Source of the DNA: Candidatus Saccharimonadota bacterium
Lineage (GTDB): Bacteria; Patescibacteriota; Saccharimonadia; Saccharimonadales; Saccharimonadaceae
NCBI GenBank assembly: GCA_017512175.1
Contig: JAFWHA010000016.1
Span: forward strand, 1 to 32,673
DNA: 32,673 bases
Direction: 5' to 3'
The notes beneath the pieces are model-generated. The model had not been told where the DNA came from. It saw only the letters and a program-made list of their open reading frames with translations, and made no database searches. The translations under genes were made by a program, and so were the position numbers. Below are positions 1 to 32,673 of the stretch, piece by piece (position 1 is the stretch's first letter; each line of letters opens with the position of its first letter).

Positions 1-1036
1 TATAAAAGAATGGAACACTAAACCAGATGGTACAGGAACAGCTTATGCACTAGGCGATAAGTATACTATTACTATAGACGATACTAATCCTCATTCTAAT
101 GAAGCTACACTTTATGCTATCTGGACTAAAGATTTCTTCTCTATCGCTAGTATGCAAGAAATGTATCCTACTGTTTGTGCTAAACTCTATACTCCATCTA
201 ACGCTACTGGCACTAATGCTACGGCTATTACTCTGACTTCTGATAATGCTGGTACTGTTCCTGGCGCTAAAGCTACACAAGCTGTCACCAACTATGCAGG
301 ATATAAGTCAATTGTAACTAGTAGTGGCTCTGTATCTGGAGATAACCAGCCTTATGTCGCACAACGCACATTGTCAGACATTAGAGATGGTAAAACTTAC
401 ACTGTTAGAAAAATGGCGGATGGGAATTGTTGGATGAGTTCTAATCTTAAATACGAATTATATGCTAACAGTACTCGTACTGGTGTTAATAATACTACTG
501 GGGAGCAGATTACATTCAATACTGGAGCTATTTGTGGTAATGGTAACACCAATGCAGCTTGTATTATGAATGGTAATACTGCCTACAACAGTACTTATGA
601 TTCTTGGTACTATTCTTGGTACGCTGCTACTGCTGGAAGTGGAACAGCCAGTACGACTTTCGATAACGGAGATGCAGCAAATTCTATCTGTCCAGCTCAT
701 TGGAGATTACCAACTAATTACACCAATAAACAATATCCGAGTGGTGGAGCGCAGAAATCTTGGGGATCACTCGTAAGTGCTTATGGAATTAACCCTGCTA
801 ACCACTCCACTACTTCCGAATACCAGATACTAGAAGCCTTCCCATTTACCCTTCCCCGCGCCGGCTACTTCGGCTCGGGTGCCTTCCAGAATAACGGCTG
901 CGGCGACTGGTGGTCTTCTACTGCTCATAGTACTGCTACCCACGCTTACTACCTGGACTTCAACACGACGCGCGTCATCCCGCAGTACGGCAACAGCAAG
1001 TACCACGGGTTTAATGTCCGCTGCGTATCAATTTAA
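1..1036 (+). CDS. FISUMP-domain surface protein, 5'-truncated by window edge
   Basis: The reading frame is open from base 2 to the TAA at 1034-1036, so this is the C-terminal part of a longer protein; the ATG at 152 is internal. The first ~45 residues (WNTKPDGTGTAYALGD...TLYAIWT) look like the end of an InlB-type (Listeria-Bacteroides) repeat. A TM7-style linker (MQEMYPTVC) and Ser/Thr/Ala-rich segment follow. The FISUMP domain (Fibrobacter succinogenes major paralogous domain, related to the C-type-lectin/FGE fold) then shows DGKTYTVRKMADGNCWM, a CPAHWRLPT motif, a WWSST motif and the terminal GFNVRCVSI. Such proteins are secreted surface adhesin-like proteins; the ligand is unknown. The last ~190 bp are about 58% GC and rich in NNC codons, unlike the AT-rich upstream part (see findings). 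Family call fairly sure; role inferred. Confidence 0.85.
   Translation, partial: IKEWNTKPDGTGTAYALGDKYTITIDDTNPHSNEATLYAIWTKDFFSIASMQEMYPTVCAKLYTPSNATGTNATAITLTSDNAGTVPGAKATQAVTNYAGYKSIVTSSGSVSGDNQPYVAQRTLSDIRDGKTYTVRKMADGNCWMSSNLKYELYANSTRTGVNNTTGEQITFNTGAICGNGNTNAACIMNGNTAYNSTYDSWYYSWYAATAGSGTASTTFDNGDAANSICPAHWRLPTNYTNKQYPSGGAQKSWGSLVSAYGINPANHSTTSEYQILEAFPFTLPRAGYFGSGAFQNNGCGDWWSSTAHSTATHAYYLDFNTTRVIPQYGNSKYHGFNVRCVSI
845..1024 (+). other. Candidate DGR variable region (VR)
   Basis: This 3'-terminal coding segment has about 58% GC (110 of 190 bases counted over 841-1030) and a dense run of codons ending in C (GGC TAC TTC, GCC TTC, AAC GGC TGC GGC GAC). The rest of the gene is AT-rich with T/A-ending codons. 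It encodes the end of a C-type-lectin-like FISUMP domain and finishes in a conserved GFNVRC block. DGR variable repeats typically sit at the 3' end of such genes and derive from templates rich in AAC codons. No template repeat or reverse transcriptase lies in this window, so the call is inference and boundaries are approximate. Confidence 0.45.
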
Positions 1037-1087
1037 AGAAACTATCAGCAAAGCTCCCTTAAGCTTCTTATTAGCCCAAGAATACTA

Positions 1088-1093
1088 TATAAT
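1088..1093 (+). promoter_or_regulatory. -10 box, leaderless type
   Basis: TATAAT ends 6 nt before the ATG at 1100, so transcription should start at or within a base or two of the start codon. There is no SD sequence. Confidence 0.65.
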
Positions 1094-1099
1094 AAAATT

Positions 1100-2107
1100 A
1101 TGAATTCTCTTTTAGCTTCTAAAGCGCACGCTGCCTTTCTCGGTTTGGTAATCGGTGATGTGCTTGGTGCGCCAGTGCAATTTGGTGCTAGCAGTAATGC
1201 TATTAGGCAGAATATAGAACGTCTTAAGAATTATTGCGATAATTCTGTTTTGCCAAAAGGAGTTTACACGGATGATACTTCGATGGCATTATGTCTTGCA
1301 GATAGTCTGATAGAAAAACGTGGCTATGATTCTTATGATATTATGGAAAAGTTTTGCAATTGGGAGAATAATGGCTACCGTTCTTATTTTGACTATGGAT
1401 ATGATGTAGGTACGCAAACAGATATTGCGATTCGTGAGTACGAGAAAAATCCAGTAGTTCCAAAAGGAAAGGAGCGATTATTTAATGCTGGAAATGGTAG
1501 TGTCATGCGTTTAGCACCTACTGTAATTGCGGCGGCGAGCACACAGGATTTGGAAAGGACGGTTAAGATTGCTTGGCTTTCTGGTAGGGAAACACACTAT
1601 TCGGAAGTTGCAGAAATGTGCACACAAGTTTTTGCGAATTTGTTATATCGTGCATTGCGTTTAAATAAAGATGCAAAGAAATCGGCTGTGCTTGATTTGG
1701 ATAATCTTTATTTTACCGAAAAGAAATTTGAAGAAGCATGGCTAGATAATTCTTGGATGGTAATGCCGCGTGCAAATTCTGACGGCGAATGTTTAAGAGA
1801 CTTGGGTGGATATGCTGTGGATGCGATTACGATTGCGATTTGGGGAGTGAAGAACTTTAACTCATTTGAAGAGGGGATGCTCGAAGTTTTGCAGCTAGGC
1901 GGAGATACTGACACGAACTGTGCTATTTATGGACAACTTGCAGGAGCGTATTATGGGATGGAGGAGATTCCAGAGCGTTGGCAAGAGGATTTGGCTATTT
2001 CTAAAGAAGCTATTTTTGAGCTTGTTGATGAATTATTGAAACTTCCGTCTTGTGAAGTTTTGAAAACACGTTTTGAAGAAGATCCAGAATTTAGTGAGCC
2101 TGCTTAG
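1100..2107 (+). CDS. ADP-ribosylglycohydrolase family protein (DraG/ARH-like)
   Basis: 335 aa, normal length for the family, which removes ADP-ribose from modified proteins or hydrolyses related O-glycosidic ADP-ribose bonds using two Mg ions. Seen: GLVIGDVLGAPVQFG near residues 15-29, the metal-binding DDT at 58-60, GNGSVMRLAP at 131-140, a TH pair at 165-166, and the second metal motif GGDTDTN with D269 and D271. All expected metal ligands appear present, so an active enzyme is likely. It is cytosolic, with no signal peptide. The ATG at 1100 is chosen because TATAAT lies 6 nt upstream. No ADP-ribosyltransferase partner or nitrogenase is nearby, so the substrate is unknown. It stands alone between the surface gene and the phosphoketolase, which has its own promoter. 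Confidence 0.9.
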   Translation: MNSLLASKAHAAFLGLVIGDVLGAPVQFGASSNAIRQNIERLKNYCDNSVLPKGVYTDDTSMALCLADSLIEKRGYDSYDIMEKFCNWENNGYRSYFDYGYDVGTQTDIAIREYEKNPVVPKGKERLFNAGNGSVMRLAPTVIAAASTQDLERTVKIAWLSGRETHYSEVAEMCTQVFANLLYRALRLNKDAKKSAVLDLDNLYFTEKKFEEAWLDNSWMVMPRANSDGECLRDLGGYAVDAITIAIWGVKNFNSFEEGMLEVLQLGGDTDTNCAIYGQLAGAYYGMEEIPERWQEDLAISKEAIFELVDELLKLPSCEVLKTRFEEDPEFSEPA

Positions 2108-2148
2108 AACTAGAGTGATGCAAATGGCAGATTTTATATTATTTATGA

Positions 2149-2154
2149 TATAAT
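2149..2154 (+). promoter_or_regulatory. -10 box, leaderless type
   Basis: TATAAT ends 6 nt before the ATG at 2161 of the phosphoketolase N-terminal gene. No SD is visible. Confidence 0.65.
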
Positions 2155-2160
2155 ATAAGC

Positions 2161-3249
2161 ATGTACGGGATGGGCATTAACTATGATTACATTGAGAAAC
2201 GCATCCGCGCTTGTGATTATTTGACAGTAGCTCAATTATTTTTGCAGGATAATTTTTTGCTTGAGCGACCGCTAAGTTTCTCCGATATTAAACCGCGCTT
2301 ATTAGGACATTGGGGAACTTGTCATGGCATTAATGTTGCTTATGCGCATCTTAAAAGCTTTTTTGATGACAATTTCCAGTTTGTGCTTGGTCCTGGACAT
2401 GGTTTTCCGGCATTACAAGCGAACTTGTTTTTAGACGGGGATTTATTAAAAGTTGATTCGAAAGCACAAAGGAATATTCAAGGATTAGCTTATATTTGTA
2501 GAAATTTTTCTTGGCCTTCTGGATTTCCATCGCATGCATCGCCGATGACTCCTGGCGTAATTTCTGAAGGAGGAGAGCTAGGATATGCATTAGCTACCGC
2601 TTATGGCGCGGCACTTGGTCATCCAGAAAAGAATATCGCAGTGTTGATTGGCGATGGCGAGTTCGAGACAGCGACTGCGCTTGCTTCTATGAATTTAGTC
2701 AAACTGCTTGGAACGAATAAAAATGGCAATGTCATACCGATTTTACATCTTAATGGATATAAAATTTCTGCTCCGACTATCTATGCGAGAAAATCCGAAA
2801 GGGAATTAATGTCACTGATTCGAGGATTTGGCTATACGCCGATTCTGGTTGATGGAGAAGATCCGGAGGCTTTCCAAATCGCTTTAGCTAATATTTATTC
2901 TACTTATGGTATAAATCAATTCGCTTCTGCTAATGTCCAAAGTAATTATGCTAATAGCCAAAATGTTTCTACTAATATCTACAATGCTTCTGCTAATGTT
3001 GAAAATGTTAACGTTAATAATAAAGATGCCTATCCAGTCCAGAATCCATTTATCATCATGAAGACAGAAAAGGGCGCTACTGGGCCAGAATATGTTAACG
3101 GTAAGAAGGTAGAAGGTAATTATCTTGCTCACCAAATTCCTTTGAAGAATGCTAAAACCGATAAAAATGAACTTGGTATTTTGGAAACTTGGTTAAAATC
3201 TTATAATTTCGGGCAGTTGTTTAATGATATGGAAGGATTCACGCTATGA
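2161..3249 (+). CDS. xfp: Phosphoketolase, N-terminal (thiamine-PP binding) half
   Basis: 362 aa, matching the first ~45% of the normally ~800-aa xylulose-5-phosphate/fructose-6-phosphate phosphoketolase. That enzyme cleaves the ketose phosphate to acetyl-phosphate plus an aldose phosphate using thiamine diphosphate. Seen in order: GHWGTCHGINVAYAHL (family GHWGTxPG), GPGHGFPALQANLFLDG, GFPSHASPMTPGVISEGGE, the cofactor motif GDGEFETA (family GDGEAETG), LHLNGYKISAPT, and TEKGATGPEYVNGKKVEG with the AHQIPL motif. Residues ~252-293 are an Asn/Ser/Ala-rich low-complexity insertion. The TGA stop overlaps the ATG of the next gene by 4 nt (ATGA), which suggests translational coupling with the C-terminal half. 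Function confident; the two-chain arrangement is notable. Confidence 0.93.
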   Translation: MYGMGINYDYIEKRIRACDYLTVAQLFLQDNFLLERPLSFSDIKPRLLGHWGTCHGINVAYAHLKSFFDDNFQFVLGPGHGFPALQANLFLDGDLLKVDSKAQRNIQGLAYICRNFSWPSGFPSHASPMTPGVISEGGELGYALATAYGAALGHPEKNIAVLIGDGEFETATALASMNLVKLLGTNKNGNVIPILHLNGYKISAPTIYARKSERELMSLIRGFGYTPILVDGEDPEAFQIALANIYSTYGINQFASANVQSNYANSQNVSTNIYNASANVENVNVNNKDAYPVQNPFIIMKTEKGATGPEYVNGKKVEGNYLAHQIPLKNAKTDKNELGILETWLKSYNFGQLFNDMEGFTL

Positions 3250-4466
3250 CATCTATCTCGGAAACATATCTTAAATTTTCTCCAGAATTATTCGGACCGG
3301 AGATGCTGCAAAATCCGGGTACAGAGTATTATTCTTCTGCTGAAAAAATAGGTGAGCTGCTAAGGGAGACATTTAAGCAGGATGCACATTTTTATCTTTT
3401 TTCTCCAGATGAAACTACAAGTAATAAATTAGAGAAATCATACGAAGCTACTAAGCGAGCTTGGGCTTTGCCTATTAAATCTTGGGATATGCCGGAGGCG
3501 GAAAATGGACGTATCGTGGAATTATTATCTGAAAACGCTTTGCTCGCTGCCATGATAGGACACGTGCTAGAAGGCGAAAAAGCGATGATGACGAGCTATG
3601 AAGCATTCTTTTCGATTGTTACTTCGCAGCTACTACAATATATTAAATTCTTAGTTCAGAGTGAAGATGTCCCTTGGCGAAAAGCAGTGCCAGCACTCAA
3701 CTTGCTGTCTACCAGTACTTGTTGGCGACAAGATCACAATGGTTTTTCTCATCAGTCACCAATGCTTATTTCTACATTGCTTAGTAATCCGTCTAATAAA
3801 GCAAACTGTATTTTTCCAGTAGATGATGTCGCTGCGGCTGCAGCATACGATTTCATGTTAAATTCAGAGAATGTTGTAAATCTTACAACATTTAATAAGA
3901 CGGATGAGCCACGTTGGATTGACCGTTATCACGCTACGTATCAATTCGATCACGGAGCCAGTATTTTTGGATTTGCTTCTGATGATGATCCGGACTATGT
4001 GTTCACTGCGGCTGGTGATATTGCCACGCGCGAGGCCATTCGTGCGATAGAAATTCTAAGGCAAGATATTCCGGGTAGAAGATTTAGATTCGTAGGTATT
4101 AATGCATTGTCGTATGGAGCTATCGGTACAACTAATGCGAAACTATCACGCGAGCTGTTTAATAGTTTTTATACTGACAATCGTCCGATAATTGCGAATT
4201 TCCATGGGTATCCTGAGACGTTAAGGACTATACTTACAAATTATGCTGAATCTGATCGTATTAGAGTGCATGGTTTTGAAGAACATGGTAGTACGACTAC
4301 GCCTTTTGAAATGTTGCGTTTAAACCATGCTTCTAGGTATGACCTCGCGATGGATGTTGCTGCGCATGAAAATAGAGACGATTTAGTGGCGAAATATTCT
4401 AGTATAATTAATGAAAATGCTGAGTATGCTAGGAAATTTGGCAAAGACCAGATTAATGTGTTATAA
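3246..4466 (+). CDS. xfp: Phosphoketolase, central and C-terminal half
   Basis: 406 aa, continuing exactly where the N-terminal gene stops. It covers the pyrimidine-binding and C-terminal domains. Seen: FSPDETTSNKLE (family GPDETxSNRL), GRIVELLSENALLAAMIG, the SYEAFFSIV motif, the strongly conserved CWRQDHNGFSHQSP, AAGDIATREAIRAI, FHGYPETLRTIL, and HGFEEHGSTTTPFEML. The two chains sum to 768 aa, close to a full enzyme, and no catalytic block is missing. The working enzyme is therefore probably a heteromer of both products, acting in the cytosol on pentose or fructose phosphates. It starts in an ATGA overlap, so it depends on translation of the upstream gene. A sequencing frameshift is a possible alternative, but the split falls at the natural domain boundary. 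Confidence 0.93.
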   Translation: MTSISETYLKFSPELFGPEMLQNPGTEYYSSAEKIGELLRETFKQDAHFYLFSPDETTSNKLEKSYEATKRAWALPIKSWDMPEAENGRIVELLSENALLAAMIGHVLEGEKAMMTSYEAFFSIVTSQLLQYIKFLVQSEDVPWRKAVPALNLLSTSTCWRQDHNGFSHQSPMLISTLLSNPSNKANCIFPVDDVAAAAAYDFMLNSENVVNLTTFNKTDEPRWIDRYHATYQFDHGASIFGFASDDDPDYVFTAAGDIATREAIRAIEILRQDIPGRRFRFVGINALSYGAIGTTNAKLSRELFNSFYTDNRPIIANFHGYPETLRTILTNYAESDRIRVHGFEEHGSTTTPFEMLRLNHASRYDLAMDVAAHENRDDLVAKYSSIINENAEYARKFGKDQINVL

Positions 4467-4467
4467 T
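4462..4467 (+). promoter_or_regulatory. -10 box for the PIN-TRAM gene
   Basis: TATAAT overlaps the stop codon of the phosphoketolase C-terminal gene. Expected start near 4474 gives a ~44-nt leader before the ATG at 4518. Only a weak purine stretch (GTGAGAAA) precedes that ATG. Confidence 0.45.
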
Positions 4468-4517
4468 AATGGCACTTGGAATCAAAACATAAATTTATTC
4501 AAGTAGTGAGAAATTAA

Positions 4518-5222
4518 ATGGAAGTATTGATTTTAGTCATTGTTTTAGTGTTGCTTGCAGAAACATCTTTTTTGACTGTGAAAAATTTGGTTAAGTCACA
4601 TCCAAAATCTAATCGTCGTAAAGTTTATGTTGATACTTCTGCGCTAATAGATGGACGTATCGTGGACGTGGCTAAGACCGGATTTATCTCCGATGATTTA
4701 TTTATTCCGCGTAGTGTGATTAGGGAGTTACAATTGCTTGCTGATGGGAAAGATAAGGAGAAGCGTGAAGCTGCTAGGAAAGGAATGGATAATGCTAGCG
4801 AGCTAGAGAGAGTAGTATATTGCAACGTTTCTATTCTTCCAGACGAGCTAGATCGCACTCCAGTTGATGAAAGATTAATCACGCTGGCACGTGAAAATCA
4901 TGGGGCGATTTGCACAAATGATTTTAATCTTAGTAAAGTAGCAGAAACAGAAAAGATTGATGTACTGAACGTGAATGATCTTGCTCTTGCTGTTACTAAT
5001 GATTACTACCCTGGTGATCGCGTGATGGTTAAGATTACTGCTGAGGGGAGCAATAAAGGCCAGGGGGTTGGGCATATCAATGGCGGAATTATGGTAGTAG
5101 TTGATGGTGCCGCTAAAAATATTGGCAAAGAACTAGAAGTAGAAATAGTACGTTTCATACAGACTTCTGCTGGACGTATGATTTTTGCTAAGAAAACTAA
5201 CGGTCGGAAAAAGAAGTTATAA
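4518..5222 (+). CDS. PIN-TRAM domain protein, membrane-anchored (YacL-like)
   Basis: 234 aa. Residues ~2-24 are one hydrophobic helix. A PIN ribonuclease-fold domain follows, with VYVDTSALIDGR carrying acidic residues D39 and D45, a FIPRSVIRELQLLADG segment, and a late acidic block ICTNDFNLSKVA. The C-terminal ~60 residues form a TRAM-like RNA-binding beta barrel (GDRVMVKITAEG, GQGVGHINGGIMVVVD). This matches the YacL family, except that only one membrane helix is present where Firmicutes homologues have about four. Predicted role: membrane-tethered RNA-binding or RNase protein; the target is unknown. It converges with the PBP gene, and TTATAA at 5217-5222 holds both stop codons. Confidence 0.85.
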   Translation: MEVLILVIVLVLLAETSFLTVKNLVKSHPKSNRRKVYVDTSALIDGRIVDVAKTGFISDDLFIPRSVIRELQLLADGKDKEKREAARKGMDNASELERVVYCNVSILPDELDRTPVDERLITLARENHGAICTNDFNLSKVAETEKIDVLNVNDLALAVTNDYYPGDRVMVKITAEGSNKGQGVGHINGGIMVVVDGAAKNIGKELEVEIVRFIQTSAGRMIFAKKTNGRKKKL

Positions 5223-7931
5223 TGTATCCGAGACTTCGTAACCATTAGAATCGGTAATTACGATTTTGATAGTTTTCTCTTTGCCGGTCGGCTCGTAGGA
5301 GAATTTAAGCGAAGTGTTAGATATATTGCCACTTTCTTCGGTTTTACCATCTACGACTAGACTATATGTGCCTAGATTGGCGGAGCCTTTTGTGACGACC
5401 GCAGTCAGGGTTTTCTTGCCATCTTTAGTAGTGCTATAGATACTGACAGTTGGGCCTTTGTACGAACAATCATCAGTTTCGTCACGATTGTATGGCTCAG
5501 GTACGCTGTAGATAGCTCTGCCGGTAATAGGATCAATAGTCTTGGTTACTTCGACAGATACTTTTTGGTCAGCTGGAGTACAATCAGAAGCTAATTTATT
5601 AGTATATTTGTTGAAGGTCAGAGTTTCCGTAGTAACTCCGGAAGTCTTAGAGTTATACCAGCTTGGCCAGATATCGGTTTGACCGTTAACGGTTAGTCTC
5701 TGAATTCCGGCTGGTTGCGGAATGGCTTGATTAGCGGTCCATTTGCCTTCGCTAGCGTAAAGCTGTGTATGAACTGGCTCAACATAGTCAGCAATAACTC
5801 TACGTACAACGGTGTTGGAGCTGTCTCGAAGGCCTGAGCCATCATGATTACCGTTCCAAACTGCAGTAGCGATTACAGGAGAGTAGTCCACCATCCAAGA
5901 GTCCTTAGCGACGGCTGCGTTAGAGGTAGTAGAAGTACCGGTCTTAGTAGCAGTCCAAACATTCGGAACTACGAAGCCGAAAGATGAGCCTTGCGAGCCG
6001 AAGGTAATTGAACGAGCGTTAGCATCGGAGAGGATACTAGATAGCATGTAGGCGACTTGGTCATCATAGACACGTTCGCCGGCACTATCAGACCAACTTT
6101 CGATGACATCACCGGATGAGTTCTTGACTTCTAGCACGTAAGCGAGTTCCTTGTATACACCGCCACGAGCGATTGAAGCATAAGTGTTGGCATGCTCTAC
6201 TGGAGTAACTGTACAACCAGAGCCGATAGCAACGGACAGACCACCAGCGGAGCCTTCAGACGCGCAATAAGATTTTTCGCCTAAATCTTGAGCTACTTTA
6301 ACACTTTTTTCTATGCCATTAATATACATAGCTTTGACGGCAGGAATGTTAAGAGAGCCGGCAAGTGCACGCCTAATAGTAACGTTCCCATACCAAGTGC
6401 CAGTGTAATTTCTAAGAGCACAGGTGCCAGTGTAGCCTGCACAATAGATATTATCGATATTTTCATCTTTTAGAATGCTGCCTGGTCCATAGTTCTGACC
6501 TTCGCGTTGTATAAAGAGTGGACCATAGTCGACTACTGGCTTAATGGAAGAGCCTGGCTCAAGCTGAGAGGTAGCAGCATTAACTTCGCCATAGCCTGGA
6601 ATTTTCCAGTCCGCGGAGCCAACCATAGCAATGACCTGAGCGGTGCTTACGTCTACAGAGGCTAGAGCGATATTATCGCTACCGTTAGCATACATCAAAG
6701 CGGCACCATTTGCTACGGCTTGTTCAGCCATTTTCTGGGCGCGGTAATCGAGGGTAGTAGTAATAGTAAAGCCACCAGCACGCATGGTTTTAACGCCATA
6801 TTTTTCCTCAAGTTTGTCCTTGACTTCGAGCACGAAGTGAGGCGCTTTGATGTTGTCATATTGGTTAGTCTCTGGCAAGATTCTATCTAGGATGTTTTCT
6901 TGTTTGGCAGCATCAGCTTCTTCTTGAGTGATATAACCAAGTTCTGCCATGACATCTAGGGTATACTGTTGACGCCAGATCAAAGCTTCATGACCGTATT
7001 CGTTGTAAGGGTTAAGTACAGCAGGGTTGTTCGGGATAGCGGCAAGAAAAGCTGATTCCGCTAAAGTCAAATCTTTTGCATTCTTTCCGAAATAGGTTTG
7101 AGCGGCAGATTGTACGCCATTACGACGCCCACCGTAAGGGGACTCGTTGAGGTACATAGTAATAATCTGCTCTTTGTCATACATTTTTTCAAGTTCGATA
7201 GCCAGAATAGCTTCCTTGATTTTGCGTGGAATGCCGGAAAGACCACGATCTTTAGCTTCGTCAGAGAAATAAACTTGCTTGATAAGCTGTTGTGTCAAAG
7301 TAGAGCCACCTTGAACGCTTTTTCCAGAGAAGGTGGAGAAGGCCGCACGAATTAACCCCCAGAAATCGATACCATTATGGTTGTAGAAGTTTCTATCCTC
7401 AATAGCTACAGTAGCTTGGCGCATATAGGTCGATATTTCATCGCCGTTTACGACTAAACGATAATCACCGTCGCCTTTATCTTCCCAAAGTACTTCTCCG
7501 TTACGATCTAGGTAAGTATTGACAGTTTCGGAGACTTTTAACTCGTCTAGCTGAATTGCATCAAGGTCTTTTTTATAATAGAGAAAGAGACCGCCTATAG
7601 TAATAATCAAAATAAGAATAGTTGCGGCAAAGATCTTGAGTAAAGTTTTTAGACCGCGCTTAGAAAACCAATAGTGAAAGACACGTTTTGGATGGAAGTG
7701 TGCAAAAAAGCGTTTTACTGGTTGTTTTGGTAGAGAAGCCAAATCTTCAGCATGTTTTTTGGATTTTTTGTCCTTTTTGACTTTGCTACGATAAACTAAG
7801 CTTGAGTAAGTACTCATGCTTTTATCTTTAGAACGATGCCTAAAACTCCTTTTTGGAGGTTTGATTTTTTCTGCACTAGGAGCTTTTGCAACTTTTTTAT
7901 CAGAATCTGATTTTTTCTTCAAATTTACCAT
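5217..7931 (-). CDS. Class A penicillin-binding protein (PBP1A-like)
   Basis: 904 aa. The bifunctional enzyme polymerises lipid II and cross-links peptidoglycan at the outer face of the membrane. Seen: a Lys/Arg-rich cytoplasmic tail (1-95), membrane helix ~97-118, GT51 glycosyltransferase with catalytic EDRNFYNHNG (E178) and GGSTLTQQLIKQ, then a transpeptidase with SSIK (S461-K464), SLN (526-528) and KTGTS (663-667). All catalytic motifs are intact. A C-terminal beta-rich tail of ~200 residues follows. The start is the ATG at 7931 (MVNLKKK), not one further upstream, because a TATAAT box ends 7 nt before it; upstream in-frame codons would lie on untranscribed DNA. The gene is convergent with the PIN-TRAM gene and divergent from tyrS. 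Confidence 0.95.
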   Translation of the reverse strand: MVNLKKKSDSDKKVAKAPSAEKIKPPKRSFRHRSKDKSMSTYSSLVYRSKVKKDKKSKKHAEDLASLPKQPVKRFFAHFHPKRVFHYWFSKRGLKTLLKIFAATILILIITIGGLFLYYKKDLDAIQLDELKVSETVNTYLDRNGEVLWEDKGDGDYRLVVNGDEISTYMRQATVAIEDRNFYNHNGIDFWGLIRAAFSTFSGKSVQGGSTLTQQLIKQVYFSDEAKDRGLSGIPRKIKEAILAIELEKMYDKEQIITMYLNESPYGGRRNGVQSAAQTYFGKNAKDLTLAESAFLAAIPNNPAVLNPYNEYGHEALIWRQQYTLDVMAELGYITQEEADAAKQENILDRILPETNQYDNIKAPHFVLEVKDKLEEKYGVKTMRAGGFTITTTLDYRAQKMAEQAVANGAALMYANGSDNIALASVDVSTAQVIAMVGSADWKIPGYGEVNAATSQLEPGSSIKPVVDYGPLFIQREGQNYGPGSILKDENIDNIYCAGYTGTCALRNYTGTWYGNVTIRRALAGSLNIPAVKAMYINGIEKSVKVAQDLGEKSYCASEGSAGGLSVAIGSGCTVTPVEHANTYASIARGGVYKELAYVLEVKNSSGDVIESWSDSAGERVYDDQVAYMLSSILSDANARSITFGSQGSSFGFVVPNVWTATKTGTSTTSNAAVAKDSWMVDYSPVIATAVWNGNHDGSGLRDSSNTVVRRVIADYVEPVHTQLYASEGKWTANQAIPQPAGIQRLTVNGQTDIWPSWYNSKTSGVTTETLTFNKYTNKLASDCTPADQKVSVEVTKTIDPITGRAIYSVPEPYNRDETDDCSYKGPTVSIYSTTKDGKKTLTAVVTKGSANLGTYSLVVDGKTEESGNISNTSLKFSYEPTGKEKTIKIVITDSNGYEVSDTL

Positions 7932-7938
7932 TATATCT

Positions 7939-7944
7939 ATTATA
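7939..7944 (-). promoter_or_regulatory. -10 box, leaderless type (PBP gene)
   Basis: On the minus strand TATAAT ends 7 nt before the ATG at 7931. This fixes the start codon of the PBP gene and predicts a leaderless mRNA. Confidence 0.65.
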
Positions 7945-8080
7945 ACATAAAACACAATAAATATATAATTTAAATGTTTATTTTTATTAGACAAATAATA
8001 CTAAGTCTAGATAGTTATGAATGATGTTGTGCTACTTTGAGCTAATATTCTAGAACGAATAATATACAGTATTTCTGTGT

Positions 8081-8086
8081 TATAAT
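8081..8086 (+). promoter_or_regulatory. -10 box, leaderless type (tyrS)
   Basis: TATAAT ends 6 nt before the tyrS ATG at 8093. There is no SD and no evident -35. Confidence 0.65.
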
Positions 8087-8092
8087 TTAGAT

Positions 8093-9361
8093 ATGACATT
8101 ATCAGAAGAGTTAATTTGGCGAGGTTTTAAAGCTGAAACCACTATCAAAGATCCTAAATTTTTGGATGAAAAATCACATAATTTTTATCTTGGGGCTGAT
8201 CCGTCTGCGGATAGTCTGACTATTGGTAATCTTGCAGCACTAATGATGTGTGCAGTTTTTGTGCGACATGGTTATACTCCGTATCTTTTGGCAGGGGGCG
8301 CAACTGGACAGATTGGCGACCCAAAAGACACCGTAGAGCGTGATTTGAAGCCGCTAGAAGAGGTAGAATATAATAAGCAATGTATCTCGGCACAAATGGG
8401 CAAAGTCCTCATGAACGCTGTTCCAGAAGGTTTTAAGAGTAAAAATCTTAAAATGCTAGATAACCTTGACTGGTTTAAGGATATGGGTTATCTAGAATTT
8501 TTGCGTAAAATTGGTAAGAATTTTTCTATGACACAGCTGATGGATAGGAAATTTATCAAATCGCGCATGGGGGAAGGTGGCTCTGGTATATCTTATGCAG
8601 AATTTAGTTATACCTTGATTCAAGGGTATGATTTTTATCACCTTTATAAAGAATATGGTATAGATTTACAGCTTTGTGGTGCAGACCAATATGGTAATGC
8701 TTCTACGGGCATATCTTTGATTCGTAAATTAGAAAATGCAGAGGCCCATGTCTGGAGTACGCCACTGATTATCGATCCGGTAACAGGGCGTAAATTCGGT
8801 AAATCTGAAGGAAATGCGATTTGGCTTTCTGCAATGCCGACAGAACTTCCGTCTGGTCTTATTTCTGAGAACTATACAACAGTGTTTGATTTTTATCAGT
8901 TTTGGCTTTCTCAGCCGGATACATCGGCGGAATATTTGTTGAAGATTTATACGATTTATGAGCGTGCGGAGATAGAGGATATCTTAAAGCGTCATAATGA
9001 GCACCCAGAGGAGCACATTGCTCAAAAAGCCTTAGCAAAAGGTGTCACAGAGGTAGTGCATGGTGCTGAAGCTACAGAAGCGGTAATTTCTTTGTCGGAG
9101 AAGCTCTTTTCTAAGGACGTCGTTTTCTCGGAAGGAGATATTGAGCAGGCAGCATTGATTTTGCCAGTCAAGCCACTAGGTGCGACTCTGGTTGATGATT
9201 TGGTTTGTACTGGCCTAGTTTCTTCAAAATCGGAAGCGCGTAAAATGATTAAATCAGGAGCTATATCTGTTAATGGTCGCAAAATTACCAATGAGGCGGA
9301 GGTGGTGAATTTCCCATCTATTCTGAAGAAGGGGAAAAATAAGTTTGCTGTCGTAAAATAA
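8093..9361 (+). CDS. tyrS: Tyrosine--tRNA ligase
   Basis: 422 aa, standard bacterial TyrRS length. It charges tRNA-Tyr with tyrosine using ATP. Seen: FYLGADPSADSLTIGN, where TIGN (43-46) takes the place of the class I HIGH motif; GGATGQIGDP (68-77); a tyrosine-binding segment SYTLIQGYDFYHL (~172-184) and GADQYGN (196-202); KFGKS (234-238) as the KMSKS loop; and a C-terminal S4 RNA-binding domain from about residue 357. Asn at the last HIGH position is a variation, but the rest of the active site is complete. It appears monocistronic. The downstream 160 bp hold a short tandem repeat and the terminator of the convergent gene at 9523. Confidence 0.97.
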   Translation: MTLSEELIWRGFKAETTIKDPKFLDEKSHNFYLGADPSADSLTIGNLAALMMCAVFVRHGYTPYLLAGGATGQIGDPKDTVERDLKPLEEVEYNKQCISAQMGKVLMNAVPEGFKSKNLKMLDNLDWFKDMGYLEFLRKIGKNFSMTQLMDRKFIKSRMGEGGSGISYAEFSYTLIQGYDFYHLYKEYGIDLQLCGADQYGNASTGISLIRKLENAEAHVWSTPLIIDPVTGRKFGKSEGNAIWLSAMPTELPSGLISENYTTVFDFYQFWLSQPDTSAEYLLKIYTIYERAEIEDILKRHNEHPEEHIAQKALAKGVTEVVHGAEATEAVISLSEKLFSKDVVFSEGDIEQAALILPVKPLGATLVDDLVCTGLVSSKSEARKMIKSGAISVNGRKITNEAEVVNFPSILKKGKNKFAVVK

Positions 9362-9431
9362 ATTTACGTACGACCAGGCTTGCTATTTATAAGATAAAGA
9401 CTATGGTGGCAACGCTACTATTATTGAAGCA

Positions 9432-9480
9432 GAATTTAGAGTTCGAGGTGGAATTTAGAGTTTGAAGTGGAACTTAGAAC
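9432..9480. repeat. 19-bp tandem repeat, ~2.6 copies
   Basis: GAATTTAGAGTTCGAGGTG (9432-9450) is followed directly by GAATTTAGAGTTTGAAGTG (9451-9469), two mismatches, and then by the partial copy GAACTTAGAAC (9470-9480). It lies between the convergent 3' ends of tyrS and the 9523-9825 gene. No function can be read from it. Confidence 0.75.
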
Positions 9481-9486
9481 AGGAAA

Positions 9487-9511
9487 AAGGCGCCATGAAT
9501 TATGGCGCCTT
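9487..9511 (-). terminator. Rho-independent terminator of the 9523-9825 gene
   Basis: A perfect 10-bp stem (AAGGCGCCAT / ATGGCGCCTT) with a 5-nt loop is followed on the minus strand by TTTTTCC. It sits 12 nt past the stop codon of the minus-strand gene. Confidence 0.85.
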
Positions 9512-9522
9512 GGGTGAGTAAA

Positions 9523-9825
9523 TCATTCTCTCATATCTTCGAGCTCTTTGATGATAAGCCTTTCGGCTCTTTCGAAACTCAGCACCTCGCGGCTATTAGG
9601 CTCGATGGCCAGGTTTTCTTTGAGTGTGAGGATGCCATAACTGGCAAATAACGTATTTAGAAACAATCTGTTACTACTCTTTTTTATAATCTTCTTCCGA
9701 AGAGGCTTCAGACTGTTTTCAGTCGCATTTATCTCGTGAAAGTCGAAATAGATGTCGACGGCGTTATGCCCAGTACGAAGCACCTGGATGCCTTTATGGG
9801 ACCCATCAGTTTTCTTTTTACTCAT
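9523..9825 (-). CDS. Small protein of unknown function, 100 aa
   Basis: I do not recognise a family. The protein is charged and probably soluble, with a Lys-rich start (MSKKKTDGSHKG), a central segment VDIYFDFHEIN, a basic stretch LRKKIIKKSSNR, and an acidic C-terminus (IIKELEDMRE). It has no signal peptide or membrane helix. Expression signals are complete: a TTGACT-17-TATAAT promoter, a ~50-nt leader with an AAGGGGGT SD (9831-9838), and a strong hairpin terminator. The leader contains a small palindrome, CTAG-attaa-CTAG, at 9850-9862. The gene is divergent from the small gene at 10093; both share the canonical-promoter and SD style that differs from most housekeeping genes here. A real gene is likely because the signals frame it neatly. 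Confidence 0.75.
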   Translation of the reverse strand: MSKKKTDGSHKGIQVLRTGHNAVDIYFDFHEINATENSLKPLRKKIIKKSSNRLFLNTLFASYGILTLKENLAIEPNSREVLSFERAERLIIKELEDMRE

Positions 9826-9881
9826 TTTTTACCCCCTTATTAAGGTACACTAGATTAACTAGCACAACAGTTCATTTTTCT

Positions 9882-9910
9882 ATTATAGCATAGACTTTTA
9901 AAAAAGTCAA
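9882..9910 (-). promoter_or_regulatory. -35/-10 promoter of the 9523-9825 gene
   Basis: On the minus strand TTGACT (9905-9910) and TATAAT (9882-9887) are separated by 17 bp. Expected start near 9875. Confidence 0.8.
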
Positions 9911-9998
9911 TAGTAGAAATATGATATTACTGACAATGTATAGTTTTTGAAGCTGAATAGGGGTTAAAATGCTTATGCTGGGCTTTAGCTTATTTTTA

Positions 9999-10007
9999 TG
10001 CTAAAAT
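9999..10007 (+). promoter_or_regulatory. Extended -10 promoter of the 10093 gene
   Basis: TGCTAAAAT is an extended -10 (TG at 9999-10000, TAAAAT at 10002-10007). No good -35 is seen. It predicts an ~80-nt leader before the ATG at 10093. Confidence 0.5.
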
Positions 10008-10092
10008 GTAGTTAATAAACCTTGGATTTGTGCCTGGGGTTTATGCGTTTTCTCTGCAACGAAAAATTCTAAAAAGGAGGGTGATAAGAATT

Positions 10093-10545
10093 ATGGACAG
10101 AGAAAATTATTTACAGACACTGGAGGCACTCATCAAAACCAACGCGAGTATCGCTGCAAGCTCTGCTAGCGAACATGAAGCGAAGCTTCTTAAACTCGAG
10201 AATATGGCCTATCAGGAGGTGATCCAAAAAATTAAAAATGGTGCATATTCTTTTGATGAGCAGAAAGACGAGGAACTCGAGGCAACTTGGTTGGCTGAGG
10301 TAGGGTTGATTAATCATGCGAGAAGTGCCGATGCGGCACGAGTGTGTAATGCGACTATCAGCCACAGAACAAAGCAAGCAACTGACAGTCCACAGTACGA
10401 TCGTTATGGTTTACCTGTCGATCGCGAAAGACGGTTTTTCTCCGAATTCTTTGAGCGTTACCACGAAGAAGAATGGGGAGAGACTGATGAGGTGTATCGT
10501 CTTCAACAGAGTGCCAAAAAACACGGTTGTCATCTATCTGCATAG
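10093..10545 (+). CDS. Small protein of unknown function, 150 aa
   Basis: Not recognised. The start is the ATG at 10093 (MDRENYL), chosen for the strong SD AAGGAGG at 10074-10080; a longer frame from 10030 would lie within the leader. The first ~70 residues look helical and charged (LQTLEALIKTNASIAASS, EAKLLKLENMAYQEV). The second half is polar with an acidic/aromatic region (RRFFSEFFERYHEEEWGE). It has no membrane helix or signal peptide and appears cytosolic. Codons are more GC-rich than in the neighbouring tyrS. It is followed by a near-perfect terminator, so it is probably a single-gene unit divergent from the 9523-9825 gene. A function cannot be assigned. Confidence 0.75.
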   Translation: MDRENYLQTLEALIKTNASIAASSASEHEAKLLKLENMAYQEVIQKIKNGAYSFDEQKDEELEATWLAEVGLINHARSADAARVCNATISHRTKQATDSPQYDRYGLPVDRERRFFSEFFERYHEEEWGETDEVYRLQQSAKKHGCHLSA

Positions 10546-10609
10546 CAATAGAAAGGAGAAGGTTGAGACTTGAACTAGGTTTGCTATGAACAGCTAAAGC
10601 ACAAAATTA

Positions 10610-10640
10610 CCCCAGGTTGGAATTTAACCTGGGGATTTTT
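10610..10640 (+). terminator. Rho-independent terminator
   Basis: CCCCAGGTT / AACCTGGGG forms a perfect 9-bp stem with a 7-nt loop, followed by ATTTTT. It terminates the 10093-10545 gene. Confidence 0.9.
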
Positions 10641-10716
10641 ATGTGATAGGTTTTTAACTAAATGGACTAAAACAATTTAGGCTAATCTCGACCTTTTTTC
10701 TTACTTATTAAAGTGT

Positions 10717-10722
10717 TACAAT
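10717..10722 (+). promoter_or_regulatory. -10 box of the phosphomannomutase gene
   Basis: TACAAT lies 24 nt before the ATG. The start near 10729 leaves a short leader containing GGAG at 10736-10739, spaced 7 nt from the ATG at 10747. Confidence 0.5.
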
Positions 10723-10746
10723 AGTAAAAATAAGTGGAGCTAAATT

Positions 10747-11592
10747 ATGAAAAAAGTATTATCTTTCGACATTGATCAGACTCTAAACGTTGCTAAAACG
10801 CCTATTCCAGAGGAAATTGCAGATTTGCTGATTAGATGTCTTGACCATTTTGAGATTTGTCCGATTTCTGGTCAAAAATTCGATCAATTCTTGATTCAGA
10901 TTGTAAATCCGATGCTAGAACGGGGAGTGAAACCGACCCAGCTTGAGCACCTACATCTTTTTGTGGCTCAGGGCACACAGTATTATCGCTATGCTAATTC
11001 TACTGCAAAGAAATATAATCTCGGGGCAGTTTCTATTAAAATGACGAAGGAGCACCCTTACGCAAAATATAACGAAAATAATTGGGAACAAGTTTATAAT
11101 TTTCCGTTGAAACCTGAGGAAGTTGCAAAGATTACTAATGCGATTGAGACAGCCGCAAAAGAGTTAGGATTCTGGGAAGAAGACAAGCTAAAGAAAGGCG
11201 ATGAAATTATCGAAAATCGTCTTTCACAGGTAACTTTTTCGGCTTTGGGGCAGAAGGCTGGTACGGAAGAAAAGTACGCTTGGGATCCAGATTGTAAGAA
11301 ACGTAATCAGATTGTAAAACGAGCTAAGGAGATTGCGCCGGAATTTGATTACGAAGTGGGAGGGACAACTTCTATCAATGCTATAACTCCAGGTATGAAT
11401 AAGCAGTTTGGCATGAATAAATTGCTTAAAGAGCTGGATGTCAAAAAGTCTGAGATTCTTTATTTTGGCGATATGACTCAGCCTGGCGGGAATGATTATC
11501 CAGTAGTGCAGATGGGAATTGATACGATTACCGTGCGTAGCCATGAGGATACAGCTTATGCTCTAAGAGGAATCTTAGGGGTAATAGATTAG
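10747..11592 (+). CDS. HAD-superfamily phosphomannomutase (eukaryotic-type PMM)
   Basis: 281 aa. Seen: HAD motif I FDIDQTLN with D8 and D10; motif II around PISGQKF (S41); a cap region with ENRLSQVTFSALGQKAGTEE, equivalent to the PMM family block ExRxGMLNVSPIGRxxxxEE; then DCKKRNQIV, GMNKQFGMNKLL (motif III lysine) and YFGDMTQPGGNDYPV (motif IV; family FGNETxPGGND). The block order matches alpha-PMM enzymes, best known from eukaryotes, which interconvert mannose-6-P and mannose-1-P for GDP-mannose synthesis. It is cytosolic. The upstream GGAG and short leader set the start. A different sugar-phosphate substrate is possible. It is followed by tpiA, which has its own promoter. Confidence 0.82.
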   Translation: MKKVLSFDIDQTLNVAKTPIPEEIADLLIRCLDHFEICPISGQKFDQFLIQIVNPMLERGVKPTQLEHLHLFVAQGTQYYRYANSTAKKYNLGAVSIKMTKEHPYAKYNENNWEQVYNFPLKPEEVAKITNAIETAAKELGFWEEDKLKKGDEIIENRLSQVTFSALGQKAGTEEKYAWDPDCKKRNQIVKRAKEIAPEFDYEVGGTTSINAITPGMNKQFGMNKLLKELDVKKSEILYFGDMTQPGGNDYPVVQMGIDTITVRSHEDTAYALRGILGVID

Positions 11593-11683
11593 ACTTGATA
11601 TAGACAAAATTATTAAACCGCATGGTTTTTGGCGTGATTTTGATGATGCAGGGCTTAATTTTCTGATTTTATAATGAGTGTGC

Positions 11684-11689
11684 TATAAT
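11684..11689 (+). promoter_or_regulatory. -10 box, leaderless type (tpiA)
   Basis: TATAAT ends 6 nt before the ATG at 11696. It excludes the in-frame ATG at 11678, which lies upstream of the -10. Confidence 0.65.
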
Positions 11690-11695
11690 AAAATC

Positions 11696-12466
11696 ATGAA
11701 AACTTATATCGTGGGCAACTGGAAGATGAATTTCACTGTAGGTGATGCTTCCGTTTATCTTCATAAACTTTTAAAACGTATTAAGCCGGCACGAAATCTT
11801 CAGGTAGCAATTGCGCCTTCGACGATTGCTCTTCAGCCGTTGTCGCTACAGATTGACCGCAAGAAACTAAAATTGGCGGCCCAGAATTGCTGTGGCAAAG
11901 ATTATGGGGCTTATACTGGAGAAACCGCTATTTCCCAGCTTAGAGGGATGGTTGATTATTGTATTGTGGGGCATTCTGAACGTCGCTATGTCTTTAATGA
12001 AACAGACCAACAGATTCGGGAGAAGGTAGCAGCATGCGTTCGCAATAATATTACTCCTATTCTCTGCATAGGGGAGACAGAGTCCGAGCGTACTTTTGGC
12101 GAAACGAGAGATGTTTTGAGAGATCAGCTTTCTTCTGGCCTAAAAGATGTTTCTAGGGAAGATTTAGAGAAGTGTATTATCGCGTATGAGCCAGTTTGGG
12201 CGATTTCTAGTGTTAAAGGTGCACGTCCTGCTACTCCTGATGATATAGCAAACAGTATTAAAATTATCAGGGAATTTTTAAGAGAGATGTACGGTAAGAC
12301 AATAGAGGAAAAAATGCCGGTGCTTTTTGGGGGGAGCGTTAATCCTTCGAATGCCGGAGCCTATTTGACTATTCCTGGCGTGAACGGCTTATTGATAGGT
12401 GGCGCTTCGTTGATAGCGGACCAGTTTGATGATATAATTGAAACAGCTAAGAAAGTTGCAAGTTAG
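11696..12466 (+). CDS. tpiA: Triose-phosphate isomerase
   Basis: 256 aa, standard TIM length. It interconverts dihydroxyacetone phosphate and glyceraldehyde-3-phosphate. Active-site residues are all visible: N8 and K10 in GNWKMNF, H93 in VGHSERR, E165 in AYEPVWAIS, and the phosphate-binding loops FGGSVNPSNAG and LLIGGASL. The start at MKTYIVGNWK is chosen for the family N-terminus and the TATAAT 6 nt upstream. It is cytosolic. A disordered tail-anchored protein gene begins 14 nt after the stop and is probably co-transcribed. The enzyme would process the triose phosphate released by the phosphoketolase encoded at 2161-4466. Confidence 0.97.
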   Translation: MKTYIVGNWKMNFTVGDASVYLHKLLKRIKPARNLQVAIAPSTIALQPLSLQIDRKKLKLAAQNCCGKDYGAYTGETAISQLRGMVDYCIVGHSERRYVFNETDQQIREKVAACVRNNITPILCIGETESERTFGETRDVLRDQLSSGLKDVSREDLEKCIIAYEPVWAISSVKGARPATPDDIANSIKIIREFLREMYGKTIEEKMPVLFGGSVNPSNAGAYLTIPGVNGLLIGGASLIADQFDDIIETAKKVAS

Positions 12467-12480
12467 TAATAGGAAAGAAC

Positions 12481-13899
12481 ATGCCGAAGGACCCTGTAAA
12501 ACCAGAAACCAGCAAGAAAGCGACTCAGAGGAAGACGATGGATGGTTTTTCGCGCGTGAAAAAACCTATAAAAACCACGCAAGGAACTGCCAGCCAGAGT
12601 GTGAAGAAGCCTATTACTCGGAGTGCAAAGAAATCTGCTATAAAACCTGCTCTAAAGGTCGCAGAGGCTCCAGAGAGACCGGCTGTGGCTTCCAGGGGTA
12701 GATTCATTGATTTTTCGCCTAGCCATTCGAAAACGCCTCTGATGGCCTTAAAACAGCAAAATGGTGGTTTGACACCTGCAGAAAAAGCAAAAATAGCGGC
12801 AAATTTGCCGTCTCGTCGTCCGACTCCAGATCGTCCGATTGATCATCCTCCAGTACCACGTCCACCACGTACTCGTCCACCACGTCCTGAGCCGGTCAAA
12901 GTGATTGAAGAATTTCCTGAGAATGCCGCTGTTCGGAGACCGCCACGTTCGCGTGTACCGATTAAACGTCCAGTGCGGATAACTACTGCTAGAAGTAATA
13001 TGCCTCAGATGGAAACTCCTACTAAGGTAGTACAACACGCAACAATAGTTACTACTGCAGATGGAGTAATGCCAGAAATTACAAGCTCGAGGTCTTCGCA
13101 TGTGCGCCAGCCGATGAGTTTTTCAGGGGTTACTCGTTCTGGTGCGGTAACAATGCCAGCTTCTCCTGGAACGTTGGATAGACAGGATTCTGAGATTTCT
13201 GATGACGGATTTTTCAAAGATTCTTCGCCGCTTATGAGTGATGAGGATCTTTCTATCGCGCTAGCTGGCTTTGCTGATGATCCAGAAGATAATTCTGATT
13301 TTACTTCGCCACTTACGGACAATCTTTCGCGAGAAGCGGCGGCTTTTGCGGAGGAGATTGAGGCATTAGACGATATTGATGAGATTGAAGATTTTGTGTC
13401 GGAGCCGAAGGCGTTGTTTGAAGATGATGAAAGCGATGATTCTGAAGAAAAACGTGATGATTCGAACAGGCGTGATAATCGTTCTAAGTCCCCAACTTAT
13501 CGTCCGCCATCTTTGAATGGTAAATCACCATTCCTTTCCTCTGTAACTGTAGAAAAACGTCCGCTTTCTGGTGCAGCGGCGGTAACTACTACTGCAGTGA
13601 CGTTCGAAGATGGGGAGATTGTCGGTGGCAGATTGGCAAAGAGTGCTAAAGCCACTCAGAAAGAGAAAAATCCGCTGAAATTAGTCCGTCCGAAGAATGT
13701 CTATGCTAAGCGACAAGATGATGACTCTCGTGATGATGGTTTAGGGAGAAAAGATAGTAGCTCGAATAGTCCTCGTGAGACCTTAATTATCACTACTCCA
13801 GAGAGCAAGACGCACAATATCGGGCTTTTGATCGCGATTGCACTTACTATTTTACTAGGGGTAGGAGTAGGCGCATTGATTTATCTGATGTTCTTCTAG
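12481..13899 (+). CDS. Disordered tail-anchored membrane protein, unknown function
   Basis: 472 aa, no recognised domain. Residues 1-60 are Lys/Thr/Ser-rich and basic. Residues ~100-150 are Pro/Arg-rich with repeated PPR and RPP steps. Residues ~220-320 are strongly acidic (DDPEDNSD, EEIEALDDIDEIED, DDESDDSEE), and another mixed-charge linker follows. The last ~28 residues are one hydrophobic helix (IGLLIAIALTILLGVGVGAL) ending at the C-terminus. With no signal peptide, the topology suggests a tail anchor with the long disordered region in the cytoplasm; this is inference. It follows tpiA by 14 nt with an AGGAAA SD, and a bidirectional terminator lies just downstream. It may organise envelope or secretion components, but nothing in the sequence proves that. 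Confidence 0.8.
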   Translation: MPKDPVKPETSKKATQRKTMDGFSRVKKPIKTTQGTASQSVKKPITRSAKKSAIKPALKVAEAPERPAVASRGRFIDFSPSHSKTPLMALKQQNGGLTPAEKAKIAANLPSRRPTPDRPIDHPPVPRPPRTRPPRPEPVKVIEEFPENAAVRRPPRSRVPIKRPVRITTARSNMPQMETPTKVVQHATIVTTADGVMPEITSSRSSHVRQPMSFSGVTRSGAVTMPASPGTLDRQDSEISDDGFFKDSSPLMSDEDLSIALAGFADDPEDNSDFTSPLTDNLSREAAAFAEEIEALDDIDEIEDFVSEPKALFEDDESDDSEEKRDDSNRRDNRSKSPTYRPPSLNGKSPFLSSVTVEKRPLSGAAAVTTTAVTFEDGEIVGGRLAKSAKATQKEKNPLKLVRPKNVYAKRQDDDSRDDGLGRKDSSSNSPRETLIITTPESKTHNIGLLIAIALTILLGVGVGALIYLMFF

Positions 13900-13925
13900 G
13901 AGGGTAATTTGGAAGAACAAAAAAT

Positions 13926-13949
13926 AGCCTTTTTTGAAGGCTGTTTTTT
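13926..13949. terminator. Bidirectional rho-independent terminator
   Basis: AGCCTT / AAGGCT with a 5-nt loop is flanked by GTTTTTT on the plus side and by ATTTTTT when read on the minus strand. It can end both the 12481-13899 transcript and the minus-strand tRNA transcript. Confidence 0.8.
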
Positions 13950-14004
13950 ATATCTGAAGCTGTTTGACGATTAAGAAATGTCTTGTTTTGATACTTAGTG
14001 CTTT

Positions 14005-14079
14005 TGGTGCGAGTAGAGGTAGTCGAAACCTCATCCCAAGTTTGGAAAACTTGTATACTAGCCGTTGTACGATACTCGC
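14005..14079 (-). tRNA. tRNA-Gly (UCC)
   Basis: Read on the minus strand: acceptor GCGAGTA pairs with TACTCGC, then A73 and an encoded CCA. The D stem is GTAC/GTAT, the anticodon stem CAAGT/ACTTG is perfect with loop TTTCCAA (anticodon TCC), and the T arm is GAGGT-TTCGACT-ACCTC. All four arms close. The D-stem G-T pair and the 4-nt variable loop fit tRNA-Gly. It lies 10 nt downstream of tRNA-His and is probably co-transcribed with it. Confidence 0.93.
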
Positions 14080-14089
14080 TTGTATCTAA

Positions 14090-14167
14090 TGGGGCGGGTG
14101 ACTGGAATCGAACCAGCGACCTTCTGGACCACAATCAGACGCTCTAACCAACTGAGCTACACCCGCC
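14090..14167 (-). tRNA. tRNA-His (GUG) with encoded G-1 and CCA
   Basis: On the minus strand: G-1, acceptor GCGGGTG/CACCCGC, C73 and an encoded CCA. The D stem is GCTC/GAGC, the anticodon loop TTGTGGT (anticodon GTG), and the T arm contains TTCGATT. The extra 5' G facing C73 is the histidine identity element. The anticodon stem has one A-C mismatch next to the loop. The GUG anticodon is a queuosine target, relevant to queH at 27719-28471. Confidence 0.95.
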
Positions 14168-14214
14168 ATATCATCGTGGTCTTTTTGATATTTGGAATCT
14201 CTGTGGCTTCTTAA

Positions 14215-14243
14215 ATTATAACAAACTAGCTTGGTTTTGGCAA
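14215..14243 (-). promoter_or_regulatory. tRNA-His/tRNA-Gly promoter
   Basis: On the minus strand TTGCCA (14238-14243), a 17-bp spacer and TATAAT (14215-14220) lie about 47 bp upstream of tRNA-His. This is a good consensus promoter for a two-tRNA transcript ending at 13926-13949. Confidence 0.8.
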
Positions 14244-14260
14244 ATGTGCTTTGATGTTTT

Positions 14261-14357
14261 CTAGATACTACTTCTGTGGCTAGGGGTGGAAGGCGCTTTG
14301 GCAGCCGGTCGATTTTAGATGCCACTTCTGCGACTAGGGATGGAAGGAGCTTTGGCG
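14261..14357. repeat. 54-bp-spaced direct repeat at the 3' end of the 14315 gene
   Basis: 14261-14302 and 14315-14356 are about 83% identical (7 mismatches in 42). On the minus strand the coding copy reads AKAPSIPSRRSGI-stop and the downstream copy, in the same frame, AKAPSTPSHRSSI-stop. A single TAA at 14315-14317 separates them. Confidence 0.8.
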
Positions 14358-14830
14358 GTGCCTAGAGTAGGTCTTCTAACGCCTAAATTTGGAGAGCTTT
14401 GGCTTGCGCCCATGTGGGCGTTGCCGGTTTGAGCATTACCGATTCTCGCTCGTAAACCTGCGCTTGGTTTTCCCATGCTACCGCTAGAGGCCTCTTTGGC
14501 TCTAGTCATGGCGATATCCATGGGATTAGCGGTTTCGGAATTGTTGCGACTGTTGACTCTAGCGATGGCAGTGCCGGCAAGCTTTTTTGCTCTCTGAACA
14601 CCTAGATACTCGTTAGTAATGCGAGAGTTCTTGTATCCTTGAATGAATTTTCTTTCTGCATCAATGTCACGACGGGCAGAGAAAGTTTCTCCACTTCCGC
14701 CCGCAGCTCCGAAATTACTGCCGCTCTGACTTTTGGCATAACCGGAAGAATGAAAAATATCTTCTTTTTTGTCATTTTTCATGGCGTATTTTAATAGTAA
14801 TTTATCGCTACTAGATCGGCTTATATCCAT
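14315..14830 (-). CDS. Disordered basic protein, unknown function, 171 aa
   Basis: Not recognised. The start is MDISRSSSDKLL at 14830, because TATAAT ends 6 nt upstream; longer in-frame starts lie above the promoter. The N-terminal ~40 residues could be helical, followed by Gly/Ser-rich sequence (GAAGGSGETFSAR). A possible helical core spans ~55-90 (RDIDAERKFIQGYKNSR and EYLGVQRAKKLAGTAI). The C-terminus is Ser/Pro/Arg-rich and low complexity. It has no signal peptide or membrane helix, is probably cytosolic, and may bind nucleic acid or a partner protein through its basic tail. A diverged in-frame copy of its last 13 codons plus stop lies just downstream, so the protein may once have been 18 residues longer. 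Confidence 0.7.
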   Translation of the reverse strand: MDISRSSSDKLLLKYAMKNDKKEDIFHSSGYAKSQSGSNFGAAGGSGETFSARRDIDAERKFIQGYKNSRITNEYLGVQRAKKLAGTAIARVNSRNNSETANPMDIAMTRAKEASSGSMGKPSAGLRARIGNAQTGNAHMGASQSSPNLGVRRPTLGTAKAPSIPSRRSGI

Positions 14831-14836
14831 AAGGGT

Positions 14837-14842
14837 ATTATA
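14837..14842 (-). promoter_or_regulatory. -10 box, leaderless type
   Basis: On the minus strand TATAAT ends 6 nt before the ATG at 14830. It sets the start of the 14315-14830 gene. Confidence 0.65.
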
Positions 14843-14910
14843 GCACGGTTTATCCTTAAATTGGAGTATGTTGTAGGAGTAGGCTGTATAGCGTGAATAT
14901 GTCATAATGC

Positions 14911-14939
14911 TTGACAAAAATAGGAAAGTGTGCTAGAAT
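14911..14939 (+). promoter_or_regulatory. -35/-10 promoter of the 15018 gene
   Basis: Consensus TTGACA (14911-14916), a 17-bp spacer and TAGAAT (14934-14939). Expected start near 14946, giving a ~72-nt leader. Confidence 0.88.
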
Positions 14940-14945
14940 GAGAGG

Positions 14946-15017
14946 TACAATACCATTTGCTGGTTGGGAGTCCAGCACGTAACTTAACAATACCATTTCT
15001 TAAAGGAGGACAGAAAT
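14946..15017 (+). promoter_or_regulatory. Structured 5' leader with direct repeats
   Basis: The leader holds an 11-bp direct repeat CAATACCATTT (14948-14958 and 14988-14998). A hairpin TGCTGG/CCAGCA (14958-14963 with 14972-14977) lies between the copies. A strong SD AAAGGAGG follows, shortly before the ATG at 15018. The complement of the repeat (ATGGTATTG, 16236-16244) reappears in the 3' UTR of the same gene. Confidence 0.55.
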
Positions 15018-16151
15018 ATGTCAATGCAGTTAAATGCCGCTAATGCGGAAATAACAGAGAACAAGAGGAAGGTTAAGAAGGACAAGAAGGCTTTTTCTAA
15101 GACACTGAAAGGTGTACTGGGGATTGCCGAGCCTGTCGATGAGAAGGCCGAGCAGAAAGCTGAAGATGTAAAGTCTGAGGCAAAAGTTGTAGAAGCCGTT
15201 GAGGAAACGGTTGATGACGTCAACGAAGTTGATGCTGTAAGCCAGGATGTGGGTGAGTCCGCGAGTGATGCGGAGCAGCCACAGGATGAAGCGCAGGATG
15301 CTGAAGGTCAGAATGTTCAGGAAACTGATGCAAGTCAGGAACAGAACGAATCTGATGCTGAGGCATCTGATGAGGCTTCGGAAGATGATGACTCGCCTGA
15401 TGATAGCATGTCGTTTGGTGACGACTCATCTGAAGAAGATGTAACGCCAATTGCTTTTGCGAATGGAACTGACGATGCAGCTGAACATGAGGAGGAAGAT
15501 GATATGGCGGCAGTAGTAATTTCAAGAGAGTTTTATAACAATATAAGCTTCGATATGTTGGCGTATGATGCTAGTAACGGAAAGTCGTTATCGCCGGCGC
15601 TGAAAGACTGGATTTTGCAGTCAGTCAGTAGGAACGAGGAGCTTTCCAAGGCTCTCGTATTGCAGCAACTGCCGAAGGTTGTCAGAAAAAACCCTGACCT
15701 TGCGGAAGATGTCTGTGCAACCGCAAAAAGCATCGCGGCTGAAGTCGCGAATGCGAGTATCAAGTATGCAATTGTGTTCGTCGACAAGAAGGAAGGTAAG
15801 GCCTTCACTTCAAGGACAGAGGCACAACAGTATGCTGATCAGTTCTCAAGCTTCGGCTGCAAATTCTGGGATGTATTCTCATATAATTTCAGAACACTGG
15901 AGAACGGTAAGCTCGGCTCGAAGGTTTCTGATGAGACCGTTGAGAAATATGTCGGTAGTTTCCCTGGAGATAAGGAGTCTCTTAAGAGGAAACTTTGTTT
16001 CGACTTGATCGAGCAGATAAAGAAGCCGGCGAAACAGCCGCAGAAAGATGCTAAGCAGAATCCCGAAGGGAAGACTCAGAATGGGAAAGCCCAGAACGGG
16101 AAGGCTCAGAAGTCTGGCAAGAAGAACGGCGGCGCTAATAAAAAGGAGTAA
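15018..16151 (+). CDS. Acidic protein of unknown function, 377 aa
   Basis: Not recognised. Residues 1-35 are basic (NKRKVKKDKKAFSKTLKG). About 36-165 is a very acidic, Gln/Ala/Ser-rich disordered region (EDDDSPDDSMSFGDDSSEED). About 166-325 looks like a folded alpha/beta domain (AAVVISREFYNNISFDMLAY, then FVDKKEGKAFTSRTEAQQYA and WDVFSYNFRTLENGK). The last ~45 residues are a Lys/Gln/Asn-rich basic tail with repeats of QNGKA. There is no signal peptide or membrane helix. The strong promoter, SD and terminator suggest high expression. Gln is mostly CAG and codons are more GC-rich than in flanking housekeeping genes. It is the first gene of a three-gene unknown module (15.0-19.2 kb). Confidence 0.8.
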   Translation: MSMQLNAANAEITENKRKVKKDKKAFSKTLKGVLGIAEPVDEKAEQKAEDVKSEAKVVEAVEETVDDVNEVDAVSQDVGESASDAEQPQDEAQDAEGQNVQETDASQEQNESDAEASDEASEDDDSPDDSMSFGDDSSEEDVTPIAFANGTDDAAEHEEEDDMAAVVISREFYNNISFDMLAYDASNGKSLSPALKDWILQSVSRNEELSKALVLQQLPKVVRKNPDLAEDVCATAKSIAAEVANASIKYAIVFVDKKEGKAFTSRTEAQQYADQFSSFGCKFWDVFSYNFRTLENGKLGSKVSDETVEKYVGSFPGDKESLKRKLCFDLIEQIKKPAKQPQKDAKQNPEGKTQNGKAQNGKAQKSGKKNGGANKKE

Positions 16152-16162
16152 TCTCCTAAGGC

Positions 16163-16234
16163 GGCGCCGAGAACTCCCAAGGAAGAAAGATTAAAAGGCA
16201 CACGAGAAGGTTTTTATACATATATCTCGGCGCC
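16163..16234. repeat. 10-bp perfect inverted repeat in 3' UTR
   Basis: GGCGCCGAGA (16163-16172) and TCTCGGCGCC (16225-16234) are perfect complements separated by 52 nt. They lie between the 15018-gene stop and its terminator and could fold into a long-loop stem protecting or separating the 3' UTR. Confidence 0.6.
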
Positions 16235-16249
16235 CATGGTATTGTAAAA

Positions 16250-16280
16250 CCCTCGCAGAGAAATCTGCGGGGGTAATTTT
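16250..16280 (+). terminator. Rho-independent terminator of the 15018 gene
   Basis: CCCTCGCAGA / TCTGCGGGGG forms a 10-bp stem (one G-U pair) with a GAAA tetraloop, followed by TAATTTT. Confidence 0.85.
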
Positions 16281-16453
16281 ATTGGAAATAGTTGTCAGTA
16301 GGTGGTGATTTATGGGGAAAATAGTTTTGAGAATAGGATATTTTTAGCTTAAAACAATATTTTAATGAAAAATCAAGGAAAAATAGGCAGAGCGCTCAGC
16401 TTAAGCAGTTTATCTACCTCTGTTAGAAACATAACCAAAATATGTTAGAACTA
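16281..16453. other. Non-coding spacer upstream of the structured leader
   Basis: The gene-free stretch from 16152 to 16687 comprises, in order: the inverted repeat and terminator of the upstream gene, this AT-rich spacer without ORF or RNA signature, and the promoter and leader of the membrane-protein gene. Within the spacer TGTTAGAA occurs twice (16421-16428 and 16443-16450), 22 bp apart and just upstream of the -35 box. That spacing, about two helical turns, would suit an activator or repressor site. Confidence 0.4.
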
Positions 16454-16482
16454 TTGACTTTTTTGACCTTGTGTGCTATAAT
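16454..16482 (+). promoter_or_regulatory. -35/-10 promoter of the structured leader
   Basis: TTGACT (16454-16459), a 17-bp spacer and TATAAT (16477-16482), with TGC before the -10. Expected start near 16489. Confidence 0.88.
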
Positions 16483-16488
16483 GTAATT

Positions 16489-16687
16489 AGTCTATGTGGG
16501 AGAGTTGTGAAGCACCACCTGCATCTAGACGACCATTAAAATCGAATCATCCCAGATACGAAAGTATCTGGTGTGTGCTTTTAGACTATAAATAGTCTAC
16601 TAATCTTTCTTATCAGGAGGGTTGGTAGCCTCCTGTTTTTATAGATGTTACAGACAATAACAGATTGAATATAGGAGGAAAAAAACT
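16489..16687 (+). promoter_or_regulatory. Candidate riboswitch/attenuator-like leader or ncRNA
   Basis: About 200 nt separate the promoter from the ATG. Seen: an 8-bp hairpin CCAGATAC-GAAA-GTATCTGG (16552-16571). TAGACTA (16582-16588) can pair either with TAGTCTA at the 5' end (16488-16494) or with TAGTCTA just downstream (16593-16599, loop TAAA). A terminator-like hairpin CAGGAGG/CCTCCTG with TTTTT follows (16614-16640), and the SD AGGAGG (16673-16678) is complementary to CCTCCT of that hairpin. Mutually exclusive pairings plus a terminator ahead of the gene are the usual architecture of a cis-regulatory RNA. I match it to no known riboswitch. It could also be a free ~150-nt small RNA with read-through to the gene. 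Confidence 0.6.
16614..16640 (+). terminator. Terminator-like hairpin inside the leader
   Basis: CAGGAGG (16614-16620) and CCTCCTG (16629-16635) pair across an 8-nt loop and are followed by TTTTT. It lies 47 nt upstream of the ATG at 16688, so it would act as an attenuator. Confidence 0.65.
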
Positions 16688-17272
16688 ATGAAATTAGGAG
16701 CTATATTAGCGCTTGCAACTGCGTTCTTCGCTATCCCAATGATGGCGGACACATCCGCAAAAAGAGCAGGAAGAAAGGAAGGAATTGGCGTAGCTGGATA
16801 TATCAGTTATGTCGTAGCTATGGTTATCGTGGCTTTTCTTTCCTATCATTTTCTGATTTTTGCGATTATCACTTCGATAATGATAGGAGCATTGGCACTG
16901 ATGAACAGAGAAGGTAAGCTCAGGGCGATGTCTTGGGCGATCTTTGAAGTGCTCATCGCAATAATGATGACATTTGCTATCGTGGCAGTGTGGGATAAAA
17001 ACCACAAGCCGGACTTCTCGATGTTTCAGTTCCAACTGATACCGCTGTTTTTCGCGGCGCTGGCGCTGATAAGGGGTAAACTCTTAGATGTGCAGACCGA
17101 AAGAACGGTGGCATTCTGGAATAAGGAAGGATTTGAGGAAAAGGCTTCGGCTGTTGTCAAGGATATGTCTGCAAAGCTGACCGACGACCAGAAAAATTGG
17201 ATAAAAGTCGGTGCTATATCCGTAACTTCGGCTATAGTGATTGCGGTAGTTGTAGTAAAAATTCTTATCTGA
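16688..17272 (+). CDS. Small polytopic membrane protein, unknown function, 194 aa
   Basis: Not recognised. Hydrophobic segments at about 1-20, 37-55, 56-73, 83-100 and 112-128, then a cytosolic or external charged stretch (~130-168) and a last helix at ~172-193 (VGAISVTSAIVIAVVVVKIL). The first segment ends in MMADTSAKRAGRKEG and may be a signal anchor or a cleaved signal. It has a strong SD (AGGAGG, 9 nt before the ATG). The next gene, also membrane-anchored, starts 14 nt after the stop with its own strong SD, so the two are surely co-transcribed and may form one envelope complex. Expression is likely gated by the structured leader at 16489-16687. Confidence 0.8.
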   Translation: MKLGAILALATAFFAIPMMADTSAKRAGRKEGIGVAGYISYVVAMVIVAFLSYHFLIFAIITSIMIGALALMNREGKLRAMSWAIFEVLIAIMMTFAIVAVWDKNHKPDFSMFQFQLIPLFFAALALIRGKLLDVQTERTVAFWNKEGFEEKASAVVKDMSAKLTDDQKNWIKVGAISVTSAIVIAVVVVKILI

Positions 17273-17286
17273 AGGAGGTGAGAAAT

Positions 17287-19161
17287 ATGTCGAAACTACA
17301 GAAAGCGATTATAGTAGTTGCGATTGCGGCTGCTGTAGTTACAGGCCTTTTAGGCTTAGGAAAAGTGCTGAGATGGAATGAGAAAATTCTCACCGTCCAT
17401 CAGAAAGCAATGGAAACCGTTGAGGGCGTTCAGGCAAAATTCTTCGGAACAGAAGATTTGAATACTTCGGAAGAGGAGCTTGCCCAGACTACAGAAGCAG
17501 TTGCTGAAGAGGTTACGGAAGTAACTACTGAAGAAGCAGTTGCAACTCTGCCGGTTATCAGTGAACTCGACGGGGCTACGGATACCACAGAAGATGTGGA
17601 CATACGTTTTGTCTCGACAGCGGGTATGAAACCGGTGGATGCTAAAGATGAGGACGGCTACATTGATGACGTTACGTCAGAAGATGAAGCCGAGTTCAAC
17701 TCAGCATTCCCGGCACTGACTAACCATGCTGTAAACAAGATAATGGCTGATTATGAGGAACAGTTTGGCTACGAAAAATGGCCGGATGGTACTTATAAGA
17801 TACCATTTTCGTGGAACTCGATGACTGAGTATGATTTTCCGAGACAGAAGTCTGCAGTTTATGCTGGACTTTCTAAGAAGGAAATCAACGACGCACTCGA
17901 CTATATCTTCAAGTCGTTGACTGAAGAAGATATCAAGAAGCTTCTGAAGCTCAGTTTCGGAAAAAACGTTGAGCTTGACAGCCAGGAACAGATCAAGATT
18001 GAGCTGTTTAAGACTTGGCTGGAAAACCCTGTGGTCTTCGAAGCGTGGCTGAGATTCATCCAGGATTTGAAAGTAGGAGATAGCAATACTATTTCCGAAA
18101 ACTGTCCTGGCCTTCGGATATATCTGGAGGAGAATGATAAAGCTCGCGAGAAAGATGCGGATGGGCACAGCGGACCTGGTTTGATGATTAGGTTACGCGA
18201 CGAGAACGGAAACACCGGAGCGGAGATACCGACTGACTATACTGGTGAGTTTTATGCTAACCAGTCACATATTCAGGCGGTTACCCAGCTTATTGCCTTC
18301 TTCGAGCCGCTTGAGGTCGGAGTCGGCAGGTACCACGTATTTCGGAGGTATCACTTAATCGGCCTTGACTACAATCATATGAGAGTAGCCGAGGAGGTTA
18401 AGAAAGACGAGCCGGAGCTCGACTTCTGGATGTATTTCGACTACTACTTGAAAGGCTCAAGTAAAAGAGCTTGGAGAGTAGGAGCGAACTTAGCGGATAG
18501 GGAGCCGGGTGAGATGAAGAATACATCTTCTAAGAAGAAACCGGTTACTCCGCCAAAGCCGATAGTGAAGCAGAATATTATCACCAAAACGGAGATAATA
18601 CCATTACCGGTAGTGCCGACTGGTGGAACGCCGCCGACTAAGACGTATACGCCGCCGGCACCGAATCCTAACCCGACGCCGACGCCTGACCCGACGCCTG
18701 ACCCGAGCCCGTCACCCAGCCCGTCGCCGAGTCCTGAACCGACGCCTACGCCTACACCTACACCGACACCTACACCGACGCCTACACCTACACCTACACC
18801 GACACCTACACCTGAGATAAAGGATCAGACGAAAGATCCGAATTGGACGGAGCCTGACAATAAGAAGTCGGACCCTGGACCTGGTGAGTATAAGCCCGAT
18901 CAGGGCAATTCACAGTCTGAGACTGTAGAAGGAAGCCAGTATGAACAGGGTACGAGCAGAACTGATGTAGACAATACGCCGCCCTCGTACGATACTGGTC
19001 CGACGACAGAAGTCGATAATACGGACAACGGGACTCCGCCGGAGACTGCTCCGATTGAGGAGCATGAGACCCAGGCTGAGACGGACAGCGGTGAGGTCAA
19101 AGACACGTCGTCTGATGATAGCACAGAGCACATTGATGCTCCACCCGCAGAAGACGATTAA
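17287..19161 (+). CDS. Membrane-anchored surface protein with Pro/Thr stalk
   Basis: 624 aa, not recognised. The start is the ATG at 17287, set by the SD GAAGGAGGTG; an in-frame codon at 17197 lies within the upstream gene. One N-terminal membrane helix (~7-26, AIIVVAIAAAVVTGLLGLG) is followed by an acidic Thr/Glu-rich linker (~50-135). A folded domain spans ~135-415 (KMADYEEQ-like helices, KEINDALDYIFKSL, AEEVKKDEPELDFWMYFDYY). A Pro-rich stalk (~430-510) has NP, DP, SP and then long PT dipeptide runs. The tail (~510-624) is acidic, Thr/Ser-rich and disordered. It has no LPXTG signal. It is probably displayed outside the cell with the PT run as a rigid spacer. It is the last gene of the 15.0-19.2 kb module and co-transcribed with 16688-17272. 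Confidence 0.8.
   Translation: MSKLQKAIIVVAIAAAVVTGLLGLGKVLRWNEKILTVHQKAMETVEGVQAKFFGTEDLNTSEEELAQTTEAVAEEVTEVTTEEAVATLPVISELDGATDTTEDVDIRFVSTAGMKPVDAKDEDGYIDDVTSEDEAEFNSAFPALTNHAVNKIMADYEEQFGYEKWPDGTYKIPFSWNSMTEYDFPRQKSAVYAGLSKKEINDALDYIFKSLTEEDIKKLLKLSFGKNVELDSQEQIKIELFKTWLENPVVFEAWLRFIQDLKVGDSNTISENCPGLRIYLEENDKAREKDADGHSGPGLMIRLRDENGNTGAEIPTDYTGEFYANQSHIQAVTQLIAFFEPLEVGVGRYHVFRRYHLIGLDYNHMRVAEEVKKDEPELDFWMYFDYYLKGSSKRAWRVGANLADREPGEMKNTSSKKKPVTPPKPIVKQNIITKTEIIPLPVVPTGGTPPTKTYTPPAPNPNPTPTPDPTPDPSPSPSPSPSPEPTPTPTPTPTPTPTPTPTPTPTPTPEIKDQTKDPNWTEPDNKKSDPGPGEYKPDQGNSQSETVEGSQYEQGTSRTDVDNTPPSYDTGPTTEVDNTDNGTPPETAPIEEHETQAETDSGEVKDTSSDDSTEHIDAPPAEDD
18661..18812 (+). repeat. In-frame Pro-X hexanucleotide repeat tract
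   Basis: Degenerate 6-bp units encode PN, PT, PD, PS and finally about 13 PT dipeptides (ACN CCN). The last ~75 bp are nearly pure ACxCCT/ACxCCG units. Any slippage by one unit keeps the frame, so length can vary between strains. Confidence 0.85.
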
Positions 19162-19181
19162 GCACACAAGCACATTAATTT

Positions 19182-19206
19182 CCCGGCGGCCTTACCAGCC
19201 GCTGGG
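19182..19206 (+). terminator. Hairpin terminator after the stalk-protein gene
   Basis: CCCGGCGGC / GCCGCTGGG forms a 9-bp stem with one G-U pair and a 7-nt loop, 20 nt past the stop codon. It is followed only by ATTTCC, so the U-tract is weak. Confidence 0.6.
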
Positions 19207-19332
19207 ATTTCCAAGAATTTGATTTTAGAATTTCGCGTTTGGGATGATTCGGTTTTACACTGGTTAAGACGAAAATTAAAAATTTGGCTAGCAAAATGTT
19301 AGTAAAAGCAGTAGGTTTTTGCTAACTGTGGT

Positions 19333-19357
19333 GAGCAAATATATCGTATATTTGTTC
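19333..19357. promoter_or_regulatory. 11-bp inverted repeat upstream of the LPXTG gene
   Basis: GAGCAAATATA and TATATTTGTTC are complementary (one G-T pair) around a TCG centre. It lies ~43 bp before the ATG at 19400 and may be an operator or a leader hairpin. I see no convincing -35/-10 pair in 19207-19399. Confidence 0.4.
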
Positions 19358-19399
19358 AGATATCAATAATTAAGTAGCTTTATGAAAGGAGATTATAAT

Positions 19400-20698
19400 A
19401 TGAATAAAGTTATTAAATCTGCTTCCGCCGCTCTTACCGCTGCTGCGATTGTCGGCGTAAGTGTTGCTCCAGCTGTAATGGCTTGGGGCGATAGTGCAGG
19501 TGGTCGTTCCGTCTACACTTTAACTAATTGTAATGCGGACTACTCTAAGTGTGAAGTAAGTCCAGCTATGGGTGATAAAATCACCTTTAACTCATACACT
19601 AACAACCAAGCTATCGGTGGGGATGAACGTGATTTCGTACATACCCGTGTGAATGGTTCCAGTGATGTTTGGCAATCCAATGAGATTACCGTAGAAAATG
19701 GTAAAGAGTATGATATTCGCCTTTATGCTCACAACAACAACCCAAATGGTACTAATGCTGTGGCTACTGGTACTACTCTTCACTTTACTTTACCTACTGT
19801 TGCTGGTACTGAACTTTCTGTTCAGGGCTCTATTGATGCAACTAACTCTGATCCAAAACGTGTTTATGATGACGTTGTATTCAAAAGCCCAGATGGTCAG
19901 GCTTTCTACCTAGATTATATTGAAGGCTCTGCTACCTATAAGAACAATGCTCAAGGTACAGTTTCATTAACTGATGACGTGATTACAAGTAAGGGTGCTT
20001 TGATTGGTTATGACAAGATGGATGGTAACATTCCTGGTTGTTTCCAATATGCATCTTATACTACTATTCGCGTAAAAGCAGTGTATCTTAACACTTCTTA
20101 CACCGTTGAGAAAACTGTTCGTAGAATTGGTGATACCGACAAGACTTATAAAGACACTGTCGAAGCCAACTTGGGCGACACTGTAGAATATCAGATTTAT
20201 TACAATAACGACTCTACTGAGCACGTTGACAATGTAATGGTCAAAGATGTTCTTCCAAACAATATGGAATATATTGCTGGTAGTACTAAAGTTTATAACA
20301 GTGCTAATCCAAAAGGTGTAAAAATCCTTGATGACACTATCACTACTACTGGTATTAATATCGGTAGCTATGGTCCTAATGCCAATGCTTATATCCGCTT
20401 CCGTGCTAAGGTTGTTGATAAAAGCATGGTTTGTGGTACTAACAAGCTCGTAAACTGGGGACAGGTTGGTGTTGGCCAAACTACTCTTCAGGATAATGCG
20501 TTTGTGATGGTCAAGAAGACTGACGGTTGTGGTCCAAATCCAGATCCAACTCCAGTTAACCCTGACGATCCTATTGTACCAAATACTGGTAAGTTACCTT
20601 CCACTGGTGCTACTGGTTTAGCTGCTGGTCTTACCATTGCAGGTATCAGTGTTGCAACCATTGGTTATTATATTGCTAGCCGTAAATCTCTACGCTAA
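19400..20698 (+). CDS. LPXTG-anchored surface protein with DUF11-type repeat
   Basis: 432 aa. The start is MNKVIK at 19400, chosen for the SD AAAGGAG (19385-19391) and the signal peptide that follows (SAALTAAAIVGVSVAPAVMA, cleavage likely after ~28). The ectodomain is rich in Thr/Asn/Asp. About 225-335 resembles the DUF11 conserved repeat domain of cell-surface proteins (VEANLGDTVEYQIYYNNDS, VKDVLPNNMEYIAGSTKVY, RFRAKVVD). The C-terminus has a Pro/Asp linker, VPNTG (393-397), LPSTG (399-403), a hydrophobic helix and the basic tail SRKSLR: a classical sortase sorting signal. The protein should be covalently fixed to the cell wall, but no sortase gene is in this window. It appears to be a single-gene unit with a terminator downstream. 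Confidence 0.9.
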   Translation: MNKVIKSASAALTAAAIVGVSVAPAVMAWGDSAGGRSVYTLTNCNADYSKCEVSPAMGDKITFNSYTNNQAIGGDERDFVHTRVNGSSDVWQSNEITVENGKEYDIRLYAHNNNPNGTNAVATGTTLHFTLPTVAGTELSVQGSIDATNSDPKRVYDDVVFKSPDGQAFYLDYIEGSATYKNNAQGTVSLTDDVITSKGALIGYDKMDGNIPGCFQYASYTTIRVKAVYLNTSYTVEKTVRRIGDTDKTYKDTVEANLGDTVEYQIYYNNDSTEHVDNVMVKDVLPNNMEYIAGSTKVYNSANPKGVKILDDTITTTGINIGSYGPNANAYIRFRAKVVDKSMVCGTNKLVNWGQVGVGQTTLQDNAFVMVKKTDGCGPNPDPTPVNPDDPIVPNTGKLPSTGATGLAAGLTIAGISVATIGYYIASRKSLR

Positions 20699-20770
20699 TT
20701 GACCGCCTAGATGCGAAACTGTTATTGGGCGGGAAATAGGTAGGTGCTTTAGACAACTAACCTAACAGAA

Positions 20771-20803
20771 AGTCCTCTCGTGGTAACATGGGAGGGCTTT
20801 TTG
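20771..20803 (+). terminator. Rho-independent terminator
   Basis: AGTCCTCTC / GGGAGGGCT forms a 9-bp stem with G-U pairs and a 10-nt loop, followed by TTTTTGTTG. It ends the LPXTG gene transcript. Confidence 0.8.
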
Positions 20804-20891
20804 TTGTGTGTTTTTTGATGGAAATTTTTTTGATAGGGTGAGTGAGAGCTATTTAGCGAGGGATTTGTTGCAATTTTTATTTTGCTTATGG

Positions 20892-20897
20892 TATAAT
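20892..20897 (+). promoter_or_regulatory. -10 box of the 20908-25678 operon
   Basis: TATAAT ends 10 nt before the ATG at 20908, predicting a leader of only a few nucleotides. AGGT at 20904-20907 directly abuts the start codon and is no useful SD. Confidence 0.55.
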
Positions 20898-20907
20898 TGA
20901 GCTAGGT

Positions 20908-22278
20908 ATGGATCCAAAACAAACATCCCCTCTGGGAAGTACCCCAGTTGGTGGGCAAGAAGGTCAAACGATTCCGCCTGCTAGTTCTGTAGGTGGTAAT
21001 TCTGGTGCTACGAATGCTACTAGTCCGGTTGGTGCTGATTCTGGGGTTAGTGTTGGCTCTGGCGCTACGAATACTATGGGTGCTGCTGGTACTGGTGTGG
21101 CCACTTCTGCTTCGCCGGCGCCGGTGTTTTCTACGGGGACTTCTTTGGGAAGCTCGCCATCTGGAACGGGCGGTATTTCTAGCACAAATATAGGAGCTTC
21201 TACGAGCTCTGGCGCTAAAATGGATGGGATGCTTGGTGCGGCTAATCTTTCTACGGGCGCTAATGTTTCTAGAACAATGAGTAGTTTGAATAGCGAAAAT
21301 CAGTCTGCTACTGGTAGGTCGTTATTCTCTAGACATAAATTCGATAGGGCTGAGCCAGATGGGTCGATTGTTCTGACAAGTGATCCAAATGATGCCGATA
21401 AGAAGGCTACTGGTGAGCCGCTAGAGAGAAGAAAAATGATTAGAAATATCGGCATTATCGGTGGGATTTTGGCGGTAGTTTTGATTGTGGGAATTGTGTT
21501 GGCGTTTGTGATGGCGCCGAAGAAGGAAGAGAAGAAAGAAATTGATAAGGGAGCAGTTGCAGAATTTATTGAACAGAATCAGAACAATGATTTGTATGAT
21601 TTGGAAAAACTGTTTGCAGGTATGTATAAGGGAAAATATGCAATTTACCAGTTGTATGGACCTGGTGTTACCTCATTGTCGGAGAAATATGCTCCAGCGT
21701 TACAATCTATGGCTAATGTTTACAACGAGTTAGCATCATATAATGGGTATATTCCGGCTGAGCTTTCTACGCGTTTTCTCGAAGTTGCAGAGCTGGTAAA
21801 AAATCGTTATGATGTCTATACGGAATCGTTAGAGTTAATAGACGATTTCCATACAATTATTAGTGGCGATTCTGAAGATGTAAAGACTGCCGCACTAGAG
21901 GATATACAGAATTATGACAATATAGAAGTGCAAAAAATATTAAATAAAGTACAGCAAGACATGACGAAGGTCAAAGATGCCTATACTAAATTAGAGCAAG
22001 GGAATTGCATTAACACTAATATTACTAGCCAAGTTTGCACTGAACTATTGAATGCATATAATGAGTCTGGAGAATATATTGATAGTGCGGCATTAATAGT
22101 GGACATTCTTAAGGTTGTTTCTGAGCAAATTGACTATGATTCCGAAAGCTATATTTTATATAATCTCGATACACTTTCGGTAGATTTAAAAAATGGTCAA
22201 GTGGAAGCTACAGAAGTATTGAATCCTGCGCAAGGGATGGTAGTTGAAGTAGTAGAGGAGACTGAAAATGAACAGTAG
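20908..22278 (+). CDS. Bitopic membrane protein with low-complexity N-terminus
   Basis: 456 aa, not recognised by family name. Residues 1-~140 are a Gly/Ser/Thr/Ala-rich disordered region. About 141-178 is charged. One membrane helix follows at ~180-203 (IGIIGGILAVVLIVGIVLAF), then a Lys/Glu patch and an outer domain (~210-456) of predicted helices with several Tyr and two Cys (C356 region GNCINTNITSQVC) that could form a disulfide. With no signal peptide, the N-terminus is probably cytoplasmic. It overlaps the next gene, a VirB6/TrbL-like protein, by 11 nt, so it is translationally linked and may belong to the same secretion or conjugation-type apparatus. That role is inference from context. 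Confidence 0.85.
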   Translation: MDPKQTSPLGSTPVGGQEGQTIPPASSVGGNSGATNATSPVGADSGVSVGSGATNTMGAAGTGVATSASPAPVFSTGTSLGSSPSGTGGISSTNIGASTSSGAKMDGMLGAANLSTGANVSRTMSSLNSENQSATGRSLFSRHKFDRAEPDGSIVLTSDPNDADKKATGEPLERRKMIRNIGIIGGILAVVLIVGIVLAFVMAPKKEEKKEIDKGAVAEFIEQNQNNDLYDLEKLFAGMYKGKYAIYQLYGPGVTSLSEKYAPALQSMANVYNELASYNGYIPAELSTRFLEVAELVKNRYDVYTESLELIDDFHTIISGDSEDVKTAALEDIQNYDNIEVQKILNKVQQDMTKVKDAYTKLEQGNCINTNITSQVCTELLNAYNESGEYIDSAALIVDILKVVSEQIDYDSESYILYNLDTLSVDLKNGQVEATEVLNPAQGMVVEVVEETENEQ

Positions 22279-25200
22279 GAAAAATATAGCAAGAATAGTT
22301 TGTGGAATGGCTGCAAGTATAATGTTGGCGGTTGTCCTCGGTAGTACGATATCTGTAAAGGCAGTGGCTAATCGATCTACAAATAGCTATAATAGTGCGA
22401 TAGCTCATCAGATTGCTGCTAGGACTTTGAAACAGTGTATCGAAAATCAGATGATTACAAATAGTAAGACTCGTAGGTGGGGGGATGGCATAGTAAAAAA
22501 GAACGTTGAAAATGGAGATATTTTTGAGCAAGCGCATAATGTGGATACGGGCTCGTGGTTTGAAGTCACTATAGCAAGAGATAGTAACGGAGATGGATCG
22601 TTGGAGTGCAGTGATAATAGCTCTTCGATTGTAAGGGCATTTGCAGATCAGTTTACAGGTGGAGATGTTTCTAAAGTTCTGTGTGGAGCTAACGGTACAC
22701 CAGGTCTAGTAAAATCAGTTTCAGGTTTTTTCCAGGAAACTACGAATAGCTGTGGAAGTAATGGCCAAGATTATTTGCTGAATGAAAATGCAAGTGACTA
22801 TGTACAAAAACTGTATGAACAATGGCTTGCGGAGTCGGGAGATGCAGTCGATGCATTGGCGTGGGATGAATTAGATAAAGCGGATTTTTCTGATCAAGAA
22901 TTATATTATCTTGTATATAATGATCTAGTGACGAGCTGCGGCGTTAGTGGGATTGACTCTGGTGGTGCTAGACAGATTAATTATGTAGATGAAAATGGCA
23001 GAGGACAAACGAAATATATGAGCTCAGCCAATGCAGAGAAAGCGCGTCTTAAAACAACCTATATAGATGAGGACGTGTCTTGTAACGAACTTGCTGATAT
23101 GCTTAATGACTATGCGAAAAAGTTCTTAGATACTACGACTTCTGATCAAGGAAAGATTTGTTATGAAGAATGGGCAGGAAGAATTGGAGGCAGCTCCGAT
23201 CAGAATACGATAAGTGAGTATGAGGCGTTGCGTGAACAGGCGACGAGTAGTGGAAACTACAGCGCATTTTATGATAGTCAAAACGATAAATGCGTGGATA
23301 TTGGGAATGAAAAAGGTGCAGAGATAGAAGAGGCACAATCATTGCAAGATATTGGCGATGGAATGGCGGTGGCTGCTAATGCTACTGGCGAAGATGATGG
23401 GCCATGTTTTGATGGTGGTGTTGGTGCACTTGGATGGATTATCTGCCCAGTAGTTAAATTTATGCGACAGGGTGTAACGATAATGTATGACTATATTATT
23501 AGGCCGTTCCTGGAAATTGATGGTCAGGCATTCAAGATGGACGGACCAGCGTTTGCTGGATGGCAGATATTCCAGTCGTTTGCGAATATTGTATTCGTGA
23601 TATTCTTATTAGTGATAATATTTTCTCAAATTACTGGTGTGGGTATAGATAATTATGGCATCAAGAGGATGCTACCTAAGCTTATCGTGGCGGCGATTCT
23701 AGTAAATCTTTCTTATGTAATATGTCAACTGGCGGTGGATGCATCAAATATCGCAGGGTTTGCCGTAGATAATTTGTTCCAGGGGATGGCAAGTGATGCT
23801 ATGCAAGTTCCGGGTACGCAAATTCCAGGTGTTTCTAGCCAAGCAGTGGGTGCAACGATTATTGCTGGGACGGTAGGTATTGGTGGTGCTGCAGCGGCGA
23901 TAGCAACTGCGGAAATATGGGTGCCAGCTGCATTGCTCGCATTAATACCGGCATTAATTGGTATTATTGTGAGTATCTTGTTCGTATTCGTAATACTAGG
24001 TGCGAGACAAGCTGCGGCGGTAATTCTAGTAGTAATATCTCCGCTAGCACTGGTCATGTATATGTTACCAAACACTAAGAAACTATTCGATAGATGGCTA
24101 TCAGCGTTCAAGGCAGTATTGCTGGTATTTCCGATTTGTGGACTTCTTATGGGTGGCGGTGCGTTTGCTGGTGCATTGCTTTGGAACATATCGCAAGATT
24201 ATTTCTTAGGGCAACTACTCGCGGCGCTGATGACGGTAATTCCATTCTTCTTCATCCCTCGTATCCTTAAAGCTTCTATGAGCGCAATTGGAAATATCGG
24301 GAACATGATTTCTGGAGCGGGTAGTGCAATCGGTAGGACTCTTGGTGGGGTTGGCAAAGCTGCGACTAAGAATTCTAATTTGTATAATAACATGCAGGCA
24401 AGAAGTAATGATACGCTTGAAGCTAGAAATCGTAGACGCGAAAGGAGGAGGCTTGAAGGTATTGTTAATAGTACTAATGGGCCAGGTCTTTCTACTGAAC
24501 AGAAATTGCGTAGGGCGAAGGCTTTGACAGCGTTAGAAAAGATGGAGGATGAAGATGATTTTGCATCACGCCCGGAGCTTATTACGTCCGAGGCTGCATC
24601 TAAGCGATTTAATCGTAAAGTGGCGGCGCAACGTGCGGCTTTGGTGGCGAATGGTACTACGGGAAGAATTGGTGATAAGGGTGGATTTAAGAATGACAGC
24701 AACTCGTTAGCTTATGCGCTTTATAATGCCGCAAGTGAAGAGGATAGATATGCTGCAGTGAGCGAACTTATGGCTGGTGGACATCATGGCGAACAAGCGC
24801 TTCATGAAGTGATAGATGCACTTAGTCAAGAGGCAGCAGCAGCCGAAGCAGCCGATCCAGAGAATAAAGATAATGCTGCAAGGAAGGCGTTGGAGTCTAT
24901 TGCCAAAGCTGCGAAAAGTGATAAGAACTTTGGCGGGCTTAAGGGAGCATCCAGATCTACCTATGATTATATTAATGATATAGCAAGTGGCGATGATGCT
25001 ATGTATAAAAAAGATGGATCTCTTAGAACGATGGACGATGCGGTCAACGCAGTTAACTTTAATGGTATGTCTCAAGAAGGACTTGTTGGTACGAACACAG
25101 AGGAACTTGATCGTTACGCAGAAGCACTTAAGAGTGGTCAGCTTGATGAAACTCAAGCGGCATCTTTGGTGGCGCTTGCTTCTAGTGCTCTTGCTAATGA

Positions 25201-25678
25201 ACGTTTGCAAGGTAGAACTAAGGGTAAAGTCGGTGATGCTTTGGGTCGAATAGCCGAATTCGGTCAACACGGAAATCATGGTGGAGATAATGGTGGAACT
25301 GGAGCGGTAGTTGCAGGACATGGTGGTGATTCTGGTAGCGGAACTGTACTAAATGTCCCTCGTGGAAATAGTGGGGGAGTTAATCCTAGTGTAGTTGGTG
25401 CGGCGGCTGCTGGAGGAAGTGGTGCTCGTAGTACTGGTAGTACCACTACTGGAGCGGTAGTGCGTGGAAGGAGTAATGTGGCGAGTAGTAACTCTCAATC
25501 TTCTAGGACACGTATGCCGAATGCTAGCGAAGTAGTGCGTGGAGGAAGTAATGTGGCGAGTAGTAGCTCCCAATCTTCTAGGACGCGCATGCCGAATGCT
25601 AGCGAAATTGATACTACCCAGAGTGGACAAGATCAGTTTGCTGACTATAATGATGGCAGAGGAAGGGATAGAACATAA
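22268..25678 (+). CDS. VirB6/TrbL-like polytopic membrane protein (type IV secretion-like)
   Basis: 1136 aa. A signal peptide (MNSRKNIARIVCGMAAS...) spans ~1-34. An extracytoplasmic domain (~35-390) contains several Cys. A membrane core (~390-665) has about eight helices, including IVFVIFLLVIIFSQITGVGI, AAVILVVISPLALVMYMLP and FFFIPRILKASMSAIGNIG. This resembles VirB6/TrbL channel components of type IV secretion as seen in Saccharibacteria-type genomes; that comparison is from memory of the family pattern. The C-terminal ~460 residues are charged and low complexity, with a tandem 25-residue repeat near the end and a Gly/Ser/Thr-rich tail. It overlaps the preceding gene by 11 nt and is convergent with folD. 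Other T4SS genes (VirB4, VirD4) are not in the window. Confidence 0.7.
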   Translation: MNSRKNIARIVCGMAASIMLAVVLGSTISVKAVANRSTNSYNSAIAHQIAARTLKQCIENQMITNSKTRRWGDGIVKKNVENGDIFEQAHNVDTGSWFEVTIARDSNGDGSLECSDNSSSIVRAFADQFTGGDVSKVLCGANGTPGLVKSVSGFFQETTNSCGSNGQDYLLNENASDYVQKLYEQWLAESGDAVDALAWDELDKADFSDQELYYLVYNDLVTSCGVSGIDSGGARQINYVDENGRGQTKYMSSANAEKARLKTTYIDEDVSCNELADMLNDYAKKFLDTTTSDQGKICYEEWAGRIGGSSDQNTISEYEALREQATSSGNYSAFYDSQNDKCVDIGNEKGAEIEEAQSLQDIGDGMAVAANATGEDDGPCFDGGVGALGWIICPVVKFMRQGVTIMYDYIIRPFLEIDGQAFKMDGPAFAGWQIFQSFANIVFVIFLLVIIFSQITGVGIDNYGIKRMLPKLIVAAILVNLSYVICQLAVDASNIAGFAVDNLFQGMASDAMQVPGTQIPGVSSQAVGATIIAGTVGIGGAAAAIATAEIWVPAALLALIPALIGIIVSILFVFVILGARQAAAVILVVISPLALVMYMLPNTKKLFDRWLSAFKAVLLVFPICGLLMGGGAFAGALLWNISQDYFLGQLLAALMTVIPFFFIPRILKASMSAIGNIGNMISGAGSAIGRTLGGVGKAATKNSNLYNNMQARSNDTLEARNRRRERRRLEGIVNSTNGPGLSTEQKLRRAKALTALEKMEDEDDFASRPELITSEAASKRFNRKVAAQRAALVANGTTGRIGDKGGFKNDSNSLAYALYNAASEEDRYAAVSELMAGGHHGEQALHEVIDALSQEAAAAEAADPENKDNAARKALESIAKAAKSDKNFGGLKGASRSTYDYINDIASGDDAMYKKDGSLRTMDDAVNAVNFNGMSQEGLVGTNTEELDRYAEALKSGQLDETQAASLVALASSALANERLQGRTKGKVGDALGRIAEFGQHGNHGGDNGGTGAVVAGHGGDSGSGTVLNVPRGNSGGVNPSVVGAAAAGGSGARSTGSTTTGAVVRGRSNVASSNSQSSRTRMPNASEVVRGGSNVASSSSQSSRTRMPNASEIDTTQSGQDQFADYNDGRGRDRT
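25457..25606 (+). repeat. 75-bp tandem repeat (25 aa x 2)
   Basis: Two consecutive in-frame units begin VVRGRSNVASSNSQSSRTR and VVRGGSNVASSSSQSSRTR; both continue with MPNASE. They lie in the C-terminal tail of the VirB6-like protein. The nucleotide copies are ~90% identical, so the duplication is recent. Confidence 0.9.
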
Positions 25679-25748
25679 TATTAAACTAGATGATATTGAA
25701 GTTGTCTATCAAAGATCTAATTGTCGAGTATCTATGACTGGCCTCTGG

Positions 25749-26579
25749 TTATTTAGTGGTAGCATGAATTACGTTATCAAATAGCGCAGTGATAGTAAGC
25801 GGACCGACACCACCAATTTTTGGTGTAATAGCTGTAAGGTCATTGCGATTTCTTACGGACTCATCTATATCGCCGACTAGCACGCCATTTTCGCTAGCAG
25901 TGCCAGCATCTACAACGATAGCACCCGGTTTTAACATGGAATTTGTAATCAAGTGAGGAACGCCAGTTGCTGAAATTATAACGTCAAAATTTGTAAGCCG
26001 AGTGAGATCGCTATTATGACGGAAAACTTCGGTATTGATGTTGGAATTATCGAAGATCCTTTTAAGAGGTTTTCCAACTAATTTGCCGTAGCCGACTAGG
26101 GCGACTTTCTTGCCGTCTAATTCGATTCCATACCCAGATAAAAGCCATGTGATAGCAGTGGCAGTGGCGCTTTCAAATTTGCGCTTAATATCTACTGTAG
26201 TCTGGTTTAGTCCGTCCACATCTTTTGTTGGGGAAATTGTATTAACTAAATCATCAGTAAGATTTTTATCTGTAATCGGAAGTTGTATAATAATTCCGGA
26301 AATAGTGTTGTCGTCATTTGCAGACTGGACTATTTTTTTAGCGGCAGCTAGGCTTTCTGAGTCTTTGACTGGATTAATTTTTTGGTCAATAACGTCTATA
26401 TTAATATCTTTACCATATTGTTTTTTAAGATTGACATATTTTATTATTACTGGGTTGTCACTGTCGCGAATAATCATGAGCTTCGGATATTTTTTCTGCG
26501 AACGAAGACTTCGCACTTCGTGCGCTTGACGCTCTTTGATATAGCTTGCAAGTTCTTTTCCGTTTAAGATTTTTGTCAT
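25749..26579 (-). CDS. folD: Methylenetetrahydrofolate dehydrogenase/cyclohydrolase
   Basis: 276 aa, typical FolD length. The bifunctional enzyme interconverts 5,10-methylene-THF, methenyl-THF and 10-formyl-THF with NADP. Seen: the YxxxK motif (Y48, K52) in KYVNLKK, GIIIQLPITDKN, KDVDGLNQTTV, a Rossmann loop VGYGKLVGKPL (family VGRSxIVGKP), ISATGVPHLI, and the terminal GGVGPLTITALFDN. The nucleotide loop differs slightly from consensus (GYGKL in place of GRSNI), but the catalytic residues are kept. A usable SD (AAGGAC) precedes the ATG at 26579. It lies 17 nt downstream of murB on the same strand and is probably in its operon. Cytosolic. Confidence 0.95.
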   Translation of the reverse strand: MTKILNGKELASYIKERQAHEVRSLRSQKKYPKLMIIRDSDNPVIIKYVNLKKQYGKDINIDVIDQKINPVKDSESLAAAKKIVQSANDDNTISGIIIQLPITDKNLTDDLVNTISPTKDVDGLNQTTVDIKRKFESATATAITWLLSGYGIELDGKKVALVGYGKLVGKPLKRIFDNSNINTEVFRHNSDLTRLTNFDVIISATGVPHLITNSMLKPGAIVVDAGTASENGVLVGDIDESVRNRNDLTAITPKIGGVGPLTITALFDNVIHATTK

Positions 26580-26596
26580 TTTGAAAGTCCTTTTTG

Positions 26597-27628
26597 TTAC
26601 GGCTCGTTATTAATTTCTACGGGCTCTTGTTCGAGAAAATATCCATATTTTTCTTGAACTTTTTGACGAATTTCTTTGCGGGCTAAGTCTAAATCTGAGT
26701 ATGATTTAGCGTTTTCGTTAATTAAAATTAGAGCAGCTTTGTCTGAAATTTTAAAACCGTGAAGTCTAGCGCCTTTTAATCCGACTGCTTCGATAAGATA
26801 TCCGGAATTTATCATTTTCTTGCCATTCGGTTTTTCCCAAACTTTAATACCGTGAGCTTTTGCATCTGCAGCTTCAACATCTGTTAAGAAAATGTTCTTG
26901 AAAAAACTACCAGCGCTAGCTTCCGTTTCGGGATCTGGTAATTTTTCTGCGCGAATAGTGGAGACGATTTTGCGAAGATTTTTGGGAGAGAAATCAGTTT
27001 CTTGATGATCGTCAATATATTTTTGAAGAGAATTATAAAAAGGTGGTTTTAGGAATTCATCATTTTCCAATACGATAGTAACTGCAACAATGAAATATCT
27101 GCCTGCGTCTTTCCCAGTATTAAAAATAGTGGAACGATACGACATTTTCATGTCTTCTATGCCAATTACTACGAGCTCGTGAGCTTCGCGGTCGTAAGCT
27201 TCTACACTTTCTAACACTTGGGAAATTTCTTGACCGTAAGCACCGATATTTTGGACTGGTGCAGCGCCGACTGTTCCTGGTATTTTACTCAAATTTTCTA
27301 TACCAGAATATCCGCGTTCGCAGGTAAACTCTACTAGGTCGTCCCACTTTTCTCCGCCCATTGCTCTTATAACTACTTCATCGGATGTTTCGGAGATAAC
27401 CTCGATGCCTTTAATTTTGTTTAGTAAAATTATGCCATTAAATCCGTCATCTTTGCCAATAGTATTAGCTCCACCGCCCATAATCCAGGTAGGAAGTTTC
27501 TTTTCGGCGGCGAATTTATAAGCATCTTTTATGTCATTTAAAGTTTCTATTTCTATGACATAGCGGGCTTTTCCGCCAAGCTTCATGGTGGTTAAACTAG
27601 AAATTGGAACGTTCTCTCGGATAATCAT
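26597..27628 (-). CDS. murB: UDP-N-acetylenolpyruvoylglucosamine reductase (type I)
   Basis: 343 aa. The FAD enzyme uses NADPH to reduce UDP-GlcNAc-enolpyruvate to UDP-MurNAc in peptidoglycan synthesis. Seen: a flavin-binding GGGANTIG (family GGGSNLL), SGIENLSKIPGTVGAAPVQN followed by IGAYGQEI (type I signature), YRSTIFN with its arginine, SAGSFFKN with the active-site serine, IEAVGLKG, and a C-terminal YFLEQEPVEI holding the catalytic glutamate of type I enzymes. It is complete and cytosolic. The start at 27628 is set by TATAAT 6 nt upstream, without SD. It heads the murB-folD unit. The second element of peptidoglycan synthesis in this window, with the PBP at 5217-7931. Confidence 0.96.
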   Translation of the reverse strand: MIIRENVPISSLTTMKLGGKARYVIEIETLNDIKDAYKFAAEKKLPTWIMGGGANTIGKDDGFNGIILLNKIKGIEVISETSDEVVIRAMGGEKWDDLVEFTCERGYSGIENLSKIPGTVGAAPVQNIGAYGQEISQVLESVEAYDREAHELVVIGIEDMKMSYRSTIFNTGKDAGRYFIVAVTIVLENDEFLKPPFYNSLQKYIDDHQETDFSPKNLRKIVSTIRAEKLPDPETEASAGSFFKNIFLTDVEAADAKAHGIKVWEKPNGKKMINSGYLIEAVGLKGARLHGFKISDKAALILINENAKSYSDLDLARKEIRQKVQEKYGYFLEQEPVEINNEP

Positions 27629-27634
27629 AATATA

Positions 27635-27640
27635 ATTATA
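27635..27640 (-). promoter_or_regulatory. -10 box, leaderless type (murB)
   Basis: On the minus strand TATAAT ends 6 nt before the murB ATG at 27628. Confidence 0.65.
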
Positions 27641-27718
27641 ACATATTTTAGTGATGATTCTATTAGCTGAGGTTATTGATAATCTGATAGAGGATGCTTA
27701 ATAAATTTGGAGTTCTAG

Positions 27719-28471
27719 CTAAATAGAAATGTTTTTTGGATTGAAATGTCCATTATTTTTTGATGATTCAATTACTTTTCTAACGTTTTGATTCGTAGGG
27801 GAAATGTTATTCTTTTTTAGTTTTCTGCCGATTTCTCGTCCGACCATAGATTCTTCTTCAGAGAATACACATCCGCAGTATTTTTGCATGTAGAGGCCTA
27901 TGGCTCTGGACTCGTCTTGACCTTCTTGCCACCCCTCTCTAAAATCACGATATAAAAAGTCAATTTGATATTCGCGAGATAGATGTTCCATCAAATCTTT
28001 GATAATGTCGTGTTGTTGATAAATACTATACAAAAGCGTAGTGGAAACAGTGTCAAAACTATGCTCCTTGGCATATTCAAATAATTTGCGAAGCCTTTTA
28101 GGATAACAATAATTTTGGCAGCGGCTAAGCATTAGTTGCCTAAAGCCGTTAGGATCTGGTGGAGTTTGGTTTAAGTTCAGATTTGGCTTTGGGTTTTGGT
28201 CTGGATTTGAATTGCTATCGGTGGAGCTGTTTGGAGCAGTACTTAGTAGCTCGCAAACGAATTCGTCTAGGCCGTAGTTGTCTTCAAGAATTAGATCCAC
28301 TTCTTTTAATTTGGCATATTCTTTTAGACAATCTCTACGAGCTTTATACTCGGAGTAAGGATGAATATTAGGGTTGTACCAAAAAAGAGTAGGAGCAATT
28401 TTTTCTTGACGAAGAGATTTGATGCAATAAACACTGCATGGTGCGCAACAGGTATGGAGTAGAAGATTCAT
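27719..28471 (-). CDS. queH: Epoxyqueuosine reductase QueH
   Basis: 250 aa. QueH (DUF208) catalyses the last step of queuosine formation in tRNAs with GUN anticodons and binds metal/Fe-S through conserved cysteines. Seen: HTCCAPC (C8, C9, C12), WYNPNIHPYSEYKARR, RCQNYCYPKRL (C118, C122), TTLLYSIYQQHD, YRDFREGW, and YCGCVFS (C199, C201). All motif cysteines are present. Residues ~78-109 are an Asn/Pro-rich low-complexity insertion at a place that is normally a short loop. The C-terminal ~35 residues are a basic/Asn-rich extension. The start is fixed by TATAAT 6 nt upstream. It is divergent from the DUF2130 gene. No other queuosine genes are seen, so it may act on a salvaged or partly made precursor. 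Confidence 0.93.
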   Translation of the reverse strand: MNLLLHTCCAPCSVYCIKSLRQEKIAPTLFWYNPNIHPYSEYKARRDCLKEYAKLKEVDLILEDNYGLDEFVCELLSTAPNSSTDSNSNPDQNPKPNLNLNQTPPDPNGFRQLMLSRCQNYCYPKRLRKLFEYAKEHSFDTVSTTLLYSIYQQHDIIKDLMEHLSREYQIDFLYRDFREGWQEGQDESRAIGLYMQKYCGCVFSEEESMVGREIGRKLKKNNISPTNQNVRKVIESSKNNGHFNPKNISI

Positions 28472-28477
28472 GGGGAT

Positions 28478-28483
28478 ATTATA
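28478..28483 (-). promoter_or_regulatory. -10 box, leaderless type (queH)
   Basis: On the minus strand TATAAT ends 6 nt before the queH ATG at 28471. Confidence 0.65.
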
Positions 28484-28520
28484 GCATTTTTTCTAGTATT
28501 TTAAAGTGAGCCAAGAATGT

Positions 28521-28526
28521 TATAAT
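28521..28526 (+). promoter_or_regulatory. -10 box of the DUF2130 gene (very short leader with SD)
   Basis: TATAAT at 28521-28526 predicts a start near 28533. That leaves a ~12-nt leader in which the SD AAAGGAG (28532-28538) begins at or next to the 5' end of the mRNA. Confidence 0.6.
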
Positions 28527-28544
28527 TAAACAAAGGAGACTAAT

Positions 28545-29855
28545 ATGAGTGAAATAAAATGCCCAAATTGCGGAAAGACTTTTCAGGTAGATGAATCGAG
28601 TTATGCAGTGATTCTCTCGCAAGTTAGAAGCAAAGAATTTGAGAAAGATGTACATGAAAAATTAGAACAAGTTAGTCGAGAATATCAGAGCGAATTAAAA
28701 TTGGCGATGGAAAAACTTGAGCAAGCTAAACGTGACCGAGAAAATGAGGTTAAATTAGCTGAAGAAAAAATTAGGAATGAAATGCAGAAGGCATTAGCAG
28801 AGAAAGATTCTGAAATTGGCAAACTGAGACTATCGAATTCTGAAGAAATAGCTAGCTTAAAGTCGCTATTAAAGAATGCCGACGTGGAAAAATCATTGGC
28901 TGTTTCTGAAGCTCTGGCTAAAGTTGAGAAAGAGCGTGACCAGCTCAAAAACGATTTGAAAAATAAAGATACAGAGAGTAAGCTTCATGAACAAACGCTG
29001 AAAGAAAAATACGAAGGAGCTTTGCAGCTTAAGGATGAGAAGATTGAGCAGCTAAAAGATCTAAAAACAAAGCTTAGCACTAAGATGGTCGGCGAAACTT
29101 TGGAGCAACATTGCGAGATAGAATTTAATAAATTGCGTGCAACTGGATTTCAGAATGCTTATTTTGAAAAAGACAATGAAGTTTCGGCTAGCGGGAGCAA
29201 AGGAGATTTCATCTTTCGTGAGAAAGATGAGAATGGTACGGAAATTATATCTATCATGTTTGAAATGAAAAATGAGAATGAAACTACTGCTACGAAACAT
29301 AAGAATGAAGATTTTTTGAAGGAGCTTGATAAAGATAGACGAGAAAAGAATTGCGAATATGCTGTACTTGTGACGATGTTGGAGGCCGACAATGAGCTAT
29401 ATAACACAGGTATAGTCGATGTTTCATATAAATATCCAAAAATGTATGTGATCCGTCCGCAATTTTTCATTCCGATTATTACACTTCTTAGGAATGCGGC
29501 ATTAAATTCTATGAAGTATAAGAACGAATTGATTGCGATGAGGAATCAAGATATTGATGTAACGAATTTTGAAAAAGATATGAATGATTGGAAGGCTTCT
29601 TGGCTTAGCACGATGAAGAATGCCGGCAAGAAACATTTGGAAGCGATCGAGCAAATTAATAAGGCGATTAAAGATTTGGAAAAGACACGAGACGCTTTAA
29701 TATTATCTGATAAACATCTTGATGCGGCGGAGAATAAGTTAGATAATTTGACAATTAAAAAATTAACAAAGGGAAATACTACTATGGCAAAGAAGTTTGA
29801 TGAAGCGAAAAGGGGAGGTGGTGAGAATAATGAGAGCAATGAGGATAGAGGCTAG
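28545..29855 (+). CDS. DUF2130 protein: zinc ribbon, coiled coil, nuclease-like domain
   Basis: 436 aa. The N-terminus has CPNCGKTF (C6, C9), half of a zinc-ribbon-like motif. Residues ~28-195 are a long heptad-rich coiled coil (Glu/Lys/Leu). A domain at ~200-345 follows, with KGDFIF (D221) and FEMKNE (E240, K242): a D...ExK arrangement as in PD-(D/E)xK nucleases. DHRREKNC-like sequence (KDRREKNCEYAVLVTMLE) follows. This is the DUF2130 family; its biochemical role is unsettled, and nuclease activity is inferred from the motif only. A second helical region (~350-415) ends in a Lys/Gly/Glu-rich tail. Cytosolic. It is followed 37 nt later by the DUF362 gene, probably co-transcribed. Confidence 0.88.
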   Translation: MSEIKCPNCGKTFQVDESSYAVILSQVRSKEFEKDVHEKLEQVSREYQSELKLAMEKLEQAKRDRENEVKLAEEKIRNEMQKALAEKDSEIGKLRLSNSEEIASLKSLLKNADVEKSLAVSEALAKVEKERDQLKNDLKNKDTESKLHEQTLKEKYEGALQLKDEKIEQLKDLKTKLSTKMVGETLEQHCEIEFNKLRATGFQNAYFEKDNEVSASGSKGDFIFREKDENGTEIISIMFEMKNENETTATKHKNEDFLKELDKDRREKNCEYAVLVTMLEADNELYNTGIVDVSYKYPKMYVIRPQFFIPIITLLRNAALNSMKYKNELIAMRNQDIDVTNFEKDMNDWKASWLSTMKNAGKKHLEAIEQINKAIKDLEKTRDALILSDKHLDAAENKLDNLTIKKLTKGNTTMAKKFDEAKRGGGENNESNEDRG

Positions 29856-29892
29856 GAAATTAAGTGTAAATAAGTAATAAAAAGGAGGAAAA

Positions 29893-30789
29893 ATGAGCAA
29901 AGTATTTTTTACAAAGGAGATAACGCCAGAGGGGCTGCAGAAGATTTATGATGCACTCGGTGTAAAACTTAAAGGGAGAATCGGTATTAAAGTTTCCACT
30001 GGTGAAAAAGGTGCTAAGAACTATCTTAAAGCAGATTTGATTGGACCATTCGTCAAAGGGTTAAATGGAACAATTATTGAGTGCAATACTGCGTATGCGG
30101 GTGCTAGAAATTTTGCAGATGAGCATCTCAAGATAGCTAAAGAGCATGGTTTTACTAGTTTTGCAGATGTTGACATCATGGATGCCGAAGATGAAAAGAA
30201 AATTCCAGTAAAACAGGGCAAGCATCTGGAATATGATATTATTGGAAAAAATTTTGATAATTATGATTCTTATATTAACCTTGCACACGCTAAAGGTCAT
30301 ATGATGGGCGGATTTGGGGCAAATCTTAAAAATCAAAGCATTGGCTTTGCATCTAGGAATGGGAAAGCTTACATCCATTCTTGTGGACATACTGAGGATC
30401 CGGATGATTGTTGGCGAGATAAGCATGAACAAATCGATTTTATTGAAAGTATGGCGGAGGCGGCTACTGCAGTTGCTGATTATATTGCAGATGAGGGGAA
30501 ACAAATTGTATATATTACAGTAATGAATGCGATTTCGACTTCGTGCGATTGTGATGCTAATCAAGATGATCCAGTGATGCCAGACCTTGGGATTGTAGGA
30601 AGTCTTGATCCAGTGGCGAACGATCAGGCGTTCATTGATCTTGTTTGGAAGTATGCTGAAGAGCATCCTGAGCATGAAGGAGTTAAGGCGCTTCAGGAGC
30701 GTATAGACTCTCGTCTTGGTCGTGAGATTTTGCCGTATGCCGAATCATTAGGCTTAGGAAAATGTGAATACGAGCTAATTGAGATTTAG
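29893..30789 (+). CDS. DUF362 domain protein
   Basis: 298 aa. Matches the DUF362 family: KVFFTKEITPEGLQKIY, GRIGIKVSTGEKG, a GTIIECNTAYAGAR motif, the central LAHAKGHMMGGFGANLKNQS (family KxHxxxGxxGxxKN), and MNAISTSCDCDANQDDP with MPDLGIVGSLDPVANDQA. Many members carry a C-terminal or internal 4Fe-4S ferredoxin segment (CxxCxxC). None is seen here; the cysteines are isolated (SCDCD, SCGH and DDCW). A redox or metal role is therefore uncertain. The SD AAAGGAGG precedes the ATG by a usual distance. Cytosolic, with no signal peptide. It lies between the DUF2130 gene and an unknown gene that has its own promoter. Confidence 0.9.
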   Translation: MSKVFFTKEITPEGLQKIYDALGVKLKGRIGIKVSTGEKGAKNYLKADLIGPFVKGLNGTIIECNTAYAGARNFADEHLKIAKEHGFTSFADVDIMDAEDEKKIPVKQGKHLEYDIIGKNFDNYDSYINLAHAKGHMMGGFGANLKNQSIGFASRNGKAYIHSCGHTEDPDDCWRDKHEQIDFIESMAEAATAVADYIADEGKQIVYITVMNAISTSCDCDANQDDPVMPDLGIVGSLDPVANDQAFIDLVWKYAEEHPEHEGVKALQERIDSRLGREILPYAESLGLGKCEYELIEI

Positions 30790-30792
30790 TGT

Positions 30793-30798
30793 TATAAT
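30793..30798 (+). promoter_or_regulatory. -10 box, leaderless type
   Basis: TATAAT ends 7 nt before the ATG at 30806. It excludes an in-frame codon at 30779, which lies upstream of the box and inside the DUF362 gene. Confidence 0.65.
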
Positions 30799-30805
30799 AA
30801 TAGGC

Positions 30806-31714
30806 ATGAACGTTTTAGATTTTTCAAAAGGTGTAGAAAAAATGGTTGATCCGATGTTAGTCGGAGAGTCGCATTATATGCAGACAAAACTGAAGAAGTT
30901 ACCAGTTTTCTTGCAGAAGAAAATTATCAAAGGTGCTACTAAGAAAGCTGACAAAATGCCTTTTGTCGTAGAGCCATACTGTAGCTTCTTATTCTATGAG
31001 CTAAAGGATGTATCACAAACCCAAGAGTTTTTACCTGATGGCTTTGTTCCTGCGAAGACAAAAATTTTTGCTGAGGATAAGACGGACAAATATTATGGTA
31101 TCGTATCGATGTTTAGAATACATACTAGTGTGTTCTGGGGAGCACGTGCGGAGTATTATTTAGTTGCGGAAAATTCCAAGACTGGACTTCTGTCTTGGAT
31201 AATGATGGATTATATTAGTGATACGATTAGCTATGATGAAAAAAGTGGCTTGAAATCTCCAGATGCTAGACAGTCTGTTATGACAACTACTTGTGAAGGT
31301 GACTTTGTCTGTGAGATGGAAAGTCAAGACAAAGAGAAGGCTGTCCGTTGTGAAGCGAATTTAAAGCGTGCAAAAATGCGCAAGCTTAATGAAAGACTTT
31401 GGATAGAAGGCAATACGTCGATTGCTTATGGAAAACGAGCTGGCGAGGCAGATGGCGATTTATTTTCTTTGACATTCTTCCCAGAAGAAATGAAACAAGC
31501 ACTGGAGGTACCATTAGAAGATGTGAGGGAAGCATTTGCGACTACTAAATCTGGAAAATTTGATGTTGTACTTGATCGGGTGGCTTCCTTTCCGTATGCC
31601 CAACATATGCTTTCTGATAGTCCGGGAAATCAGACTTACTACGGCTCAGAAGAAAAACTGCGTGAGGCGGTGGAAAAAGTTAACTTCAGCAAATTAAAGG
31701 GGCTTAATGTATAA
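30806..31714 (+). CDS. Conserved-looking protein of unknown function, 302 aa
   Basis: I do not recognise a family with confidence. It is a soluble alpha/beta protein without signal peptide. Features include a Lys-rich helix (QKKIIKGATKKADKMPF), a beta-rich core with aromatics (YCSFLFYELKD, YYGIVSMFRIHTSVFWGAR, YYLVAENSKTGLLSWIMMDY), a Cys-containing segment TTTCEGDFVCEME, and a late helical tail. The start at MNVLDF is set by TATAAT 7 nt upstream. The overall pattern loosely recalls beta-barrel acetoacetate-decarboxylase/DUF2071-type proteins, but this is a weak resemblance. The deaminase gene starts inside its last codons (8-nt overlap), so the two are translationally coupled and may act on related nucleoside or small-molecule substrates. 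Confidence 0.8.
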   Translation: MNVLDFSKGVEKMVDPMLVGESHYMQTKLKKLPVFLQKKIIKGATKKADKMPFVVEPYCSFLFYELKDVSQTQEFLPDGFVPAKTKIFAEDKTDKYYGIVSMFRIHTSVFWGARAEYYLVAENSKTGLLSWIMMDYISDTISYDEKSGLKSPDARQSVMTTTCEGDFVCEMESQDKEKAVRCEANLKRAKMRKLNERLWIEGNTSIAYGKRAGEADGDLFSLTFFPEEMKQALEVPLEDVREAFATTKSGKFDVVLDRVASFPYAQHMLSDSPGNQTYYGSEEKLREAVEKVNFSKLKGLNV

Positions 31715-32174
31715 AAAAGAATTTATGGAGATTGCGGTAAATGAGGCTAGGGAAGGAATTCTTAGTCGTGATGGTGGGCCTTTTGGAGCAGTGATAGTGA
31801 AAAATGGCGAAGTGATTGCGTCGGGACATAATCGGGTACTCTCTTCTAAGGACTCAACTTGCCATGGTGAAATTGATGCAATGCGAAAAGCGGAAGATAA
31901 ACTTGGGACTTATGATCTTTCAGGTTGTGAGCTTTATACCACAGGCGAGCCTTGCTTAATGTGCCTTGCAGCGATTCTATGGGCAAATATTAAGAAAGTA
32001 TATTATGGGTGTAAGCTAAGTGATAATGAGGAGATTGGATTTCGTGATGCGAAGTTTGATGGAATGATAGGTAGAAGGTCTGGGTTGCCGGACGGATTTA
32101 TGGAAGAGAGAGATCGAGAGATGTGCCTTAAGGTATTCAAAGAGTATAAGGAGATGAATAGCGAGAGGTATTAA
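31707..32174 (+). CDS. Nucleoside/guanine deaminase (GuaD-like, cytidine-deaminase fold)
   Basis: 155 aa, the length of GuaD. Zinc and catalytic residues are present: CHGEI with H53 and E55 (family HAEI) and EPCLMC with C83 and C86. The substrate-side motifs PFGAVIVKNGEVIASGHNRV, LSGCELYTTGEPC, ILWANIKKVYYG and GFRDAKFD resemble guanine deaminase more than tadA or cytidine deaminase. It would deaminate guanine to xanthine or a similar base; TadA is an alternative, but the GuaD-like C-terminus argues against it. The start overlaps the upstream gene by 8 nt, with AAAGGGG as SD. Cytosolic purine salvage or breakdown fits a scavenging lifestyle. Last plus-strand gene in the window. Confidence 0.88.
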   Translation: MYKKEFMEIAVNEAREGILSRDGGPFGAVIVKNGEVIASGHNRVLSSKDSTCHGEIDAMRKAEDKLGTYDLSGCELYTTGEPCLMCLAAILWANIKKVYYGCKLSDNEEIGFRDAKFDGMIGRRSGLPDGFMEERDREMCLKVFKEYKEMNSERY

Positions 32175-32448
32175 GAGATGTGTAGATAAGTATTGCACTG
32201 ATAAATAGCATTGTCGTTGATACACTTACCTACGGTATCGGCAGTCGAGAGCTGCTTTAAAGCGGAGAACGTAAGTAGTTGTTCTGAAAGAGGCACGCGG
32301 GTTATATGGAACATTGATGAGGACGAGCCTGAAACCGTAGACGGGCGTCCTTATATAGATGTAGAAGTAGGTGATTTGCTTTTTGGATACTGGTATAGTA
32401 TCCCATCTGAGACAAGGGTATTTAAGCATAATATGGCGGTAACGATTA
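32175..32448. other. Gene-free interval, possible ORF remnant
   Basis: A plus-strand frame from TTG at 32211 to 32507 is open (98 codons) and its middle (RVIWNIDEDEPETVDGRPY, then VEVGDLLFGYWYSI) looks protein-like. However, it lacks an ATG and SD and runs into the coding 3' end of the minus-strand surface gene. It could be a decayed gene fragment. A perfect hairpin GGATACT/AGTATCC lies at 32385-32403 without a U-tract on either strand. Nothing else is recognisable. Confidence 0.3.
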
Positions 32449-32673
32449 TTATTGTTTTTCTTTCTTCATCAAAACACCTGTCACTACAACGACTCCAACA
32501 ACCATAGCAATAACCAGGGAATCGTTTGTTATTTCTGCACTGCTACCTTCACTGGTAAATGCACCGGCGTTGGGGACTAAGATATCTTCGTTGTCATCAT
32601 CGGTTTTTAGTTCTACGATTTTGAAGCTGGCCTTGGCGCTTCCTGACTCTGGTTCTGAGAAATATGCTTCAAA
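32449..32673 (-). CDS. C-terminal end of a surface protein, 5' part outside window
   Basis: On the minus strand an open frame enters from the right edge and ends at TAA (32449-32451), giving the last 74 residues. It shows a Ser/Lys/Asp-rich extracellular tail (YFSEPESGSAKASFKIVEL, TDDDNEDI), then LVPNAGAFTSEGSS, a hydrophobic helix (LVIAMVVGVVVVTGVLM) and the basic end KKEKQ. The layout is like a cell-wall sorting signal or membrane stop, with VPNAG in the place of LPXTG but ~18 residues from the helix. It resembles the VPNTG found before LPSTG in the 19400-20698 protein. Membrane-anchored surface protein likely; covalent anchoring uncertain. Confidence 0.75.
   Translation of the reverse strand, partial: FEAYFSEPESGSAKASFKIVELKTDDDNEDILVPNAGAFTSEGSSAEITNDSLVIAMVVGVVVVTGVLMKKEKQ

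Follow-up and report, generated by a model that had tools for sequence, protein, structure and literature searches.

Features of the window

The window analysed here, a stretch of 32,673 nucleotides from a Candidatus Saccharimonadota bacterium, begins with an open reading frame of 344 amino acids (positions 2–1036) whose 5′ end is open. The encoded protein matches both TIGR02145 (54.8 bits) and PF09603 (43 bits) above cut-off, which upholds the assignment to the FISUMP family made in the initial annotation. Window bases 1–52 are identical to the end of contig C11, where a gene start with a signal-like segment is found. Because the C11 end exactly overlaps both the window (52 bp) and contig C3 (115 bp), the gene that starts on C11 continues in one or the other. 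The relevant features, all on the window unless a contig is named, are as follows.

2–1036, plus strand: gene for a surface protein with a FISUMP domain, targeted by the DGR; truncated at 5′ by the contig end, stop codon at 1034–1036
2–365, plus strand: N-terminal ectodomain (stalk) portion of an expressed-type gene; window 1–436 and C3:64–499 are 94.7% identical
366–387, plus strand: junction sequence TLSDIRD, from which expressed genes and start-less cassettes are similar
368–1027, plus strand: FISUMP domain, TIGR02145, frame residues 123–342
855–1026, plus strand: DGR variable repeat (VR), where identity with the template starts and stops
1007–1026, plus strand: conserved VR 3′ end, candidate initiation-of-homing site, placed by analogy with BPP-1
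C12:34923–35108 (L011:6924–7109), plus strand: template repeat (TR), non-coding, with 15 AAC codons, about 100 bp from the reverse transcriptase gene
C12:35213–36388, minus strand: DGR reverse transcriptase (RT), 391 amino acids, RVT_1, with IGNLSSQ and YVDD motifs read from the sequence
C12:36460–37425, minus strand: Avd-fold partner, 321 amino acids, flanked by the RT and the nearest target, from a structure model

The compositional switch first noticed at the end of this gene is borne out. GC content is 57% in 841–1033, as against 40% in 2–844 and 41.5% in the window as a whole; within the window this level is reached by 0.6% of all 193-bp stretches, and the GC-rich end is thus beyond chance fluctuation. 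NNC codons make up 58% of the VR and 16% of the upstream sequence, and the protein terminates in GFNVRCVSI, in line with the conserved GFNVRC ending originally read there. The repeat proper is shorter than the 841–1033 initially proposed: the limits of identity with the template place it at 855–1026, aligned to TR positions 5–176 (C12:34927–35098). The stop codon follows 8 bases past the VR, a spacing shared by the other targets whose 3′ ends are intact. The terminal 20 bp are near-invariant across the TR and the VRs, with differences there being largely synonymous C to T changes.

A C-type lectin fold is conjectural for this target domain: apart from the FISUMP families, the protein matches Lcl_C weakly (E = 0.044). 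DUF1566 (Lcl_C) is the commonest reported DGR target domain (PMC6642488). The AF2 model of the FISUMP domain has a pLDDT of 42. Antibody matches returned for this domain by a PDB profile search were weak and were treated as chance.

A template repeat on another contig and adenine-directed variation

Searching window 700–1050 against its own genome (G000; 611,729 bp, 72% complete and fragmented) gave 14 near-full matches, the window counted, and one short match at C12:34927–35102 that covers only the last part of the query and is adjoined by the RT gene. The near-copy predicted by the initial annotation is therefore present: 172 bp long, it differs from the window chiefly at template adenines, lies next to a DGR-type RT and is rich in AAC codons as expected. 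The window had been noted to contain neither an RT nor a template, and both are located on C12. Since TR and RT lie on a different contig, the window gene is targeted in trans; of the two arrangements offered earlier, a target served in trans was the correct one and an end-located cassette was not.

Alignment of the window VR to the TR gives 17 mismatches over 172 positions. All but one are at template adenines, so that 16 of 48 adenines but only 1 of 124 other bases have changed (p = 2e-9). The same pattern holds for all 14 VRs, which are spread over nine contigs: measured against the one TR, 267 of 672 adenine positions have changed, as opposed to 71 of 1726 positions with any other base (p about 1e-100). 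The target adjoining the TR carries 21 adenine changes and no others. Mismatches fall at A in 79% of cases with the TR as template and in 20–44% with any VR as a mock template, and since the adenine bias vanishes with these mock templates, the direction from TR to VR is contained in the data themselves.

Synonymous sites tell the same story. Between the window gene and 12 paralogues, dS is 1.14 outside the VR and 0.13 inside it, with dN about 0.2 in both regions. Copying from one template accounts for synonymous sites that are homogenised within the VR though the amino acids differ. Clustered nonsynonymous change in the 3′ segment of homologous genes, which had been named as a distinguishing property of a DGR, is thus present within this genome together with homogenised synonymous sites. 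One might instead suppose that the GC-rich end belongs to a family of paralogous surface proteins and has been recombining or was gained by horizontal transfer, as the dispersed paralogues with 77–90% identity across the genome would allow. We consider this extremely improbable, given that the adenine direction of the mismatches appears only against the non-coding TR, that an RT and an Avd-fold protein lie beside that TR, and that dS collapses inside the VR. The conclusion that a DGR variable repeat lies at the 3′ end of a FISUMP gene, as originally suggested, is supported by the adenine-directed mismatches and by the RT alongside the TR. The segment 855–1026 is almost certainly such a repeat, belonging to a DGR that acts in trans, and a single TR and RT serve the window gene along with at least 13 more targets dispersed over the genome.

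Adenines within AAC codons are changed at a rate of 60% compared with 7% elsewhere, a contrast that we read as selection preserving the scaffold. Adenine changes in AAC never yield a stop codon. It is tempting to speculate that TR positions 76 (T, with C, G or T in the VRs) and 67 are former adenines that have since mutated. In scans for Rfam families and promoters in the vicinity of the TR, nothing exceeded the level of chance.

The reverse transcriptase and its Avd-fold partner

The top PDB match of the RT is the BPP-1 DGR RT (8ub7, E = 2.5e-22), with the next match far behind. A structure model of the neighboring protein (pLDDT 87) assigns an Avd fold to residues 148–264, which match BPP-1 Avd (4dwl, 8ub7 and 8ub8) with a Z score of 15.8 to 4dwl and 8ub8. 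Homologues of this partner adjoin the RT in about 20 relatives. Residues 1–145 of this partner protein (L011:8464–9426) form an alpha/beta domain with a conserved WYKxGGNS-like motif. This N-terminal half of the fusion is possibly MutS-I-like, judging from a profile signal in 1 of 22 members (E = 0.035); we found no support for it in the PDB.

The TR and the RT are encoded on opposite strands in this genome and in nearly all same-genus loci in which a TR was found, whereas in related Bacteroidales loci the TR lies upstream of the RT on the same strand. DGR layouts with an inverted RT are already known (PMC6642488). A second RT in the genome (C11:142847–144373; L025:1348–2874, minus strand) was rejected as a DGR RT, being instead an AbiP2-type defence RT (PADLOC, E = 8e-140).

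Expressed-type targets and start-less cassettes

Of the 14 VRs, half belong to expressed-type genes: four genes with products of about 700 amino acids that have a hydrophobic segment at the N terminus, and three that are interrupted by contig ends, namely the window gene, C12:2–826 and C16:56128–57801. The other seven VRs lie in open, N-terminally cut FISUMP cassettes of ~235 codons that have neither a start codon nor a signal. These cassettes all begin at one common point, most of them behind a shared upstream flank. Head-to-head arrangements with the N-terminal portion of an expressed-type gene are seen for four cassettes, of which one has no recognisable VR.

At two loci, C3 and C6, pairing by inverted repeats is proven. 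The repeat on C3 (419–499 and 1773–1853) is a perfect 81 bp and flanks a tail-to-tail pair made up of a VR cassette and an expressed C-terminal domain; that on C6 (1517–1578 and 2844–2905) is a perfect 62 bp, and paralogues differ by 6% over these regions. The C3 contig ends one base past the junction. Contigs C1, C3, C4, C5, C6, C10, C11, C12, C16 and C17 all break in or beside FISUMP genes. With so many contigs ending there, the FISUMP copy numbers are lower bounds, and as the assembly breaks at these repeats, both the copy numbers and the 5′ junction of the window gene are uncertain. None of the three tyrosine recombinases in the genome lies at a cassette, and among them no dedicated recombinase for the cassettes could be named. 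An open reading frame between FISUMP cassettes (C6:167–1414) looks AAA ATPase-like by eye; a similar-looking frame near the TR of a second species, G022 (L207:4242–5528), may be a chance occurrence.

Related genomes and the age of the system

The set of RT, partner and TR recurs in many same-genus genomes, and those relatives that bear a name are Candidatus Saccharibacteria found in the guts of ruminants. In G022, the second species within the genus, we counted no fewer than 38 VRs. Most are in short cassettes, and arrays of these, in both orientations, occur within a 77-kb contig. We predicted its template from the consensus of 26 VRs before the TR was located; 32 of the 34 hypervariable columns are first or second codon positions, mostly in NNC codons. 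The TR was afterwards found as predicted (G022:C2:66882–67079), on a different contig from the RT and Avd fusion. Across the 38 VRs of at least 150 bp, 832 of 1975 adenines and 460 of 5162 other bases differ from this TR. In another relative, G005, an off-contig target has all 22 of its mismatches at adenines. The TRs of the other relatives tested are accompanied by fewer VRs, few of them close, so that large archives are not universal.

The 5–9 non-adenine differences from the TR carried by several VRs of the window's genome could indicate a fossil system, with VRs written long ago and TR, RT and targets that are now relics subject to recombination only. Such older VRs may indeed include copies that are no longer served. 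For the system as a whole, a fossil state is improbable: the RT and its partner are intact and conserved genus-wide, the TR-adjacent target and the window VR carry no and one non-adenine change, respectively, and three G022 VRs have no non-adenine differences at all. We infer that homing is active at present. One of those three VRs, with 24 changed adenines, is carried by a short cassette situated 1.3 kb away from the TR, and a cassette that lacks a stalk can therefore also bear a fresh template copy.

This freshly written cassette bears on whether the start-less cassettes are instead dead fragments, arising from duplication or stray cDNA insertion and serving no functional archive. To this reading we give a substantial chance, somewhat below even. 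The cassettes are without start or signal, their non-adenine differences exceed those of expressed-type copies (p = 0.009), a few in G022 are strongly diverged, and truncated “suspicious” targets occur in Treponema denticola as well (PMC4891356). On the other hand, the eight cassettes tested have open frames and a dN/dS of about 0.16 outside the VR at dS of about 1, which is hard to explain with dead copies; 25 of 26 G022 cassettes are open across 73 codons; the inverted repeats are perfect despite the 6% difference between paralogues; and the upstream flank is held in common.

Proposed mechanism and relation to known systems

By analogy with BPP-1, the TR would be transcribed from the plus strand into a template RNA, which the RT and its Avd-fold partner would copy with errors at adenines; the cDNA would then replace the 3′-terminal VR in the window gene and in no fewer than 13 further FISUMP genes or cassettes. 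As the template adenines lie mostly in the 15 AAC codons, the outcome would be a FISUMP domain with a conserved scaffold and about 14 randomised residues. The products are likely to be surface binders of a bacterial host, particles or phage. Episymbiotic CPR bacteria need to bind host cells. The anatomy of the loci further suggests that the TLSDIR junction is where cassettes and expressed genes exchange, through either inversion or gene conversion. One TR and RT would vary both the expressed genes and a silent cassette archive, from which recombination probably brings cassettes into expression. The DGR component of this model is firm, and cassette switching is its conjectural part. That the DGR fills a dispersed archive of silent cassettes (seven here, about 35 or more in G022), from which recombination feeds a few expressed stalk genes, has in our estimation close to an even chance of being correct.

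The system resembles the BPP-1 DGR (Mtd, bRT and Avd) in its AAC-rich TR, adenine-specific differences, 3′ target VR, related RT and Avd fold. It differs in that BPP-1 has a single target in cis whereas at least 14 are present here, nearly all in trans, and in having TR and RT on opposite strands, an additional N-terminal domain on Avd and FISUMP as the target. Remote targets are also known in cyanobacteria (PMC7517822). The T. denticola DGR (TvpA) likewise serves dispersed cellular surface targets in trans from one RT and one TR, with up to seven targets per isolate, some of them truncated (PMC4891356). In contrast to T. denticola, there are 14 targets here and at least 38 in G022, of which half or more are start-less cassettes with inverted repeats. 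DGRs are known in CPR bacteria (PMC8144416, PMC10907252), and those surveyed are, like this one, cellular DGRs of ultra-small episymbionts; their targets mostly lack recognisable domains, unlike the FISUMP domain and signal-like N terminus found here (PMC8144416). By its own statement, that survey could not see remote targets, and a template whose 14 or more targets are scattered goes unseen in surveys that require VR and RT on one contig (PMC8144416).

The R64 shufflon, Borrelia vls and Neisseria pilS are silent-cassette or inversion systems. With these our loci share start-less open C-terminal cassettes, inverted repeats at the junction and tail-to-tail pairs; they differ in that the cassettes bear DGR-written VRs, have no assigned recombinase and would exchange by a route deduced from their arrangement. 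Among the papers covered by our literature search, none links DGRs with FISUMP, which is weak evidence. Papers linking DGRs with shufflons, gene conversion or phase variation are few, and none of them, judging by titles and abstracts, concerns such a system. Within the literature searched, and with the same weak force, we found no earlier description of this many-target, archive-like organisation. If the cassettes are a written archive, they would represent the first link in that literature between DGR mutagenesis and cassette switching, and hypermutation and cassette choice would be combined in an epibiont genome of 0.6–0.7 Mb.

Other genes in the window

A phosphoketolase is encoded on the plus strand at 2161–4466 in two overlapping open reading frames, with XFP_N in 2161–3249 and XFP and XFP_C in 3246–4466; this may be a genuinely split gene or the result of a frameshift. 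Further along the same strand, 19382–20698 encodes a DUF11 surface protein in which a C-terminal LPSTG-like motif and a hydrophobic tail, recognised by eye, suggest sortase anchoring.
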